A program made the translations under genes and the position numbers. Of a stretch of 64,000 nt of DNA, positions 1 to 64,000 are shown one piece after another (position 1 is the first letter of the stretch; each line of letters begins with the position of its first letter). The DNA is from Keratinibaculum paraultunense (GTDB lineage: Bacteria > Bacillota > Clostridia > Tissierellales > Tepidimicrobiaceae): contig NZ_CP068564.1 of the NCBI RefSeq assembly GCF_016767175.1, forward strand, positions 2,170,001 to 2,234,000. Reading direction: 5' to 3'. The notes beneath the pieces are model-generated. The model made no database searches and was not told the origin of the DNA. It saw only the letters and a program-made list of their open reading frames with translations.

Positions 1-928
1 TTGACATTGCTGTTTGACATGCATTATCAAATGCTTGTACATATCCTCCGCCACCTAATGACATATTAATTACATCAGCTCCTACATTAGCTGCATGTAA
101 TATACCTTCAATTATCCCATAAACTGATCCACTGCCATTATCGCCTAATACTTTTACTGGTATTAAAGTACCTTGTTTCATAACTCCTGACACTATGCCA
201 TAACTAGCAATTGTTCCTGCTACGTGAGTACCATGACCAGCTCTATCCATAAAATCTGAACTATTAGAACTTGTAAAGTTTTTCCCTAAACTTGTGTTAA
301 CATAGTTTCTCAAACTTTGATGATTATAGTCAATTCCAGTATCTACTACAGCTATTTTTACATCCATACTACCTGGGGTAATATCCCAAGCTTGTGGTGC
401 TTTAATCATTTCATATTGCCATTTCTGATTATTATGAACATCATAAATTTGAATTTCTTCATCTTCTGCAACTTCTCCTATTGCATGCATTATATAATTT
501 GGTTCAATGCTATTTACTTTTAAACCATTGCTTTCTAGTTCTTGTTTTAAAGCCTTAATTGCATGATCTATAGTTTTATATTCATTAGATGAATAACCAA
601 CCAAATAAACATATCCCATATTTTCAATTACAGTTGCTTTAAAATTACTATCAAAATTACTTGTTTTGATATTATTCTCATCAGTATCAATAAGGGATTT
701 TTTAATATTAAATCCTTTTTTACTATTAATTATTGAAGTATGTTTAACAATGTTATTTCTAATACTTTGGGTTGAATAACCATTATCCTTTTGAATAGAA
801 ACTATCAATTCTCCTGGAACATATTGATCTGCATTACTATTTGATAATAATTGACTTTCTGCCATGACTGGAATTGTCATAGCCATGATTAACGTTAAAA
901 CCATCAATAAACGTAAAAACTTTTTCAT
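1..928 (-). CDS. Secreted subtilisin-like serine protease (S8), 3' end beyond window
   Basis: The 309 visible residues start at an ATG preceded by a GGGGG ribosome site. An N-terminal signal peptide (Lys-Lys, then a hydrophobic stretch, cleavage probably after VMA at residue 23) is followed by a propeptide of about 150 residues. The catalytic domain then shows the Asp motif VVDTGID (Asp196) and the His motif GHGTHVAGTIA (His232). The catalytic Ser lies outside the window. Family knowledge makes this an extracellular endopeptidase activated by removal of its propeptide. It is transcribed leftwards off the window. No partner gene is visible. Confidence 0.93.
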   Translation of the reverse strand, partial: MKKFLRLLMVLTLIMAMTIPVMAESQLLSNSNADQYVPGELIVSIQKDNGYSTQSIRNNIVKHTSIINSKKGFNIKKSLIDTDENNIKTSNFDSNFKATVIENMGYVYLVGYSSNEYKTIDHAIKALKQELESNGLKVNSIEPNYIMHAIGEVAEDEEIQIYDVHNNQKWQYEMIKAPQAWDITPGSMDVKIAVVDTGIDYNHQSLRNYVNTSLGKNFTSSNSSDFMDRAGHGTHVAGTIASYGIVSGVMKQGTLIPVKVLGDNGSGSVYGIIEGILHAANVGADVINMSLGGGGYVQAFDNACQTAMS

Positions 929-1306
929 TACTTTTCCCCCTTTTTAAATTTTTTAAATTTTTATTTTTAATACTTAAAAAAAATATTTTTTAATCACCTC
1001 CTAATAAATATTTTTTTGTTATAAATATAATAAATAACTTGCTTAATTTTACTATAATTATATTTATAACTAAGTTTTATAATTTTTTACACTTAATATT
1101 AAGCTATCTTATTTTTATAATATTACATACAAAGTATAATCACAACGTGATTCAAATCTGGATTTAAAATTCACTTTACAAAACATAAAAAAAAGATCAC
1201 TTTTCAGTGATCTTACACTTTCTATCTTATCCACCACAGTATATTCATTACTAATATACGCTAGTTTTATGGGTTACACTCCAATTTCATAGTAATACTT
1301 TTAAAA
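929..1306. other. Intergenic region, AT-rich
   Basis: This stretch holds the upstream region of the subtilisin gene and the terminator of the amidohydrolase gene (1187-1214). A strong SD-like AGGAGGTGATT on the minus strand near 990-1005 precedes only a few codons before a stop. I see no other gene and no clear -35/-10 pair. Confidence 0.5.
1187..1214 (-). terminator. Rho-independent terminator of the amidohydrolase gene
   Basis: A perfect 9-bp stem, AAGATCACT with AGTGATCTT (1193-1201 and 1206-1214) and a 4-nt loop, is followed on the minus strand by a run of eight T. It lies about 100 nt after the amidohydrolase stop. Confidence 0.85.
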
Positions 1307-2545
1307 CTATTCTCTTTTTATAAATTCTCCTTCTTTCATTATCATTTCCATATTTCCAACAGAAATATTATGAATATCTTCAAGAGGATTGCCCTTAACA
1401 ACCAATAGATCAGCAAATTTACCTTCTTCAAGAGTCCCAGTAATATCATCTATTTTAAGCATCTCTGCACCATTTTTAGTAGCCGCTACTATTACTTCCA
1501 TCTCAGAAAGCCCAGCTCTATTAAGAGCATACATCTCAGTAATAGCATATTCTCCATAAGGGGTTAAACTGCTACAGAATGAATCTGAACCTACAGTTAT
1601 TCTTATACCTTTACTATTAGCATTTTTAAGATTTTCTATTATACGATTTAATTCCTTTTCAGCTATTGTATCACCTGGATAGTTATCTAATATAGGTCTA
1701 TAAGGTGGTTCGTATACTGTAAACCATTCGTAAAAAAACTGTAATGTCGGACAAAAGGTAATATCCTTTTCCTTCATTATTTCCAAACATTCTTCATTTA
1801 ATTCTTGTCCATGAATAATTGCAGACACACCTGCTTTACAAGAATTTAGAGCTCCATCATATCCTTCAGCGTGAGACCAAACTGGTAGCCCAATCATATT
1901 ACATTCATCTACTACTGCTTGAATTTCTTCCATACAATAATGGCTATCCGCCTTAGCATCATGTCTCCATATTCCTCCTCCTGTAGTCCATATCTTAATA
2001 GCATCAGGATTTTCACGAATTCTCCTTCTAATAGCTTTCCTCAATTCCCAAGGTCCGTCTACTCTTTCTGCCCAAGGATGAGATTTGTCATTATATTCTA
2101 AAGGTAATTTATGTGAATCTCCATGACCAGAAGTCCTACAAAATCCAAGCCCTGTTGCTACCACCCTAGGTCCAGGAATAATCCCTTTTTCAATCATATT
2201 ACGAATATGTATCCCAAATCGAGAAATTTCACCCACAGATGTAAGTCCATGTTCTAATGCTTCTCTAGCTTGAGCTACTGCTACTATAGTTTTTTGAGTA
2301 ACAGGTTCTAATACCCATTCAGTATCATCATCAGTAAGATTTCCACTAAAATGTAAATGAGTATCAATTATACCTGGCATTATGGTTTTCCCTCTGATAT
2401 CAATAATTTCATAATCTTTCCCAAAATCCTTCATTGGTCCAGCATACTGAATTTTCTTATCCTTTATCAAGACCAAAGAATTTTCTAAAGCCTTTTTCCC
2501 AGTTCCATCAATTAAAAGTCCACCTGTAAAAGCAATTTTTGTCAT
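1307..2545 (-). CDS. Metal-dependent amidohydrolase (imidazolonepropionase/prolidase-like)
   Basis: The product is about 412 residues with the complete amidohydrolase-superfamily metal pattern: the early HTHLHF pair, a likely carboxylated Lys in AIKIWTTGGG, the His of WSHAEGY, the His of IIHGQEL, and the late catalytic Asp in GSDSFC. The C-terminal FADLLVVKGNPLEDI strand is typical of family members that hydrolyse cyclic amides or Xaa-Pro peptides. The exact substrate cannot be read from the sequence. I chose the ATG at 2545 because GGAGGGG sits just upstream; the ATG eight codons earlier has no such site. It is transcribed alone and has its own terminator. Confidence 0.88.
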   Translation of the reverse strand: MTKIAFTGGLLIDGTGKKALENSLVLIKDKKIQYAGPMKDFGKDYEIIDIRGKTIMPGIIDTHLHFSGNLTDDDTEWVLEPVTQKTIVAVAQAREALEHGLTSVGEISRFGIHIRNMIEKGIIPGPRVVATGLGFCRTSGHGDSHKLPLEYNDKSHPWAERVDGPWELRKAIRRRIRENPDAIKIWTTGGGIWRHDAKADSHYCMEEIQAVVDECNMIGLPVWSHAEGYDGALNSCKAGVSAIIHGQELNEECLEIMKEKDITFCPTLQFFYEWFTVYEPPYRPILDNYPGDTIAEKELNRIIENLKNANSKGIRITVGSDSFCSSLTPYGEYAITEMYALNRAGLSEMEVIVAATKNGAEMLKIDDITGTLEEGKFADLLVVKGNPLEDIHNISVGNMEMIMKEGEFIKRE

Positions 2546-3033
2546 ATAACCCCTCCCTGTATAATACATGTAGTGTTAAACATAAAGATATATTTAAACA
2601 CCCAAATATTGATATTTAAACACTTTATATTAATTTGGATGTCTCTCCTTTTTGTTTTTATTTTTTATTTTTTTACTACTAATTTCTACTACTAACAATA
2701 TATTTTATCTCTTTCCCGATAACTTATCAAGGAATACCTAAAAAATTAAGCATTTGTGCTGTAACTTCTTTTTTTAATAAACTACAAAGATTTCCCTTAA
2801 TATAATCTTTCTATTTCTAAATTGAAAATAATTATTTTGGTATAATGTTATACTTTATGATATTTCTAATTATAAATTATCATAAAATTTTTTAAATGAC
2901 TTCGCTTTTTATAAATCATTCATTTTGCTTCACATAAAATATAAAGCTGAATAAAAAATTTTATTTATATATTTAAGTAAATTTCATAATTTAAAAACGT
3001 TGATTTTACTAATTTCTACAATAACAAAAAAAG
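2546..3033. other. Intergenic region upstream of an IS
   Basis: This is about 490 bp of very AT-rich sequence between the divergent amidohydrolase and transposase genes. It must contain the amidohydrolase promoter and the left end of the IS, but I could not fix either. No reading frame with a credible start and ribosome site was seen. Confidence 0.4.
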
Positions 3034-3118
3034 GATTTCACCCCATTAATATCGAATATGTTAAGTGATACCAAAACAAAAAACGATGGGGGTGAAATCA
3101 CTTAACATGTATATTCGA
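3034..3118 (+). promoter_or_regulatory. Interleaved inverted repeats covering transposase SD and start codon
   Basis: Arm A (3034-3046, GATTTCACCCCAT) pairs with A' (3086-3099), which contains the GGGGGTG ribosome site. Arm B (3052-3069) pairs with B' (3097-3118), which contains the start codon. The order A-B-A'-B' means the two stems could form a pseudoknot or alternate. Either fold hides the translation start. In other IS families such folds block translation from readthrough transcripts, so that role is an inference here. Confidence 0.55.
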
Positions 3119-4324
3119 CAAACATCTCTTTTTTCCTTTAAAGAAATTATTAAATTTCAGCAACAATCTAGATTAGAATTAATTTTAGCTAATATTGATG
3201 TCTCTAAACTTGCTAACGAACTCAGAAAACCTTCTAATTCCAAGGGTCCTAAAGGTTATGAGCCTGAGGTTTTTATTTATTCATTAATCGCAATGCAGGT
3301 TGAAAAAATTGATACTATTAAGGATTTAGTTGTCAAGCTTAAAGAAAATCCTGTACTTCGATATTGCTGTGGTTTTGATGTACTTGGTAAGGTTCCATCT
3401 GAATCCACTTTTAGTAGATTTCTTGAAAAACTATCAAACTCTGAATCTCTTGAACAGATTTTTCATGACTTAGTTATTAAAGCTAAAGAACTTGATATCA
3501 TTGACGGAGAGCATATCTCAATAGATTCAACTAAATTGGATTCTTTTGAAGCTGCTAAGCCAAAGAAAAACATTGTTCATGACGGTACTAATCCTAACTG
3601 GGGAATGAAAAAAGATACCAATGGCAACAACATACGATGGTTTGGTTGGAAACTCCATATTCTTTGTGATTCCAAAAGTGAGTTGCCACTAGATCTGCTA
3701 ATCTCCCCAGCTAGTAATTATGATGGTACCATGGCTTTGCCTTTGATAAAGCAATTCTTTGAAAACTATAAAGATACCTTTAAACCTAAATATTATGCTA
3801 TGGATTCTGCCTATGATCTTGATTATGTCTACAAGACCATAATCAACGAATATCAAGGCATTCCAATAATAGCTTACAATCCAAGGGGTAGCTATGCTCC
3901 ACCTGAAGGATTAGATGAAGCTTTTAATCCTATTTGTTCAGGAGGTTACAAGTTAGTTTACTGGGGCAAAGATGGAAATTATTTAAAATTTAGATGCCCT
4001 CATGCCCTAGGACGGTGTGATTGTCCACACGGGATGAACTGGTGCTCAAGCTCTAATTACGGCTATACCCTTAAAGTAAACTATAAAGAAAATCCAAGGT
4101 ATTATGGTTATCCTTTACGATACACAGATGTTTGGAAAAAGCAATATGATAAAAGAACCTCCGTAGAAAGGTGTTTTAGTAGATTAAAATGCTACCTAAA
4201 CCTCGATAATGTAAGGTCTAAAGGTATTAAAAAAGTCAAGGTCCACGCAATATTAAATTGCATAGCACTAATATCAGGTACCATAGCAATAAACACAATG
4301 AAATCTTTGAGTAAAGCAGCTTAA
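3107..4324 (+). CDS. DDE transposase, IS5/IS1182-like
   Basis: The product is about 405 residues and full length, with no frameshift. The N-terminal domain of about 150 residues (ending in a VPSESTFSRFLEKL motif) resembles the DUF772 type. The catalytic region carries candidate acidic residues in ISIDSTKLDS, YYAMDSAYD and the C-terminal RTSVERCFSRLK motif. A Cys-rich insert (CPHALGRCDCPHGMNWC) lies between the second and third. I chose the ATG at 3107 because the GGGGGTG site lies 11-12 nt upstream; the reading frame is open a little further upstream. Confidence 0.85.
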   Translation: MYIRQTSLFSFKEIIKFQQQSRLELILANIDVSKLANELRKPSNSKGPKGYEPEVFIYSLIAMQVEKIDTIKDLVVKLKENPVLRYCCGFDVLGKVPSESTFSRFLEKLSNSESLEQIFHDLVIKAKELDIIDGEHISIDSTKLDSFEAAKPKKNIVHDGTNPNWGMKKDTNGNNIRWFGWKLHILCDSKSELPLDLLISPASNYDGTMALPLIKQFFENYKDTFKPKYYAMDSAYDLDYVYKTIINEYQGIPIIAYNPRGSYAPPEGLDEAFNPICSGGYKLVYWGKDGNYLKFRCPHALGRCDCPHGMNWCSSSNYGYTLKVNYKENPRYYGYPLRYTDVWKKQYDKRTSVERCFSRLKCYLNLDNVRSKGIKKVKVHAILNCIALISGTIAINTMKSLSKAA

Positions 4325-4422
4325 CAAACTATATAAATATACTAAGAATTGAGGATTTTACTGTCGAAAATATTAATAATAATTTCAAAATCCCATTTAT
4401 TAATGGGCTAATTCTTTATACT

Positions 4423-4446
4423 CTTTTTTAACCTTGATTAAAAAAG
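4423..4446 (-). terminator. Possible terminator downstream of mgtE
   Basis: A 9-bp AT-rich stem, CTTTTTTAA with TTAAAAAAG and a 6-nt loop, lies just after the mgtE stop. It has little GC and is only weakly convincing. Confidence 0.4.
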
Positions 4447-4450
4447 TTAA

Positions 4451-5767
4451 TTATGCAATTTCCTCATTTAACAAACAAGAAGCTATTGAAAAATAAACAA
4501 TCAAACTAAGTGCGTCCACTATAGTGGTAATAAGGGGTCCTGCCATTATAGCTGGGTCTATATTGAGTTTTTTAGCTATCATGGGTAGTATTCCTCCTAT
4601 AACCTTTGATATTACCACAGTCACAAATAAAGTTATAGATACAGTAAGAGCTATTAAAAATTCAACATTATGAACTAAATATATTCCAAATAAATTTACT
4701 ATTGCTAATATAATCCCAACTATTAAACTAACTCCTAGTTCTTTTAATACAACTTTCCCTGTATCTTTAGGTGATATTTCTCCTAATGCAATGCCACGGA
4801 TTATTAATGTAGAAGATTGACTTCCTGCATTTCCACCAGTATCCATAAGCATTGGTAAAAATGCTGTTAAAATCACCACAGACTGAAGAAAATTTTCAAA
4901 CTTTCGTATAATACCTCCTGCAAAAGTATCAAAAATCATCAATACTAATAGCCATATAACTCTGTTTTTAGCTAAGGAAAGTACACTAGTTTCCAAATAT
5001 TTTTCTTCCGTTGGAGACATAGCTGCCATCTTTTGAAAGTCTTCTGTTGCTTCTTGATCTATTACTTCCATAATGTCGTCTACAGTTATTATTCCTATTA
5101 ATCGTCCTTCATTATCTACTACAGGTAATGCCAAAAATCCATATCTTTTAAATACCCTTGCTACTGTCTCTTGATCATCATGCGTATGAACATATATAAC
5201 ATCTCTTTCCATTATATCTTCAATTAATAAATCTTCATCACTTATGACAAGCTTTCTTAAAGATACTATTCCTTCTAACTTCCTATTTGCATCTGTAACA
5301 TAGCAGGTATAAACTGTCTCCTTATCTAATCCTGTTTCCTTTATATGCTCTAGAGCTTCTTTTACTGTCATGTTCTTTTTTAAATCTACATATTCTATGG
5401 TCATTATGCTACCTGCTGATTCAGGTGGATATCTTAAAAATTGATTTATTAAATTCCTTTCTTCTTCTTTAGCATTTAATAATATCTTCTTTACTACATT
5501 AGCTGGAACTTCTTCTAGTATGTCTATCATGTCATCAAAATATAACTCATCTACTATAATGCTTTAATTCTTTATCTGTAACTAAGCTTACAAGCTCCCT
5601 TTGCTGTTCTACAGAAAAATGAGCAAATACTTCTACTGCTAAATCCTTGGGTAAAGTTCTAAATATAAGTAAAGCAGTTTGAACATCCAAGGATTCTAAT
5701 AATTCAGCTACATCTACTGGATTCATCTTTTTTCTTTTATTAGTTCTTTTAGTCTTTTTTCATCCAT
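4451..5767 (-). pseudogene. mgtE: Magnesium transporter MgtE, disrupted
   Basis: The longest open piece (4451-5530) has the end of the cytoplasmic N domain, two CBS domains (GIVSLRKLV, GIITVDDIM) and the five-helix Mg2+ channel domain with PMLMDTGGNAGSQ. Two lesions lie upstream. Near 5560 the frame ends as KELKHYSR, while the expected IVDELYFDDMIDI continues in the next frame. Near 5725 the N-terminal piece MDEKRLKELIKEKR, which follows a strong AAGGGGGG site, runs into a stop where about ten residues seem to be lost before MNPVDVAELLESLD. Neither site is a simple homopolymer, so real inactivation is likely. An internal start making a channel without its Mg2+-sensing N domain is possible but unproven. 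Confidence 0.8.
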
Positions 5768-5777
5768 ATTACCCCCC

Positions 5778-5876
5778 TTAGAAGAACCTTAATCTTTGGT
5801 AATGATTAGGGTTCTTCATATTATTTGATTTCATATAACTATAATTGCAACAACTGGGCAGCGGTTCAGAATCCAC
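5778..5876 (-). CDS. Candidate leader peptide (32 aa) upstream of mgtE
   Basis: A GTG start lies 9 nt after AAAGGGGGTGAT, a near-perfect anti-SD match. The frame encodes a 32-residue peptide beginning MDSEPLPSCCNYSYMK. It ends 10 nt before the mgtE start, and its last third is inside a stable hairpin. A translated leader with Pro and acidic residues upstream of a Mg2+ transporter recalls enterobacterial MgtL, but there is no sequence homology I can show. It could also be a chance frame. Confidence 0.4.
   Translation of the reverse strand: MDSEPLPSCCNYSYMKSNNMKNPNHYQRLRFF
5781..5817 (-). promoter_or_regulatory. Hairpin in the mgtE leader, next to the mgtE ribosome site
   Basis: On the minus strand GAAGAACC-C-TAATC pairs with GATTA-A-GGTTCTTC, 13 bp with one mismatch and a 9-nt loop. 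It ends directly before the TAAGGGGGG ribosome site of mgtE and lies inside the leader reading frame. No T-run follows, so a role in translation or RNA stability is more likely than termination. No M-box consensus was found. Confidence 0.5.
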
Positions 5877-6079
5877 TAATCATCACCCCCTTTGTGTCCT
5901 CCCTTAGGGAAATATTTTTCCTACAACAATAGATTATTAGATTATTAAGAACTTTTGTTTTTCACATTTTCACTCCTTTTTGGCTACAATAAAATAAAGG
6001 GAATATTGGGGACTTTTTATCTTCAATTTAGGTGCTATCCAATTATAATTACAAATAAATTATAACCCTTTTCTATCAA

Positions 6080-6734
6080 CTATAAGTCTCTCCTTTCAAA
6101 CACCTTAAGTGAATATATACAGGAACCTAAGTATATTATTAAAGCCATGCCTATAAATAAAAACGATAAATTTTTAAATGAATCTATTTTTGATACTAAA
6201 GAGCTATGTGATAATTTTTGTGTTACAACCGGTAGTAGAAACGGAGATAAAAATATAAACAAATTCCCAATAACTTTCATTTTTTTATAACCTATTTTGT
6301 AATATAAACTTAAATTTATCCCAAACCACATACTTATAAAAATTGACGTTATTGATAATATCGTTCCATTCAAATATCCTACTGGATAAAAATTAAGATA
6401 ATTTGTTATTATTGAAATTAATATATATAAGCATTATACTTATAAATGCAATAAGCAAAAACAAATATCTTCCTATTACAATTGCATCTCTACAATATGG
6501 GGATATAATTAAATATGTACGCTCATATTCATTGTCTTCAAGTAATGCTAATCCATTAAATAATATATGAATCCCAAAAAATTCAACCAATAAAAATGAC
6601 ATAAAGTCGTTTATAGGTTGTTGCAAGTTATGGTTTATAAAAATTATTGCAACCGTTAGGATTGGTAGAAGATAAATTATGTATTTCTTCTGAAGTATAA
6701 TATCTTTTCTTATAGAAAATATAAGTCTTCTCAT
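6080..6734 (-). pseudogene. ABC-2 type membrane permease, frameshifted
   Basis: The two halves read MRRLIFSIRKDIILQKKYII.. (to 6393) and ..LNGTILSITSIFISMWFGIN (from 6373). Together they make a roughly 215-residue, six-helix permease of the ABC-2 exporter type. The frame breaks at a TATATATA run near 6421-6430; one more TA would restore it, which fits slipped-strand loss. The ATG at 6734 follows AAAGGA. A remnant of a matching ATPase lies upstream. Confidence 0.7.
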
Positions 6735-6920
6735 TTTAACTATCATTCCTTTCGCTGTGCTCAATGCACAAAAATCAAATAAGTATGCTTTTAATCTTTA
6801 TTTAAATAAAAACCATTTAAAATGTTAGGTATTTAGTAAATGCCTACTATTTAACTATTTTTTTGAAGTGCTCTTCAGGTCATTGCTTATTCAATACGCT
6901 TTAAACTATTTGTTTTTAAG

Positions 6921-7280
6921 TTATTTACCCCTATTCTTTATCATCATAATCATAACTTCTTCTATAGTACATTTATCGATTGAAACAAATTGTTCTTGTG
7001 AAAATTCAAGATCTCCCGCAATATATCCTGTAAATAAATCTTCATCTACTTTTTCTATATTATAAACTTTGTTAGTGAATTCACTGTTTTCCAAATGGTC
7101 AGTATACAAACCTACCTTCTGATAGGAATTTATAAATTCATTTTTAGTACCTGAGAATAAAATGGTACCATCATGTATTAAAATTATGTTATCAGCTATT
7201 TTATCCAAATCTGAAGTAATATGAGTGGAAAAAATAACACTTTTTTCTTCTTCATTTATTCTATTAATTCCACTATTATT
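6921..7280 (-). pseudogene. ABC transporter ATPase, C-terminal fragment
   Basis: The open frame begins after a stop near 7283 and shows the end of an ABC ATPase: the H-loop in KSVIFSTHITSDLDKIADNI, then a C-terminal extension. The Walker A, signature and Walker B regions are missing. It was probably the ATPase of the adjacent permease, transcribed in the same direction and also broken. Confidence 0.75.
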
Positions 7281-7417
7281 TTATCTCCTTATTTAAAGAC
7301 CTGTATTATCGGGTACTAAAAATAAAATAAAATTATAGATCTTGCAATTTTTTCAAAAGCAATATATATAGTTACTAGGTCTTTCCTGATAATCCAAATA
7401 TTAATTTTTCTTCATAT

Positions 7418-8029
7418 TTAACAACTGCTTTTCCCTCCTAACTTTTCATTAAAATGTTCCAAATCCTTTTTAGTATTTAAATTTTTAAATATATCTAAAC
7501 TCGGACTATATCTTTTGACTAATTTTTCTTCAATATAATATGTGTTTAGCTTCTTAACTAAACTTTTAATATCTCTCTTTTCTGTTTCCAAATGTTCTCT
7601 AATACTTTCTGTAATTTTTTTGCTATAAAATCCATGAAATGGTTCTATATTACCATTAACTTTCGTTATGCAAACATCTACTTTATATTTATCTATGATT
7701 TCTTTCATATAGTTTATATAATCAATATCAATATTAGGCATATCACAAGCTATGACAAATGCATACTCAAATTTAGCTTCTTTTAAACCTGTATAAATAC
7801 CAGCTAAAGGTCCTGCATTCTTGATTATATCTGTTAAAATTTTCTGTCCATACCCTCTATATTCTTTAGGCTTATTTGTTACAATGATTATTTCCTCAAA
7901 CTCTTTTTTTAACTTTTCTATCATCATATCAATTAATCTTTTATTATTAATTTTTAAAAATTGTTTATCAAAACCCATTCTAGAACTTTTACCACCAGCT
8001 AATATTATTGCTGTTCCAAATTTTTTCAT
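7418..8029 (-). CDS. mobA: Molybdenum cofactor guanylyltransferase
   Basis: The 203-residue product has the nucleotidyltransferase loop IILAGGKSSRMGFDKQ at its N-terminus and the metal-binding VIACDMPN motif near residue 98. MobA adds GMP to molybdopterin to make the guanine dinucleotide cofactor used by formate dehydrogenases. It lies 159 nt downstream of the formate dehydrogenase gene on the same strand, so it probably supports that enzyme. The gap between them holds a short open frame without a good start. Confidence 0.9.
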   Translation of the reverse strand: MKKFGTAIILAGGKSSRMGFDKQFLKINNKRLIDMMIEKLKKEFEEIIIVTNKPKEYRGYGQKILTDIIKNAGPLAGIYTGLKEAKFEYAFVIACDMPNIDIDYINYMKEIIDKYKVDVCITKVNGNIEPFHGFYSKKITESIREHLETEKRDIKSLVKKLNTYYIEEKLVKRYSPSLDIFKNLNTKKDLEHFNEKLGGKSSC

Positions 8030-8188
8030 AATATCACCTTTAGATAAAATTCACTATCTAGGGAATAATCTGAGGAGTAAGCCTCAAACTGTAATATCTT
8101 ATAGCTTCTACTATTCCATTTGCCATTTCAGTACAAACTTTTATAATAGCTTCAGGAATCACATCTCTTGAACTAAAACCTGTTTCTC

Positions 8189-10876
8189 CTATATTTCTGT
8201 AACTTTTTCTACCTTTACAGCAGAAATCTTATACTCTGCAGTCTTAGTAATAGGGTCATAAGCTGAGTTAGTTAATTCATTTACTGGAGATTCTTTATAG
8301 TGGAAAGTCATAAACATCATCCCAGGTTTTACTTTTTCAGTTATAGTAACCCTTGTTGTTATAGAGCCCCGTCTAGAAGTAACTCTTACAAAATCTTCTT
8401 CCTTAACTCCTATTTTCTCTGCATCTATTGGATTAATCTCTGCTAGTTCGTAAGGTCTTATATCGTTTAAACTTTTTAAATATCTAGTCATAACATTGTA
8501 ATGATAAAGCATTCTACCAGTGGAAAGTAATATAGGATATTCATCACATACTAATTCTGCCGGTTCTTCATATTCTACTGGAATCATCAAACCTTTACCA
8601 TGTGTAAACTCCTCTTTATGGAGGAAAGGTGTTCCAGGATGATCTTCTGTTGGGCAAGGCCACTGCAATCCTACTTTATCTATTCTCTTATAATTTATTC
8701 CTCTATAAGTAGGCATTGTAATCCTTATTTCTTCAAATATTTCTTCTGCATCTTCATAATCAAAACCTTTGGCTCCCAATCTCTGAGCAACCTCTATTAA
8801 TATTTTCCAATCTTCTCTACATTCTCCAGGTGCCTTAACTGCTTTACGCACTCTTTGAACTCTTCTTTCTGTATTCGTAAAAGTCCCATCCTTTTCTGCA
8901 TAACAAGCTGCAGGAAAAACTACATCTGCAAATTTAGCAGTTTCTGTTAAAAACAAATCTTGAACTACTAGAAAATCTAAACTATTTAAAGCTTTTTTTA
9001 CATGATTTGCATCAGCATCTGTAAGTACTGGATCTTCACCCATTATATACATAACCTTTACATTGCCTTTTAAAGCTTCATCTAGCATTTCTGGTATTCT
9101 TAACCCGTAATTAGGATTTAATGGGACTCCCCAAGTTTTTTCAAAAAACTTTCTGCTTTCTTTAGATGCTACATCCTGATACCCTGGATAAATATTAGGG
9201 AGAGCACCCATATCACAAGCCCCTTGAACATTATTTTGTCCTCTTAATGGATTTATACCTGCATTTTCTATTCCTAAATGACCTGTTAACATAGCTAAAT
9301 TTGCTAAATTCATTACATTTGCCGTTCCTGTAGTATGTTCTGTTATTCCTAAAGTATAAAATATCCCTGCTTTTTTTGTACTAGTATATAGTTTTGCTGT
9401 TTCGTATAATAATTCTTCTGGTATTCCAGTTATTCTATATACTACTTCTGGTGTGTATTTTTCTATTGTCTCTAATAAGTTTTCAAATCCCTTACAACGT
9501 TTTTCTATAAACTCCTTATCGTGCCAGTTTTCTTTTACTATAATATGCATTAACCCATTTATTAAAGCTGCATCTGTACCTGAATTCAAAGGCAACCATA
9601 AATCCGCCATAGAAGCTAATTCTGTCTTTCTAGGATCCACAACTATTAGTTTAGCTCCGTTTTTTACCGCTTTCTTCATCTTGTTCCCAATTATAGGATG
9701 AGCTTCTGTAGTATTTGATCCTATAACAAATAGTACTTCATTCCCTTCTACTTCACCAATAGAATTAGTCATAGCTCCACTTCCCAATGTAGTTGCAAGA
9801 CCTGCAACCGTTGGAGCATGTCAGGTTCTAGCACAGTGATCTACATTATTTGTTCCTATGGCAACTCTCATCATCTTTTGGAATACAAAATTTTCTTCAT
9901 TAGTACAACGTGCGGAACTAAGCCCTACAATTGAATCTGGACCATAATTTCTTTTAGCATTTTGTAAATTTTCTACCACTAAAGCCATAGCTTCTTCCCA
10001 ACTAGCTTCTACAAATTTTCCTTTTTTCTTAATTAAAGGAGTAGTCAATCTATCGGGACTATTTATAAAGTCAGTATGATATCTACCTTTTACACAAAGG
10101 GAAGTACCATTTACAGGAGATTCTGGATTTGGTGTTACTCCTACTACTTTGCCGTCTTTTATGTTTAAATCAAAATTACACCCCGTTCCGCAGAAAGGAC
10201 AAGTAGTTCTAACTTTTTCCACCTCCCAAGGTCTTATGCCTTTAAACTGTTTATTTATAAGTGCTCCAGTAGGACATACACTAATACATTGCCCACATAA
10301 CCTACAATTCTCATAATCTATTGGTTCATCAAAAGCAGTCGTAACTTTTGTATTAAATCCTCTTCCTACAAAATCTACAACATTACTTATTTGAATTTCT
10401 TTACATACTCTTACACATTTCCCACACAATATACACTTGTTTTGATCTCTCTCCATAACAGGATTTAAACTATCTATAGCGTAGTTTTTCTTTTCCCCTT
10501 TAAAAGAACCACCTTTTATATTATATTTATAAGCATAATCTTGAAGTTTACATTCCCCAACTTTATCACAAGTTAAACAATCCATTGGATGATTAGATAA
10601 TAATAAATCTAAAATATCCTTACGAACTTTAACTACCTTTTCGGATTCTGTATATATTTCCATTCCTTCTTTCACCTTGGTTGAACAAGAAGCAACAAGA
10701 TTTTTATAGCCCTTTATTTCTACTAAACATAATCTACATCCACCAAAAGGTGAAAGATTTTTATCATAGCATAGAGCTGGTATTTCAATACCTATTTTTT
10801 CAGCTGCTTGAATTATATTATAATCCCTAGGCACTGTTACATCCTGCCCATCTATATTAATAGTTACATTACTCAT
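8189..10876 (-). CDS. fdhA: Formate dehydrogenase catalytic subunit, selenoprotein
   Basis: The product is 895 residues if the in-frame TGA at 9821-9823 is read as selenocysteine (residue 352). The flanking NNVDHCART-U-HAPTVAGLATT is the FDH active-site motif. N-terminal domains are NuoG-like: [2Fe-2S] (C36, C47, C50, C64), a His-Cys cluster (H96, C100, C103, C109), and two 4Fe-4S motifs (C148-C158, C191-C201). The molybdopterin domain follows, with CPFCGTGC from C226. A SECIS hairpin lies just after the TGA. AGGAGG precedes the ATG. It forms an operon with the NuoF- and NuoE-like genes upstream, so the enzyme should couple formate/CO2 to NAD(P). An electron-bifurcating mode is possible. Confidence 0.95.
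9792..9823 (-). promoter_or_regulatory. Selenocysteine codon and bacterial SECIS hairpin
   Basis: The UGA (9823-9821) is followed 12 nt later by a perfect 6-bp stem, GTTGCA with TGCAAC, closing the loop GGTCT. Loop and upper stem closely resemble the SelB-binding hairpin of E. coli fdhF (remembered, not aligned). selA, selB, selC and selD are not in this window. Confidence 0.92.
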
Positions 10877-10887
10877 ATTTATACCTC

Positions 10888-12780
10888 CTATTTTTTAATT
10901 ACTGCACCAGCTGGGCATACTTCCATACAGGTACCACATTTAATGCATTTTTCCGTATCTATAACATGTCTTTCCTTAATTTCACCACTAATACATGATA
11001 CTGGACAATTTCTAGCACATTTTGTACATCCAATACATTTCTCTGTAATAAAATACTCTAACAAAGATTGACATGTACCGCTAGGACATCTTTTCTCATT
11101 TACATGAGCTTCATATTCATCTCTAAAGTATTTTAATGTAGATATTACTGGATTAGCTGCAGTTTGACCAAGCCCACATAATGATGCTATAGTTATAGTT
11201 CCCGATAAAGATTCTAAAGTATCAATATTTTCTAATGTACCCTCACCCTTTGTTATTCTTTCCAATGTCTCAAGCATTCGTTTGGTACCTTCTCTACAAG
11301 GGGTACACTTCCCGCAAGATTCTTCTACAGTAAAATCTAAAAAGAATCTAGCTATATCCACCATACAATTATCTTCATCCATAACAACCATTCCACCAGA
11401 ACCCATTATAGAGCCAAGTTCTGCTAAAGATTCAAAATCTACAGAAATATCTAAATATTTTTCTGGTATACATCCTCCTGATGGACCTCCTGTTTGAACT
11501 GCCTTAAACTTTTTATCATTAGGTATTCCTCCACCTATATCAAATATTATATCCCTTAACGTAACTCCCATAGGTATTTCAACTAATCCAGTGTTTTTTA
11601 CCTTCCCTCCTAGAGCAAATACCTTCGTGCCAGGAGAATCTTTAGTACCAATTGATCTAAACCAATCTACTCCTTTTTGGAATATTACTGGAATATTTGC
11701 AAAAGTTTCTACATTATTTATTATAGTTGGTTTCCCCCATAGCCCCTTATGAGAAGTCCTATGAATTTTAACTCTGGGCATGCCTCTTTTCCCTTCAATG
11801 GATTCCATCAAAGCTGTTCCTTCTCCACATACAAAAGCTCCAGCTCCTAGTCTCAATTCTATATCAAAATTAAAATCAGTCCCGAATATATTTTTCCCAA
11901 GTAAACCTTTCTCCTTAGCTTGTTCTATAGCTACTTCAAGTCTATGGACTGCTATTGGATATTCTGCTCTTACATATACATAGCCTTGATTTGCTCCTAT
12001 AGCATAACCACATATAGCCATGGCTTCCAATACAGAATGAGGATCTCCTTCCAATATTGATCTATCCATAAATGCTCCTGGGTCTCCTTCATCTGCATTA
12101 CATATTACATACTTTTGATCTGCAGAATATTTAAAAGCTGTTTCCCACTTTTTCCCTGTTGGGAATCCTGCTCCTCCTCTTCCTCTAAGATTAGAAGTCT
12201 TAACTAAATCTATTACCTCTTGTTGGGTCATTTCAGTTACAGCTTTTGATAAAGCTTGATATCCATCTAAAGCAATATATTCATCAATATTTTCAGGATT
12301 TATAAGCCCACAGTTTCTTAAAGCTACCCTAGTTTGTTTTTTATAAAAGTTTATTTCATTCACAGGTTTTATAACACCATCTACATAGGATTCCTTAAAT
12401 AATAATCTTTTTACCACATGACCTTTTTGTAGATGCTCTTCTACTATTTCATTCACATCTTCTAATTTTACATGGCTATAAAAAATTCCTTCAGGATATA
12501 TTACAATATTAGGACCAGATTCACATAAGCCAAAACATCCAGTCAATATTACTTTAATATGTCCATCTAAACCTTTTTCTTTAACTTTTTCTGCTAACAA
12601 CTCCCTTATCTTGTCTCCTTCTGAAGAATGACATCCTGTTCCTCCACATACTAGTACATGAGTTGAATGCAATTTTATACATTCTTTATCATCTACTATG
12701 CTTCTTTGTTCTTGTTTTCTTAAACTAATTTTAGCTAATGTTTCTTCTTTAATTTTATTTAAATCTTCAATAGTTATCAT
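10888..12780 (-). CDS. fdhB: NADH dehydrogenase-like NuoF subunit of formate dehydrogenase
   Basis: The 630-residue product has an N-terminal thioredoxin-like [2Fe-2S] domain (VLVCGGTGCHSSEG), the FMN/NAD(P)H-binding 51-kDa domain (NLRGRGGAGFPTGKKWE, CNADEGDPGAFMDR), an SLBB region, the 4Fe-4S motif ESCGKCTPCREGTKR, and two C-terminal ferredoxin motifs (CIGCTKCARNC, CIKCGTCMEVC). This is the flavin-bearing diaphorase subunit seen with HydB/NuoF enzymes. It ends 11 nt before fdhA, and its own start is 15 nt from the NuoE-like gene, so all three are co-translated. Confidence 0.9.
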   Translation of the reverse strand: MITIEDLNKIKEETLAKISLRKQEQRSIVDDKECIKLHSTHVLVCGGTGCHSSEGDKIRELLAEKVKEKGLDGHIKVILTGCFGLCESGPNIVIYPEGIFYSHVKLEDVNEIVEEHLQKGHVVKRLLFKESYVDGVIKPVNEINFYKKQTRVALRNCGLINPENIDEYIALDGYQALSKAVTEMTQQEVIDLVKTSNLRGRGGAGFPTGKKWETAFKYSADQKYVICNADEGDPGAFMDRSILEGDPHSVLEAMAICGYAIGANQGYVYVRAEYPIAVHRLEVAIEQAKEKGLLGKNIFGTDFNFDIELRLGAGAFVCGEGTALMESIEGKRGMPRVKIHRTSHKGLWGKPTIINNVETFANIPVIFQKGVDWFRSIGTKDSPGTKVFALGGKVKNTGLVEIPMGVTLRDIIFDIGGGIPNDKKFKAVQTGGPSGGCIPEKYLDISVDFESLAELGSIMGSGGMVVMDEDNCMVDIARFFLDFTVEESCGKCTPCREGTKRMLETLERITKGEGTLENIDTLESLSGTITIASLCGLGQTAANPVISTLKYFRDEYEAHVNEKRCPSGTCQSLLEYFITEKCIGCTKCARNCPVSCISGEIKERHVIDTEKCIKCGTCMEVCPAGAVIKK

Positions 12781-12795
12781 TTTTACACCCCCAAA

Positions 12796-13281
12796 TTACC
12801 TATACTTGTCTAATACCTCTTTCACATCTTCTGGTTTAAGCCTACCATACACATCTTCATTCACCACTAATACAGGTGCTAAACCACAGGCTCCTAAACA
12901 TCTTGTATCACTAATGGAAAATTTTCTATCTGGAGTAGTCCCTCCTACTGTAATACCTAGCTCTTCTTCTACCTTGTCCAATATCTTTTGAGCTCCTTTA
13001 ACATAACAAGCAGTTCCTAAACATACACTTATTTGATTTTCTCCTTTTGGAATTAAAGAAAATCGAGAATAAAATGTAACAACTCCATATATTTCTGATA
13101 AAGGTATTTTAAGCTCTTCTGATATTACATTTAGAATTTCCTTTGGTAAGTAACCAAATTGGTCTTGAGCTTTGTGTAATACCGCCATTAACGCACCTTG
13201 TTTTCCTTTATTTTTTTCTATAAATATTTTAAAATTTTTAATTTTTTCCTTATTAGCTTCCAAATCAAATTGAAATTCCAT
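12796..13281 (-). CDS. NuoE-like [2Fe-2S] subunit of formate dehydrogenase
   Basis: The 161-residue product is a thioredoxin-fold [2Fe-2S] protein of the NuoE/HydC type. The four cluster Cys lie in SVCLGTACYVKG and DTRCLGACGLAPV. It is the first gene of the fdh operon and supplies electron transfer to the NuoF-like flavoprotein. A good AGGGAGG site precedes the ATG. Confidence 0.9.
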   Translation of the reverse strand: MEFQFDLEANKEKIKNFKIFIEKNKGKQGALMAVLHKAQDQFGYLPKEILNVISEELKIPLSEIYGVVTFYSRFSLIPKGENQISVCLGTACYVKGAQKILDKVEEELGITVGGTTPDRKFSISDTRCLGACGLAPVLVVNEDVYGRLKPEDVKEVLDKYR

Positions 13282-13330
13282 ATATAAGCCTCCCTTTTTT
13301 AAAAATTAATTTATATTAACAAAACCGATT

Positions 13331-13819
13331 CTATTTTATTAAATCTGCTACTAGTGCATTAGTTATTTGCTGCAATTCATCTACACTTAACTCTATTTGT
13401 ACCCCTATTTTCCCACCACTAACTACTATAGTATCTAAATTTAAAGCAGATTCATGTATGAAAGTAGGATAATCTTTTTTCATTCCTATGGGAGAGCAAC
13501 CTCCTCTAATATATCCAGTATATTTGGTTATATCCTTTACTGGAAGCATCCCTACTTTTTTTTCACCTGTCATCTTTGCGGCTTTTTTAAGATCCAATTC
13601 TTCAGATACAGGTATTATAAAAATATATATATTTCCACTTTCTCCTTGAGCTACTAATGTCTTAAATACTTCCTTAAGACTTTTCCCAATTTTTTGCGAT
13701 ACAGAAACCCCATCTATTTTTCCATCATTATTATCATAAGTTATAACATTATATCTTATACCATAATTCTCTAATATGCGTATAGCATTAGTCTTTGTTT
13801 TAGACATAGTTTTAGACAT
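13331..13819 (-). CDS. ybaK: YbaK/EbsC family Cys-tRNA(Pro) deacylase
   Basis: The 162-residue product matches the YbaK/ProX editing-domain family: KSLKEVFKTLVAQ near the N-terminus, DLKKAAKMTGEKKVGML, and YIRGGCSPIGMKK. Members hydrolyse mis-charged Cys-tRNA(Pro). The N-terminus has a short tandem repeat, MSKT-MSKT. AGGGGTGAT precedes the first ATG. It lies 49 nt upstream of the fdh operon on the same strand and may be co-transcribed, although no functional link is expected. Confidence 0.88.
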   Translation of the reverse strand: MSKTMSKTKTNAIRILENYGIRYNVITYDNNDGKIDGVSVSQKIGKSLKEVFKTLVAQGESGNIYIFIIPVSEELDLKKAAKMTGEKKVGMLPVKDITKYTGYIRGGCSPIGMKKDYPTFIHESALNLDTIVVSGGKIGVQIELSVDELQQITNALVADLIK

Positions 13820-14046
13820 ATAATCACCCCTATTAATAATTCCTTTTTTATATTATAGCACTTATCTGTGTATTATTATATAAATCCATTTGTTTTCATA
13901 TTCAAGTATTTTATTCATGCTATTGGTAAAATAATATATTAAAATAATTTAAGAAAGGTTGAAATGAGCAAAGAAAATATGTTATTATCATAAGAGGAAC
14001 AATTTTTTAAAACAATTCAAATATATTGCTACAAGGAGTGAATAAA

Positions 14047-14658
14047 TTGAAAAAAATATTTACTATACTTTTAATTGTTTTACTTACAGTAAGTTTAGTA
14101 GCTTGCAACGCCAATAATAAACCAACAAAAAATAATATAGAAAAAGAACAAGATAATATAATTGATGAAAGGAAAGAAAATACTACCGAAGAAAAAAGTC
14201 AAATACAAGTAGAAGAATCTAGTCCAAAAGCTGATTATGAAAAAAAGGAAGTTATTTTATACTTCGTAAATAATGAATATATAAATACTGGGGATGAAAA
14301 TTTAGAAAAGCTCATTCCAGAAAAAAGAATTGTTAAATATGGTGACATATCCTTAGAAGAAACCATTGTACAAGAATTGATAAAAGGACCTAAAGATGAT
14401 AATTTAAGCACATTAATACCTGCAAATGTAAAAATATTGGGAGTAGAAGTATCTGATAATACTGCCTTTGTAAACTTCTCACAGGAAGACTTATACGGCA
14501 GCTCTATGGAAGAAACTTTTACAATAAATCAAATAGTAGGTAGCCTTTTAGAACTTGATAATATAAAAAGAGTGCAATTCTTAATAGATGGGGAAAAGGC
14601 AGAATCTTTGATGGGTCATTTTGATATAACAGAACCCTTTGAAAGTTTGCAATATTAA
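14047..14658 (+). CDS. GerMN-domain lipoprotein
   Basis: The start is a TTG 8 nt after AAGGAG. A lipoprotein signal peptide ends in the lipobox LVAC. A charged, low-complexity linker of about 50 residues follows, then a GerMN domain of about 130 residues (ETIVQELIKGPK, IKRVQFLIDGEKAESLMGH). GerMN proteins act at the cell surface in sporulation and germination, and some relate to peptidoglycan binding. It stands alone, divergent from ybaK, and is followed by a terminator. Confidence 0.85.
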   Translation: MKKIFTILLIVLLTVSLVACNANNKPTKNNIEKEQDNIIDERKENTTEEKSQIQVEESSPKADYEKKEVILYFVNNEYINTGDENLEKLIPEKRIVKYGDISLEETIVQELIKGPKDDNLSTLIPANVKILGVEVSDNTAFVNFSQEDLYGSSMEETFTINQIVGSLLELDNIKRVQFLIDGEKAESLMGHFDITEPFESLQY

Positions 14659-14694
14659 AACCTCCTTCAAGGAATATCCCTAGAAAGAGGTTTT
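14657..14694 (+). terminator. Terminator of the GerMN lipoprotein gene
   Basis: An 8-bp stem, AAAACCTC with GAGGTTTT, starts at the stop codon and has a 22-nt loop. The T stretch is short. Confidence 0.55.
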
Positions 14695-14812
14695 AATACA
14701 ATTAAACACCTTATTATGATAATATAAATAATAAAAGCATAAATAAATCGTTTTAATTACAAAATATCCTTATAGAAAGGAGAGATTATAAATAAAAAAC
14801 GATAACATAGAT

Positions 14813-15886
14813 ATGATTAAAGAAGAAAAAAGAAAAGATGTAAAAAAACTAATTGAAACGGGTAAAAAAAATGGATTTCTCACTTATGATGAAATAATGA
14901 ATTGTTTTGAAGATATAGAACTTGATGCTGAACAAATAGATGAATTATATCAAACATTAGAAGAAATAGGTATTGATATAGTAGATGAAGACATAGAAGA
15001 AAAAAAGGATGAAAAAAAGGATACAAAAACTAATGTTAATGCAAACAAAGGAATAGATGTTGGAGATCCTGTTAAAATGTATTTAAAAGAAATAGGTAAA
15101 ATTCCTCTGCTTACAAAAGAAGAAGAAGTAGAACTTGCTAAGAGAATTGAAGCTGGTGACGAATCTGCAAAGAAAGAATTAGCAGAAGCTAATTTAAGAC
15201 TAGTCGTTAGCATTGCTAAAAAATATATAGGTAGAGGCATGTCTTTTTTAGACTTAATTCAAGAAGGAAATCTAGGCCTCATTAAAGCAGTAGAAAAATT
15301 TGATTATACTAAAGGATATAAATTTAGCACTTATGCTACTTGGTGGATAAGACAATCTATTACAAGATCTATCGCAGATCAAGGTAGAACTATAAGAGTG
15401 CCAGTTCATATGATTGAAAATATAAATAAACTCACAAGGATACAAAGACAATTAGTACAAGAACTAGGAAGAGAACCAACTCCAGAAGAAATAGCAGAAC
15501 AAATGAACGTTGAAGTAGATAAAGTAATAGATATGATTAGAATAGCACAAAAACCCATATCTTTGGAAACTCCTATAGGAGAAGAAGAAGATAGTCAATT
15601 AGGAGATTTTATAGAAGACGATCATATTGAATCTCCAGATGCAGTTACTACCCAAATAATGTTAAAAGAACAATTACTAGAAGTATTAGATACATTAACT
15701 CCTAGAGAACAACAAGTATTAAGATTAAGATTTGGTTTAGACGATGGCAGAACTAGAACTTTAGAAGAAGTAGGGAACGTATTTGATATAACTAGAGAAA
15801 GAATACGACAAATTGAAGCAAAAGCCCTAAGAAAACTTAAACACCCAAGTAGAAGTAGAAAATTAAAAGATTATTTAGAAGAATAA
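14813..15886 (+). CDS. rpoD: Housekeeping RNA polymerase sigma factor (RpoD/SigA)
   Basis: The product is 357 residues from the first ATG. Region 1.1 lies at about 4-60, region 1.2 at [16 protein letters not shown], region 2 at [21 protein letters not shown] and [13 protein letters not shown], region 3 at about 195-275, and region 4 at [14 protein letters not shown] and [16 protein letters not shown]. The length is normal for a primary sigma factor. The start is uncertain: AAAGGAGAG at 14776-14784 is about 30 nt from this ATG but 8 nt from an in-frame ATA at 14792. dnaG, the usual upstream neighbour, is absent. Confidence 0.95.
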
Positions 15887-15916
15887 AACAAGGAATGGTT
15901 AACCATTCCTTGTTTT
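15885..15916. terminator. Strong terminator after rpoD
   Basis: A perfect 32-bp palindrome has arms AAAACAAGGAATGGTT and AACCATTCCTTGTTTT and is followed by ATTTT. It begins at the rpoD stop codon. It could work in both directions, but only rpoD enters it. Confidence 0.93.
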
Positions 15917-15999
15917 ATTTTAAATTTAAAATAATATAAAATCATCATATATGGGTCTATAATGGATAATTATACTATTTTAAAAAAGGAGGCAATTCA

Positions 16000-16966
16000 T
16001 TGTTTAAAGAAATATTAAAATTAATAATATATAGTGCAGAAAATTCTTTTTTACAAGTTACAGTATTTGTAGGAGCAGTTTTATTATTATTTGGATATAT
16101 TAACTATAAACTATCTGGAAAATTGGTAAATAAAATAGAAAGTTCCAAAAAAATTCAACCTATAATTGGAGCATTATTAGGTCTTACCCCATAGAATTAA
16201 ATCATAAAGAGTTAAATAATACGGTAAAACCTTTAAAACATATAGGACATGAAGAAGGTGATGAAATAGATTTTATTTTACATCATACTATTAGAGGACA
16301 TCAAAAAAAAGATACATTAGCATATAAATTTACCCATAGTGTCTATGGAATATATTGGATAGTAATAGTTTTAGGGCTTATACTTGCCATATTAGATTTA
16401 TTTCAAATAAATTTGAACAACTTATTAATAACTAATTTAAGTACTATATTTGGTGTATTAGGGACGCTTTTCTCCATAATTATGATGATAATGAGTAAAA
16501 AATTTATTCAAGATGATACTCATGAAGAAGCTGAATTAAAAGCATTAAACTTAAAAGAAACTATAATACATAATGCTCAAGAAACTGCATTTGTTGCCAC
16601 ATGGGTCTTTCTAGCATATTTAGCCTATGAATTGTTTATAATTGCATTAGTAAGGGAAACTATGCAATAGGTGAAAAATTAATCACTTCATTTTTAACTC
16701 AAACTGGACTATCTGCAGTAATAATAGGAATATTGGTAGGCATAATTCCAGGATGTGGTCCTCAAATAATATTTGTTACCTTGTATACTAAAGGCTTAAT
16801 TCCATTTGCAGCCCTTTTAGCCAATGCTATATCTCAAGACGGAGATGCACTATTCCCTTTAATAGCAATAGATAAAAAATCTGCCTTATGGGCTACTATA
16901 CTCACTACTATACCTGCAATTATAACAGGATTAATAGCTTATTTTATCGAAATTAACTTTTTTTAA
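16000..16966 (+). pseudogene. Putative 10-TM heavy-metal/manganese exporter (ArsP_2-like), degraded
   Basis: A TTG start 7 nt after AAGGAGG opens MFKEILKLIIYSAENSFLQV. The frame stops after GALLGLTP, exactly where the family has a conserved GCG motif. Roughly a hundred residues are then missing before a His-rich loop (IGHEEGDEIDFILHHT) and further helices. A second break near 16660 shifts the last part, which keeps the second repeat LVGIIPGCGPQIIFVTLY. Two lesions plus a deletion show a dead gene. The family was proposed to export Mn or other metals, and I recognise it only by motif. Confidence 0.75.
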
Positions 16967-16967
16967 A

Positions 16968-17015
16968 TAAATAAACATAACCACTTAAACATTTTTAAGT
17001 GGTTATGTTTATTTA
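16968..17015. terminator. Bidirectional terminator between exporter remnant and yjbQ
   Basis: A perfect stem of about 21 bp (16968-16988 with 16995-17015, core CATAACCACTTAA) has a 6-nt loop, T-rich on both sides. It separates the convergent exporter remnant and yjbQ. Confidence 0.9.
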
Positions 17016-17053
17016 TGAAATTTAATAAATTTATTTAAAAATTGTTTAATTAG

Positions 17054-17449
17054 CTATCCTTTTATAATTTGTATATTTATTTTTCTATTTCTTGGTCCAT
17101 CAAATTCGCAGAAATAAATCCCTTGCCATATACCAAGATTTAATTTCCCACCCTCTATTATCACACTACATGAAGAACCCATCAGAGAAGCTTTTATATG
17201 AGCATGAGAATTGCCTTCCACATGCCTATAGTTTCCTGATACTGGGAATACATTATTTAAACTATCTAATATATCATGTATAACATCAGGATCAGCATTC
17301 TCATTAATTGTGATACCTGCAGTAGTATGAGGCACTGCTATTACCACTAATCCTTCTTCTACTCCACTTTTTTTAATTTCCTTTTGAACAATATCAGTAA
17401 TATCAATAAATTCTTGAGGTTTATTAGTTTGTATACTATATTCTATCAT
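17054..17449 (-). CDS. yjbQ: YjbQ family protein (UPF0047)
   Basis: The 131-residue single-domain product carries the family signatures PHTTAGITINENADPDV and RHVEGNSHAHIKASLMG and ends with WQGIYFCEFDGPRNR. The family has weak thiamine-phosphate-synthase activity in E. coli, but its true role is unclear. It is not obviously co-transcribed with cyuA, whose stop is about 80 nt upstream. Confidence 0.9.
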   Translation of the reverse strand: MIEYSIQTNKPQEFIDITDIVQKEIKKSGVEEGLVVIAVPHTTAGITINENADPDVIHDILDSLNNVFPVSGNYRHVEGNSHAHIKASLMGSSCSVIIEGGKLNLGIWQGIYFCEFDGPRNRKINIQIIKG

Positions 17450-17528
17450 CTTTCGCTTTATATTCGCCTCCTTTAAAACTTATAAATAGGAATATTTCTT
17501 CTCTGTTAAGATAACAATAATTTCTTTA

Positions 17529-18812
17529 CTACATATCTTCTAATATTTTAATTATTGTTGAATCCACATAAGGGAAACTTTCTTTACATAAAATTTCTAA
17601 ATTTTTTATAGTTCCTTCTATTGTGTCTCCAATAATACCTACATTTGATTTTACTATAATATTTTCCATTGCTAAATAAGCCGAAATAACTGCTTCTTCT
17701 GCAGAAGTGGATAGCTTTAAAGAACAGGTTTCTTTAGCCCCATCACATATCATTCCAGTTAAATTTGCTAGCATATTTTGACATGCTCCTTCTATTTGCA
17801 AATCATTTCCTCCTAAAAGCCATGTAATTCCTCCACTAGCACCAATTCCTGCTGCAATAGCACAGCCACACATAGCTGATAATTTTCCTGTATATGCCTT
17901 TATATATCTATTTATCATATGGGCAAAAAACACTGCTCTTACAAGCCTTTCTTCTTCAACTTTTTCCCATTCTGCTACTACTATAATAGGTAATACAACT
18001 CCCAATCCTTGATTTCCACTCCCTGAGCTAGTCATTATAGGACAATTTCCTCCACCCATTCTAATATCAGCAGCTGCTGCTGTTAATATCCTTGCTTGAG
18101 TTGGAGGATTCTTTGATATTATGCCTTTTTGCTGAAGTTTATTTAAAGTATATCCAACTTTTGCTCCACTTTCCCAACATATTCCTTTTTCCGCTGCTTT
18201 TTTATTTAGCTCAATTCCAGCTTCTATAAACTCTAAATCTTCAATAGGAACAATCTCACATATATTTCTCATCTCTTTAAAAGTAAGTTCCTTTAAAAAA
18301 TCACAAGTTTTTTTACTACTTTCCTCCATTTTATCCTGAAACATAACTTTCCCATTAACTTTAATTTCCTCAATATGATCATGGCTATCCTTTAATATTA
18401 CTTCTATTTGTTCATTAGAAGTGGTGATAATTATATCTACAAATACATCTGGTACTTCTTCTACATATTTTACTTCTATTTTATTGTCCTTTATCATCTG
18501 ATGTGCCTCTTTAGTAACTTTTTCATCTATTTCATTTAATACCATAAGCCCATAATCTTTACTTCCTCCTAATATTCCTAATAAAGCTGCTAAATCCAAT
18601 CCCCAACTATTTGTATTAGGTATCTTAACAAATTTCCCATTTTTAAATATATTTTTACTTACAAATACATTTACTTCTTCTATTTCACCTGTTATATATT
18701 CTCTCGCTGCTGCTCCTGCTAAAGCTACAGCAATGGGTTCAGTACACCCCAGTGCAGGGATCGACTCTTGTTTAATAATTCTTACTATGTTATCAATAAT
18801 TTTATTATTCAA
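17529..18812 (-). CDS. cyuA: L-cysteine desulfidase (UPF0597, CyuA/YhaM family)
   Basis: The product of about 427 residues has the family motif IPALGCTEPIAVALA near the N-terminus, GGGNCPIMTSSGSGNQG in the middle, and Cys-containing CGCAIAAGIGASGG and GMICDGAKETC near the C-terminus; these Cys hold a 4Fe-4S cluster in characterised members. It degrades cysteine to pyruvate, ammonia and sulfide. A sigma-54 promoter at 18853-18869 rules out the far-upstream ATG at 18857. I prefer the TTG at 18812 after GAGGATGGTG; ATG 18824 is the alternative. The activator gene lies directly upstream. Confidence 0.88.
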   Translation of the reverse strand: MNNKIIDNIVRIIKQESIPALGCTEPIAVALAGAAAREYITGEIEEVNVFVSKNIFKNGKFVKIPNTNSWGLDLAALLGILGGSKDYGLMVLNEIDEKVTKEAHQMIKDNKIEVKYVEEVPDVFVDIIITTSNEQIEVILKDSHDHIEEIKVNGKVMFQDKMEESSKKTCDFLKELTFKEMRNICEIVPIEDLEFIEAGIELNKKAAEKGICWESGAKVGYTLNKLQQKGIISKNPPTQARILTAAAADIRMGGGNCPIMTSSGSGNQGLGVVLPIIVVAEWEKVEEERLVRAVFFAHMINRYIKAYTGKLSAMCGCAIAAGIGASGGITWLLGGNDLQIEGACQNMLANLTGMICDGAKETCSLKLSTSAEEAVISAYLAMENIIVKSNVGIIGDTIEGTIKNLEILCKESFPYVDSTIIKILEDM

Positions 18813-18852
18813 TTTTAACACCATCCTCATAAATAATTTATATATAGGATGA

Positions 18853-18869
18853 TGCAAAAATCATACCAA
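18853..18869 (-). promoter_or_regulatory. Sigma-54 (-24/-12) promoter of cyuA
   Basis: TTGGTAT-GATTT-TTGCA on the minus strand fits the RpoN consensus, with GG and GC exactly 10 nt apart. Transcription would start near 18842, just ahead of the chosen cyuA start. The adjacent regulator carries the GAFTGA loop that contacts sigma-54. Confidence 0.85.
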
Positions 18870-19002
18870 TTATAAAAAAGCTCTATATCTAAGTATCCAT
18901 CACATATTCACTTTTTAATGGAAATAAAAAATTCTCATTAATGCAAATACCTGTGAAAATTTTTACCTCCATTGATGCATTAAATTAATATTCGAAATAT
19001 AA

Positions 19003-19038
19003 TTTGCATTATTGCAAAATCATTTGCATTATTGCAAA
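19003..19038 (-). promoter_or_regulatory. Tandem palindromic enhancer (UAS) for the sigma-54 activator
   Basis: Two identical palindromes, TTTGCATTATTGCAAA, lie at 19003-19018 and 19023-19038, 20 bp centre to centre and about 150 bp upstream of the cyuA -24/-12 promoter. The second copy contains the stop codon of the activator gene. Spacing, symmetry and position fit an enhancer for the neighbouring activator. Confidence 0.8.
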
Positions 19039-20783
19039 TTATGTTTATTTAATTTTCTATATAATGTTGACAAATCAATTTCCAATATTGAAGCAATTTT
19101 TTCTTTATCCTTAGTTGTATTACCATAAGCTTCTAAATAGGATTTTAATATATTCTTCTCATAATCATCCATAATTTCTTTTAAGCTATCCTTTTTAGCA
19201 TTGTTACCTTTAAAATATTGTTTTATGTTATAAGGTAGATTTTCTAATTTAATTTCTCTACTATTTACCACGTTTACTAAATATTCTATTACATTTTCTA
19301 ATTCTCTTACATTACCAGGCCAATTATATCTACTAAAAGCTTCCTTTACTTCTTTGGAAAAATATTTTAAATCCTTATTAAGTTTTTTGCAATACTTATT
19401 AATAAAATAATTACTTAACTTTTCTATATCTCCTATTCTCTCCCTTAAAGGAGGTATATGTATAGGTATAACATTTAATCTATAGTATAAATCTTCTCTA
19501 AATTCTCCTTTAGATATCATATCTTCTAAATTTCTATTGGTAGCAGCTATTAATCTAAAATTAACTGGAATAAGCTCCCTGCCTCCTACTCGCATAAAAG
19601 CTTCTTCTTGAAGAACCCTTAATAATTTAGGCTGTAAGTGTATAGGAAGATCTCCTATTTCGTCTAAAAATAAGGTTCCTTCATTGGCTAGTTCAAACTT
19701 TCCCATCTGTCCTGTCTTTTTCGCACCAGTAAAAGCACCTCCTTCATATCCGAATAATTCTGCTTCTAATAAATTATCAGGAATAGAAGCACAATTAATA
19801 GCCACAAAGGGAGCGTTTTTCCTATTGCTTGAATTGTGTATAGCCCTAGCAAATAACTCCTTTCCCGTACCACTCTCACCTCTAAGGAGTATACTAGATT
19901 TACTTGTTGCAACTCTTTCGGACATTTCCTTTGATTTTAACATTTTAGGACTATCTCCAATTATATCATCAAAACTAATGTTATTTTGTCCTTCTAATAG
20001 AGTAAAAGCACTCTTTACCATATTAAAAGTTTCATGGATCTCTATTATATTGCTTACTTTTTTATCTTGTATCATTACTGGAATTATCTTTATAACAAAA
20101 CTTTCTCTTTTGTTATCTATAGTAAGTTTAGTTTCAATCGGAATGTACTCCTTAAAATTTAACTGTAAACTAGGAATTATTTCAAATATAGACTTGTTTA
20201 TAATATTATTGCTATCTATTTTTAAATAGTCTTCTGCTTTAGAATTGACAAATTTTATGTTTCCCAAGTTATCAGTACAAATAATCCCATTGCCCAGTCC
20301 GTCTATTATCTTTTTTGTTTCTTCTGTTTGAATTTTTAAATTTATTATTGTGTTTGCATACTTTAGATTACCAGCCAATAGATCGCCTAATTTACTTAAA
20401 AAAACTATTAATGAATTATATTCCCTTTGAAGTTTCTTTTTTTGCTCCATATTGAAAGCTATAAGCCCTATTACCCCTAATAAGTCCTCACCATTTAATA
20501 TAGGGTAACCAACTGTTGCCATTTCCGCACAGCTTCCTCTTAGACTACACCCTTTACATTTTTGACTTATGTTGGGATTGTCTATGAACTCAGGTTTTCT
20601 CTTATTAGCAATGGATTCAAATGCACAATTTTTAGGTAAACTTCGTCCTATTAAATTTTTATACTCTCCCGTAGCAGCTACCCTGTTTAAATGTATGTCT
20701 ACAATGGTTACATCTACATTTAAAACTGCTGAAATAGCTTCTGCTACTTCTTGAGTTGACTTCTGGATATTAAATAAATTCAT
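19029..20783 (-). CDS. Sigma-54-dependent transcriptional activator (GAF-PAS-AAA+-HTH)
   Basis: The 584-residue product has an N-terminal GAF-like domain with a four-Cys set (C53, C76, C79, C85 in [10 protein letters not shown]), a PAS domain at about 155-260, the AAA+ domain with Walker A GESGTGKE, the sigma-54 loop GAFTGA and Walker [10 protein letters not shown], and a C-terminal Fis-type HTH ([17 protein letters not shown]). The Cys set may bind a metal or iron-sulfur cluster and sense redox or sulfide; that is inference. It very likely drives cyuA from the enhancer at its own 3' end. GGAGGAGAT precedes the ATG. Confidence 0.92.
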
Positions 20784-21125
20784 TCTATCTCCTCCGATAG
20801 ATAAAGCTATTGTATGATATATATTATATCACACGAAAATCCTAAGAAAATTTATAAAACTTCCTATTGGCAAAATAAAGAAGATTAAAATTATAAATGT
20901 TTCTCAATAGTAGGTAGACCCTCTATAATATCGCAAAGCCCTTTCATTTTCCTCTTTTAAATCTTTCATAATCTGGTTTCCTTATTCTTCTAAACAGCAG
21001 AAATAGCTATATATCTTCTCTTTCCTTTTTATCTCTTTCTTTTTTTATTTCTTCTTCAAAGTATTCATCATTAGGGAAGGATTATCCATAGTAGAAAATG
21101 TAAAAGTAAGCTTATTTTTAGGATT
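20784..21125. other. Intergenic region with small coding remnants
   Basis: This region holds the promoter side of the activator gene (right part read leftwards) and the 3' flank of the BlaR1-like sensor. A remnant of a second M56-type gene is at 20841-20906. Between 20940 and 21120 the minus strand has short open stretches, such as TFTFSTMDNPSL and MKDLKEENERALRYYRG, that look like pieces of decayed genes in changing frames. I could not assign them. Confidence 0.45.
20841..20906 (-). pseudogene. Fragment duplicated from an M56/BlaR1-like gene
   Basis: About 66 bp closely match 24593-24660 inside the adjacent M56 gene, sharing for example CTTCCTATTGGCAAAATAAA and its flanks. This corresponds to the second membrane segment (ILIFFILPIGSFISF). 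A second receptor gene was probably once present and deleted. Confidence 0.65.
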
Positions 21126-23827
21126 TTAAAAACCTATATCCTGGATTTTCCATCCTCCATTTTTAGTTTCCTTTTTTAATAATACTGTATATGGCAAGAC
21201 CCCATCTTCATGAACTATCATCTTTTTATATTTATAATCAGCCGTTGCTCTATAACTTAATGTATTGGAATCTTCGTTTTCTTTATCTAACTTTTTTATT
21301 TCCAATAAATTTACACTTTTAATATTATTATAATAATCCTCTGCCTTTTTATTATAAAGTTCATAATTACTCATATTAGCAGATAAATCCAAATTTATAT
21401 TTGACTTTGTTCTAGCTAGACAAGCCTTTGCTCTTTTTACATTATGGGAATTTAGAGCTTCAAAATATGTCTTTATTACCCCTTCAGGACTCAGTTGTGC
21501 TATTTCTTTTTCTAGTTTGTTATCATAGTCAATATAATCTTTAATCCATTCATCCCAATCTTCATTTACTATATCTTCTAAACTCTTCCTATTAAGAGAA
21601 CAAGCAAAAGACTCATGTCTCCCAGCGTCTATATATGCCCCTATAATCTTTCCATCTTTTTTTAATACAATACCCCTTGCATTAAGCATTGGTTTCATAT
21701 ATTCAGGAAGTGGTTCTCTTAATGTGTAAATTTCTGCCACTACGGTATCGCCTAAATATTTGCTAAAATCAAATCCTATACTTTTAGACAATTCATTATT
21801 ATAGGCCCAATATATTTTTATAGGATGTTCCCCTGCTTCGTGTTTCAAATCAGAGGGTAATTTTTCTTTTATAGTATTTACTCTATAATCAATAGTCCAA
21901 TTATATTTTTTGAATAATTCAACCACTTCGCTGTTAATATTAGTTTCATATTTCCCATATTCAATTAAGTCTAAAATATATCTAAAAAAATCGTACTTTG
22001 GCTCTAGTTTTTCTCCATCCATTTCTATAAAACCTATTTCATATAAGGTGTCAAAAGTAAATTTAATTTCACTTTTTTCATTATCAATATCAGTAAGGAT
22101 TAGTTTATTATCTTTATAAGCCATGTCCCTTATATTGTTCATTTTTTCATCATCCTGGATTGGTTGACTTTCGTCTAGCATACCTACAATATCATTTATC
22201 ATTTTTTTATCTGTAATAGATATAGGCCCTTTATTGTCGAAATAATTATTATCCTCATTAAATATTATTTCTATATTTTTAATATTATTTGTGTCCTGGC
22301 TTTCTAAATTATCCTCCTGAACAAAAACATTATAAAATTCCTTAAAACGTTTCTTGTTCTTAGCTATATGCAAAGTTTTATGTCCCATTACTGATACTAT
22401 TATACTATCAGCTTGTTCCCTGTTTATACTTGATACAACTATATTCCCTTTGCCATCATCTATAGCATATTTAATATAGTCTAAATTATCTATAAGCGGG
22501 AACAAAATCAATGATTGTGATCTCCATACATCATCTGCAAAGATTTCTTCCTTTTCACCAATAATTTTTATTAAACTGCTGTACCCATTATCTTTTAACC
22601 TACAGATTAATATCTCATCTTTAGATATATTTATAGGCATGAAATCAAATTCATTTCCCTTTGTTAACTTTCTTACTTGGGAATTTTTTAAGTCATATTC
22701 ATAAATATTATGGGGTTGATTTTCCCAGTCTTTATATGCTTGATTAAAATCAGTTATACTGTGAGGATCTATAGCCTTAGTAGCTGAATATAATAATTTA
22801 TCCCCATCCAAAGTAAAACTAGGAGTCATAGCCACCAAGTCCTTTTCCATAATATTGATAATCTCGTAGGATTTATCCTTATTGATATTAAATAAAACTA
22901 CTTCTTTGTTCATAAACCTTTCCCTAAATCCACCCTTAATTATAGCAATTAAATTACTGTCCTTAGGATTTATAGCTACATTACTAACAAAGGGCAATAC
23001 AACTAAACCTTCATCACCTTCTCCATATGTCATTTCTTCAGTTCCATATATATCAGTAAAATCTATATGGATTTTTTCTTTTGTATCATATAGTCCTATG
23101 CCTATCCCATCTGCACTTAGTGAACCTGAAGCAAATTTCTCCATAATAAAAATATATCTTCCGTCTTCAGTTATTTTAGATATAATAGGACTATATCCCA
23201 GCTTATCATCTGTAAACTTTCTGCCTTCTACTATTGTATTTATTTTAAATTGACCGTTCTTTTCTAGTATTATTTCTACGATCCCAGTATTATAGGCATA
23301 TTTATCATTGTCAACAGTCCATTTAGATATTCTATTGCCATAAATACTTCCGTCCTTAGAAACCTTAAAATTTTCATAGTAATATTCATCTATATAATCC
23401 TCTGAACTTTGAATCCCTTTTTTAGGTTTCATATCATGTATAGTAAAACCTGCTTTCTCTGTAGAATAGATTATAGTATCTTCATCTATCCAATCATAGG
23501 ATACTATTTCCTTAGCTAATTTGTCTAAATTTCCATTTTCAAAATCATATACATATAGATCTGTTCCATGAGTATAGGCTATATACATCCCTGTTTTCGA
23601 AATAATAGGATAACTAAATTCTTTTCCCTCATGTACTCTAAATTCCTCTCCATTATCTAAATATGAATAATACAATCCATCTTCTTTAATATATACCACA
23701 AAGGAATTGTTTTCATCTACAGCCTTAGCTGGCATAATATTGCAGGCTATAGTAAATCCAAAAGATATTATTAAAATTGTTACAAATAGAGAAATAATAA
23801 TCCTTTTCTTGGAACTCTTTTTTAAAA
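21126..23827 (-). CDS. Extracytoplasmic sensor part of a BlaR1-like receptor (beta-propeller plus DUF4829)
   Basis: About 900 residues begin with KKSSKKRIIISLFVTILIIS, a membrane segment. Then comes a large extracellular region with repeated propeller-like blades (FVVYIKEDGLYYSY, GMYIAYTHGTDLYVYD, DGDKLLYSATK), and a C-terminal DUF4829-like domain (GVIKTYFEALNSHNVKRAKACL). There is no credible independent start: the frame runs straight into the M56 protease gene upstream in another frame. It was, or is, one protein with that protease, split at TTTTTTAAAAAA (23818-23829). Confidence 0.75.
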
Positions 23828-24771
23828 AACAGCATATTTTCAAGTCTAGATTTTAATTCCTCACCACTTGAACTCATGGCAGTGGTTAAAGTATATTTTC
23901 TATCTTCTATTTTCATTTCCTTTACTACTTTTTCATCAATTGAGCATTCACAATAATTATCCATATCCCTTAATAATAGATAAACTATTGGATTAAACCA
24001 ATGAATTATATTTACGAAAAATCCAAAGGCTTTTATTATAATATCTTTTCTCTTATAATGATTTAATTCATGTAAGAATATCATTTTTAGGCTATTCTTA
24101 TCTTCATTTGTATTGGGAATCAGTATCATAGGATTAAATATTCCTATTAACATAGGAGAACCAATATATTGGCAGTATTTTAATTTTATATTGCTATTTA
24201 TATTTAATTCATTTTTACATTGATTAAATAATTCTAGAATTTCAATATCTTCTACCTTTATACTATTTTTTAAAACAGTAGATTTGAATTTTATATATGG
24301 AATGATTTTTGATAAAAATAAAATAATCATGCCAATTAACCAAATATATAAGATTATATCTTCGTAGGAATAATTATCAAAATATTTTTTAATATGGTTA
24401 TTTTCTTTTGTTTCTACTATAGGAGACTTTTCAGATTGCATTTTATATTTATAATCCTCTTGCACAAAATTCTCATCTGTATCTCTAGTATCTGGTATAT
24501 GATCCATATCTTCCACTTTAGTTCCTATCTCTGAATCTCCAATTTTCCCAATATCTATTTGAGATACCTCAGTTACAAAATCATTAGATATTCTAGGAAA
24601 ACTTATAAAGCTTCCTATTGGCAAAATAAAAAAGATCAAAATTATTATAGATACTCTATAATACCAAGATGCATTAAAATTTTTCTTAGTTAAGGGTTTT
24701 ATTATTTGAAATATGAGAAACAAAATACTGCCAATAATAGACATGCTAGATACTGTTTTTAAAATTCCCAT
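23828..24771 (-). CDS. M56 (BlaR1-like) membrane metalloprotease, 5' part of a split receptor gene
   Basis: The N-terminal membrane helices are followed by the gluzincin motif HELNHYKRKD and a second conserved segment, DNYCECSIDEKVV. In related receptors ligand sensing activates this protease, which then leads to BlaI cleavage. The frame reaches SRLENMLFFKK and then loses register; one base less in the A-run joins it to the propeller domain. The gene starts 2 nt after blaI. The frameshift could be real or a sequencing error. Confidence 0.8.
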
Positions 24772-24772
24772 A

Positions 24773-25138
24773 CTACACCCTCCTAATCCAGTCTTGCAAT
24801 TCCTTTATATCTTCCTCACTAATTTTTTTATTATCATATAGTGATGCTACTAAAGACTTTACACTACCTCCATACATTTCCTCTAAAAAATCATCTGCCT
24901 GATAGGACTTATATTCATCTTTACTTATAGTAGGAGAATAATAATTGATTCTACCTTCTTTCCTTACACTTAATACATTTTTATCCACCAATCGACTGGC
25001 TAAGGTAAGTATAGTAGTATGTTTCCATTTGTTCTCTCCTAATTTTTCAATTATGTCCGCTGTAGTAACTTCACCTTCTGCAGCCCAGATGATTTCCATT
25101 ATTTCATATTCTGCATCTGAAATTTTAACTATATTCAT
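24773..25138 (-). CDS. blaI: BlaI/MecI-type repressor
   Basis: The 121-residue product has a winged HTH (ISDAEYEIMEIIWAAEGEVTTADI, KHTTILTLASRLVDK) and a C-terminal dimerisation region, as usual for BlaI. The ATG at 25138 is 8 nt after GGGAG. It is first in the operon with the M56 receptor, and two BlaI-type dyads overlap its promoter, so autorepression is expected. No beta-lactamase or PBP gene is adjacent. Confidence 0.9.
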   Translation of the reverse strand: MNIVKISDAEYEIMEIIWAAEGEVTTADIIEKLGENKWKHTTILTLASRLVDKNVLSVRKEGRINYYSPTISKDEYKSYQADDFLEEMYGGSVKSLVASLYDNKKISEEDIKELQDWIRRV

Positions 25139-25157
25139 AAAAAACACTCCCTTTATT

Positions 25158-25209
25158 CTACAATATGTAGTATTGATTTAATTTTACATTATGTAGAATA
25201 TGAAGTCAA
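25158..25209 (-). promoter_or_regulatory. blaI promoter with two BlaI-type operators
   Basis: On the minus strand TTGACT (25209-25204) and TAAAAT (25186-25181) are 17 bp apart. One TACA-N3-TGTA dyad (25185-25195) lies between and overlaps the -10. A second, CTACA-ATA-TGTAG (25158-25170), lies just downstream. Their centres are 26 bp apart. Confidence 0.85.
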
Positions 25210-25283
25210 GAATTTTTGAAATAAAAATAGAATCATTCTAAATTTTTATTTTAGAATAATTCTATACATTAGCTGAAATCTTT

Positions 25284-26030
25284 TTATAATTTAGGCAATG
25301 GTATTTGAAGTAATTTTAAAAAGTCTTTTTGAGATTCTATTTCCATTTCTACGATAAAATCTATAAAAGGTGCATCATCTTTATGTGCTTTTTCAAGAAG
25401 TGAAATATATTCATTTCGTAAAATTGGGGGAATAATCACTGGTAGGAATCCATCCTGAATTAATGCTATATTCATTAAAAGCCTAGCTACTCTTCCATTA
25501 CCATCTTTAAAAGGATAAATAAAAACAAATTTTTTATGGAGGATAGCTGCAAATTCTACTGGGTGATATTTACTTCTATCCGCTTTTATCCACTGACATA
25601 AATTATCCATTTCACTTTGAATATTATCCACCTTAGTAACTGGATAATTAGAACCAGAAATAAAAACGGGAATATCACGATATTTTCCTGCAAAATTTCT
25701 ATCTATATTTTGATAAAATAATTTATGCAAACAAAGAATATTTTCCTCTGTAATTTCCATTTTCTCAAGTAATGTAAACATATATTCATAAGCTTCTGCA
25801 TGGCCTACAGCCTCAAATACATCCCTAAGAGGTTTGCCCCCAATAGTCAAACCATCTTCTATTAAAATTTTAGTCTCACTTTCAGTTAAGGAATTCCCCT
25901 CCAATGCATTAGATGTCCAGGTCAAACCTATACGATAAAATTCTTTTAACTCTTTAAGCATTTCCCCCTCAAAGGGTCTTAATTCCTTGATAGTATCCTG
26001 ATAAAGGTCTAGTTTTTCAATCTGTTCCAT
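25284..26030 (-). CDS. Fic family protein with His-to-Tyr change in the catalytic motif
   Basis: The 248-residue product is a class II Fic protein. The N-terminal inhibitory helix TSNALEGN precedes the Fic core. The catalytic loop reads FIYPFKDGNGRVAR, where the family has His in place of Tyr (codon TAT instead of CAT). The rest of the nucleotide-binding loop is intact. Fic enzymes usually transfer AMP to protein hydroxyls, and loss of this His normally removes activity. It may be inactive or have a changed role. It stands alone, 250 nt from blaI. Confidence 0.9.
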   Translation of the reverse strand: MEQIEKLDLYQDTIKELRPFEGEMLKELKEFYRIGLTWTSNALEGNSLTESETKILIEDGLTIGGKPLRDVFEAVGHAEAYEYMFTLLEKMEITEENILCLHKLFYQNIDRNFAGKYRDIPVFISGSNYPVTKVDNIQSEMDNLCQWIKADRSKYHPVEFAAILHKKFVFIYPFKDGNGRVARLLMNIALIQDGFLPVIIPPILRNEYISLLEKAHKDDAPFIDFIVEMEIESQKDFLKLLQIPLPKL

Positions 26031-26240
26031 GGTTTCACTTCCTTTTTTAGTATTTTGAATTCCTACTAAAATATATCATCCAAATCAATCTCTAAATCCT
26101 TCGCTCTCCTAATACCTTTTAATTAAATTATATCATATAACACTTTACAACACTTTGATATAGAAAAAGTTTTAGTCTACAATAAAAACATAAAAAAGTT
26201 TTTATTAGATATAATATAAATGATTCAAATTATAATTTCT

Positions 26241-26267
26241 GTGCAAACACGTAGGTCTGCCCCTAAA
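26241..26267 (-). repeat. REP-like element, copy 1
   Basis: Read on the minus strand it is AGGGGCAGACC-TACGT-GTTTGCAC, an imperfect stem-loop of the GTAGGGG..ACC type that is dispersed in many bacterial genomes. A related sequence on the other strand lies 60 bp away, and stronger relatives occur in the array (47390, 49521, 63884). Confidence 0.5.
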
Positions 26268-26322
26268 TTGTGAATATTCTATATCATAGAGGTGGCAGTA
26301 TCCTTAATTTAACCTTTTTGTT

Positions 26323-26348
26323 GTAGAGGCTGACCTATGTGTCAATCC
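26323..26348 (+). repeat. REP-like element, copy 2
   Basis: GTAGAGGCTGACC-TATGT-GTCAATCC is related to copy 1 but inverted. The stem is imperfect (TGAC/GTCA core). Confidence 0.45.
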
Positions 26349-26429
26349 ATTTACCAATGGCACATAATCCTACTTATGAACATATTAAATATAAATTATA
26401 TCTACCCTCCCATATAATCCTTACGCATT

Positions 26430-26585
26430 TTAACGCATTTTAACGAATCCACCTAATATTATTGCAATTCCAATTATCATCATGGGAATTGCCACTATAT
26501 CTGGAATCCTCATAATAAACCTATCTACTAATGAATAGACTACATATATAAGATTTCCAATGGCTATTAATGTATTTATTTTCAT
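26430..26585 (-). CDS. Small membrane protein (51 aa)
   Basis: The ATG is 11 nt after AAGGAGG. The 51 residues (MKINTLIAIGNLIYVVYSLV at the N-terminus, then VAIPMMIIGIAIILGGF) form two likely membrane helices. It is the third gene of an operon with an XRE regulator and a four-helix membrane protein. I do not recognise a family. Confidence 0.7.
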   Translation of the reverse strand: MKINTLIAIGNLIYVVYSLVDRFIMRIPDIVAIPMMIIGIAIILGGFVKMR

Positions 26586-26663
26586 TTTTACTAATACCTC
26601 CTTAAAAACATATTACTCTATCAATAATACAAAATCATAAACTTCCCACATGATTTTTTATTA

Positions 26664-27101
26664 TTACATTTTTCTATTAAAATATTTACGTGCAATAAAA
26701 AAAGCTAAAATTTGAATATACAATGCTCCTATAGAAATAAAAGCTGGGGTTCTGTAATCAAGCCAGACAAATAAAAATGCCATAATTACAAAAAGAAATG
26801 ATGCTACTTTATTTGCAATACTATAAGCTGCCATTGATACTTGAATATTTCTTTCATCTTTTAATTCAATTTCCTCTTCTTTTAATTTTTCAACTGAAAT
26901 TTTTTTATAGCGTATTAATTTAATAATTCCAACAACAGTAAATGTACCACCTAAACCAGAAAACATACCCATAAGCATATACATATTATGTGCATCTTCT
27001 GGAAAATTTCCATAGGATACAATACTAAATACTAATGTTACAATACCAATGACAATCATTGTGCCCCAATATCTGTTATTCTTACCTGATTTACATAGCA
27101 T
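26664..27101 (-). CDS. Four-helix membrane protein, DUF2178-like
   Basis: The 145 residues have two N-terminal helices, a charged loop (EKLKEEEIELKDERN) and two C-terminal helices. This pattern, with the conserved KDER motif, is that of small Firmicute proteins found beside XRE regulators. Its start overlaps the end of the upstream regulator gene by a base, so it is translationally coupled. Function unknown. Confidence 0.75.
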   Translation of the reverse strand: MLCKSGKNNRYWGTMIVIGIVTLVFSIVSYGNFPEDAHNMYMLMGMFSGLGGTFTVVGIIKLIRYKKISVEKLKEEEIELKDERNIQVSMAAYSIANKVASFLFVIMAFLFVWLDYRTPAFISIGALYIQILAFFIARKYFNRKM

Positions 27102-27304
27102 TATTTTCCCTCCTCCTCATAAATAAATATATCTTCAATAGACATATTAAAATATCGAGCAATTTTAAAGGCTAAAATAATAGATGGATTGTATCGCCCA
27201 TTTTCTAATGAACTTACTGTTTGCCTTGAAACTTCTAAGGTCCTGGCAAGGTCTTCCTGTGTAATTCCTCTTTGCTTTCTAATTTCTTCTAATCTATTTT
27301 TCAC
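27101..27304 (-). CDS. XRE-family transcriptional regulator
   Basis: The 67-residue product is essentially one Cro/CI-type HTH (RKQRGITQEDLARTLEVSRQT, then SSLENGRYNPSI). Such short regulators usually control their own operon with the membrane proteins downstream. It has an AAAGGAG-like site. Confidence 0.9.
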   Translation of the reverse strand: MKNRLEEIRKQRGITQEDLARTLEVSRQTVSSLENGRYNPSIILAFKIARYFNMSIEDIFIYEEEGK

Positions 27305-27441
27305 AAAACAATCAACTCCTTTTCAATTTGTAAAGTTTGCTTTACACTATTAGTATACGAGAAATTAAAAATAATGTCAAGTATACTTTCCATAAGTTCT
27401 TAAATAAAAGCAGACTATTATAAGTCTGCTAATTAATCATC

Positions 27442-28348
27442 CTAGGAAACATAATATTGAGCCTGAGCATTCCATAATTCATAATATTTCCCTTGGCTCT
27501 CTTCTAATAGCTCCTCATGACTTCCTCTTTGAATTATTTCTCCTTCATGAAACACTACTATATCATCACAAAATCTACAGGAAGAAAGTCTATGGGAAAT
27601 ATAGATTGCTGTTTTATCTCCTACTATTTCGTCAAATTTAGTATATATTTCAAATTCTGATATAGGGTCTAGTGCTGCTGTTGGTTCATCTAAAATGCTT
27701 ATAGGCCCATCTTTATATAGTGCTCTTGCCAGTAATAATCTTTGATTTTGACCTCCTGATAAATCTATGGCATTATCTCTACTAGTTCTAACTAAATAAG
27801 TATTTTCTTTTTCTGGCAAATTATTTACAAAATCTAATAGTCCTACATCTTTTAAAGCTTTATATACCTTTTCCATATCAGGATTTTCTTCTCCTGAAGT
27901 TATATTATTTAAAATTGTATCTGGCATTATATAAATATCTTGAAACACTGTAGAAAACAGGGAATAATATTCATATATATTGTATTTATCTTGAGATATT
28001 CCATCTACTATAATTTCTCCCTCTGTTGACTTTAATAATCTCATAAGCAAGGATACAATAGTAGTCTTTCCTGCACCATTTACTCCCACAAGAGCTATTT
28101 TTTTCTCCTGGTGCTATTTTAAAATTAAAATTCTTTAATACATAATCTCCATCTTCTCCATATTTAAAAGATACATTTTTAAATTCAATACTAGGTGCTT
28201 TATTTAAATTAGGCTTATATTGATTATGCTTCCTATTTAAATCATCTTCTTTTTCAAAGAAATTTCTCATAATATTAATTTGAGAAGAATAGGCTACATA
28301 ATCATTAATTTGCACTACAATATTAGATAACCATTCTGAAAATCCTAC
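27442..28348 (-). pseudogene. ABC exporter (TM-ATPase fusion), truncated and frameshifted
   Basis: Only the end of the membrane domain (IVGFSEWLSNIV, QINDYVAYSSQINIMRNFFE) and the ATPase domain remain. Upstream the frame meets a stop near 28352. The Walker A region is split: GEKNSS in one frame, GVNGAGKTT in the next; one A less in the 7-A run at about 28095 would rejoin it. Downstream the signature LSGGQNQRLLLARAL and SILDEPTAALDP are intact. The missing 5' part is a true truncation, while the homopolymer shift could be an error. Confidence 0.8.
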
Positions 28349-28440
28349 AATCTTAAATTATAGTATATAATAGTGTCCCTATTTTGTATACTTTTTGGGG
28401 GTCATACCAGTCACTTCAAACAGTCCCCACTATCTCATTT
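28349..28440 (-). pseudogene. Junction with a possible AraC-type C-terminal remnant
   Basis: Within this junction the minus strand reads WGLFEVTGMTPKKYTK then stop, which resembles the last residues of AraC-family HTH domains. It lies between the truncated exporter and the kinase gene, so it marks a deletion or rearrangement point. The match is very short. Confidence 0.35.
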
Positions 28441-29184
28441 TTAATATGACAAAGGCAATATTATCTCCGTTGCAAAAATATCCCTCTCACTTTGCCTATT
28501 AATCATACCTTGATTTTTCTCTACAATTCCATCTATTCTAATAATACCATAGCCCCGTTGTCTTTCATCTTTAGTAGTAAAATATTTACTACCTTTTTTC
28601 TTAATTTTCCCCTCAAAAGAATTGGAAACATAAATATAAAATTGGTCCATTTTTTCTGCAATATATATCCTAATAAATCTTTCTTCTTCATTTTCTACTG
28701 TCATAGAGGCTTCTATGGCATTATCCAGTAAATTTCCTATTATTACACATAAATCTATATCTGAAATAGCTACTTTGTCAGAAACAACTGCATCAGCAGT
28801 CACTTTAATATTATTTTTTCCTGCTATGGAAATCTTAGTATTTAGTATTGAATCCACCATAATATTGCCAGTTTTTATAACCTGGTCTATAGTAGATAAA
28901 TCTTTATCTAAATCCCTTAAATACTTCATCATCTCTTCAGTTTTTCCTAATTCTAAATAAGCAATCATAATTTGAATATGATTATGATAATCATGTCTCC
29001 AGCCCCTAATTTTATGATATAGTTCATCTATTTCTGATATATGATTTTCTAATAACTCATTTTGATATGTTGAGATTCGTCTATCTACTACTTTAGGTAA
29101 GAAAATTCTATATAAAACATAAAGAATGAATCCAATGATGATAATTATCAAAACAAGCGTATATAAACTAATAGTAATAGTCAT
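28441..29184 (-). CDS. Sensor histidine kinase, GHKL (AgrC-like) type
   Basis: The 247-residue product has one N-terminal membrane helix, a dimerisation/phosphoacceptor segment GWRHDYHNHIQIM (candidate His64) and a GHKL ATPase domain with NLLDNAIEAS and RGYGIIRIDGIV. It lacks a large sensor domain. Its start overlaps the end of the response-regulator gene, so the pair is coupled. The regulator has lost its N-terminus, so signalling may be defunct. Confidence 0.85.
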   Translation of the reverse strand: MTITISLYTLVLIIIIIGFILYVLYRIFLPKVVDRRISTYQNELLENHISEIDELYHKIRGWRHDYHNHIQIMIAYLELGKTEEMMKYLRDLDKDLSTIDQVIKTGNIMVDSILNTKISIAGKNNIKVTADAVVSDKVAISDIDLCVIIGNLLDNAIEASMTVENEEERFIRIYIAEKMDQFYIYVSNSFEGKIKKKGSKYFTTKDERQRGYGIIRIDGIVEKNQGMINRQSERDIFATEIILPLSY

Positions 29185-29800
29185 TTTACATCCCTCTTAA
29201 AATAATTAAAAAATTTCCTCTGAACTTCTTTAGAATTTCCACGACTTATGAGAATTGTAGTTCTATTTTTTAAAGTAATTTTCTTTGAATCTATGTATTT
29301 TATATATTTTAATGCTACTAAATAAGATCTATGAGGCTTTATAAATTCGTCCATTGATAGAAGTTCTTCCATTTCACTTAAAGGTTTTCTTATGCTAATA
29401 GTTTTATCTTCTTGATGGATAAATAATTCATGACCTTCAATCTCCAAATACATTATAGAATCCTCATATATTCTATGTACTCCTCCATCTATTTCAATGA
29501 GAATAGATTTTGGCTGGATTTCTTTTTTGTTTATGGCTTTACTTAAACATTCCCTTAATTTTTCCTCACTAATAGGCTTTATTAAATAATTTATCGCATC
29601 TACATCATAACCTTCACCTATATAATCTGGTATTGCAGTTACGAATATAATTTGTATATGTTTGTCTTTTTCACGTATTAGCTTAGCAAGTTCAATTCCA
29701 CTAAGCTCTGCCATTTGAATGTCTAAAAGAATAATATCATAAGAAAAATCCTCTAGCCATTCAAAATGAAAAGCTTCAGCAGATAAGATTGACTGCAAGA
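29181..29800 (-). pseudogene. LytTR response regulator, N-terminally truncated
   Basis: The receiver keeps the phospho-Asp segment IILLDIQMAELSGIELA and the conserved Lys (LIKPISEEKL), followed by a LytTR DNA-binding domain (LEIEGHELFIHQ, FIKPHRSYLVAL). The first 35 or so residues, with the acidic pocket, are missing, and the frame meets a stop at about 29807. The start used would be a TTG without a ribosome site. It is cut just next to the terminator of the bceB-like gene. Confidence 0.75.
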
Positions 29801-29834
29801 TAATTGAAACTCTTTATTCTACATTTTACCAAAA

Positions 29835-29882
29835 AATAAAAAAGTTCTCTCTGTTTGAAGGTCAAACAAAAAAGAACTTTTG
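29835..29882 (-). terminator. Terminator of the Bce-type operon
   Basis: On the minus strand AAAGTTCT pairs with AGAACTTT, and inside this TGTTTGA pairs with TCAAACA. A T-rich tail (TTTTTTATTTTTT) follows. It lies 20-65 nt after the permease stop. Confidence 0.85.
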
Positions 29883-29901
29883 TTAGTTTATGTGGATGGT
29901 T

Positions 29902-31767
29902 TTATGTTGTTGATACAATATCTATATACTTCCTCCTAGTGAATACATAAAATATACCATACATTAATGCAAATACTCCTATGCTTACGATTGTAGGTTT
30001 AATTAAGTTGCACTTCATAATATCGCTTAATACGGAAATAGCCACCATACTATGAATTATGCCAACCACTAGGGGTAATATAAAAAACATACCTATCTGT
30101 TTTGAAACGGATTCGTGTATTTCTAGATCTGTAGTTCCTAGTTTCTTAAGTATTTCATATTTGTTTTTGTCTCCAAAGGACTCACTCAATATTTTAAAAT
30201 AGATTATACTTCCTGTAGCAAATACAAATACTAGAAACAAAAATGCACCAAGGAAATAGACTATTCCAGTAAAATCATAAAATGTTGCCCCAGCTACAAA
30301 GTAAGTATATAACCATGATTCCTCTGTTAATACCTTTACCAGTTCAAAAGTTAAGTCCTTGGTATCTTCTGGATTGTCAAGTATGATTCCATTGAACTGT
30401 TTCTCAATGAATTTGGATTTTAATATTTCATATTCATCATCCTTTACAACTATGCAGGGAAAAGGTACACCTTTCCCAAAAAGAGGAACCTTAGTATTGA
30501 CTTTTATATTATATTTCTGATTTCCTATATGAATATCATTTTTTTCCAAAATACTCATCATCACTCCTGGTCTTTCAATATAACCTGCTTCATTTCTTAA
30601 TAATTTAAATTTAGATATTATTTTTTCTCTATTTTCAACTTTTAAATCTATTAATATATCTTTGAAAGTAGATAAATTAACCACTACAACTTCAGAGTCA
30701 GGGACATATAAAAAATTAGCATTATTTTTTAGTTCTACATTGTGGCTTGAATTTTCGATTACTTTATCTACCTTTTTTATTTCTTCTTCATTACTTGAAA
30801 TATAAGTAACAGTATAGGGAACTTCTATCTTATGGTTTTCATCTACATAATATTTAAGAGAACTCACTGTGCCAAAGGAAGTTATACAAGTTGTTATCAA
30901 TACTGCTACTGCTGCAAGAGTCCTATAATTGTTCTTAATTCTAAATCCCATATTTGAAATGCTTATAATATTTGTACCTTTGTATAGAAAGCCTTTTTTA
31001 TTTATATAATATCTTATAATCATAGAGAAAAAAGACCCAAATAACCAATAGGTACCCCATATGATGAGAATCACTGTAACCATAAGGGCAGTACCAAATC
31101 CAAATTTTTCATAGTTAATTGCAATATAATAGGCTACTCCTATAATTACTATTGATACTATTCCTTTAAAATAATTGATTTTAGGAAGTTCTTCTTCTTT
31201 TTTTAATGAATTCATTAGATCTATTAAATTGGTCTTAATAATTTCTAGATATCCTTTTAAAAATGTAATACCTAAAATAATTGAATAAAGAATTATTGTT
31301 TCAATAATAGCTTTTTTTGATATGAAAAAGTTAATCCTTATATTTAAAAGAGCTACTTTTGCAAGCATCATCATAAATAATTTGCTAAATAAAATTCCAG
31401 TACCTAGTCCAAAGATTACTGACATTATTCCCAATAATAATCCTTCTGAAGCAAATATAAGAGCTATTTTATAATTGTCAATTCCCATGAAAGCATATAC
31501 ACCTATTTCTCTTTTCCGTTGGTTTAAGAAAAAACTACTAGAATATGCTATAAAAAATATCAAAAACATTATCATAAGCATAGAGGCAGTCATAGATGAA
31601 CCTTCAATATAAGCTGATATTTCTTTAGCCTCCAAAAATTGAGGATTGTATCTCATAGATACAAAATTATAATAAGTAGCTACAGAAAAAACCATTGCCA
31701 TAAGATATAAGCTATAAGTTCTTATATTCCTTTTAAAATTAATAATAGCTATTTTAAAAGAGTTCAT
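29902..31767 (-). CDS. BceB-like ABC transporter permease (FtsX type)
   Basis: The 621-residue product has about ten helices: a first group (SLYLMAMVFSVATYYNF), FtsX-type clusters, a large extracellular domain of about 200 residues after helix 7 or so (EIPYTV-type start at about 300-490), and a final helix triplet. This matches BceB/VraG permeases that protect from bacitracin or antimicrobial peptides. It overlaps the ATPase gene by 14 bp and has GGAGGTGGAG ahead of its ATG. It ends at a strong terminator. Confidence 0.9.
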   Translation of the reverse strand: MNSFKIAIINFKRNIRTYSLYLMAMVFSVATYYNFVSMRYNPQFLEAKEISAYIEGSSMTASMLMIMFLIFFIAYSSSFFLNQRKREIGVYAFMGIDNYKIALIFASEGLLLGIMSVIFGLGTGILFSKLFMMMLAKVALLNIRINFFISKKAIIETIILYSIILGITFLKGYLEIIKTNLIDLMNSLKKEEELPKINYFKGIVSIVIIGVAYYIAINYEKFGFGTALMVTVILIIWGTYWLFGSFFSMIIRYYINKKGFLYKGTNIISISNMGFRIKNNYRTLAAVAVLITTCITSFGTVSSLKYYVDENHKIEVPYTVTYISSNEEEIKKVDKVIENSSHNVELKNNANFLYVPDSEVVVVNLSTFKDILIDLKVENREKIISKFKLLRNEAGYIERPGVMMSILEKNDIHIGNQKYNIKVNTKVPLFGKGVPFPCIVVKDDEYEILKSKFIEKQFNGIILDNPEDTKDLTFELVKVLTEESWLYTYFVAGATFYDFTGIVYFLGAFLFLVFVFATGSIIYFKILSESFGDKNKYEILKKLGTTDLEIHESVSKQIGMFFILPLVVGIIHSMVAISVLSDIMKCNLIKPTIVSIGVFALMYGIFYVFTRRKYIDIVSTT

Positions 31768-32518
31768 CTACTCCACCTCCCATAGAACCCAGAAAATCGA
31801 TGATTCGCTTAAAAAACTCTCTCCTAGTGGAGTCCTTGTCTATCCTAGCATGAATTCTTCCATCTTTTAAAAATAATATTCTTTTACAATAACTAGCTGC
31901 AAAAGCATCGTGAGTTACCATGATTATAGTGGTGTTAAACTCTTCATTCATTTGAGATAGGCATTGCAACAATTCTTGTGAAGATTTTGAATCCAATGCA
32001 CCAGTTGGTTCATCTGCAAACACTATGGAAGGAGAAGTAATAAGAGCTCTAGCTGCTGCTACCCTTTGTTTTTGCCCTCCCGATAATTGGTAAGGATATT
32101 TTTTCAATTGGTCTTTCAATCCAAAAAACTTACTCAACTTTTCAATTTTTTCTTTTATCTCTTTTGGATTTACCTTTGAAAGAGCTAAAGGCAATGCCAT
32201 ATTATCTTCAACAGACATGCTATCCAATAGATTAAAATCCTGAAATATAAATCCTATATTATTTCGTCTAAATATTGAAAGATCTCTATTTTTCATATTT
32301 AATATATTTTTACCTTCATAATATATTTCTCCAGAAGTAGGTCTATCGATGGTGGATAAAATATTTAAAAGGGTAGTCTTTCCAGCTCCTGATGGTCCCA
32401 TTACTCCTAAAAAGTCTCCTTTATATACTTTTAAGTCAATATCTTCTATAGCTGTAAAAATTAAACCCTTTCCACCATATTCTTTCTTTAATTTTTGTGT
32501 TTCAAGTACTATTTCCAT
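31754..32518 (-). CDS. BceA-like ABC transporter ATPase
   Basis: The 254-residue ATPase shows Walker A GPSGAGKTTLLN, signature LSGGQKQRVAAARAL, Walker B VFADEPTG and the H-loop in IIMVTHD. It is of the LolD/MacB-like group that pairs with FtsX permeases. GGAGGGGG precedes the ATG. A BceR-type box lies about 95 nt upstream, so the transporter is probably induced by the adjacent two-component system. Confidence 0.92.
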   Translation of the reverse strand: MEIVLETQKLKKEYGGKGLIFTAIEDIDLKVYKGDFLGVMGPSGAGKTTLLNILSTIDRPTSGEIYYEGKNILNMKNRDLSIFRRNNIGFIFQDFNLLDSMSVEDNMALPLALSKVNPKEIKEKIEKLSKFFGLKDQLKKYPYQLSGGQKQRVAAARALITSPSIVFADEPTGALDSKSSQELLQCLSQMNEEFNTTIIMVTHDAFAASYCKRILFLKDGRIHARIDKDSTRREFFKRIIDFLGSMGGGVDELF

Positions 32519-32613
32519 ATTGCCCCCTCCAATTTCTACTTAATACTTAACTATATTTTAGTATGTTAATTATCTGGATTCCATCGCTTGTGGTGACAAT
32601 ATGAACATAAACA

Positions 32614-32627
32614 TTACATTTCTGTCA
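32614..32627 (-). promoter_or_regulatory. BceR-type operator upstream of bceAB
   Basis: TGACA-GAAA-TGTAA on the minus strand fits the TnACA-N4-TGTAA site known for BceR-like regulators. It overlaps the last codons and stop of the kinase gene. A possible -35, TTGTCA, follows about 20 nt downstream, but no convincing -10 at normal spacing was found. Confidence 0.7.
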
Positions 32628-33645
32628 CATTCAAATAATCGGATATTTTATAAAAAATTATTCTAAACTCCGTATATTTTGATACTTCAGAAGTTACCTG
32701 AATATTTATGTTCAGCTTATCTGCAACCTTTTTGCAAATATACAGGCCCATTCCAGTAGATTTTTTTGTCCTTCTTCCATTATCTCCCGTAAATCCTCTA
32801 TCAAAGATTCTATCTATATCTTTAGCAGGAATACCTATCCCGTTGTCCCTAATACAAAGTATTATACTCTCATCAGTTTCCTTTGCAAAAATTTCAATTT
32901 TGCCATGAATATCTACATATTTGCAAGCATTATTAATTATCTGTTCTAATATATAATAGGTCCATTTACTGTCGGTAAATATATTGAAATCCAAATCTCC
33001 AACTTCTACTTCTATCTTTTTAGACAAAAAGGAATTAATATTATTCTTAATTACACTTCTAACTGATGCTCCTAAATTGACCTCCTCAACTATAAAGTCT
33101 CGAGAATAACTGGAGGCTCTACTAGTATATAATACCTGATTTATAAGAAAGTTTATCCTTTCTACTTCCTGTCTTAATTCCTTAGATGTATCATATAGTC
33201 CTTCCTCCTCTATCCTATCAGCCATAAGTTCACACACGGACAAAGGTATTTTTATTTCATGAACCCATTTGGTTATATAGTCATTTATTTCCTCTAGATC
33301 TCTTTTCAAATCTTTTACTTCCTCAAATTTTTCTTTGTTTTTGAAATCAATTATTTTCCTTATTAATAATTGTTCCAGCTTCTCTCCATTTGGAATATAA
33401 CCTTCTATACTATTCCCATTATCCAATGCGTTTTTCAAATCCCTATATGTATGCTTCCACTTTATGAAACCCATTACCAAAAATCCAATAAAAATAGAGA
33501 AAAGGAGTATATTCATATATAGAATATCCAATATTGATTTGTCTATGTCTGTACTGCTTATCAATATTAAATTGATGGTTAGAATAATTAATAAAAAACA
33601 TAAAATTGTTCTAAATGAATCCTTTATATATTTAAAGAAGGTCAT
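32614..33645 (-). CDS. BceS-like intramembrane-sensing histidine kinase
   Basis: The 343-residue product has two N-terminal helices separated by a very short loop, no extracellular sensor domain, the H-box KWVHEIKIPLSV (His129), and an HATPase domain (NNACKY, RDNGIGIPAKDI, STGMGLYICKKV). This is the layout of kinases that sense through their BceAB partner rather than directly. Its ATG overlaps the regulator stop (ATGA). Confidence 0.9.
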   Translation of the reverse strand: MTFFKYIKDSFRTILCFLLIILTINLILISSTDIDKSILDILYMNILLFSIFIGFLVMGFIKWKHTYRDLKNALDNGNSIEGYIPNGEKLEQLLIRKIIDFKNKEKFEEVKDLKRDLEEINDYITKWVHEIKIPLSVCELMADRIEEEGLYDTSKELRQEVERINFLINQVLYTSRASSYSRDFIVEEVNLGASVRSVIKNNINSFLSKKIEVEVGDLDFNIFTDSKWTYYILEQIINNACKYVDIHGKIEIFAKETDESIILCIRDNGIGIPAKDIDRIFDRGFTGDNGRRTKKSTGMGLYICKKVADKLNINIQVTSEVSKYTEFRIIFYKISDYLNVTEM

Positions 33646-34316
33646 GGTATCATATATCCTTGTGATTTTTTGGTCACTATAAAATCTTTCAATCCTAATT
33701 CTTCTAGTCTTTTCCTAAGCCTATTTACATTTACAGTTAAGGTATTTTCGCTAATAAAATACTCACTTTCCCAAAGGACTCTCATAATCCTATCCCTTGT
33801 TACTATCTTGCCTTTATTTTTCATAAGTAATTGAAGTATTTTAAATTCATTCCTTGTAAGTTCTATATCTTTATCATTATAGGTTAATGTCCCATCGTTA
33901 ATATTTAAAATTGCTCCATCACATTCTATTATCTGTCTATCATCTGATCCATAGGAGTAAGCTCTTCTAAGAAGTGCCTGTATTTTTGCCAATAGAATAT
34001 CCATAGAGAATGGCTTGGTAACAAAATCATCTCCACCCATATTCACCGCCATTACTATATCCATATTACTATCCCTTGAAGATAAAAATATGATGGGAAC
34101 TTTAGATATATCCCTTATTTTTTTACACCAATAAAATCCATCAAAATAAGGTAAATTTATATCCATAATTACTAAATGGGGATTATGTTTTGCACACTCC
34201 TCTAATACATTTTCAAAATTTTCTATAGAAATCACATCAAAACCCCATTTAATAATTCCTTCTTCTATATTGTTGCAAAGAACCTTATTATCCTCTACTA
34301 TGAGTATCTTATACAT
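33642..34316 (-). CDS. BceR-like OmpR-family response regulator
   Basis: About 224 residues: a receiver with Asp at LVIMDINLPYFDG and Lys at FVTKPFSMD, then an OmpR-type winged helix (ELTRNEFKILQLLMKNKGKIV, NTLTVNVNRLRKRLEE). The ATG at 34316 is 6 nt after GGGGTG; the upstream GTG lies within that site. It is the first gene of the regulator-kinase-transporter module. Confidence 0.92.
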   Translation of the reverse strand: MYKILIVEDNKVLCNNIEEGIIKWGFDVISIENFENVLEECAKHNPHLVIMDINLPYFDGFYWCKKIRDISKVPIIFLSSRDSNMDIVMAVNMGGDDFVTKPFSMDILLAKIQALLRRAYSYGSDDRQIIECDGAILNINDGTLTYNDKDIELTRNEFKILQLLMKNKGKIVTRDRIMRVLWESEYFISENTLTVNVNRLRKRLEELGLKDFIVTKKSQGYMIP

Positions 34317-34331
34317 AGATAACACCCCGTA

Positions 34332-34640
34332 TTAAAAATTACTGCTTCCTCCCAACTTATGAGTATAAATAACTTCAATTCCATCATCATCTATCTCAGA
34401 TAATTCTAAACAGACAATTTTACCTTCAAAAGGCTCAAATCTTCTCGCCGTTTCCATAATAATTGGTCCTAAATCTATATCTGGATTGAAATGCTCTCTT
34501 AATGCTGTGGATTCAAAAGCAGTTCTTTCTTTACTATTCTTGATAACTATACCTTTTGGATTAATTTGAAGCTTAGGGACCTTTTTAAGTGGAACAATAT
34601 TTTTAGTATCTGCATTTCTTCTATAATAGGAGGTGAATTA
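34332..34640 (-). pseudogene. Unassigned open fragment without start (about 95 codons)
   Basis: An open frame ends 7 nt before the response-regulator gene and shows protein-like composition (RFEPFEGKIVCLELSEID, STALREHFNPDIDLGP). It has no start codon with a ribosome site; a stop lies just upstream of YYRRNADTKNIV. It is probably the 3' part of a gene whose beginning was deleted. I do not recognise the family. Confidence 0.45.
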
Positions 34641-34752
34641 CTAAATATTCTAAAATATGCTATAATCAAGCTGTAAATCATTCCTAGTTATTCGGCAATG
34701 TTCTGAAATCAATAGTATCTCGGCTAAAATTAGATTGATTTTATTTTTGTAA

Positions 34753-35415
34753 TTAGGATTTTTTACATATAAATTTCTCTTTAATAAATTTTATGTCATC
34801 TTCTATAAATCTATGTTGAATCTGGCTAACATCAAATTTAGCAATTTTAAATGCAAATTGCATAAAATACCCACCTAAAATAGCCATAAGGAATGTTCCT
34901 ATCCCTACACTACCTCCTAATATATAACCAATGGATACTGCAATGATTTCTTGTATGTTTTTAATAAACCTTACTGATTTATTGGTCTTTTTTACAAGAG
35001 CAATCATAAGTCCATCTCTAGGACCTGAACCCCATCCAACACTTAGATACAAGTAACAACCAAATCCTAAAACTAATAATCCTAAAAGCATCATAATTAA
35101 ACTAGGTAAAAATTTGTTGAATATGGGAATTAAATTATTTAACATGAGAAAATCGATAAATATTCCTATAAACAACATATTGAATATGGTACCCCAACCA
35201 ACCTTTTCTCCAAATATACTGCTTAATGCCACTATGCTAACACCTGTTAAAATATGGGCTCTCCCTATTGTAATGCCAGTTAATTTTGATAGTCCTTGAT
35301 GGAAAACATCCCAAGGGGCTAATCCTAAATTTGAATTTATAGTCATTACTATGCCTACAGCACATACGAAATAACCAAAAAATAATTTTATAAATGCTAA
35401 AATATTTTTCCTCAT
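34753..35415 (-). CDS. YczE/YitT-like integral membrane protein
   Basis: The 220-residue product has about five to six helices and the signature LGLAPWDVFHQGLSK after the first helix, plus a second GWGSGPRDGLMIAL motif in the third pair. This repeat is characteristic of the YczE/YyaS group. Function is not established. It is monocistronic. Confidence 0.8.
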   Translation of the reverse strand: MRKNILAFIKLFFGYFVCAVGIVMTINSNLGLAPWDVFHQGLSKLTGITIGRAHILTGVSIVALSSIFGEKVGWGTIFNMLFIGIFIDFLMLNNLIPIFNKFLPSLIMMLLGLLVLGFGCYLYLSVGWGSGPRDGLMIALVKKTNKSVRFIKNIQEIIAVSIGYILGGSVGIGTFLMAILGGYFMQFAFKIAKFDVSQIQHRFIEDDIKFIKEKFICKKS

Positions 35416-35539
35416 CTAAAATTCCCCTTTTAATTATACTATTATATTTTATTATATCATTTTAGTAGCTATTTATAGAATACTTTTCGTCTAATCTATC
35501 GTTAACTCTTTTAACTAATGTCCTTGTATTATTTGGTTT

Positions 35540-35579
35540 AATAAAGCCAACTTATTGCAAGCAATAAGTTGGCTTTATT
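35540..35579. terminator. Terminator after fprA
   Basis: A 19-bp perfect stem (35540-35558 with 35561-35579, core GCCAACTTATTGC) has a 2-nt spacer and T/A-rich flanks. It lies 14 nt past the flavodiiron gene stop and is symmetrical. Confidence 0.92.
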
Positions 35580-35592
35580 TTATATTTAATAT

Positions 35593-36792
35593 TTATTTCA
35601 TAGATTCTATGATACTTTCAGCAAGAGCATCCATTTCATCGATGTTTTCCTCTTTCATGGATGATTTTATTAATACCTTATTTTCTAAAACATTCATATC
35701 TTTCATTTCAGCTAAAAGTTCTGGTATCAATTGTCCAGCTCTAGGTGCCCAAGTCCCATTTACAATTATACCCACTGTACGTTTTTGTAAATTTAATTCT
35801 TTCATAGTCAATAAATATTCTCTTACTGGCGGATAAATATTTAAATTATAAGTTGAAGAAGCTAAAACTATATGACTTAACTTAAAGGTATCTGCAATTA
35901 AATAGGATACATGGGTTTTTGAAGCGTCATACATAACTATATTAGTCATACCTTTTTCTACTAATCTCCTAGCCAAGTCCTCAGCAGCTGCCTCTGTGTT
36001 TCCATACATTGAGCCATATACTATAATTACGCCTTTTTCTTCAGGTTCATAACTACTCCATTTTTCATATTTATCAATAATGTAATCCAAATTTGTACGC
36101 CATACTGGTCCATGTAATGGGCAAATATATTTAATGTCTAATTCACTAGCCTTTTTTAATAAAGTTTGAACTTGAGGTCCATATTTCCCTACTATATTAG
36201 TGTAGTATCTTCTAGCTGGTACTAAAAATTCTCTCTCAAAATCTACTTCATCGTTAAACAATCTCCCATCTAAAGAGCCAAAAGTTCCAAAAGCATCAGC
36301 AGAAAATAATACTCCATTTGTAGTATCAAAAGTTGCCATAGTCTCTGGCCAGTGAACCATTGGAGCAGATATAAATAAAAATTCATGTCCTCCAGAAGAT
36401 ATAGTGTCCCCATCTTTAACTTCTATATAGTTTCCATTTACTTTGAAGCCAAATTGTTCCATAAATGTAAATGTCTTTTTATTACCTATAATTTTTACAT
36501 CTGGATAGTGAAATATCACTTCTCCTATACATGCTGCATGATCTGGTTCCATATGATTTATAATCATATAATCTAAAGGTCTATCGCCTAAAACATATTT
36601 TACGTTTTCTATAAATTTATTACATACTGACCAATCTACTGTGTCTAAAAGCACAGTCTTTTCATCTAAAAGTAAATATGAATTATAAGAAATACCTTCT
36701 GGAATAGGATGGATATTTTCAAATAAAGTAAGGCGACGATCATTCCCACCAACCCAATATAAATCCTTAGTTACTTCTCTAACATTGTACAT
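35593..36792 (-). CDS. fprA: FprA-type flavodiiron protein
   Basis: The 399-residue product has a beta-lactamase-like diiron domain with ligands in INHMEPDHA, APMVHWPETM, FSADAFGTFG and CPLHGPVWR, then a flavodoxin domain (VIIVYGSMYGNTEAAAE). It reduces O2 to water, or NO, using rubredoxin or F420-like donors, and protects anaerobes. A GGGGGAT-type site precedes the ATG, and it has its own terminator. Confidence 0.94.
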   Translation of the reverse strand: MYNVREVTKDLYWVGGNDRRLTLFENIHPIPEGISYNSYLLLDEKTVLLDTVDWSVCNKFIENVKYVLGDRPLDYMIINHMEPDHAACIGEVIFHYPDVKIIGNKKTFTFMEQFGFKVNGNYIEVKDGDTISSGGHEFLFISAPMVHWPETMATFDTTNGVLFSADAFGTFGSLDGRLFNDEVDFEREFLVPARRYYTNIVGKYGPQVQTLLKKASELDIKYICPLHGPVWRTNLDYIIDKYEKWSSYEPEEKGVIIVYGSMYGNTEAAAEDLARRLVEKGMTNIVMYDASKTHVSYLIADTFKLSHIVLASSTYNLNIYPPVREYLLTMKELNLQKRTVGIIVNGTWAPRAGQLIPELLAEMKDMNVLENKVLIKSSMKEENIDEMDALAESIIESMK

Positions 36793-36877
36793 TAATATAT
36801 CCCCCTTTCTATATTTTTTATTTTAGTTATATTGAAAATATTATGTTTAATATCATTGTTCAATAAAACTTTTAACA

Positions 36878-38104
36878 TTATATCAAAAAATTATTATTAA
36901 CATTATTTTCTGCAATTTTTACAATTAATTTTGATGCTAATTTCATAGATTCTATTGGAATAAATTCATATCTTCCATGAAAATTATATCCTCCTGTAAA
37001 TAAATTTGGACAAGGTAATCCCATATAAGAAAGTCTTGCTCCATCTGTGCCACCTCTAATAGGTTTAATATTAGGCTCTATTCCAAGATCTAACATAGAT
37101 TTCTTAGCTAGCTCTATAATTTCCATATGAGATTCTATTTTTTCTCTCATATTATAATAACTATCTTTTATTTCTATGTTTATTATATCTCCATATTTAT
37201 CATTTAAAAAATCTACTACATTCCTAATATAATTTTTCTTTTGTTCAAATTTTTCCATAAAATGATCTCTAATAATATAATTCATTATAGTATAATCTAC
37301 ACTGCCATTAACATTATCCAATAAATAAAAGCCTTCATAGCCTTCTGTATATTCAGGCTTTTCATTTACTGGTAGCATATTTTCAATTTCCATAGCTACT
37401 CTTAAAGAGTTTATCATAATACCCTTAGCTGTACCAGGATGTACATTTTTACCTTGAATTTCTATCTTTACCGAAGCCGCATTAAAATTTTCATACTCCA
37501 ATTCTCCTAAAGGTCCACCATCTATAGTATATGCAAAATCAGCATTAAATCCTTTTACATCAAATTTATCTGCTCCTCTACCAATTTCCTCATCAGGTGT
37601 AAATGCAATTTTAATATCTCCATGCTTTATTTCTGGATGATTAATCAAATATTCCACAGCATTCATTATAGCAGCAATTCCTGCCTTATCATCTGCACCT
37701 AATAGTGTAGTTCCATCTGTAGTAATCAATTCTTTACCTACTAAATCTTTAAGATATGGAAACTCTTTTTCAGTCATAGTATATTGGTTGTTTAATTTAA
37801 TATCTCCTCCTTCATAAGTAAAAATCCTTGGATTTATACATTTCCCGTCTAAATCTGGACTAGTATCTAAATGAGCAATAAATCCTATAGTAGGTACCTT
37901 TTTATCTATATTAGATTTAAGAGTTGCATATACATACCCATTTTCATCCTGCTTAGCATCTTCTATACCTAATTCTTTCAATTCTTCTACTAATAATTTA
38001 CCTAGCTCTAATTGACCCTTAGTGCTAGGACAAGTACTAGAATTTTCATCAGACCTAGTATCTATTCCTATATATTTTATAAATCTTTCTACAATTTTAT
38101 CCAT
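36878..38104 (-). CDS. pepT: Peptidase T (tripeptide aminopeptidase)
   Basis: The 408-residue M20 metallopeptidase has zinc ligands in IAHLDTSPD, LLGADDKAG, FTPDEEIGRG and the C-terminal YNFHGRYEF. Length and motifs match PepT, which removes the N-terminal residue from tripeptides in the cytoplasm. It is followed 42 nt upstream by the YfcC transporter gene, and they probably form a peptide or amino-acid use unit. Confidence 0.93.
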   Translation of the reverse strand: MDKIVERFIKYIGIDTRSDENSSTCPSTKGQLELGKLLVEELKELGIEDAKQDENGYVYATLKSNIDKKVPTIGFIAHLDTSPDLDGKCINPRIFTYEGGDIKLNNQYTMTEKEFPYLKDLVGKELITTDGTTLLGADDKAGIAAIMNAVEYLINHPEIKHGDIKIAFTPDEEIGRGADKFDVKGFNADFAYTIDGGPLGELEYENFNAASVKIEIQGKNVHPGTAKGIMINSLRVAMEIENMLPVNEKPEYTEGYEGFYLLDNVNGSVDYTIMNYIIRDHFMEKFEQKKNYIRNVVDFLNDKYGDIINIEIKDSYYNMREKIESHMEIIELAKKSMLDLGIEPNIKPIRGGTDGARLSYMGLPCPNLFTGGYNFHGRYEFIPIESMKLASKLIVKIAENNVNNNFLI

Positions 38105-38145
38105 ATAATCATCCTTTCATTAGTATTCTATATATAATTATAATA

Positions 38146-39657
38146 TTACAATATCGTATGAATAACAAGCATTACTATTGAAAAAACTCCTATTATTCCC
38201 ATTAAAGGAAGAATAAATTTTAACCATTTATCATAGGTTACATCCACCATCTCTAAAGTTGCTAAAATAAGCCCTGTTGGAGTTATAAAAGCCATCCAAC
38301 CTTGACCCCAATTATATGCAGATACTACAACTGCTCTAGATATACCTACAGTATCAGCTAAGGGTGCCATAATTGGCATGGATAATGTTGCCAATCCTGA
38401 GGAAGATGGTACAAAAAAACCTAAAATACTAAATAATAACATTTGTACAGCTGCAAAGATTCCTGTATTCATGTTTTTAATTATAGAAGAAGTATAAAAC
38501 AACAATGTATCAGAGATCATTCCATTGTCCATAACAATATTAATTGCTCTCGCAACTCCAATAATTAATACCACACTTATTAAGTCTGCTGCTCCATCTA
38601 AAAAAGTATTAACAGCTTCCTTTTCTGAAAGCCCAGATAAAAATATAATTATTATAGCTACTGCTAAAAACAATGCTGACATCTCAGGAAACCACCAAGT
38701 TCCTGTAGATACTCCCCAAATCATAATTGGAAAAGCTACTAAAAATATTATAAGAATTAATATTCTTCTCCAATCGAATGGGATCACATTATCTGGGTCA
38801 TAGTCCTTCAAAAATTTTTCTTCAATTTTATCCATTTCTTCATAAATTAGAGAATTTCTACGATCTTTTTGAGTTTTTTTTGCATAATAATAAATATATA
38901 TTAATGTTATAATCATAGCTAAAATCAATGATATAATTCTAAAAGTAAGTCCCTCATTGAAAGATATACCCGCTGCATTAGATGCTATAACTACAGAAAA
39001 TGGATTTGTTGTAGAAAACATAGTTCCAATTGAAGAACCCATATAAATTGCTGCAATACAAACTATAGCATCATAGCCACTGGCTATAAATATAGGCATT
39101 AGTATAGGATATAGGGCAATAGTTTCTTCCGCTAATCCAAAAGTTGTACCTCCTAATGCTATCAGTGAAAAAATAATTATTACTAAGAAAAATTCCTTCC
39201 CTTGAGTTCGCCTTGATAATGCAGCAATAGCCGCATCAAAAGTACCAGTTTTGTTAATTAATCCAATAATGCCTCCCAATATAAGTACAAAAACCATTAT
39301 ATCTACAGTATCCATTATCCCTTGCACTGGAGCCATTATAATTGATACTATCCCTTGAGGCGATTGAGGAATTCTTTGATAAGTATCTGGAATTGCAATA
39401 GGTTTTCTAATACTACCATCTTTAAATTTACTTATATCCATTTTAATATTTAAGTTATCTAATGTTTTTTGAGTAGCTGAAACTGTGGTAGTATTCCCTT
39501 CTTGGTCTTCTATTACAAAAACATCCATTTCACTATCATATACTAATTTAGAATAAAGCCCTGCTGGCACTATATAGGTAAGAGCTGCTGCTAGTATTAA
39601 AACAATGAACAAAACTGTAAAAGCCGTTGGAAATTCTAATTTCTTCTTTTTATTCAT
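38146..39657 (-). CDS. YfcC-family transporter
   Basis: The 503-residue product has a first helix ending in TYIVPAGLYSK, a periplasmic insert of about 75 residues, then about ten helices with LGGTTFGLAEETIALYPI and GFFVPSSSGLATLSMPIMAP, typical of the YfcC/DcuC-like C4-dicarboxylate uptake fold. The substrate is unproven; relatives include basic amino-acid antiporters. It is co-directional with pepT. Confidence 0.85.
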   Translation of the reverse strand: MNKKKKLEFPTAFTVLFIVLILAAALTYIVPAGLYSKLVYDSEMDVFVIEDQEGNTTTVSATQKTLDNLNIKMDISKFKDGSIRKPIAIPDTYQRIPQSPQGIVSIIMAPVQGIMDTVDIMVFVLILGGIIGLINKTGTFDAAIAALSRRTQGKEFFLVIIIFSLIALGGTTFGLAEETIALYPILMPIFIASGYDAIVCIAAIYMGSSIGTMFSTTNPFSVVIASNAAGISFNEGLTFRIISLILAMIITLIYIYYYAKKTQKDRRNSLIYEEMDKIEEKFLKDYDPDNVIPFDWRRILILIIFLVAFPIMIWGVSTGTWWFPEMSALFLAVAIIIIFLSGLSEKEAVNTFLDGAADLISVVLIIGVARAINIVMDNGMISDTLLFYTSSIIKNMNTGIFAAVQMLLFSILGFFVPSSSGLATLSMPIMAPLADTVGISRAVVVSAYNWGQGWMAFITPTGLILATLEMVDVTYDKWLKFILPLMGIIGVFSIVMLVIHTIL

Positions 39658-39749
39658 TTCTTCACCTCTAATTTAAAATTTATTTTGTAGTTTTATTTTT
39701 TCCAAAGCCTTTAATTTTATCCACTAAAATATTTTAGTTTATAACGTAA

Positions 39750-39777
39750 AAAAAGGGTTGATATATCAACCCTTTTT
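39750..39777. terminator. Terminator of the DUF5052-like lipoprotein gene
   Basis: A perfect 14-bp inverted repeat, AAAAAGGGTTGATA with TATCAACCCTTTTT, overlaps the stop codon and is followed by further T on the minus strand. Confidence 0.9.
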
Positions 39778-40396
39778 ACTTCATCATTTCCGTATCTAAA
39801 ATTATATAATTGGCTCTATGAATATACAAAGATTTCCCATCAATGTTAAGTCTTGTCATCTTAGGTAAATCATCAGGAACTGTTACATACACATTTTTAC
39901 CTTGATAAACAGCTAGAGGAATTCCCATTTGACTAGAAATAATAATAGTTTTTTCTTTCCCAATTTTATTTTTTATATTATTGATAAACCTGTCCATAGG
40001 AACAAATCCTCCACCTTTACCTACAGTTATATCACTAGGCAATTCAAAATCCTCAACCACATCTAAGCCGTCTTCTGCAAAAATAACAGTATTTCCTACT
40101 TGAAACATTTGCTTTCCATTTACAGTTATTTCAAGTACTCCAGATTGATATCCTGTAGATGATGGATCAATATTAGCTTCATTTTCTAAAACTCCTACTG
40201 TTACTTTACTTCCATCTACTTCTAGGGTTTTATTTGCATAATGATCATAGGCTGAGATAGTAAAATGTATACCTATTAATTCACCTCTAATAGTTTTAAG
40301 CTTGTCCCTAATTTGAGCACAACCTGATAAGCTAAATATAAATATGTTTATTATAAGTATTAATACAATTTTTGATTTTTTATTTAACTTTTTCAT
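39776..40396 (-). CDS. Lipoprotein, DUF5052-like
   Basis: The 206-residue product has a lipoprotein signal with lipobox SLSGC. The body includes TISAYDHYANKTLEVDGSKV and GFVPMDRFINNIKNK, which I associate with DUF5052. It should be anchored outside the membrane. No function is known. A GGAGAGA site precedes the ATG. Confidence 0.75.
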   Translation of the reverse strand: MKKLNKKSKIVLILIINIFIFSLSGCAQIRDKLKTIRGELIGIHFTISAYDHYANKTLEVDGSKVTVGVLENEANIDPSSTGYQSGVLEITVNGKQMFQVGNTVIFAEDGLDVVEDFELPSDITVGKGGGFVPMDRFINNIKNKIGKEKTIIISSQMGIPLAVYQGKNVYVTVPDDLPKMTRLNIDGKSLYIHRANYIILDTEMMK

Positions 40397-40555
40397 TTTC
40401 TCTCCTTTTTTAAAAAATTTACAAACTAAAGATTATTTCTTATACAACATTATAGCATAGATTGCAAACAATACATCTAGAAATAGTAATTTAAATTTAT
40501 ATATTATATGATATATAATGAAATAAGAAAAAATTTTCACTATGGAGGTATATTC

Positions 40556-40924
40556 ATGTATAAACAAGATTATATAATGCGTCAAATTAGAAATTTAGTA
40601 AGATTTTTATCTAAAATATTTTTAAATAAAGATATACCAATTTACCAATTACCAGATACAGGAGAATATACAGATACTGATTATCTGTATAAAGAATTGC
40701 TTTTTTTATTAAATCAAGGAAAAATAAATGAAGCGGAGAATTTATTATTTGAAAATTTAGATCCAGGTAATAAAAAATATATAGAATTAGCTTTAGACTT
40801 CTATGAAAAAATAAACAATTTTAGCGATGATTATTTAAGTGAAAATAATTTTACCAGAAAAGAAATAGAAGAAGGATTAAAGGAATTAAGTAAAAAGCTT
40901 GGTTTGAAGATGTTTTTCTCCTAA
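40556..40924 (+). CDS. DUF6483-like small protein
   Basis: The 122-residue, helix-rich protein starts MYKQDYIMRQIRNLVRFLSK after GGAGG with a 7-nt spacing. It contains a TPR-like helical pair (LLNQGKINEAENLLFE). The N-terminal motif resembles DUF6483. It is the last plus-strand gene before the accessory array. Confidence 0.7.
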   Translation: MYKQDYIMRQIRNLVRFLSKIFLNKDIPIYQLPDTGEYTDTDYLYKELLFLLNQGKINEAENLLFENLDPGNKKYIELALDFYEKINNFSDDYLSENNFTRKEIEEGLKELSKKLGLKMFFS

Positions 40925-40934
40925 AAATCTTTCG

Positions 40935-41120
40935 TGAGCCTCCCATCGCTGAAGTGACGACTTATAGCATCACTACTAAAATTTCAATTTCCTGTTTCAT
41001 TGACCTCGTAATCTACTATCTAGGTAAAGAAACAAAGCGATTCACACAAAAGCATAGCTTTTGGTTCTCTGCTTTTTCACAGGCGTTAATTCCGATAGTC
41101 CCTATCCTATTATATTTCAA
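40935..41120 (-). pseudogene. Possible decayed 3' end of an IS200/IS605 TnpB gene
   Basis: The minus strand reads GINACEKAENQ, and after stops and a shift SMKQEIE. Both recall the C-terminal tails of TnpB proteins. Nothing else of the element is seen. The sequence composition is less AT-rich than its surroundings. It lies at the left edge of the cassette-like array. This is a weak call. Confidence 0.3.
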
Positions 41121-41179
41121 TAAGTATGCAATTTCAAACTTACACCATTACCTCTAAATCTTTTAAACTTCTTTTTTAT

Positions 41180-41275
41180 ACCATTCTCAATATGAGATTG
41201 AGTTCTCCATGTATCAGTTCTACCAACAAAATAAATAAAATATGTTTAGTAGTTAACTCATAAGGTAGAATGAAC
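41180..41275 (-). repeat. Array boundary element, copy A (degenerate)
   Basis: It shares GTATCAGTTCTAC and the right part AAATAAAATATGTTTAGTAG with the other copies, but the hairpin is degenerate and the left arm is not recognisable. It marks the left end of the array of related elements (copies at 43.8, 45.1, 47.4, 49.6, 51.1, 53.8, 55.9, 57.2 and 63.9 kb). Confidence 0.55.
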
Positions 41276-41321
41276 CTTTATATTAATAGAACCAATTTAT
41301 ATAAAATAGTAAATTTTGTTT

Positions 41322-41607
41322 CTAATTTCCTACTAATAACAATTCTTCTAAGTTAAAGAATAATTTAACCTTATTATTTTTCTCTAATACTCGATTTATT
41401 GCCCAATAAATCTCCTTTTCTTTTTGTCTAAATATATAGTTATCAATAATTCCTATAGAATTTTGATATGCAAGTTCAGCTAAAGCCTGACAAAGCTTAA
41501 TAATATATTTTGCAATATTATCTTCTTTATAGACAAATTTATTGGCATCCATTTCCATAGGATTTCTCAGGTATAATTCAATACAAAAGTCTTCATCTTG
41601 TCTAATT
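41322..41607 (-). pseudogene. C-terminal fragment of the HExxH protein found at 54.9 kb
   Basis: RQDEDFCIELYLRNPMEMDA and CQALAELAYQNSIGIIDN match the C-terminal third of the 299-residue protein at 54884-55783. About 37 residues between are deleted in frame (FVYKEDNIAKYIIKL instead of FAYKEMENII..). The N-terminal part with the HEIRH motif is gone; the fragment is fused to serpin 3' sequence. Confidence 0.85.
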
Positions 41608-41623
41608 CATATAATGTAAACTA

Positions 41624-43029
41624 TTATTCTATATTTGGATTATTAATAATTCCAATAAATAAAGGTGACCCATCTACCCCTGTTATTGCAAATATAAAAG
41701 GTCTGTTTAATATCATTTCAGCTTTTCCATCTGGCTGTGCTTCTCCACAATAATCTATTTGGGTAAAAGCTGTAGCTTCTACTCCTTTCTCATCAATTGA
41801 TATAGCTGAATTTTGCTTAATACCTGAAATAAATAAGGGTTTAGTATTTGAAAGATTAGTGAAATCTGCTGTTATTTCAAATGCCTTTTCTATTCCTAAA
41901 GTTTCACAAATATCCTTTAACTCAAGACTTGAAGAAAAGTTAATTTAGGAATCTTAAATATAACTTCTCCCATCTGCATTTCATCTGTTGATAATGAATT
42001 TAAAGCTTCATCCAATAATTCTGGATCTGATATAATATCATATGGAGATACTCCTTCATCAGGTAAAATAAATACCATTTGACTACTATTCTTTAAATTA
42101 AGATAAGAAACAGTATATCCATCAACACCTACAAAACTGTGACTACCATAGGTCATATTCATAAAATCAGATTTAACTGTGCTTCCATCTGCAAGATAAA
42201 ATTCATCTTCTATGGTATTCTTAACATTAAAACTATCTACCCATTCATCATAAAAATATATAGTATTTATCAATGTCATTACATCATCTGAATTAAAGGA
42301 AAAATCGTCAGAATTATTTCCAAGCTTCCCACCTGTTTGTTCTGATACCTATTTGCTAATCCTTTTAGGGCTTTCTTTATCATTAAAATCTAGACTAAAA
42401 GAACTAGCATAATATTCTTTTGCCAGTAAATCTAGTAAATCACTATTAAATTCAACATCTTTGTTTAGCCATAAAGAATTTCCAAGACTTAGTTTTCCTA
42501 TTTCATTATGATAATAAAGTCTTCTAAATAATTTCCCCGTTTCACTTCTTACCATTTCAATATTATCCATATTTAATGCTCCTAAAATCTCTTTTTGAGT
42601 ATCTCCATTAGCGGTTTCAGAAGCCATAGATAAAGCCATATATAAACTTATTGGAGAATAAAGACTATTTGTATCTTTGTCTGTTTCCCTTAGTACTAAT
42701 GAAGAAGATTTAATTGAAAAATCCTTAAGGTTTTTTAAGAAACTTTCATCTATATCTTCTCTTCTATTTATCTTTTCATCTAAATCATCAAATTTAATTT
42801 TTGTTGGATACGTTGGTTCTGCTATGGCATAGATATCCATTCTATTACTCTTATTAAAGAAACTATATAGAACTACTACCATAGCTACCATTAGTATAGC
42901 AAATTTAAAAATATTTTTAGATCTTCTTTTATTTACATTTGTATTTAGCATCTTTTCTATGGTATATTCTTTTATAGATTTATCCACTTTAATATCATTA
43001 TTTGCTTCTCTATATAATTTTCTAAACAT
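41624..43029 (-). pseudogene. Membrane-anchored serpin with N-terminal cytosolic region, disrupted
   Basis: The N-terminal 45 or so residues (FRKLYREANNDIKVDKSIKE) are predicted cytosolic, then comes one membrane helix (IFKFAILMVAMVVVLYSFF), then a serpin domain (SPISLYMALSMASETANGDT, FYLADGSTVKSDFM, EKGVEATAF in the reactive loop, RPFIFAITGVDGSPLFIGII). Two lesions: an in-frame TAG where serpins have Trp (ISK-stop-VSEQTGGKLG, at about 42350), and a frameshift near 41940. Its ATG overlaps the sigma-factor stop, so the pair was translationally coupled. The N-terminus plus helix resembles anti-sigma factors. Confidence 0.85.
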
Positions 43030-43498
43030 AATCAATCTCCCCTTTCAGAGATTCCTTTAACATATTTCTTCCCCTATGTAATTGGGATTTCACTGTCCCT
43101 TCTTTTATCCCAAGTGCCTCAGCTATTTCTTTAATAGACATATCTTCATAGTAAAAAAGATGGATCACTGTTCTATATTTTTTGGGCAATTCTAATACAC
43201 TGCAATATACATTACTTCTTTCTTCAATACTAAATATTAGATTATCTATCATAGAAACTGTTTTTTTTAACCATGGAGATTTAAATATATCGTAGCTACA
43301 ATTTATTGTAGTCCTTATAAGCCATGCCTTACAATGCTCATCAGAAACAATTTTTTGATAATTTTTCATGTATCTAATAAAAACCTCCTGAAATACATCT
43401 TCAGCATCTGCTTTGTCCTTAGTCCTTGCCAAGGCTAATTTATATACCATATTTGAATACTGATTGACAATATTTGTAACATGCTCTTTCAAATCCAA
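43022..43498 (-). CDS. ECF-type RNA polymerase sigma factor
   Basis: The product is about 158 residues from a TTG that follows AAAGGTGGTGAT. Region 2 is DAEDVFQEVFIRYMKNYQ and ..CKAWLIRTTINCSYD; region 4 is LPKKYRTVIHLFYYEDMSI with KEIAEALGIKEGTVKSQLHR. It is intact. The next gene encodes a membrane protein with a serpin domain that may act as its anti-sigma factor. A shorter decayed copy lies at 50.9 kb. Confidence 0.9.
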   Translation of the reverse strand: MDLKEHVTNIVNQYSNMVYKLALARTKDKADAEDVFQEVFIRYMKNYQKIVSDEHCKAWLIRTTINCSYDIFKSPWLKKTVSMIDNLIFSIEERSNVYCSVLELPKKYRTVIHLFYYEDMSIKEIAEALGIKEGTVKSQLHRGRNMLKESLKGEIDYV

Positions 43499-43568
43499 AA
43501 TATCACCACCTTTAATATTAATACTATATGAACACAAGAAAGATTGCGTTTATATAATAAAAAATAGC

Positions 43569-43818
43569 TTATTCACCCAATACAGATGTAACCCATTTTT
43601 TAAATAATCTACCTTCGCAGGAACGAATCTTGTACCATACAGCAATAATCATATCCAGATTATAATATACTACTTCTCGTTTAACTTCTCTATTTCCCTC
43701 GCTTTGAACTATTGCATATTTTGCAATAGTTGAATCCCTATCTAATTCTTCTTCATATATATTATTTATATGCCTAGATATAATAGACCTATCTCTTTGA
43801 AATAATATAGTACTCCTA
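43569..43818 (-). pseudogene. RhuM-family fragment
   Basis: An 82-codon open stretch without start reads QRDRSIISRHINNIYEEELD and YYNLDMIIAVWYKIRSCEG, ending in FKKWVTSVLGE. This is the middle of RhuM (virulence/Fic-associated) proteins. The N-terminus and C-terminal half are missing. It lies directly against boundary element B. Confidence 0.75.
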
Positions 43819-43821
43819 AAT

Positions 43822-43965
43822 GTCCCTACTTGTGATAGAGTTCACCATATCAATTCTACTGGCAAAACTTATTTGGTGGTAGATATACAATAAAAATTAA
43901 CTTTAATTAATAGGAGGTATATAAAAAGCAGTAGGTTTTCATGATAATAAACCTACTGCTTTATA
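43822..43965 (-). repeat. Array boundary element, copy B with terminator
   Basis: Core GTCCCTACT, hairpin 43833-43852 (TGATAGAGT/ACCATATCA, two mismatches), then TTCTACT, a 70-bp spacer, and a 12-bp terminator stem (AGCAGTAGGTTT with AAACCTACTGCT, 43927-43960) for the leftward L7/L12-like gene. Confidence 0.8.
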
Positions 43966-44092
43966 AAACTTATATATCTGATTCTTCATTTGTGGAAATT
44001 CAATCTATACTGAATCACTTTATCCTGCCTCAAATATTTAAGCTTTTTCAACTTATCTGAAGCTTATTTCCCACAATAATTTTTAATTTTTA

Positions 44093-44357
44093 TTATAAAC
44101 TATCTACATACTCTTTTGCTTCAACTAATTCCATTCCAGTAACATCTCTTAACTTTTTTATCTGCTTCAATAAGTTTTATTAGCTCATCTTTTAACTCAT
44201 CATTTATTTTATCCTTAGATGGTTCAGGTAATCCAAGATGCTCAATAATTCTATCCAGTTTTAATTCTATACGTTTTTGATCACGCTGTAATACATTAAT
44301 ATTTGTATTAAAAATAGTAAATAGAATGGCTATTAAAATTATAGATATATATTCCAT
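44093..44357 (-). pseudogene. Membrane-anchored L7/L12-like small protein, deletion copy
   Basis: It matches the intact gene at 51383-51664 but has lost 17 bp. The intact copy has GTTAAAGCAATAAAAAGGTTAAG where this one has GTTAAG, so the loss lies between two GTTAA repeats. The frame then reads RCYWNGIS and stops, while the original ending (LRDVTGMELVEAKEYVDSL) survives in another frame. Confidence 0.85.
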
Positions 44358-44384
44358 ATTTTCTACCTCCATTGTTAGTTAATT

Positions 44385-44460
44385 TTATAATAAATCATCA
44401 AGTTTTTCAAACATTTTATCTCTTCATTTTTTATAATAACTAAGTATGTATATATACCAA
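44385..44460 (-). pseudogene. 5' remnant of a Fic gene
   Basis: The sequence matches the start region of the Fic gene at 56.78 kb: shared upstream TTTTTTATAATAA.. and the first codons MFEKLDDLL, then a stop. Only the promoter region and about nine codons remain, joined to the L7/L12-like packet. Confidence 0.7.
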
Positions 44461-44508
44461 TAATTTTTTATGTATAGTTGCATATTAATGCCCATATTAT
44501 TATAATTA

Positions 44509-44958
44509 TTATTTATCTAATCTTATAATATATTGACAAGTTTTCTTTCGCCCACTTTTATAAAGCTCATGCCACTGTGGCACATCAATAATACCAACTA
44601 ACTCAGCTCCACAATATTCACAGGTCTTTCTAGATGCAATATTTTCTGGTGAACATGTAATAATAATCTCTTTCATTTTATGTTTCTTTGCTAATAAAAA
44701 TAACAATTTACAGACCTTCCCGGCATAATGATTTCCCCTGAAAGATTTATATATTTCATATCCTATATTTCCACCGTATTTTGTATTATCATTGTGCCCA
44801 ATCCTCAAATCACACTGCCCTATTTCAATATCATCTATACTTCTCATAATTTTAAAATAATATGCAGGAACATATCCCTTTTCTATATTTTCATCAGCAG
44901 TTTTATATAAATGTAAATAAATTTCTTTGTTTTTCAAATCAGTTGTATTAAAAAACAT
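44509..44958 (-). CDS. GNAT-family N-acetyltransferase
   Basis: About 149 residues with the GNAT pattern GNIGYEIYKSFRGNHYAGKVC (acetyl-CoA loop in modified form) and CSPENIASRKTCEYCGAELVG. The ATG follows AGGAGGTGCAAG. It resembles Rim/Acetyltransf_3 proteins of unknown substrate. It is a single-gene packet between boundary elements B and C. Confidence 0.82.
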   Translation of the reverse strand: MFFNTTDLKNKEIYLHLYKTADENIEKGYVPAYYFKIMRSIDDIEIGQCDLRIGHNDNTKYGGNIGYEIYKSFRGNHYAGKVCKLLFLLAKKHKMKEIIITCSPENIASRKTCEYCGAELVGIIDVPQWHELYKSGRKKTCQYIIRLDK

Positions 44959-45054
44959 CTTGCACCTCCTTAACATAAATTGTCAATATATTGAATAATA
45001 CAAATATTATATCATTAAATAAAGATTTATAGAAATGGTTTCTAATAAGCTAAT

Positions 45055-45188
45055 CATTATCCTATAATCCATAGCTTGTCCTACTTATGGTATGGTTCAC
45101 CGTATCAGTTCTACTAGCAAAATAAATATAATGTATTTAATAGTTAAAATTAAAACACTAGGCTTCATCACCTAGAACCTAGTGTTTT
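45055..45188 (-). repeat. Array boundary element, copy C with terminator
   Basis: CATTATCC.. then GTCCTACT, hairpin 45088-45107 (TGGTATGGT/ACCGTATCA, pairs kept by G-U), GTTCTACT, spacer, and an 11-bp terminator stem AAAACACTAGG with CCTAGTGTTTT (45152-45188) for the methyltransferase packet. Confidence 0.88.
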
Positions 45189-45232
45189 AATTGCAAGATT
45201 ATTAAATATAGCCTTTTCTATATGAATTTAGG

Positions 45233-45862
45233 CTATGACAATTTTCTAAGCTGAATAATTCCTGCACAATGGGATATAGTTGTAAAACTAATATCTTCTT
45301 TAGGAAAAAATTCTTTCAATTCATTAAATACAAAATATATTTCTTCATCATCCCAATAATTTTCATACTTTGCTTTACACTGCTCTAGCAATTCCCTTGT
45401 TTGGAAAGCTACATCTCCAATAATAATTCTACCATCTCTTGAGATATACTCTTCTAGTTTATTAATCAATTTAATTTTATCTTCATCTTCCAAATGATGC
45501 ATTGCGTAGGTACTTATAATATAATCAAATTGTATACTTTCAAGTTCTTTAGGTAAACCCTTAAAAAAATCATATTGAAATAGTTTAGCTAAAGGCATTT
45601 TTTCTTTTGCTATTTCTATCATTCTTTGTGAAAAATCAATACCATATATTTTATATCCATCATCATATAGTTTTTTCGTCAATACTCCTGTACCAAATCC
45701 AATATCTAATATTTTTGCTTTTTCTTTTCTATGAACTATATTGTAAATAGTACCTAAAACATCTTTATATCCTACAAATGGATATTCATTGTCCTCCTCA
45801 TTTAACTGAACACTTTTTTCGTAACCATCTGCCCATAAATCAAAACCTTTATCATCTAGCAT
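45233..45862 (-). CDS. SAM-dependent methyltransferase
   Basis: About 209 residues with class I motif I ILDIGFGTGVLTKKL, a motif II-like YGIDFSQRMIEIA, and YAMHHLEDEDK. The ATG follows AAGGAGGA and lies 11 nt inside the end of the upstream acetyltransferase gene. The substrate is unknown; YrrT-like small-molecule methyltransferases are similar. It forms a two-gene packet under a possible attenuator. Confidence 0.85.
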   Translation of the reverse strand: MLDDKGFDLWADGYEKSVQLNEEDNEYPFVGYKDVLGTIYNIVHRKEKAKILDIGFGTGVLTKKLYDDGYKIYGIDFSQRMIEIAKEKMPLAKLFQYDFFKGLPKELESIQFDYIISTYAMHHLEDEDKIKLINKLEEYISRDGRIIIGDVAFQTRELLEQCKAKYENYWDDEEIYFVFNELKEFFPKEDISFTTISHCAGIIQLRKLS

Positions 45863-46400
45863 TAAAGAAGTCCTCCTTACTAAGTTCATAGTCAACAGCA
45901 GTTCTCAATTGACCATTTTGGTCTTTCCAACAGCCTTTTCTTACTCCAACTTTCCGAGCCCCAATTTTATTTTCATAAACATATTGAGCCCTTTCGTTAT
46001 CAAGCATTGTATCCCAAATAATTTTCTCTATTGGAAATTTGGAATTTATGACCTCATCTGTAAAAAGGAATTCAAATAACATTCTGATAATTTTAGGCCC
46101 ATATCCTTGATTCTGGTAACTAAAATCACATATTTTCCATCCAGGATATGCTACATTATCATCTTTAATCCTATAACTTAGTTCCCCTACAAGTTTGCCA
46201 TCAATTTCTATCACACAAAGCTGGCTTAATTTGCCTTCCCAGCTTCTGATATTATTCATAGTATCTTCTAAAGATTCCATCAAACCATTGGGAAAACCTG
46301 CATGTTCCATAACCCTACCATCATTCCACCACTTGTTTAATTGAATAGCATCATCGATAGTAGCACTTCTAATTACAATATTATCCTTTTGAATTCTCAT
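45852..46400 (-). CDS. GNAT-family N-acetyltransferase
   Basis: About 182 residues with the GNAT signs YQNQGYGPKIIRMLFEFLF (acetyl-CoA loop) and DTMLDNERAQYVYENKIGARKVG. The ATG at 46400 follows GGAGGAAAGT. That ribosome site can pair with upstream sequence, so translation may be controlled by the leader at 46431-46478. It is co-translated with the methyltransferase downstream. Substrate unknown; a modification or resistance role is conceivable. Confidence 0.85.
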   Translation of the reverse strand: MRIQKDNIVIRSATIDDAIQLNKWWNDGRVMEHAGFPNGLMESLEDTMNNIRSWEGKLSQLCVIEIDGKLVGELSYRIKDDNVAYPGWKICDFSYQNQGYGPKIIRMLFEFLFTDEVINSKFPIEKIIWDTMLDNERAQYVYENKIGARKVGVRKGCWKDQNGQLRTAVDYELSKEDFFNAR

Positions 46401-46405
46401 ACTTT

Positions 46406-46450
46406 CCTCCATTAAATTTATTTGGAGGGTTTATAGGGCGTGAACCCTCC
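46406..46450 (-). promoter_or_regulatory. Candidate translational attenuator of the acetyltransferase-methyltransferase packet
   Basis: Three segments can pair in two exclusive ways. Segment 1 (46450-46443, GGAGGGTT) pairs with segment 2 (46431-46424, AACCCTCC). Segment 2 can instead pair, by CCTCCA, with segment 3 (46411-46406, TGGAGG), which is the ribosome site of the acetyltransferase gene. Segment 1 lies inside a short leader frame, so a ribosome there would free segment 2 to mask the site. Confidence 0.6.
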
Positions 46451-46478
46451 TTACACGCTTAGCTGTTATTTTTATCAT
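46431..46478 (-). CDS. Short leader peptide (15 aa) upstream of acetyltransferase
   Basis: The ATG follows AGGAAGTGGTCGTT. The frame MIKITAKRVRRVHAL ends at the base of the first attenuator hairpin. The basic KRVRR cluster falls on segment 1. A peptide of this kind fits the leader design of inducible resistance genes, but no homology is claimed. Confidence 0.45.
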   Translation of the reverse strand: MIKITAKRVRRVHAL

Positions 46479-46528
46479 AACGACCACTTCCTTTTTTATT
46501 ATTTCTATGAAAACACCTATGGTGTTAT

Positions 46529-46585
46529 CTACTTTAGTAAACCTTCAGTTATAAATTCGCTTATACAATCAAATGGATATTTCAC
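46529..46585 (-). CDS. Possible 18-aa peptide gene
   Basis: A GTG overlaps the stop of the upstream protein (GTGA) and follows GGAGGTATAAATAA. The peptide MKYPFDCISEFITEGLLK has one Cys. Coupling and ribosome site are good, but a chance frame cannot be excluded. Confidence 0.3.
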   Translation of the reverse strand: MKYPFDCISEFITEGLLK

Positions 46586-47299
46586 TTATTTATACCTCCA
46601 TTTGCTACATATAATATAAAAATAAGCAATAAGAATATTTTAATTTTTCTAACTGAAATATAGAAGTTGAAAATTAGAGGATTAATCATCCATTTAAATT
46701 TATTAATAACATTCCAACCAAGAAAGCCATTTACTGATAGCTTATTTCCTTCTTTATCAAAGCCAAAATCTAATTGATTATCTGGTACAGTAATTACACT
46801 TATATTTTTAATAGTGTTATTTCCAATTTGAAGCATAGGTATTGTACCCTTAGTAACTTTTTCTGTCCTTCCTGTATTTCCTCCTACTATTATCGAATCA
46901 GATGAAGGCAATGCTCCAATACTATTAGCTACTGATTCGCTAATTGCTGTAATTGAAGCACCTGTATCAAAAAATAAGTGGAATCTTTTCGCTATCTACT
47001 AAAATATCGATGAAAAACAAATTTACAATAGTAGTGAACAAAATTAATATTATACCTATATAATACAGGATTTTTGATTGTAAAACATCACTTAAAATAA
47101 ATAATAATATAGAAAATGCAGCGATAAACATGACTTTCCCTATAAACTTACAAAGTGAAATAACGTTATATTTTTCTTAGTCTTTTTTAGGGATAGTATT
47201 AAAACCAGCAATTAAAAAGGAACCATTTCCTAAAGAAAAAATTATACCTAATAAAATGAAAAATACTACAAAGATTATTTCAATAATCACTTTTATCAT
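46582..47299 (-). pseudogene. Chimera of a DUF3784-like membrane protein and a retropepsin-like protease
   Basis: The 5' part (FFILLGIIFSLGNGSFLIAGFNTIP) is like DUF3784 small membrane proteins but has an in-frame TAA at 47177-47179 (KKD-stop-EKYN). After two more helices it continues as DILVDSEKIPLIF, where a T-run shift (one extra T) breaks the frame before DTGASITAISESVANSIGAL. DTGAS is the catalytic motif of retroviral-type aspartic proteases, and the remaining 46582-46911 (GGNTGRTEKV, NGFLGWNVINKFKW) belongs to that fold. It looks like two genes joined, then broken. Confidence 0.65.
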
Positions 47300-47344
47300 C
47301 CTTCTACTATACTCACCAGGACACATTTTATTACTTATACATAC

Positions 47345-47538
47345 ATTATACCATTAAATGACAATTTATTATAGTCATAGTCATACACAGGAGACCAAAG
47401 GTCTCCCCTACAACGCATAGCTTGTCCTACTTATGGTATGGTTCACCGTATCAGTTCTACTCACAAAACTTATTTGATGATAAGTATATAATAAAAATAA
47501 AAACCAGTAGGTTTTCTAACATAATAAACCTGCTGGTT
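47345..47538 (-). repeat. Array boundary element, copy D (with REP hairpin and terminator)
   Basis: From left: promoter-like ATTATACCATTAAATGACAA, REP hairpin GGAGACC-AAA-GGTCTCC (47390-47406), GTCCTACT, hairpin 47434-47453 (TGGTATGGT/ACCGTATCA), GTTCTACT, CTTATTTGAT.., and terminator AACCAGTAGGTTT with AAACCTGCTGGTT (47502-47538) ending in the VapC stop codon. Confidence 0.9.
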
Positions 47539-47980
47539 AATCCCCTACATTTTCTATAGCTATTGTTTCTATATTCTCTTGACTACATACACTTTTTAAT
47601 TTAATATCATTTGTAATAAAATAATCAACATTCATAGATATGCCTGTAGCTAAAATTATCGCATCTGGAGTTTTTATATTATAATTAGCCCTAAGCCTTG
47701 ATGTTATATCTGCAATTTTATAATCCACATCAATAATTGATAGATTTGGATAATTGGACAATATTAATTTATACCTATTTTCTAAAAAGACATTATTATA
47801 TTTTTTAGGTTTTACTAGTATTTCCATAAAAGATATTATTGACATAAAAGCTTCATTTTTACCATCTTGTATCTCTATAAAAATTTTCTCCAATTTATCT
47901 GCATAATTAGGATTATCTTCAAAATAATATATAAAACAATTAGTATCCAGTAATATAGTTTCTCTATTGTTTATTCCCAT
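47537..47980 (-). CDS. vapC: PIN-domain toxin (VapC family)
   Basis: The 147-residue PIN-fold ribonuclease has the acidic residues in LLDTNCFIYYFED, ISFMEILV, KTPDAIILATG and FITNDIKLK. VapC toxins cleave tRNA or other RNA. The gene overlaps the antitoxin gene upstream. A second copy with an internal deletion lies at 62557-62781. Confidence 0.9.
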   Translation of the reverse strand: MGINNRETILLDTNCFIYYFEDNPNYADKLEKIFIEIQDGKNEAFMSIISFMEILVKPKKYNNVFLENRYKLILSNYPNLSIIDVDYKIADITSRLRANYNIKTPDAIILATGISMNVDYFITNDIKLKSVCSQENIETIAIENVGD

Positions 47981-48213
47981 GATTCTCTTTCCTCTTTTAT
48001 ATATTCATTAATGTCAATATTGTTCCATAATTCCTTTCCTAATCCTCTCATAACTTTTGCAAAACTATCTGGCTTTTCCATTAATAAGATTTGCCTAGCT
48101 TCTTCGTCATATAACCATATAATTTCAGCACCTGGTCTCAATCCTGCTTTTTTTAATATTTCTTCTGGTATCTTTAAACTTCGGTCCTCATTCAGCTTAG
48201 AAATAAGACTCAT
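47971..48213 (-). CDS. vapB: AbrB/SpoVT-like antitoxin (VapB)
   Basis: About 80 residues with the swapped-hairpin DNA-binding segment KLNEDRSLKIPEEILKKAGL and a C-terminal tail (EYIKEERESWE) for toxin binding. The ATG at 48213 follows GGAAGGAAG. It overlaps vapC, the usual order. Confidence 0.88.
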   Translation of the reverse strand: MSLISKLNEDRSLKIPEEILKKAGLRPGAEIIWLYDEEARQILLMEKPDSFAKVMRGLGKELWNNIDINEYIKEERESWE

Positions 48214-48282
48214 TATTAACACTTCCTTCCTTTTATAGATATCTTATGAGATATTAACTTACATATATTATATCATTATTTT

Positions 48283-48660
48283 TTACGCATTGTCTGAATT
48301 TGTACTAGTTTTTCTTGCCTTTACTATAATTATAGATGCAATTTGTATTATGAAAGAAACAATTGTTATTAGTACTAAAAAACCAACAGGAGTAAAGGGC
48401 TTGAAATACCAGCTCCATACTTCTGATTGTAGCTTTCTTAAAATAAAAAAATATGATGAAATAAAACTTAATATGTTCCCAATAACAAGTATAATAGTAT
48501 TATGTGTTCTAATGGCAGTTCTACAAAGGGTTCCAAAACCTGCTATCATAGATCCATAGAATATCATTGTTCCAGAAGTAGCATCACCATTCATAGCCAG
48601 ATATCCATATGGAATACAATAAGCCATAAGCATTAAAAATTTTATTAGTTTTTTATTCAT
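48283..48660 (-). CDS. Four-helix membrane protein of unknown family
   Basis: The 125-residue product has four predicted helices (KFLMLMAYCIPYGYLAM.., GTMIFYGSMIAGFG, IILVIGNILSFISSYFFIL, VLITIVSFIIQIASIIIV) and a short charged tail. It follows the VapBC pair in the same packet. A copy with one base lost is at 63084-63460. No function recognised. Confidence 0.7.
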   Translation of the reverse strand: MNKKLIKFLMLMAYCIPYGYLAMNGDATSGTMIFYGSMIAGFGTLCRTAIRTHNTIILVIGNILSFISSYFFILRKLQSEVWSWYFKPFTPVGFLVLITIVSFIIQIASIIIVKARKTSTNSDNA

Positions 48661-48755
48661 GTACCTTGTTCCCCCAATTTATATTTTGTTACACCTAAAT
48701 CTATTAATGAACATTTTATAAAAGAAGCGTTACTAAATATTTTAGTTTCTAAATC

Positions 48756-49109
48756 TTAAAACAAATCAATTATGAAGATAACAGGAGCAAAAACATATGC
48801 AAATGGCATGGCTATCTTACTGGTTGAAATGAATCTTATAGTCTTATTACCTTCAATCCATACACTGACTCTCTTACTAACATATGGAAATAGAATCGTA
48901 GCAATTACAAAATATATACTAATTATAATATATGGAAATTTAAAAAGTTTTACCTTGAAATAGTCTGTCATTAAAACGTAATATCCAAAATAAAAAAAAC
49001 CTCCAATTATTAAGCCCATTACTATATCAAAAGAAGTTATTTTGCTTTCTTCTTTCTTTTTATTTTCCTCAATAATATCCCTAAAATTTTCGTTTAAATC
49101 TTTTCCCAT
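48756..49109 (-). CDS. Three-helix membrane protein of unknown family
   Basis: The 117-residue product has a charged N-terminal segment (ENFRDIIEENKKKEESK) then three or four helices. The next gene upstream is also a small membrane protein; the two could be an operon. No family recognised. Confidence 0.65.
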   Translation of the reverse strand: MGKDLNENFRDIIEENKKKEESKITSFDIVMGLIIGGFFYFGYYVLMTDYFKVKLFKFPYIIISIYFVIATILFPYVSKRVSVWIEGNKTIRFISTSKIAMPFAYVFAPVIFIIDLF

Positions 49110-49164
49110 ACTCTATCATCTCCCTATATAAAAGGTATCATATTATTTATATATTATCTAACAT

Positions 49165-49398
49165 TTATAATAATAAATATAGTAAACCTATAAGTGCAAT
49201 AAATTTTATCAAAAATGTTGTAGTATCTTTATCTTTTTCTCTTTGTCTAGTAAATACTCTTCCGTCAATTATGCTAATAAGAAGTAATACTATAATCATA
49301 TAAGGTTTCAGTCTTGGTTCATAAGGTGATTTTATTATTATAACAACACCTGCTGATATAATTACTATTAAAGAAAATATAACTTTTGCTATTTTCAA
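49165..49398 (-). CDS. Small membrane protein of unknown family
   Basis: 77 residues, three helices with a positively charged loop (FTRQREKDKDT). AAAAGAGGTGTTT-type site upstream. It is the first gene of the packet after boundary element E. Confidence 0.65.
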   Translation of the reverse strand: MKIAKVIFSLIVIISAGVVIIIKSPYEPRLKPYMIIVLLLISIIDGRVFTRQREKDKDTTTFLIKFIALIGLLYLLL

Positions 49399-49481
49399 AA
49401 AAACACCTCTTTTAATTCACAAATTATAAATCTTATTAGTGAACACTTTTCTACTTATATGACATACCTAATATATATTAA

Positions 49482-49694
49482 CATTATACCATTAAATAAC
49501 AATTTATTATAGTCAGACACAGGAGACCAAAGGTCTCCCCTACAACATGTAGCTTGTCCTACTTATGATACGGTTCACCGTATCAGTTCTACTCACAAAA
49601 CTTATTTGGTAATTAATGTATCAAAGAAAAATAGATTTAAGTAGAAAATATACAAAAAACCAATAGGTTTTTATCACAATAAGCCTACTGGTTT
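49482..49694 (-). repeat. Array boundary element, copy E (with REP hairpin and terminator)
   Basis: ATTATACCATTAAATAACAA, REP hairpin at 49521-49540 (AGGAGACC-AAA-GGTCTCC), GTCCTACT, perfect hairpin 49566-49585 (TGATACGGT-TC-ACCGTATCA), GTTCTACT, CTTATTTGG.., and terminator stem AAACCAATAGG/CCTACTGGTTT (49657-49694). Confidence 0.9.
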
Positions 49695-49756
49695 ATTCGG
49701 TTATTCTGTATAATCTTTTATTATTAACTCTAAATATCACATTTACTTTACAATGA

Positions 49757-50101
49757 TTATCCCCAATATGATAATTTCAAAAACATATTTACAATCTTTT
49801 GTAATTCAGAAAATTCTTCTTCACTTAGTACATCATAATCCCTACCATAAATACCCCTTGACTCCAAACTCCATAAAAATGATTTAAAGTTGGGGTATTT
49901 ATGAATATTCTTCTTCAATAAATATATAAAATGCTCTAACTTCTGATAATTAATAGTATTATTGTTTTTTTCTTGCTTATATAAGGATAAATCTAGTATT
50001 AATTCTAAAGGTTTAGTAATTCTATATCTATAATCATTAGTATTATTAGGTAAAAAATCACTTTTATAGTTTTCATAACTTTCACATACGATTCTATACA
50101 T
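49757..50101 (-). CDS. Partner of the DUF6036 protein, copy 1 (unknown)
   Basis: 114 residues, mainly helical, starting MYRIVCESYENYKSDF and ending KIVNMFLKLSYWG. It overlaps the upstream DUF6036 gene by 8 bp and always occurs with it (second copy at 53954). This arrangement suggests a two-component unit, possibly toxin and antitoxin. No motif identified. Confidence 0.65.
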   Translation of the reverse strand: MYRIVCESYENYKSDFLPNNTNDYRYRITKPLELILDLSLYKQEKNNNTINYQKLEHFIYLLKKNIHKYPNFKSFLWSLESRGIYGRDYDVLSEEEFSELQKIVNMFLKLSYWG

Positions 50102-50603
50102 AGTATCTCTCCCTAAACTGCGGTAATCTTTTTATAAATTGATTTTTTTTAGATTCATATAAATCATCTCTCAACAATACCTCATCTATAATTTGATTTA
50201 TTAGTTCTTTATCGGCTATATCTATAAGTTCATCTATATCCTCTATGTCTTTTTGTTCTAGCCTGATTATTTTGCTTACAATTATATCTTCAGGGGACAA
50301 TAAATATACATTTAAATATCTAAATTTGTTTAGCTTTATAGCTCTTTCCTTATATTTAGGTGATATTATAGTGCTTTCATATTCTAACATATCGAAGTTC
50401 CTTAATTGTACAAAAACTCTCCCTAATTTAGAAGAATAATTTAAATCTATAAAATCAAAATCCCTTGTGGCTCTTTTTGTATATCCCCCTAATATACAGG
50501 CAGCTCCTCCTAAAAAATATATGTCGAAAGGTTCAATATCAAAAGCTATAGCGACCTTCTCCATATCAAAGATTTTATCTTCTAATTGTTTCTTTAATTC
50601 CAT
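50094..50603 (-). CDS. DUF6036-type nucleotidyltransferase-like protein, copy 1
   Basis: 169 residues with a nucleotidyltransferase-fold motif FLGGAACILGGYTKRATRDFDFID, in which GGAA and the DxD-like TRDFD are the catalytic elements of MNT/AbiEii-like proteins. The ATG follows GGGTGG. A 90% similar copy lies at 54291-54800. Its pairing with a small helical protein recalls two-gene defence or toxin systems, but that is inference. Confidence 0.75.
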   Translation of the reverse strand: MELKKQLEDKIFDMEKVAIAFDIEPFDIYFLGGAACILGGYTKRATRDFDFIDLNYSSKLGRVFVQLRNFDMLEYESTIISPKYKERAIKLNKFRYLNVYLLSPEDIIVSKIIRLEQKDIEDIDELIDIADKELINQIIDEVLLRDDLYESKKNQFIKRLPQFRERYYV

Positions 50604-50661
50604 AATTACCACCCTATATTTATATAGTAATATTATTATATCATATTATCTATTACATATA

Positions 50662-51040
50662 ATGTAAACTATTATTCTATATTTGGATTATTAATAATTC
50701 CAATAAATAAAGGTGACCCATCTACCCCTGTTATTGCAAATATAAACAGTGTATCCATCAGCACCTAAAAACCATAACTACCATAAGTCATATTCATAAA
50801 ATCAGATTTAACTGTGCTTCCATCTGCAAGATAAAATTCATCTTCCATTGTGGTTCTTATGAGCTATGCCTTGCAATGTTCATCAGAAACAATTTTATGA
50901 TAATTTTTCATATATCTAATAAATACTTCCTGAAATACATCTTCTGCATCTGACTTGTTTTTTGTTCTTGCTAAAGCTAATTTATAAACCATATCAGAAT
51001 ATTGATTGATAATATTTGTAACATTCTCTTTCAAATCCAA
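50662..51040 (-). pseudogene. Decayed copy of the sigma/serpin locus
   Basis: From right: the first 58 or so codons of the ECF sigma gene (DAEDVFQEVFIRYMKNYH), a joint after DEHCKA, a piece of the serpin middle (ADGSTVKSDFMNMTYG), a second joint, and the last 20 serpin codons (ITGVDGSPLFIGIINNP). At least two large deletions separate it from the version at 41.6-43.5 kb. Confidence 0.85.
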
Positions 51041-51105
51041 AGATATCAGCACCTTTAATATTAATACTATATGAACACAAGAAAGATTGCGTTTATATAG
51101 TATAA

Positions 51106-51252
51106 TAGCTCGTCCTACTTATGATACGGTTCACCGTATCGGTTCTACTCGCAAAATTTATTTGGTAGTTGATGTATCAAAGAAAAATAAATTTAAGTAG
51201 AAAAAACACCAAAAAACCAGTAGGTTTTCACCATAATAAACCTACTGGTTTT
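51106..51252 (-). repeat. Array boundary element, copy F with terminator
   Basis: TAGCTCGTCCTACTTA, hairpin 51122-51141 (TGATACGGT/ACCGTATCG, last pair T-G), GTTCTACT, CTCGCAAAATTTATTTGG.., terminator AAAACCAGTAGGTTT with AAACCTACTGGTTTT (51213-51252, 15-bp stem). No REP hairpin; the left part is replaced by sigma-gene flank. Confidence 0.9.
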
Positions 51253-51382
51253 ATAAAACTGATATATCTGATTCTTCACTCCTGAGCGTTCAATATATAC
51301 TGAATCACTTTATCTTGCCTTGAATATTTAAACCTTTTCAACTTATCCAAGACTTATTTCCCACAATAATTCTTAATGTTTA

Positions 51383-51664
51383 TCATAAACTATCTACATA
51401 ATCCTTTGCTTCAACTAATTCCATTCCAGTAACATCCCTTAACCTTTTTATTGCTTTAACTTTTTTATTTGCTTCAATAAGTTTTACTAGCTCATCTTTT
51501 AACTCATCATTTATTTTCTCTTTAGATGGTTCAGGTAATCCAAGATGCTCAATAATTCTATCTAGTTTTGATTCTATACGTTTTTGGTCACGTTGTAATG
51601 CACTAATATTTTTATTAAAAATAGTAAATAGAAAAGTTATTAAAATTACAGATATATATTCCAT
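51383..51664 (-). CDS. Membrane-anchored protein with ribosomal L7/L12-like C-terminal motif
   Basis: About 93 residues: a helix (YISVILITFLFTIFN), a coiled or amphipathic part (LQRDQKRIESKLDRIIEHLG), an acidic stretch, and a C-terminal AIKRLRDVTGMELVEAKDYVD, which is the pattern of the L7/L12 C-terminal domain (IKxVRExTGLxLKEAKxxVE). Such proteins are annotated in Firmicutes but have no known role. The ATG follows GGAGGTTGAGGAT. A deleted copy lies at 44.1 kb. Confidence 0.75.
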   Translation of the reverse strand: MEYISVILITFLFTIFNKNISALQRDQKRIESKLDRIIEHLGLPEPSKEKINDELKDELVKLIEANKKVKAIKRLRDVTGMELVEAKDYVDSL

Positions 51665-51772
51665 ATCCTCAACCTCCATTGCTAGTTAATATTATAATAG
51701 ATATATCATTTTATTTTCAACTATTAAACAACTATAATTTTCATTGGCATATAGTATAAATATTATATCACT

Positions 51773-51806
51773 AGCAGTAGATTTATTATAAAAATAATCT
51801 ACTGCT
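51773..51806 (-). terminator. Terminator of the RelE toxin gene
   Basis: An 11-bp stem, AGCAGTAGATT with AATCTACTGCT, lies 40-73 nt after the toxin stop. Its sequence resembles the terminators of the boundary elements, although no boundary core is present here. Confidence 0.75.
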
Positions 51807-51845
51807 TATATTACAACACTATTAAAAACTTATGAATTTAATTTA

Positions 51846-52094
51846 TTATCTATTGTAAACTTCTCCTCGAGATGCAATTTGAATAATATTTATAATTAAG
51901 TTTTTTTCATCTTTACTAAATACAATTCTATATTTACCAACTCTCAGCATATAATCTTCAGTATCCCCTTGTAGCTTTTTAACATCCCCAGACGGGAGTT
52001 GGTTTATAGCCTTAATTATTCTCAATTGAGTATTTTTATCTAGCCTTTTTAGATACTTAAGACAAGCTTTTTCATATTTAATATTATATTTCAT
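51846..52094 (-). CDS. RelE/ParE-family toxin
   Basis: 82 residues with the RelE pattern ACLKYLKRLDKNTQLRI, YMLRVGKYRIVFSKDEKN and a C-terminal IIQIASRGEVYNR. RelE toxins cleave mRNA on the ribosome. The start overlaps the antitoxin gene by 11 bp. Confidence 0.88.
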   Translation of the reverse strand: MKYNIKYEKACLKYLKRLDKNTQLRIIKAINQLPSGDVKKLQGDTEDYMLRVGKYRIVFSKDEKNLIINIIQIASRGEVYNR

Positions 52095-52338
52095 TTTTAT
52101 TAATCCCTAGTTCTTTCAAAAGGTCATCTTGGTCAATAAATTCACCTTTTAATTTAATGTCTTCCAAATGAAGACGTTCTTCTTCAGTTATATATTCATG
52201 TTCTAGTTCATTTATTTCATTCCATTTATCTTGGGTCTCTTTAAATTTTAAAAACTCAGCCAAGTCAATAACTGTTTTAATATTCTCTGGCCTTAGCTCA
52301 TCTTTTAATATTTTTTCAATTTTTTTTGCAAGGGTCAT
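52084..52338 (-). CDS. Antitoxin of the RelE pair
   Basis: 84 residues, helical: KIEKILKDELRPENIKTVID, then FLKFKETQDKWNEI. The gene is directly upstream and overlapping the toxin, which is the normal order. It resembles DUF2281-type antitoxins. Confidence 0.8.
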   Translation of the reverse strand: MTLAKKIEKILKDELRPENIKTVIDLAEFLKFKETQDKWNEINELEHEYITEEERLHLEDIKLKGEFIDQDDLLKELGINKNEI

Positions 52339-52457
52339 GATTCTCCCCTCCCTATTTATAATACTTTTTTTTAAAAATACTAATAAAAAATTATTATATA
52401 TTATATCATATTATTTACTACATATAATATAAATGATGTGCAAGAATTAAAATTTTT

Positions 52458-52952
52458 TTATTTATTATTTTTATCTATCTTGATTATAGGTAAATCTATA
52501 AATTCCAATTCTTTTTCAGCTTCCGTTTTTGAAAGATAAAATCTAACCTTATCATAAAACTTTAGGTTCTCTTTCCAAGATTCCATATTTTTTAGAAAGT
52601 CTATTCCATTTTCAGCAACTATAAAGCATTCCAATTCACTGCTGATATAACAAATTGGTGCATCACTCTCTATGTCACATTGCTGCCCAATTGTTCCTAT
52701 ATATCCACCTATGCTATCTATCGCCATAATATCTACCTGGGGAATTGTATAAAATTCTACATTTGTGATACAGTCGTCAAATATAAATTGAATATCATAA
52801 TTGTCAGCATATTTTTGATAATCTTTTTTTAGATTAACATCCATAGAATAGATTGTGGTTCCTGCTAATATAATCTCAGTATCATCACCTACAAATATAC
52901 TTATAGCTTCTTTTTCTGTCAATTCTGTTATATCCAGATAAGCCTTTCTCAT
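52458..52952 (-). CDS. Unknown cytosolic protein (possible immunity-type)
   Basis: About 164 residues, acidic, with no membrane segment. The ATG follows GAGGAGGTTAAAG. It shows mixed alpha/beta composition (DITELTEKEAISIFVGDDTE, PIIKIDKNNK end). I do not recognise a family. Its place among toxin genes makes an immunity or antitoxin role possible but unproven. Confidence 0.6.
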   Translation of the reverse strand: MRKAYLDITELTEKEAISIFVGDDTEIILAGTTIYSMDVNLKKDYQKYADNYDIQFIFDDCITNVEFYTIPQVDIMAIDSIGGYIGTIGQQCDIESDAPICYISSELECFIVAENGIDFLKNMESWKENLKFYDKVRFYLSKTEAEKELEFIDLPIIKIDKNNK

Positions 52953-53053
52953 CTTTAACCTCCTCAAAATATTTACTATGTAAATATAAATCTACATAAA
53001 CTACATCTAATATAAAAAATGAGTCACAAAATTATAATTTTTAAACCTAAACT

Positions 53054-53203
53054 TTAATAAGGGTTATTATAGAAATATATCCATACAGCAATAATCAGAA
53101 TTAATATAATTATGGAAATCATTCCTAAAGGCTTGTTTCTATTAATTATTCCATAGATTATACCGATAATTGCAGCTATTGTAAGAGCAATGCCAAATGC
53201 CAT
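53054..53203 (-). CDS. Small membrane protein (49 aa)
   Basis: The ATG is 9 nt after AAAGGAG. The 49 residues MAFGIALTIAAIIGIIYG.. and MISIIILILIIAVWIYFYNN form two helices. It follows the SdpI-like gene and is probably co-transcribed. Confidence 0.65.
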   Translation of the reverse strand: MAFGIALTIAAIIGIIYGIINRNKPLGMISIIILILIIAVWIYFYNNPY

Positions 53204-53300
53204 ACATCACAACTCCTTTATTTTATTGCCACCATTTATTTTCATATTTCGAAAGATTTGGTTCTGACTGGATAAGCTCATACTTTATAAAAAGTGCGTA

Positions 53301-53660
53301 CTATCTCAAATTCCCGTTCTTATCAAATCTTTTTCGAAGTGCCATTTCAGTTGGTATTAATGATAAAATCATTATTGCTAATCCAATAAAGGTAATCCAT
53401 ATAGATATAACCTCATAATTATCTTTAAATAAAAACATTACAACTATAGAAATTATTAACCAGATGATTCCAACCCATCTCCAAATCTTAGCATTATGTG
53501 CATGAGCAAACTTCCATGTTTCATTATTTTTCATAGACATTGAAGTTCTATATCCATATGCCCAATTTATGCTTTTAGGTGGATGACTTTTCCATAAGAT
53601 TCCAAATATAATCATCGTAACTGGAATTAAAGAATTCATCACTAAAAGAAATACAAACAT
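53301..53660 (-). CDS. SdpI-family membrane protein
   Basis: 119 residues with three helices and the SdpI motif NWAYGYRTSMSMKNNETWKFAH between them. SdpI is the immunity protein against the SdpC cannibalism toxin in Bacillus; here the family gives a likely immunity or envelope role. After the TAG stop the same frame stays open for about 24 codons (YALFIKYELIQSEPNLSKYE..), so the C-terminus may have been shortened by a nonsense change. Confidence 0.82.
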   Translation of the reverse strand: MFVFLLVMNSLIPVTMIIFGILWKSHPPKSINWAYGYRTSMSMKNNETWKFAHAHNAKIWRWVGIIWLIISIVVMFLFKDNYEVISIWITFIGLAIMILSLIPTEMALRKRFDKNGNLR

Positions 53661-53715
53661 TCAAATCACTTCCTTCTTTTTACACCTGCTTACTTCACAT
53701 AATTCTACTTATACT

Positions 53716-53898
53716 TACTATACCATTTAATTCTACCTTATGATAACCCCTCAAACATTATCCTATAACCCATAGCTTGTCCTATTTATGATAGGGTTCA
53801 CCGTATCAACTCCACTCGCAAAATGAATAGGATATGTTTAGTAGTTAATATAGGCTGATAAAAATAAGCATTAGGTTTTATCACATAAACCTAATGCT
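53716..53898 (-). repeat. Array boundary element, copy G with terminator
   Basis: TATACCATTTAATTCTACC, CATTATCC.., GTCCTATT, hairpin 53789-53808 (TGATAGGGT/ACCGTATCA, one mismatch), CTCCACTCGC, spacer AAATGAATAGGATATG, and a perfect 12-bp terminator stem AGCATTAGGTTT with AAACCTAATGCT (53867-53898). Confidence 0.9.
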
Positions 53899-53953
53899 TC
53901 TGTTCTAATATTATTAAAAACTTTAAAAATTAACTTATTATCCTTTTATGCCC

Positions 53954-54298
53954 CTATCCCCAATATGATAATTTTAGAAACATATTTACAATCTTTTGTA
54001 ATTCAGAAAATTCTTCTTCACTTAGTACACCATAATCCCTACCATAGATACCCCTTGATTCTAAACTCCATAAAAGTGATTTAAAATTAGGATATTCATG
54101 AATATTCTTCTTCAATAAATATATAAAATGCTCCAATTTCTGATAATTAATAGTATTATTATTTTTTTCCTCTTCATATAAAGATAAGTCTAATATTAAT
54201 TCTAGGGGTTCAGTAATTTTATATCTATAATCATCAGTATTATTGGGTGAAAAATCACTTTTATAGTTTTCATAGCTTTCACATACTATTCTATACAT
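53954..54298 (-). CDS. Partner of the DUF6036 protein, copy 2 (unknown)
   Basis: 114 residues, about 90% identical to 49757-50101. Both copies are open, so neither shows decay. It overlaps the DUF6036 gene by 8 bp as in copy 1. Confidence 0.65.
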   Translation of the reverse strand: MYRIVCESYENYKSDFSPNNTDDYRYKITEPLELILDLSLYEEEKNNNTINYQKLEHFIYLLKKNIHEYPNFKSLLWSLESRGIYGRDYGVLSEEEFSELQKIVNMFLKLSYWG

Positions 54299-54800
54299 AG
54301 TATCTCTCCCTAAACTGTGGTAATCTTTTTATAAATTGATTTTTTTTAGATTCATATAAATTATCTCTCAACAATACCTCATCTATAATTTGATTTATTA
54401 ATTCTTTATCAGATATATCTATAAGTTCATCTATATCCTCTATGTCTTTTTGTTCTAGTCTGATTATTTTGCTTACAATTATATCTTCAGGGGACAATAA
54501 ATATACATTTAAATATTTAAATTTGTTTAGCTTTATGGCTCTTTCCTTATATTTAGGTGATATTATAGTGCTTTCATATTCTAACATATCGAAATCCCTT
54601 AATTGTACAAAAACTCTCCCTAATTTAGAAGGATAATTTAAATCTATAAAATCAAAATCCCTTGTGGCCCTTTCAGTATATTCTCCTAATATACAGGCAG
54701 CCCCTCCTAAAAAATATATGTCGAAAGGTTCAATATCAAAAGCTATAGCAACTTTCTCCATATCAAAAATTCTATCTTCTAACTGTTTCTTTAATTCCAT
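54291..54800 (-). CDS. DUF6036-type nucleotidyltransferase-like protein, copy 2
   Basis: 169 residues, nearly identical to copy 1, with FLGGAACILGEYTERATRDFDFID. The few differences cluster in that loop (GGYTKR versus GEYTER). The ATG follows GGTGG. It is the last gene of a packet that also carries the HExxH protein. Confidence 0.75.
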   Translation of the reverse strand: MELKKQLEDRIFDMEKVAIAFDIEPFDIYFLGGAACILGEYTERATRDFDFIDLNYPSKLGRVFVQLRDFDMLEYESTIISPKYKERAIKLNKFKYLNVYLLSPEDIIVSKIIRLEQKDIEDIDELIDISDKELINQIIDEVLLRDNLYESKKNQFIKRLPQFRERYYV

Positions 54801-54883
54801 AGTTACCACCCTATATAGTAATGTATTGACACTATTATATCATATTAATAGAACCAGTTTGTATAAAATAGTAAGTTTTGTTT

Positions 54884-55783
54884 CTAATTCCCTACTAATA
54901 GCAATTCTTCTAAGTCAAAAGATAATTTAACCTTATTATTTTTCTCTAACACCTGATTTATTGCCCAATAAATCTCCATTTCTTTTTGTCTAAATATATG
55001 GTTATCAATAATTCCCATAGAATTTTGATATGCAAGTTCAGCTAAAGCCTGACAAAGCTTAATAATATATTCCTCAATATCATCTGTTATTAATTTGAAG
55101 TTTGGAAAGAAAATCTGCTTATTTTTTTCTAAATCCATTAGGTTTATATTATCATCACCGAAAATGCCTATATTCTTTCTAATAATATTTTCCATTTCTT
55201 TATAGGCAAATTTATTTGCATCCATTTCCATGGGATTTCTCAAGTATAATTCAATACAAAAGTCTTCATCTTGTTTTATTTTATATTGAAATTCCTCATC
55301 ATTGTTAAAAAGATATGCGGTTCCATCGTAGGTAAAATAATAGCGAAAGCTTCTATAAAAATCATCCATTGGGATATAGCCTTGAGATATCAAGTCCTGA
55401 TTTTTATATTGAATGGCATGTCTTATTTCATGAAATAAGTTCCATATTATAAACAAACTATTTGTTTCAATATAGTTTGGATTTAAAAAAATAACTTTTT
55501 CTTCTTTATCATAATTAGCAAAAGCTGTTTCAAAACCCTTTTTAGGAATAAATAGCAATGCCTTAAGATAGTCATTAAGTTCATATTCTTCTACTAGAAT
55601 TTCAAACATCCAGATAATACTCTTGAGTCTATGACTATGATTTAATTTCTGCCAATTAGAAAGATAAATTATGTCCATAACAGAATTCCTTGTAATTTTT
55701 ATACCATTACAATCAAAAGATTCTATTCCCATAATATTATGTTTTTGGATAAATTCATTATGTTTTTCTACTCTATATTTCAT
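54884..55783 (-). CDS. Putative zinc metalloprotease (HExxH)
   Basis: The 299-residue cytosolic protein has the motif FHEIRHAIQYKNQD (HEIRH = HExxH) at about residue 117 and, about 70 residues later, NPMEMDANKFAYKE, which could supply the third zinc ligand. This resembles ImmA/IrrE-like and phage metalloproteases. Target unknown. A GGGGGTATTC-type site lies before the ATG. A C-terminal fragment of a second copy is at 41.3 kb. Confidence 0.65.
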   Translation of the reverse strand: MKYRVEKHNEFIQKHNIMGIESFDCNGIKITRNSVMDIIYLSNWQKLNHSHRLKSIIWMFEILVEEYELNDYLKALLFIPKKGFETAFANYDKEEKVIFLNPNYIETNSLFIIWNLFHEIRHAIQYKNQDLISQGYIPMDDFYRSFRYYFTYDGTAYLFNNDEEFQYKIKQDEDFCIELYLRNPMEMDANKFAYKEMENIIRKNIGIFGDDNINLMDLEKNKQIFFPNFKLITDDIEEYIIKLCQALAELAYQNSMGIIDNHIFRQKEMEIYWAINQVLEKNNKVKLSFDLEELLLVGN

Positions 55784-55809
55784 TATAGAATACCCCCATC
55801 ACCTAATAT

Positions 55810-56004
55810 AAACATTATACTATTAAATAACAATTTATAATAGTTTTCATAACCCCTTAAACATTATCCTATAACCCATAGCTTGTCCTACTTATGATAC
55901 GGTTCACCGTATCAGTTCTACTCGCAAAATAAATAGAATGTGTTTAATAGTTAATATTGATTGCTAAAATAAAAGCATTAGGTTTAACTACATAAACCTG
56001 ATGC
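55810..56004 (-). repeat. Array boundary element, copy H with terminator
   Basis: ATTATACTATTAAATAACAA, CATTATCC.., GTCCTACT, perfect hairpin 55895-55914 (TGATACGGT-TC-ACCGTATCA), GTTCTACT, CGCAAAATAAATAGAATG.., and terminator stem GCATTAGGTTT with AAACCTGATGC (55975-56004). Confidence 0.9.
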
Positions 56005-56025
56005 CTTTATTTATTTTACAATCAA

Positions 56026-56781
56026 CTAGTCATTATTAAAATTATTTGCCATTTCTAAGACTGAAATATACCTTTCCAACTCTTCTTGTATATATTCTTC
56101 AATCATTTCTATTAACATCTGAGGATTAGAATTATTTAATTGAAAATCTGTAAAACAATTATAATATCTTTTTCTATCCTTAAATTTGATATTAATAGGA
56201 GGGTATCCTTCTTTCATAAGTTCAAAATTCATAATTAAACGTCCAGTTCTACCATTTCCATCTATAAATGGATGTATAGTTTCAAATTGCAAATGAAATA
56301 ATGCAACTTTTTCAATTATATGTTTATCCTTCATGCTTTTATTATATTCATCAACTAACCGTTCCATTAATACTGGCACCAAATATGGTTGAGGTGGTTC
56401 ATGTACTGCCCCTAAAATAGTAACTGGTATACGTCTATATTTCCCCCTATCTTGGGGCTTATCCATTAAAACTATGCTATGAATATCCTTTATAATATTC
56501 TCTGATAAGGGTATTTTTTCTTTTACTATCTCTTCTATATAAAAAAATGCTTCCTTATGTCCAATTACTTCTAAATGCTCTTTCAATGGTTTTTTATCTA
56601 TAGTAATTCCTTCCTGTAAAACAAGTGCTGTTTCTTGTAGTGTAAGGGTATTACCTTCTATTGCATTTGAATTATAAGTAAAGTCTATTAAAAATTCATC
56701 TCTAAGTCTTTTAGTTTCTCCTTCTGTAAGAGGCCGATATTCACTAAGTTTTTTTAGTAAATTATCGAGTTTTCCAAACAT
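56026..56781 (-). CDS. Fic family protein (intact catalytic motif)
   Basis: The 251-residue class II Fic protein has the inhibitory helix NSNAIEGN near residue 37 and the complete catalytic loop IHPFIDGNGRTGRLIM. Likely an AMP-transferase acting on a cytosolic target. Unlike the Fic at 25.3 kb the His is present. It is the only gene of its packet together with the unknown gene upstream. Confidence 0.92.
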   Translation of the reverse strand: MFGKLDNLLKKLSEYRPLTEGETKRLRDEFLIDFTYNSNAIEGNTLTLQETALVLQEGITIDKKPLKEHLEVIGHKEAFFYIEEIVKEKIPLSENIIKDIHSIVLMDKPQDRGKYRRIPVTILGAVHEPPQPYLVPVLMERLVDEYNKSMKDKHIIEKVALFHLQFETIHPFIDGNGRTGRLIMNFELMKEGYPPINIKFKDRKRYYNCFTDFQLNNSNPQMLIEMIEEYIQEELERYISVLEMANNFNND

Positions 56782-56925
56782 TTTATCTCCTCATTTTTTA
56801 TAATAATTAAGTATGTATATTATACCATAATTTTCTATATATAATAATTTGAAATTTTTCATAGTTACAAACTTACATTTGAAATTTACTTTACAATAGA
56901 TATTTCTAATTTAAATAAATACTCC

Positions 56926-57132
56926 CTAAGCTATAAATTCATAATGCATATATGTCCTAGGAGAGCCAGAAGAATTACCAGCTTCTCTTTCTTCCACAGT
57001 ATAAGTCATATAATCTATATCTGCTTTATTATATTCACCACTTTGTATATTAATATAATAACCAATATTACTAGGATATCTATATAAATATGCAATTGCC
57101 CTATTATCTTTAACAAATAAAATTTTAAGCAT
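56926..57132 (-). CDS. Unknown small protein (68 aa)
   Basis: From the ATG at 57132 after AAGGAGTAAGCGAAGG the product starts MLKILFVKDNRAIAYLYRYP and ends RTYMHYEFIA. No family recognised. Upstream lies the remnant of boundary element J. Confidence 0.55.
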   Translation of the reverse strand: MLKILFVKDNRAIAYLYRYPSNIGYYINIQSGEYNKADIDYMTYTVEEREAGNSSGSPRTYMHYEFIA

Positions 57133-57174
57133 TCCTTCGCTTACTCCTTGTTTCAAGTTTTCTATTTATACAAT

Positions 57175-57240
57175 ATTATACCATTTAATTCTAGTTTATG
57201 ATAACCCCATAAATATTTCCAATAACACATAGCTTGTCTA
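57175..57240 (-). repeat. Array boundary element, copy J (truncated)
   Basis: Only the left part is present (ATTATACCATTTAATTCTAG, TATGATAACCCC, AACACATAGCTTGTC). The core hairpin and right part are lost; the sequence then joins a doc gene fragment, so recombination removed the rest. Confidence 0.75.
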
Positions 57241-57369
57241 TCGAAACTCTGGAATGGTAAATTAAAGCAGAATCTAATAACCATTCATCTCTAACGCCAT
57301 CGCTTCCACCTTTTTTTAAATAAGAAGGCTATGCATTTTTAATATTTGAGTTTTAGTTAATCTTTTCAT
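57235..57369 (-). pseudogene. doc: Doc toxin, frameshifted and truncated
   Basis: The ATG overlaps the Phd stop (ATGA). MKRLTKTQILKMHSLLI runs into a stop; in the next frame GGSDGVRDEWLLDSALIYHS continues the Doc pattern. The catalytic Fic-like motif is missing because the gene is cut at boundary element J. Confidence 0.75.
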
Positions 57370-57608
57370 TTAGCTAATTCCTCAAACGCCTTCATATGTT
57401 TAGATAATACTCTTTTAGCTACTTCATCTACTTCTTCATCACCTATTGTTTCTTCATTCTCCAATTGGCTATATTCTATTAATACATAACGAGGTACATT
57501 GTTTTTCAAAATTATTGCAGCTCCATTTTCATCTACTAATCTAGCTACTTTAGAAAAATTTTGATTAGCTTCTGAAATAGATACTAAATTATTTATATTA
57601 ATTTTCAT
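57366..57608 (-). CDS. phd: Phd/YefM-family antitoxin
   Basis: 80 residues with the N-terminal Phd fold NLVSISEANQNFSKVARLVDENG and AAIILKNNVPRYVLI, then an acidic C-terminal tail for toxin binding. It is intact and followed by the decayed doc gene, so it is now an orphan antitoxin. Confidence 0.88.
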   Translation of the reverse strand: MKININNLVSISEANQNFSKVARLVDENGAAIILKNNVPRYVLIEYSQLENEETIGDEEVDEVAKRVLSKHMKAFEELAK

Positions 57609-57754
57609 AAAATATTCACCTTCCTTTTACTTATATTATATTCTTTTTTAGGATATATTCAACCTAAGTTAATTGTAAATAGATAAGAACCTTTTATATT
57701 ATGGTATTTCAAAACATAAATAAAATTAAGAAAAAATAACAGGAGAATCTCCTG

Positions 57755-58090
57755 TTATTTTATTAGTTCATTAATTTTACTCTTTACCTCATTCAAAACA
57801 TTTTCATTAACTTCGCCAAATTTCTTAATAACAATATTTTGGGCTAAAGTATAAATTTTATCCACTCTTATACATGAATCCACTTTTAAATTTCCTTCCA
57901 ACAAATCACTATTAGTAATAAATATGCTATAGTCCTTTGATGTAATATTCGAAGTAATAGCAGCCACTATTATATCCTCTGTTTTAGAATTATAATCATC
58001 ATTTGATAGTACAAGAACAGGTCTCTTTTTACTGGATGTCAAATCTGTAAATGGTATTGGAATTAGTAATATATCTCCTTGCTTATACAT
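57755..58090 (-). CDS. mazF: MazF/PemK-family toxin
   Basis: From the ATG at 58090 about 111 residues: GDILLIPIPFTDLTSSKKRPVLVLS (RNA-binding loop), then DIIVAAITSNIT and a C-terminal helix. The family cleaves mRNA. The antitoxin gene before it has lost its middle and frame, so the toxin may be uncontrolled or inactive in practice. A 14-bp terminator stem (ATAACAGGAGAATC/..CTCCTGTTAT) follows at about 57736-57762. Confidence 0.88.
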   Translation of the reverse strand: MYKQGDILLIPIPFTDLTSSKKRPVLVLSNDDYNSKTEDIIVAAITSNITSKDYSIFITNSDLLEGNLKVDSCIRVDKIYTLAQNIVIKKFGEVNENVLNEVKSKINELIK

Positions 58091-58194
58091 TATTCCATAC
58101 CTCGTCATCTATGTCATTATCCCAAAAGTCCATATATTTGATTTTCTGGAATTTCGTCTATAAGTTTTAATAAAATTTGTTTAGCAGTGTCCAT
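58083..58194 (-). pseudogene. MazF-associated antitoxin, internal deletion
   Basis: MDTAKQILLKLIDEIPENQI is identical in start to the antitoxin at 60251-60448, then the sequence jumps to that gene's end (DFWDNDIDDEVWNNV) out of frame. About 85 bp are lost. The real frame ends as YGLLG. Confidence 0.8.
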
Positions 58195-58321
58195 TCTATC
58201 ACTACCTTTCAAATAATGTAATATATTTATTATACCATATTATCTATTACATATAATATAAATAGTGCGTCTTATTAATACTGACGAAATTCGTACTTAA
58301 ATGAATGTTTTATACCTTGCG

Positions 58322-58543
58322 TTACTCCGGAGCAACTCCAAAGAATCCAATTATAATAGCTGGAATAATAAAAATTAAAATAGAAATCATCAAGAATATT
58401 AATCCTATTATAAATACTTTTTTGTAGTTTCTATTCTTTATTTTAAGAATAAGACTCGTTAAAAATAATATAATTGAAAACACTAATGATATTGGAGATA
58501 AATATATAAAAGCTAAAAATAGCGTTTTTTGTAGATCAATCAT
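58322..58543 (-). CDS. Two-helix membrane protein of unknown family
   Basis: 73 residues, two or three helices with a basic loop (KIKNRNYKK). The ATG follows GGGAGGTTTTTT. No family recognised. It lies between the mazF packet and the IS3 insertion. Confidence 0.6.
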   Translation of the reverse strand: MIDLQKTLFLAFIYLSPISLVFSIILFLTSLILKIKNRNYKKVFIIGLIFLMISILIFIIPAIIIGFFGVAPE

Positions 58544-58695
58544 AAAAAACCTCCCGGTAGACTATTTCGCTCTGTAAACTTAAATGAAAATTGAGGACTT
58601 CAATCCTCTGTGGTACAATACTATCAGCCCCCTAACCAATTTGGACAATCGCACACTAATTTAGTAAAATAAAAATTAATAGGAGGTTGTCTAAA

Positions 58696-58995
58696 TTGAA
58701 AGGGAAAGGTAAAAGGTATCCAGAAGAATTTAAGCGTCAAATTGTTAAGGAAGTAGAAGAAACAGGCAATGCTTCTTTAGTTGCAAGAAGACACGATTTA
58801 GTTCCTGGCACTGTTACTCGCTGGGTTAGGGAGTCAAAGAAGCAAAATGGATTAATTCCAAGTTCTAATTATTCCAATAATATTAATGCTAAATCTTTAG
58901 AAGAAGAAAATGAACAATTGAAAAAATTACTAGGTGAAAAAGATTTAGAAATAGCCATCCTTAGAGACCTTTTAAAAAAAACGAACCCACAATAG
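58696..58995 (+). CDS. IS3 OrfA (HTH protein)
   Basis: About 99 residues from the TTG 9 nt after AGGAGG. HTH part KRYPEEFKRQIVKEVEETGN and LVPGTVTRWVRES, then a leucine-zipper coil (LEEENEQLKKLLGEKDLEI). An A8 run at 58974-58981 near its end is a -1 slippery site (A-AAA-AAA-C) that leads into orfB. Confidence 0.9.
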   Translation: MKGKGKRYPEEFKRQIVKEVEETGNASLVARRHDLVPGTVTRWVRESKKQNGLIPSSNYSNNINAKSLEEENEQLKKLLGEKDLEIAILRDLLKKTNPQ

Positions 58996-59951
58996 AAGAT
59001 AAAGTTAACATTGCAAAGAAGTGGATTGATCTAGGATATACCGCAGTTACTGTCCTTAAAATTGTAGGCTTAAGTAGGTCTACCTATTATTACAACATTA
59101 AAAAAAGAGCTAAATCTGAAGATGTAAATGAAGATATTATAACGAATAAAGGTGGTAGACCAATTCCTGGTTATTCTTTTGATAAAGATGGCGACCGCAT
59201 TTGTGATGAACAAATAAAAGAATATATATTAGAAATCATAGAAACAGAGGGATTGTACTATGGTTATTACAAAATAACTGTGTTATTAAGGAGAAAATTT
59301 AATTTAATCATAAATAAGAAAAAAGTATATAGATTATGTAAAGAACTTGAAATCTTAAGGCCTCAAAGAAAAATTAAAGCTAAGCATCCTAGAAAAATAG
59401 CTAAAAATAGAGAAATAACATGGCCAAACTCCCTGTGGGAAACAGATGTTAAATACGGTTATATACATGGTGAAGATAGATTCTTCTATATAACTTCCTT
59501 TTTAGATGTATATGATAGAAATGTAGTAGAGTACCACATAGGCTTATCTTGTAAAACCGAGAACATAATTATAGCCCTTAAAAGAGCATTGATGAAGCGA
59601 GGGCTTTATAATAAAGAAACTAACTTAGTTATAAGGTCAGATAATGGTCCACAATTTATCAGCAATAAATTTCAAGATACTTGCAAGGAACTAAAACTAG
59701 AACACGAAAGAATACCATTTAAGACTCCAAATAAAAATGCCCATATTGAGGCTTTTCATAGACTATTAGAAGATGAATGTTTGTCAAGGTCCGAATTTAA
59801 TAGTTACGCTGAGGCTTATGAAGCAGTATCTGAATATATTAAATTCTACAATAAAACTAGAATCCATAGCTCACTAGGATATATTTCACCAACAGAATTT
59901 TATTATAAAACCTTAGAAGGTACAGCAAAATCACTAGTAGTAAAACTTTGA
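58983..59951 (+). CDS. IS3 OrfB transposase (DDE integrase), expressed by -1 frameshift
   Basis: In the -1 frame from the A8 run: TIEDKVNIAKKWIDLGYTAV, HTH-like VLKIVGLSRSTYYYN, then the rve domain with D in WETDVKYGYI, D in VIRSDNGPQFIS and E in NAHIEAFHRLLEDE. Complete and likely active. An internal TTG at 59253 is not the natural start. Confidence 0.9.
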   Translation, partial: EPTIEDKVNIAKKWIDLGYTAVTVLKIVGLSRSTYYYNIKKRAKSEDVNEDIITNKGGRPIPGYSFDKDGDRICDEQIKEYILEIIETEGLYYGYYKITVLLRRKFNLIINKKKVYRLCKELEILRPQRKIKAKHPRKIAKNREITWPNSLWETDVKYGYIHGEDRFFYITSFLDVYDRNVVEYHIGLSCKTENIIIALKRALMKRGLYNKETNLVIRSDNGPQFISNKFQDTCKELKLEHERIPFKTPNKNAHIEAFHRLLEDECLSRSEFNSYAEAYEAVSEYIKFYNKTRIHSSLGYISPTEFYYKTLEGTAKSLVVKL

Positions 59952-60075
59952 TATTTTGCCCTAAAATAACTACACATTAATATTTAGCTGAAATCAGGGG
60001 CCCGCCTTAGCGGGGGCGTAGCCTTTACCCTTGATGAAGACAAATATTAATGTAAAATCAGACAAGGGCAAAATA
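59952..60075 (+). repeat. Nested inverted repeat with GC-rich centre in the IS3 3' region
   Basis: Outer stem TATTTTGCCCT (59952-59962) with AGGGCAAAATA (60065-60075). Second stem ACATTAATATTT (59974-59985) with AAATATTAATGT (60042-60053). Inside is a GC-rich hairpin near CCCGCC-TTAG-CGGGGGCG (60001-60017). It starts at the transposase stop. It could be a structured RNA or a DNA cruciform. Confidence 0.7.
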
Positions 60076-60130
60076 AAATACTATGATATTGAAAGTATTA
60101 GTGAGTTTTTGTCCAAAATTAAGGGGTCAA

Positions 60131-60258
60131 TCCGCTATTATATCATCTGTTTTATAATTATAATTATCATTTGATAATACAAGGACAGGCCTTTTTTTAG
60201 TAGATGTTAAATCTGTAAAAGGTATTGGTATTAGCAGTATATCTCCCTGCTTATACAT
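60131..60258 (-). pseudogene. MazF toxin, 3' end removed at IS3
   Basis: MYKQGDILLIPIPFTDLTST, KRPVLVLSNDNYNYKTDDII, then the IS end. It matches the first 42 residues of the intact mazF at 57.8 kb. The rest is absent also on the other side of the IS, so a deletion went with the insertion. Confidence 0.85.
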
Positions 60259-60448
60259 TATTCCATACCTCGTCATCTATGTCATTATCCCAAAAGTCCA
60301 TACTACTTTTACTTGCCTCTTCTAACTCTTTAAACATATCTCTCTCATTTTTTATTTTTAAATATCCTATAAAATCTATTATTTCATGTATTTGATTTTC
60401 TGGAATTTCGTCTATAAGTTTTAATAATATTTGTTTAGCAGTGTCCAT
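60251..60448 (-). CDS. MazF-associated antitoxin (DUF2281-like), intact copy
   Basis: 65 residues: MDTAKQILLKLIDEIPENQI, HEIIDFIGYLKIKNERDMF, and an acidic tail. The ATG follows AAAGGTAGTGATAA. Its toxin partner is truncated by the IS. Confidence 0.75.
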   Translation of the reverse strand: MDTAKQILLKLIDEIPENQIHEIIDFIGYLKIKNERDMFKELEEASKSSMDFWDNDIDDEVWNNV

Positions 60449-60550
60449 TTTATCACTACCTTTCAAATAATATAATATATATTTATTATACCATATTATT
60501 TATTACATATAATATAAACGATGTGTAATAAATCCACATTGTTTATAAAA

Positions 60551-61072
60551 TTACTGTTCATTTAATATCTTAAAAATAATTGGCTTTAAAGTACTAAAAA
60601 ATAAATATCCTACTAAACCTCCAAATGTATTAGTTATCAAATCAGTAACATCGAATGACCTTGATGCTAAGCCTCCCCAAAATGCACTTAATAACTGAGT
60701 ACTCTCAATCGTTAAACTAAAAAGAAAAACCACAGTAACTGTTTTTAGAATACCCACTTTCCTTATAATTGGATATAAAAATCCGAAAGGTATCATCATG
60801 ATAATATTTAAAAATATTTCTCTAACAGCACCATAGTAATTTAACCTTAAATCCCTAAATGGAATAAGATTTACAGTTTCTAGAAATAAATTATTTGTTC
60901 CATTTAAAAATGGTATAGGCAATGGCATAAGTGTTACAAATAGAACCATTACAATATAAGTGTACATAAGTGTATTAATTATTAATGTTTTTTTAGGCTT
61001 TTTATTCCACTTTTTATAAAAAAACAAAAAGTATATCAGTACTAATATAATGAAATTTATTAAATAATCCAT
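60551..61072 (-). CDS. VanZ-like membrane protein
   Basis: 173 residues, five helices, with the VanZ pattern VNLIPFRDLRLNYYG, NIIMMIPFGFLYP and ESTQLLSAFWGGLASRSFDVTDLITNTFGG. VanZ proteins give low-level teicoplanin resistance in some hosts; most members are uncharacterised. GGAGGAAAAC precedes the ATG. Confidence 0.88.
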   Translation of the reverse strand: MDYLINFIILVLIYFLFFYKKWNKKPKKTLIINTLMYTYIVMVLFVTLMPLPIPFLNGTNNLFLETVNLIPFRDLRLNYYGAVREIFLNIIMMIPFGFLYPIIRKVGILKTVTVVFLFSLTIESTQLLSAFWGGLASRSFDVTDLITNTFGGLVGYLFFSTLKPIIFKILNEQ

Positions 61073-61144
61073 TATGTTTTCCTCCGTATTATATCAATTA
61101 ACATATGACACATAAATATACTGATGTTCATCTACTTAATACAT

Positions 61145-62428
61145 TTAATCATCTAATAATCCATAGTACTCTACAAAACCATGTACTAAATCTACTACTA
61201 CAACATATCTACAATCCTTATCCCCATACGTCTCATGCTTACCCTCTTCATATAGACTTGGATATAAATCTGGTATCCTATTTAATTCAATATATTTGTC
61301 AACATACCTATTAACAAATTCATTTGCTAATTTTAGGGCATTATCTTGTGTTAGTTCACTCTCTTCTAATTCATGATGGTAATTCTTTAAATGATATCTT
61401 ATTAGATTAGCCTTCTCATCAAACTCTGACTCGATTTTTATTGACACTTCATCTTCGTTTTCCATATTCCTCATATATAAAAAGCTACTATTTGGTATTG
61501 GTTTCCTGTAAGTAAAGATTTCGTCTCTTTTAAAGATATTCTCTGGTACATAATTTTCTAAGATATCATATAGTACTTCTATTTCTCTTTCGTAGTTATC
61601 CTTATCATCCTCTACAAATTCATAATCAGCATTAATCTTTCTAAAAGAACCCAATACCTTTAGCCCTTCATCATATATCTTCTTATATGAATCTACCGTT
61701 TCAGGATAGAATTGAAAATCGCTTCCAAATAATGCTTCAATATATTTTCCGTCACTATAGTCAAGCACATAAGCATCTGAACAAGTTAGCCCAGCAGTTA
61801 ATGAATAGTCACTAAGTCTTACTTCAAATACTGGTCCATAACTTTCGTATCCATCTTCGATAAATCTCTCTGCTGTCTTCTTATCGTAGACATATAGAGT
61901 CCCATCTTTTGTCTCGATAATAGCTTCATCCTTCCATGAATTTGGAAAGCTTAGAGTGTATCCATATTCTTCATTGAAATAAATAAATGTATCTTCAATA
62001 TTTGCTTCTTGATTGAATTCTCCAATCAATACATTATAATTACTTCCATCCCAAGTAACATCCTTTCCCATACTTTCTGCTACAAATCTAAGTGGAACAA
62101 AGATATTATTATCTATTAGCAATGGCTTAACATCCAATTCTAACTCTTCATCATTCACCATAGCCATATTAGAGTTTATAGTTAATAATATATTAGCATT
62201 ATTTTTTATTATATAAATCTGATTGTCAACATACTCTACTTTAAAATCCAACTTCTCGCCCAGAGCCTCAACGGGTACGAAGATTCTATCACTTTCTAAG
62301 ATAGTTTCCATATCTACACCAGCTCCATCTAATATAACATTGACCTTGTGACCTTGTGCATTTACTGGAATGCTTAACAAAACAACTAATATCAATACAA
62401 GACTCAAGTACTTTCCTATACTTTTCAC
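61145..62428 (-). CDS. Secreted protein with copper-amine-oxidase N-terminal domain
   Basis: About 427 residues from the GTG 9 nt after AAGGAG. The signal peptide ends VNAQ. Residues 30-140 are a CuAO_N1-type domain with the repeats VFVPVEALGEKLDF-like and FVPLRFVAESMGKDVTWD. The middle is a lipoprotein-like domain (YGYTLSFPNSWKDEAIIE). The C-terminus, SELTQDNALKLANEFVNRYV, is PepSY/YcdB-like. It probably acts outside the cell wall or on it. No enzymatic motif. Confidence 0.82.
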   Translation of the reverse strand: MKSIGKYLSLVLILVVLLSIPVNAQGHKVNVILDGAGVDMETILESDRIFVPVEALGEKLDFKVEYVDNQIYIIKNNANILLTINSNMAMVNDEELELDVKPLLIDNNIFVPLRFVAESMGKDVTWDGSNYNVLIGEFNQEANIEDTFIYFNEEYGYTLSFPNSWKDEAIIETKDGTLYVYDKKTAERFIEDGYESYGPVFEVRLSDYSLTAGLTCSDAYVLDYSDGKYIEALFGSDFQFYPETVDSYKKIYDEGLKVLGSFRKINADYEFVEDDKDNYEREIEVLYDILENYVPENIFKRDEIFTYRKPIPNSSFLYMRNMENEDEVSIKIESEFDEKANLIRYHLKNYHHELEESELTQDNALKLANEFVNRYVDKYIELNRIPDLYPSLYEEGKHETYGDKDCRYVVVVDLVHGFVEYYGLLDD

Positions 62429-62521
62429 GCTCATCATCTCCTTAACATTATTTTATCATGATTATAAAAATTATAAGTCATTTCCAATAATTGTAATAAT
62501 ATTGTAAATAATAAAAATAAA

Positions 62522-62560
62522 AACCAGTAAGTTTTCTAACATAATAAACCTGCTGTTTAA
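62522..62560 (-). terminator. Terminator of vapC copy 2 (remnant of a boundary element)
   Basis: AAACCAGTAAGTTT pairs with AAACCTGCTGTTT, closely similar to the terminator in element D after vapC copy 1, but the core hairpin that follows it elsewhere is missing here. Confidence 0.7.
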
Positions 62561-62781
62561 TCCTCTATATCTTCTATAATTATTGCTTCTATATTCTCTT
62601 GACTACATACATTTTTTAATTTAATATCATTTGTAATAAAGCAATCAACATTCATGGATATACCTGTAGCTAAAATTATCGCATCTGGAGTTTTAATATT
62701 ATAATTAGCTCTAATCCTTGATGCTATATCTGCAATTTTATAATCCACATCAATAATTGATAGATTATTGTTTATTCCCAC
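62557..62781 (-). pseudogene. VapC toxin copy 2, internal in-frame deletion
   Basis: The product MGINN-NLSIIDVDYKIA lacks 73 residues of copy 1 (RETILLDTN.. to ..NYP), including the first catalytic Asp. The deletion is in frame, so a 74-residue protein could be made, but it cannot be an active PIN nuclease. Confidence 0.85.
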
Positions 62782-63014
62782 GATTCTCTTTCCTCTTTTA
62801 TATATTCATTAGTGTCAATATTGTTCCATAATTCCTTTCCCAATCCTCTCATAACTTTTGCAAAATTATCTGGCTTTTCCATTAATAAGATTTGCCTAGT
62901 TTCTTCGTCATATAGCCATATAATTTCAGCACCTGGTCTCAATCCTGCTTTTTTTAATATTTCTTCTGGTATCTTTAGACTTCGGTCCTCATTTAGCTTA
63001 GAAATAAGACTCAT
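62772..63014 (-). CDS. AbrB/SpoVT-like antitoxin copy 2
   Basis: About 80 residues, nearly identical to the antitoxin at 47971-48213 (KLNEDRSLKIPEEILKKAGL). It remains intact while its toxin has been deleted, so toxin loss was selected or tolerated. Confidence 0.85.
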   Translation of the reverse strand: MSLISKLNEDRSLKIPEEILKKAGLRPGAEIIWLYDEETRQILLMEKPDNFAKVMRGLGKELWNNIDTNEYIKEERESWE

Positions 63015-63083
63015 TATTAACACTTCCTTCCTTTTATAGATATCTTAGGAGATATTAACTTACATATATTATATCATTATTTT

Positions 63084-63460
63084 TTACACATTGCCTGAAT
63101 TTGTATTAGCTTTTCTTATCTTTACTATAATTATAGATGCAATCTGTATTATGAAAGAAATAATTGTTATTAGTACTAAAAGACCACCAGGGGTAAAGGG
63201 TTTGAAATACCAGCCCCATTCTTCTGATGGCAGCTTTCTTAAAATAAGAAAATATGAAGAAATAAAACTTAATATGTTCCAATAATAAGTATAATAGTAT
63301 TATTTGTCCTAATAGCAGTGCCACAAAGAATTCCAAAACCTGCTATCATAAATCCATAGAATATCATTGTTCCAGAAGTAGCATCACCATTTATAGCTAG
63401 ATATCCATATGGAATACAATAAGCCATGAGCATTAAAAATTTTATTAGTTTTTTATTCAT
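63084..63460 (-). pseudogene. Four-helix membrane protein copy 2, one-base deletion
   Basis: It matches 48283-48660 throughout. A GGG at the IIGN position has become GG near 63281, so the frame ends as IILIIGTY while the rest (FKPFTPGGLLVLITII..) continues in another frame. Confidence 0.85.
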
Positions 63461-63555
63461 ACACCTTGTTCCCCCAAATTATATTTTGTTGTACCTAAAT
63501 CTATCACTGTACGTTAAATAGAAATAATACATCATATAGGCCTATGAACTCATGA

Positions 63556-63789
63556 CTAAATGCTTCGCATTTTCTTTTTTATTAAGAACTTGATAATAAT
63601 AGCAATAAATACAATCAATGCAACAGCTAATCCATATATTTGGATGCTTGTATACCAAGGTGCTGACTGAATTTCATATAAATCAGGATGATTTATATAG
63701 TCAAAATATCTATATATAGAATGAGCTATAGATACGCCAATAAATGAGCCAATTACAGAATTTAGAATAATATTTAACCTTTGGAGCAT
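63556..63789 (-). CDS. Small membrane protein of unknown family
   Basis: 77 residues from the ATG after AGAGGTGGACAAT. Two helices (IILNSVIGSFIGVSIAHSIY and YGLAVALIVFIAIIIKFLI) and a basic tail KKKMRS. It is the first gene after boundary element I. Confidence 0.6.
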   Translation of the reverse strand: MLQRLNIILNSVIGSFIGVSIAHSIYRYFDYINHPDLYEIQSAPWYTSIQIYGLAVALIVFIAIIIKFLIKKKMRSI

Positions 63790-63844
63790 ATTGTCCACCT
63801 CTTTCTACCCTTATCTTATTACTACATATAATCCTACTTATACT

Positions 63845-63980
63845 TACTATACCATTAAATAACAATTTACAATAGTCATATACAGGAGACCAAAGGTCTC
63901 CCCTATAACTCATAGCTTGTCCTACTTATGATAGGGTTCACCCTATCAGTTATACTGGCAAAACTTATTTATCAATCAAA
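63845..63980 (-). repeat. Array boundary element, copy I (with REP hairpin)
   Basis: TATACCATTAAATAACAATT, REP hairpin at 63884-63903 (AGGAGACC-AAA-GGTCTCC), GTCCTACT, hairpin 63929-63948 (TGATAGGGT-TC-ACCCTATCA), TTATACTGGC, CTTATTTATC. The arms carry paired changes against the other copies. The terminator part lies beyond the window edge, so the array probably continues. Confidence 0.9.
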
Positions 63981-64000
63981 ATATAATGAGAATTAAGATT

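What the first reader, a model, noticed from the sequence alone, without database searches (positions are those of the whole stretch)
41624..43498. ECF sigma factor coupled to a membrane-anchored serpin that may be its anti-sigma factor
The serpin gene starts inside the stop of the sigma gene. Its product has a 45-residue cytosolic N-terminus, one membrane helix and an extracellular serpin domain. Anti-sigma factors have exactly this topology. Inference: protease attack on the serpin's reactive loop outside the cell could be the signal that releases the sigma factor, a protease sensor. This copy has a Trp-to-stop change and a frameshift, but intact relatives would show the design.
Basis: partly seen in the sequence, partly recalled or inferred. 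Interest (0 to 1): 0.7.

Follow-up and report, generated by a model that had tools for sequence, protein, structure and literature searches.

The report
Serpin-headed anti-sigma factors in clostridia
Many clostridial bacteria carry a gene-switch protein next to a membrane protein that appears to hold it down from inside the cell while displaying a protease-trapping "serpin" domain outside, which suggests a protease alarm; the copy in this window is a recently broken one, and the alarm itself is inferred, not measured.

Summary
On the minus strand an ECF sigma gene (43022-43498) overlaps by 8 nt a gene (41624-43029) for a 42-residue cytosolic N-terminus, one membrane helix and a serpin broken by a TAG and a frameshift. 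Clostridium sp. Cult2 has an intact pair, and the design recurs: serpins with a long cytosolic N-terminus and a helix nearly always follow a sigma gene directly, other serpins examined never did (28 of 30 against 0 of 27 in the larger f37 set; phylogenetically independent pairs 8.3 of 9 the same way, none opposite, P about 0.008). The N-terminus type follows the sigma lineage while serpin heads are swapped, and the same N-terminus carries other outer domains behind sibling sigma genes. So these are very likely anti-sigma factors with a serpin head. The serpin hinge is kept and many have an AxA motif outside the membrane, as has RsiV, the lysozyme receptor and inhibitor of Bacillus subtilis. 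Release of sigma on protease capture is the best, untested mechanism; sigma binding was neither measured nor modelled. Five paper searches showed no report of a serpin anti-sigma factor. The window copy belongs to a subfamily that decays repeatedly.

The parts
43022..43498 (-). ECF sigma factor gene, 158 aa, intact (sigma-70 regions 2 and 4)
   Evidence: relative in L005 matches PF04542 and PF08281 over cut-off; dN/dS 0.20 against L005
43521..43547 (-). conserved putative promoter upstream of the sigma gene (GCAAYCTTT...ATRTAGTAT)
   Evidence: similar stretch in L188, L004, L199, L200 (by eye); with up to 3 mismatches found only at these loci in G000 (twice, the second being the relic), G010 and G015, and not at all in G210. 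That it is an ECF-type promoter is inference
41624..43029 (-). membrane-anchored serpin gene, broken (one TAG, one frameshift)
42904..43029 (-). cytosolic N-terminus, residues 1-42, type A (Y[KR]xAN motif): proposed sigma-binding segment
42850..42903 (-). membrane helix, about residues 43-60
   Evidence: (helix 43-58 in the L005 model)
42820..42828 (-). AIA (AxA) motif just outside the membrane, possible signal-peptidase site
   Evidence: same motif in L005, L004, L036; compared with RsiV in PMC4183432; function inferred
41624..42723 (-). serpin domain (PF00079), interrupted
   Evidence: fold of the intact relative
42349..42351 (-). in-frame TAG where relatives have Trp
41720..41791 (-). hinge and reactive-centre loop (EKGVEATAFTQIDYCG...)
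   Evidence: translation; hinge comparison
50641..51105 (-). second relic of the same locus: promoter, first 62 sigma codons, then pieces of serpin

Best explanation
It is a decaying member of a family of ECF sigma / anti-sigma pairs in which the outer domain of the anti-sigma factor is a serpin. Proposed working: (1) the short cytosolic N-terminus binds and holds the ECF sigma factor (inferred, well supported); (2) the single membrane helix places an inhibitory-type serpin outside the cell (topology from sequence, fold from a model); (3) an extracellular serine protease attacks the reactive loop, the serpin inserts its loop and traps the protease (inferred from the kept hinge); (4) this change, or the load of the trapped protease, exposes the stem, often with an AxA signal-peptidase-like site, to site-1 cleavage, then a site-2 protease releases sigma (inferred from RsiV); (5) sigma turns on its own operon, restoring the serpin, and probably other defence genes (inferred). 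The protein would then be sensor and first line of defence at once, as RsiV is for lysozyme. My sub-estimates: TM-serpins are anti-sigma factors 0.87; the serpin domain is the sensor 0.65; protease attack on the loop is the signal 0.5. The stated confidence is for steps 1-3 together.
For: Pairs with sigma directly upstream: L005/L188, L184, L177, L178, L176, L047, L185, L086, L162 (L162's regulator lacks region 2) and 17 + 28 further loci. Long N-terminus + TM against a directly upstream sigma, as long with / long without / short with / short without: class set 8/2/0/152, P=5e-12 (with a crude lipobox filter 6/1/2/153, P=8e-9); f37 first set 17/2/0/12, P=6e-7; second set 28/2/0/27, P=3e-14. 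These P values ignore relatedness; independent pairs on starred branches: 9, of which on average 8.3 the same way, 0 opposite, 0.7 no difference, median P 0.008. N-terminus type tracks sigma: 29 sigma rows, 5 changes = minimum, serpin ectodomain 6 changes; 60 rows, again 5 = minimum, window sigma in one clade (92) with seven f37 type-A sigmas. Serpin-domain tree of 113 rows: fused/free needs 20 changes, at least 9 forced by starred branches. 15 of 16 examined non-serpin proteins with a type-B-like N-terminus follow a sigma gene directly (no serpin match). Hinge kept. AxA near the start of the outer part in 19 of 23 TM against 4 of 13 lipoprotein serpins. Model of L005 is a serpin (pLDDT 76, pTM 0.77; best PDB hits serpins). 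RsiV senses and inhibits lysozyme (PMC5014341 passages) with site-1 cleavage at an AXA motif (PMC4183432 passages). Protease-inducible serpin regulation has a precedent in Bifidobacterium breve (PMC8012564 passages).
Against: No binding, cleavage or induction data. Contact with sigma was not modelled: the tool returns no coordinates, and MAFFT misaligned the N-terminal rows of the joined chain. Long-N-terminus serpins without an adjacent sigma exist: L004, L036 (sigma lost, scraps left), L088, L304 (no trace found), later copies in tandem L254, L255. In type A and B serpins P9 is Phe/Tyr and P14 mostly Val/Cys, not the commonest inhibitory hinge; free serpins of the same clades share this. AxA is absent or distant in types C, D, E and some B. 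The N-terminus matches no curated anti-sigma family (only NF052375 at E 0.009 and 0.05, far below its cut-off). In the window itself the serpin is broken, and type-A serpins stay under constraint after sigma loss, so the serpin has value of its own.
Confidence: 0.5

Rival explanations
1. The N-terminus is an anti-sigma segment, but the serpin is only cargo or effector: sigma is released by another signal (membrane or stem proteolysis by a dedicated site-1 protease), and the serpin is simply anchored where it is needed and replenished by the sigma it controls.
For: Three-gene loci sigma - separate TM protein - lipoprotein or secreted serpin occur at six loci (L108, L111, L146, L149, L164, L135, read by eye), so a serpin can be a plain member of a sigma operon. 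Serpins of L004 and L036 stay under constraint although sigma is lost (dN/dS 0.17-0.25 in pairwise comparisons).
Against: Direct fusion to the anti-sigma segment was gained or lost many times (20 changes), and other ectodomains take the same place behind sibling sigmas, which is what a sensor slot looks like.
Confidence: 0.27
2. The serpin ectodomain is a sensor but a non-inhibitory one: it binds a small molecule or peptide, or a cleaved loop releases a ligand, as in hormone-carrying serpins of animals, and this sets sigma free.
For: Bulky P9 and unusual P14 residues in types A and B; among PDB matches are cleaved corticosteroid-binding globulin structures, though fold similarity alone says little.
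Against: P15 Gly, small residues at P12-P10 and, with few exceptions, P8 Thr are kept; hinge Glu and Gly, P10, P8 and core Trp, Pro and Phe positions are invariant in 16 aligned serpins; types C, D, E have ordinary inhibitory hinges.
Confidence: 0.1
3. No anti-sigma role: sigma activates a membrane-anchored serpin as its target gene, and the N-terminus is merely a signal anchor.
For: Adjacency alone would fit a target gene; type-A serpins persist without sigma in L004 and L036.
Against: Serpins with a short pre-helix segment or none were never directly behind sigma in these sets (0 of 152, 0 of 12, 0 of 27); N-terminus type follows the sigma clade and occurs with unrelated ectodomains. In L344, sister of L346, sigma is gone and the N-terminus is shortened.
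Confidence: 0.08

Closest known systems
RsiV / sigma-V of Bacillus subtilis (PMC4183432, PMC5014341, PMC6066255: passages read)
   Same: Anti-sigma factor with cytosolic N-terminus, one membrane helix (residues 37-59), cleavage at an AXA motif between residues 66 and 67, and an outer domain that is enzyme inhibitor and receptor in one.
   Different: Outer domains DUF4163 and DUF3298 bind lysozyme; here it is a serpin, expected to bind serine proteases irreversibly. No match to those domains in the TM-serpins scanned.
RsgI / SigI of Clostridium thermocellum (PMC3990059, PMC12484212: passages)
   Same: Membrane anti-sigma factors of clostridia whose outer domains sense extracellular material.
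   Different: No RsgI N-terminal match in the TM-serpins scanned with Pfam or NCBIfam; outer domains there bind polysaccharides.
DUF4179 anti-sigma proteins of Firmicutes (PMC6066255 passage)
   Same: Two of ten sibling proteins scanned match DUF4179 weakly, below cut-off (L210, L229).
   Different: No DUF4179 match in the TM-serpins scanned.
Protease-inducible serpin operon of Bifidobacterium breve (cited in PMC8012564, passages)
   Same: A bacterium that raises serpin production when proteases are present.
   Different: Two-component system; the serpin is output, not part of the sensor.
Cellulosomal and lipoprotein serpins of Clostridia (PMC12484212 passage; many loci here)
   Same: Same serpin family.
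   Different: No long cytosolic segment and no directly upstream sigma gene in the loci examined.

Membership tests
Serpin superfamily (PF00079) | Profile match over curated cut-off across the domain | tested here: met
   Window parts 153 and 72 bits, cut-off 27; L005 252 bits; L184, L177, L178, L176, L185, L086, L162, L088 172-317 bits
Serpin superfamily (PF00079) | Serpin fold with exposed reactive loop | tested here: met
   AlphaFold2 model of L005, pTM 0.77, loop 427-439 at low confidence; best PDB hits are serpins including tengpin and conserpin. The window's own broken copy was not modelled
Inhibitory serpin | Hinge with small residues P12-P9 and Gly at P15 (rule recalled) | tested here: inconclusive
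   P15 Gly and small P12-P10 kept; P9 is Phe/Tyr in types A and B, Ala/Val/Leu in C-E
Inhibitory serpin | Covalent complex with a protease | not testable with these tools
   needs biochemistry
ECF sigma factor | Only regions 2 and 4 of sigma-70 | tested here: met
   L005 sigma PF04542 and PF08281 over cut-off; L176 sigma likewise. The gene before the L162 serpin has HTH_3 plus region 4 and no region 2: not met there
Transmembrane anti-sigma factor | Encoded directly downstream of the sigma gene | tested here: met
Transmembrane anti-sigma factor | Cytosolic N-terminus + one helix + outer domain | tested here: met
   (hydropathy and start-codon calls by script)
Transmembrane anti-sigma factor | Binds and inhibits its sigma | not tested
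   no complex model; see Tried and rejected
Zinc-finger (zf-HC2) class anti-sigma | zf-HC2 domain | tested here: not met
   no zf-HC2 match at E up to 1 or 0.1
RsiV family | DUF3298/DUF4163 outer domain | tested here: not met
RsiV family | AXA site-1 motif after the helix | tested here: inconclusive
   present in type A and many type B, absent in others; cleavage untested
RsgI family | RsgI N-terminal domain | tested here: not met
   no match in Pfam or NCBIfam

The most novel reading that the evidence does not exclude
Serpins serve as one-shot protease receptors in bacterial transmembrane signalling: the same anti-sigma modules picked up serpin heads again and again across Clostridia, each head with its own reactive loop, so that an attacking protease is trapped and reported in one act; tandem serpin heads behind one sigma gene would give several protease inputs to one switch.
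Probability: 0.45. Interest if true: 0.88.

Novelty: new variant of a known kind. Interest (0 to 1): 0.73.

Why it matters
Bacterial serpins are common (165 of 391 class genomes have a match at E up to 0.001), yet the role of most is unknown (my general knowledge). A serpin wired to a sigma factor gives a read-out: each pair becomes a reporter for the protease that matters to that bacterium. It would extend the RsiV principle (inhibitor as receptor) from lysozyme to serine proteases and make the question 'which proteases do clostridia sense' directly testable.

Tried and rejected
Complex prediction of N-terminus with sigma: L177 has sigma and serpin in one frame with two TAG between, so a joined chain could be written (TAG=Q), but MAFFT laid the N-terminal rows on the start of sigma and the tool returns no coordinates; I did not fold it.

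Regulon search with the type-A promoter: only the sigma loci and the relic were found, so no regulon is claimed.

The crude lipobox filter wrongly dropped L184 and L178 (Ala-Ala-Cys at the start of the helix); one search repeats the count without it. L339 was first called long because of a wrong start; it is a lipoprotein, relabelled free for but left as an exception in the count. Rows dropped before counts: 11 of 173 with under 600 nt upstream (L024, L068, L030, L073, L119, L083, L144, L004, L175, L166, L036); 7 loci as duplicates or unrelated (L252, L282, L284, L285, L287, L289, L290) and 4 rows with short upstream; 4 rows. In one search L004 and L036 were kept in spite of short upstream, as cases against.

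In one search f37 N-termini were labelled A by the Y[KR]xAN motif and all others B by default, so type B there means 'not A'.

Considered and rejected: that the TAG is read through (there is also a frameshift, and intact relatives have Trp); that the pair is a chance neighbour.

N-terminus relaxation after sigma loss: L004 against L036 gives dN/dS 1.14 over 42 codons, against 0.25 in stem and serpin, but L005-L036 and L005-window N-termini also give 0.43 and 0.64; too few codons to lean on.

Of 32 matches, 7 are the query's own loci, 16 were examined (15 with sigma directly upstream, L211 without) and 9 weak ones were not.

Full report
WHAT IS THERE. On the minus strand of the window an ECF sigma gene (43022-43498) overlaps by 8 nt a gene (41624-43029) whose product would have 42 cytosolic residues, one membrane helix and a serpin. 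The serpin carries one TAG (42349-42351) and a frameshift near 41.94 kb. The genome (2.3 Mb, one contig) has no other serpin match at E up to 0.001. The stretch between TAG and frameshift is still very well kept (dN/dS 0.08 over 132 codons against L005), so the lesions are recent, or are sequencing errors; I cannot tell which. The product up to the TAG would still hold the whole N-terminus and helix.

INTACT RELATIVES. Of 20 genomes of the same family 4 have a serpin: the window's own; an intact sigma-serpin pair in G015 (L005), named Clostridium sp. Cult2 by the genome-contig scan (L188); G010 (L004); and a lipoprotein-type serpin without a cytosolic segment in G008 (L003). The scan gave 15 loci. 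Type-A loci are in several states of decay: L004/L186 has an intact serpin while the sigma gene is deleted but for both ends (its first 29 or so and last 19 nt meet); L036/L187, at a contig end, keeps only the last 60 nt of sigma; L198 (Tissierella sp. P1) has a frameshifted serpin and the last 24 nt of sigma; L199 and L200 keep the first 172 and 228 nt of sigma and scraps of serpin. A second relic of this kind lies in the window itself (50641-51105). In this small set an intact sigma gene is seen only where the N-terminus and helix are intact (L005 and the window), as expected if loss of the anti-sigma segment is harmful; n is too small for more.

RECURRENCE. 165 of 391 class genomes hold a serpin match. 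I fetched neighbourhoods of matches in the listed (capped) output and classed 173 distinct serpins by script. Nine loci had a sigma-like gene directly upstream (gap -32 to +33 nt), all nine with 33-64 residues before a membrane helix. Among 162 serpins with at least 600 nt upstream the table (long N-terminus with sigma, long without, short with, short without) is 8, 2, 0, 152; with a crude lipobox filter 6, 1, 2, 153. One of the two exceptions, L089, looks like a lipoprotein with a doubtful start; the other is L088. The N-termini fall into at least five types by eye (A: window, L005; B: L184, L177, L178; C: L185, L086; D: L176, L047; E: L162, where the upstream gene is HTH_3 plus region 4 without region 2).

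A SECOND SET. In family f37 (unnamed handles) 77 of 300 genomes have a TM-serpin relative at E up to 1e-60. In the first batch: 17 long with sigma, 2 long without (both later copies in tandem arrays), 0 short with, 12 short without (three of the short ones are from family f54). I then fetched 58 regions for the listed matches that had no locus, leaving out four (two already held, two at contig ends): 28, 2, 0, 27. Its two exceptions are L304 and L339; L339 is a wrong start call. With phylogeny taken into account (106 rows, tree of serpin domains only) there are 9 independent pairs on starred branches: sigma goes with the long N-terminus in 8.3 on average, against it in none, median sign-test P 0.008, range 0.004-0.016. 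Six long ones lack an adjacent sigma (L255, L254, L304, L004, L036, L088); no short one has it.

MODULE LOGIC. On a tree of 29 sigma factors the N-terminus types need 5 changes, the least possible, and type B (17 rows) is one clade at 99/98; the serpin ectodomain needs 6 changes. With 60 rows the result repeats, and the window's sigma joins one clade (support 92) with seven f37 sigmas whose TM-serpins carry the same Y[KR]xAN N-terminus (L301, L313, L336, L343, L345, L346, L348; there every other f37 N-terminus was labelled B by default). On the serpin-domain tree (113 rows) fused/free needs 20 changes, at least 9 forced by starred branches, and type A alone needs 6. So N-terminus and sigma travel together and serpin heads are exchanged. 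A profile of type-B N-termini finds other membrane proteins: 15 of 16 examined follow a sigma gene directly, none of these loci has a serpin match, and two of the ten siblings scanned are weakly like DUF4179. Six loci have a three-gene form, sigma - separate TM protein - lipoprotein or secreted serpin; in two of them (L164, L135) the TM protein carries the type-B N-terminus. Separate in some genomes and fused in others supports a functional link. L344, sister of L346 on the serpin tree (98), has lost both sigma and the start of the N-terminus; L183 (broken TM-serpin) keeps a 44-residue sigma remnant in front.

THE OUTER DOMAIN. AlphaFold2 on L005 with 16 sequences gives a serpin (pLDDT 76, pTM 0.77; residues 1-43 and the loop 427-439 at low confidence); the best PDB matches are serpins. 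Across 16 serpins the hinge Glu and Gly, P10 Ala, P8 Thr and several Trp, Pro and Phe positions are invariant (P numbers assigned by me). Hinges: GVEATAFT and GVEAVAFT (type A of the window's group), GVEASAFT, GCEGAAYT and mostly G[VC][TE]AAAYT-like (B), GTKASAAT and GTEAAALT (C), GITASAVT (D), GTKAAAVT (E). Free serpins of the same clades share the bulky P9, so it is not a mark of the fused ones. An AxA motif stands within 14 residues before the first YP-like motif in 19 of 23 TM-serpins and 4 of 13 lipoprotein serpins (P 0.003; related rows, so only suggestive), in many 4-12 residues after the helix, and not in types C and D. In RsiV (helix 37-59) cleavage falls between residues 66 and 67 at an AXA motif, by signal peptidase, and in vitro only with lysozyme (PMC4183432 passages); RsiV also inhibits lysozyme (PMC5014341 passages).

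HOW IT MOST LIKELY WORKS. Shown: gene order, topology by sequence, serpin fold by model, hinge, coupling of N-terminus with sigma. Inferred: binding of sigma, trigger by protease, two-step proteolysis, autoregulation. The closest working analogue is RsiV; by membership these proteins are serpins and, by architecture and association, anti-sigma factors that match no named anti-sigma family I tested.

KNOWN OR NEW. Five full-text searches (serpin + anti-sigma factor, 9 papers; serpin + ECF sigma, 3; serpin + sigma factor + anti-sigma, 9; anti-sigma + serine protease inhibitor + transmembrane + bacteria, 7; prokaryotic or bacterial serpin, 38 of which 25 listed) show no title or start of abstract that reports a serpin anti-sigma factor. 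Of these papers I opened passages of PMC3990059, PMC12484212 and PMC8233489 only; in PMC8233489 membrane-anchored prokaryotic serpins are mentioned and the word sigma is not found. The ECF anti-sigma paper PMC7406223 does not hold the word serpin. Most subscription papers are not in the library.

LIMITS. Starts and helices were called by a simple script; types and some relics were read by eye. Genomes of family f37 are unnamed and part are incomplete. No experiment and no complex model supports binding.

Noticed in passing
window 50641-51105: Second relic of the sigma-serpin locus: same promoter, first 62 sigma codons joined to serpin pieces, next to a nucleotidyltransferase-like gene (name by eye) of the kind that also follows the serpin remains in L199, L200 and the serpin in L004.
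   Followed up: partly
window 43800-64000: A roughly 60-120-nt intergenic repeat occurs 8 times, and a hairpin with an AAACCAGTAGGTTT-like stem at 5 places, between small genes (VapBC-like 47537-48222, RelBE-like 51846-52338, acetyltransferase, methyltransferase), with several duplicated genes: looks like an array of exchangeable cassettes; L004 has a similar stretch before its serpin. Gene names are from reading, not from a family search.
   Followed up: partly
L108, L111, L146, L149, L164, L135: Three-gene loci: sigma, separate TM protein, lipoprotein or secreted serpin.
   Followed up: partly
L254, L255/L291: Two TM-serpins in tandem behind one sigma gene, with different reactive loops.
   Followed up: partly
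L162 1436-1933: Gene before a TM-serpin encodes an HTH_3 domain plus sigma region 4 without region 2: an unusual regulator type.
   Followed up: no
L183 3351-3482: Remnant of a sigma gene in front of a broken type-B TM-serpin in G160, a genome of the same order.
   Followed up: partly
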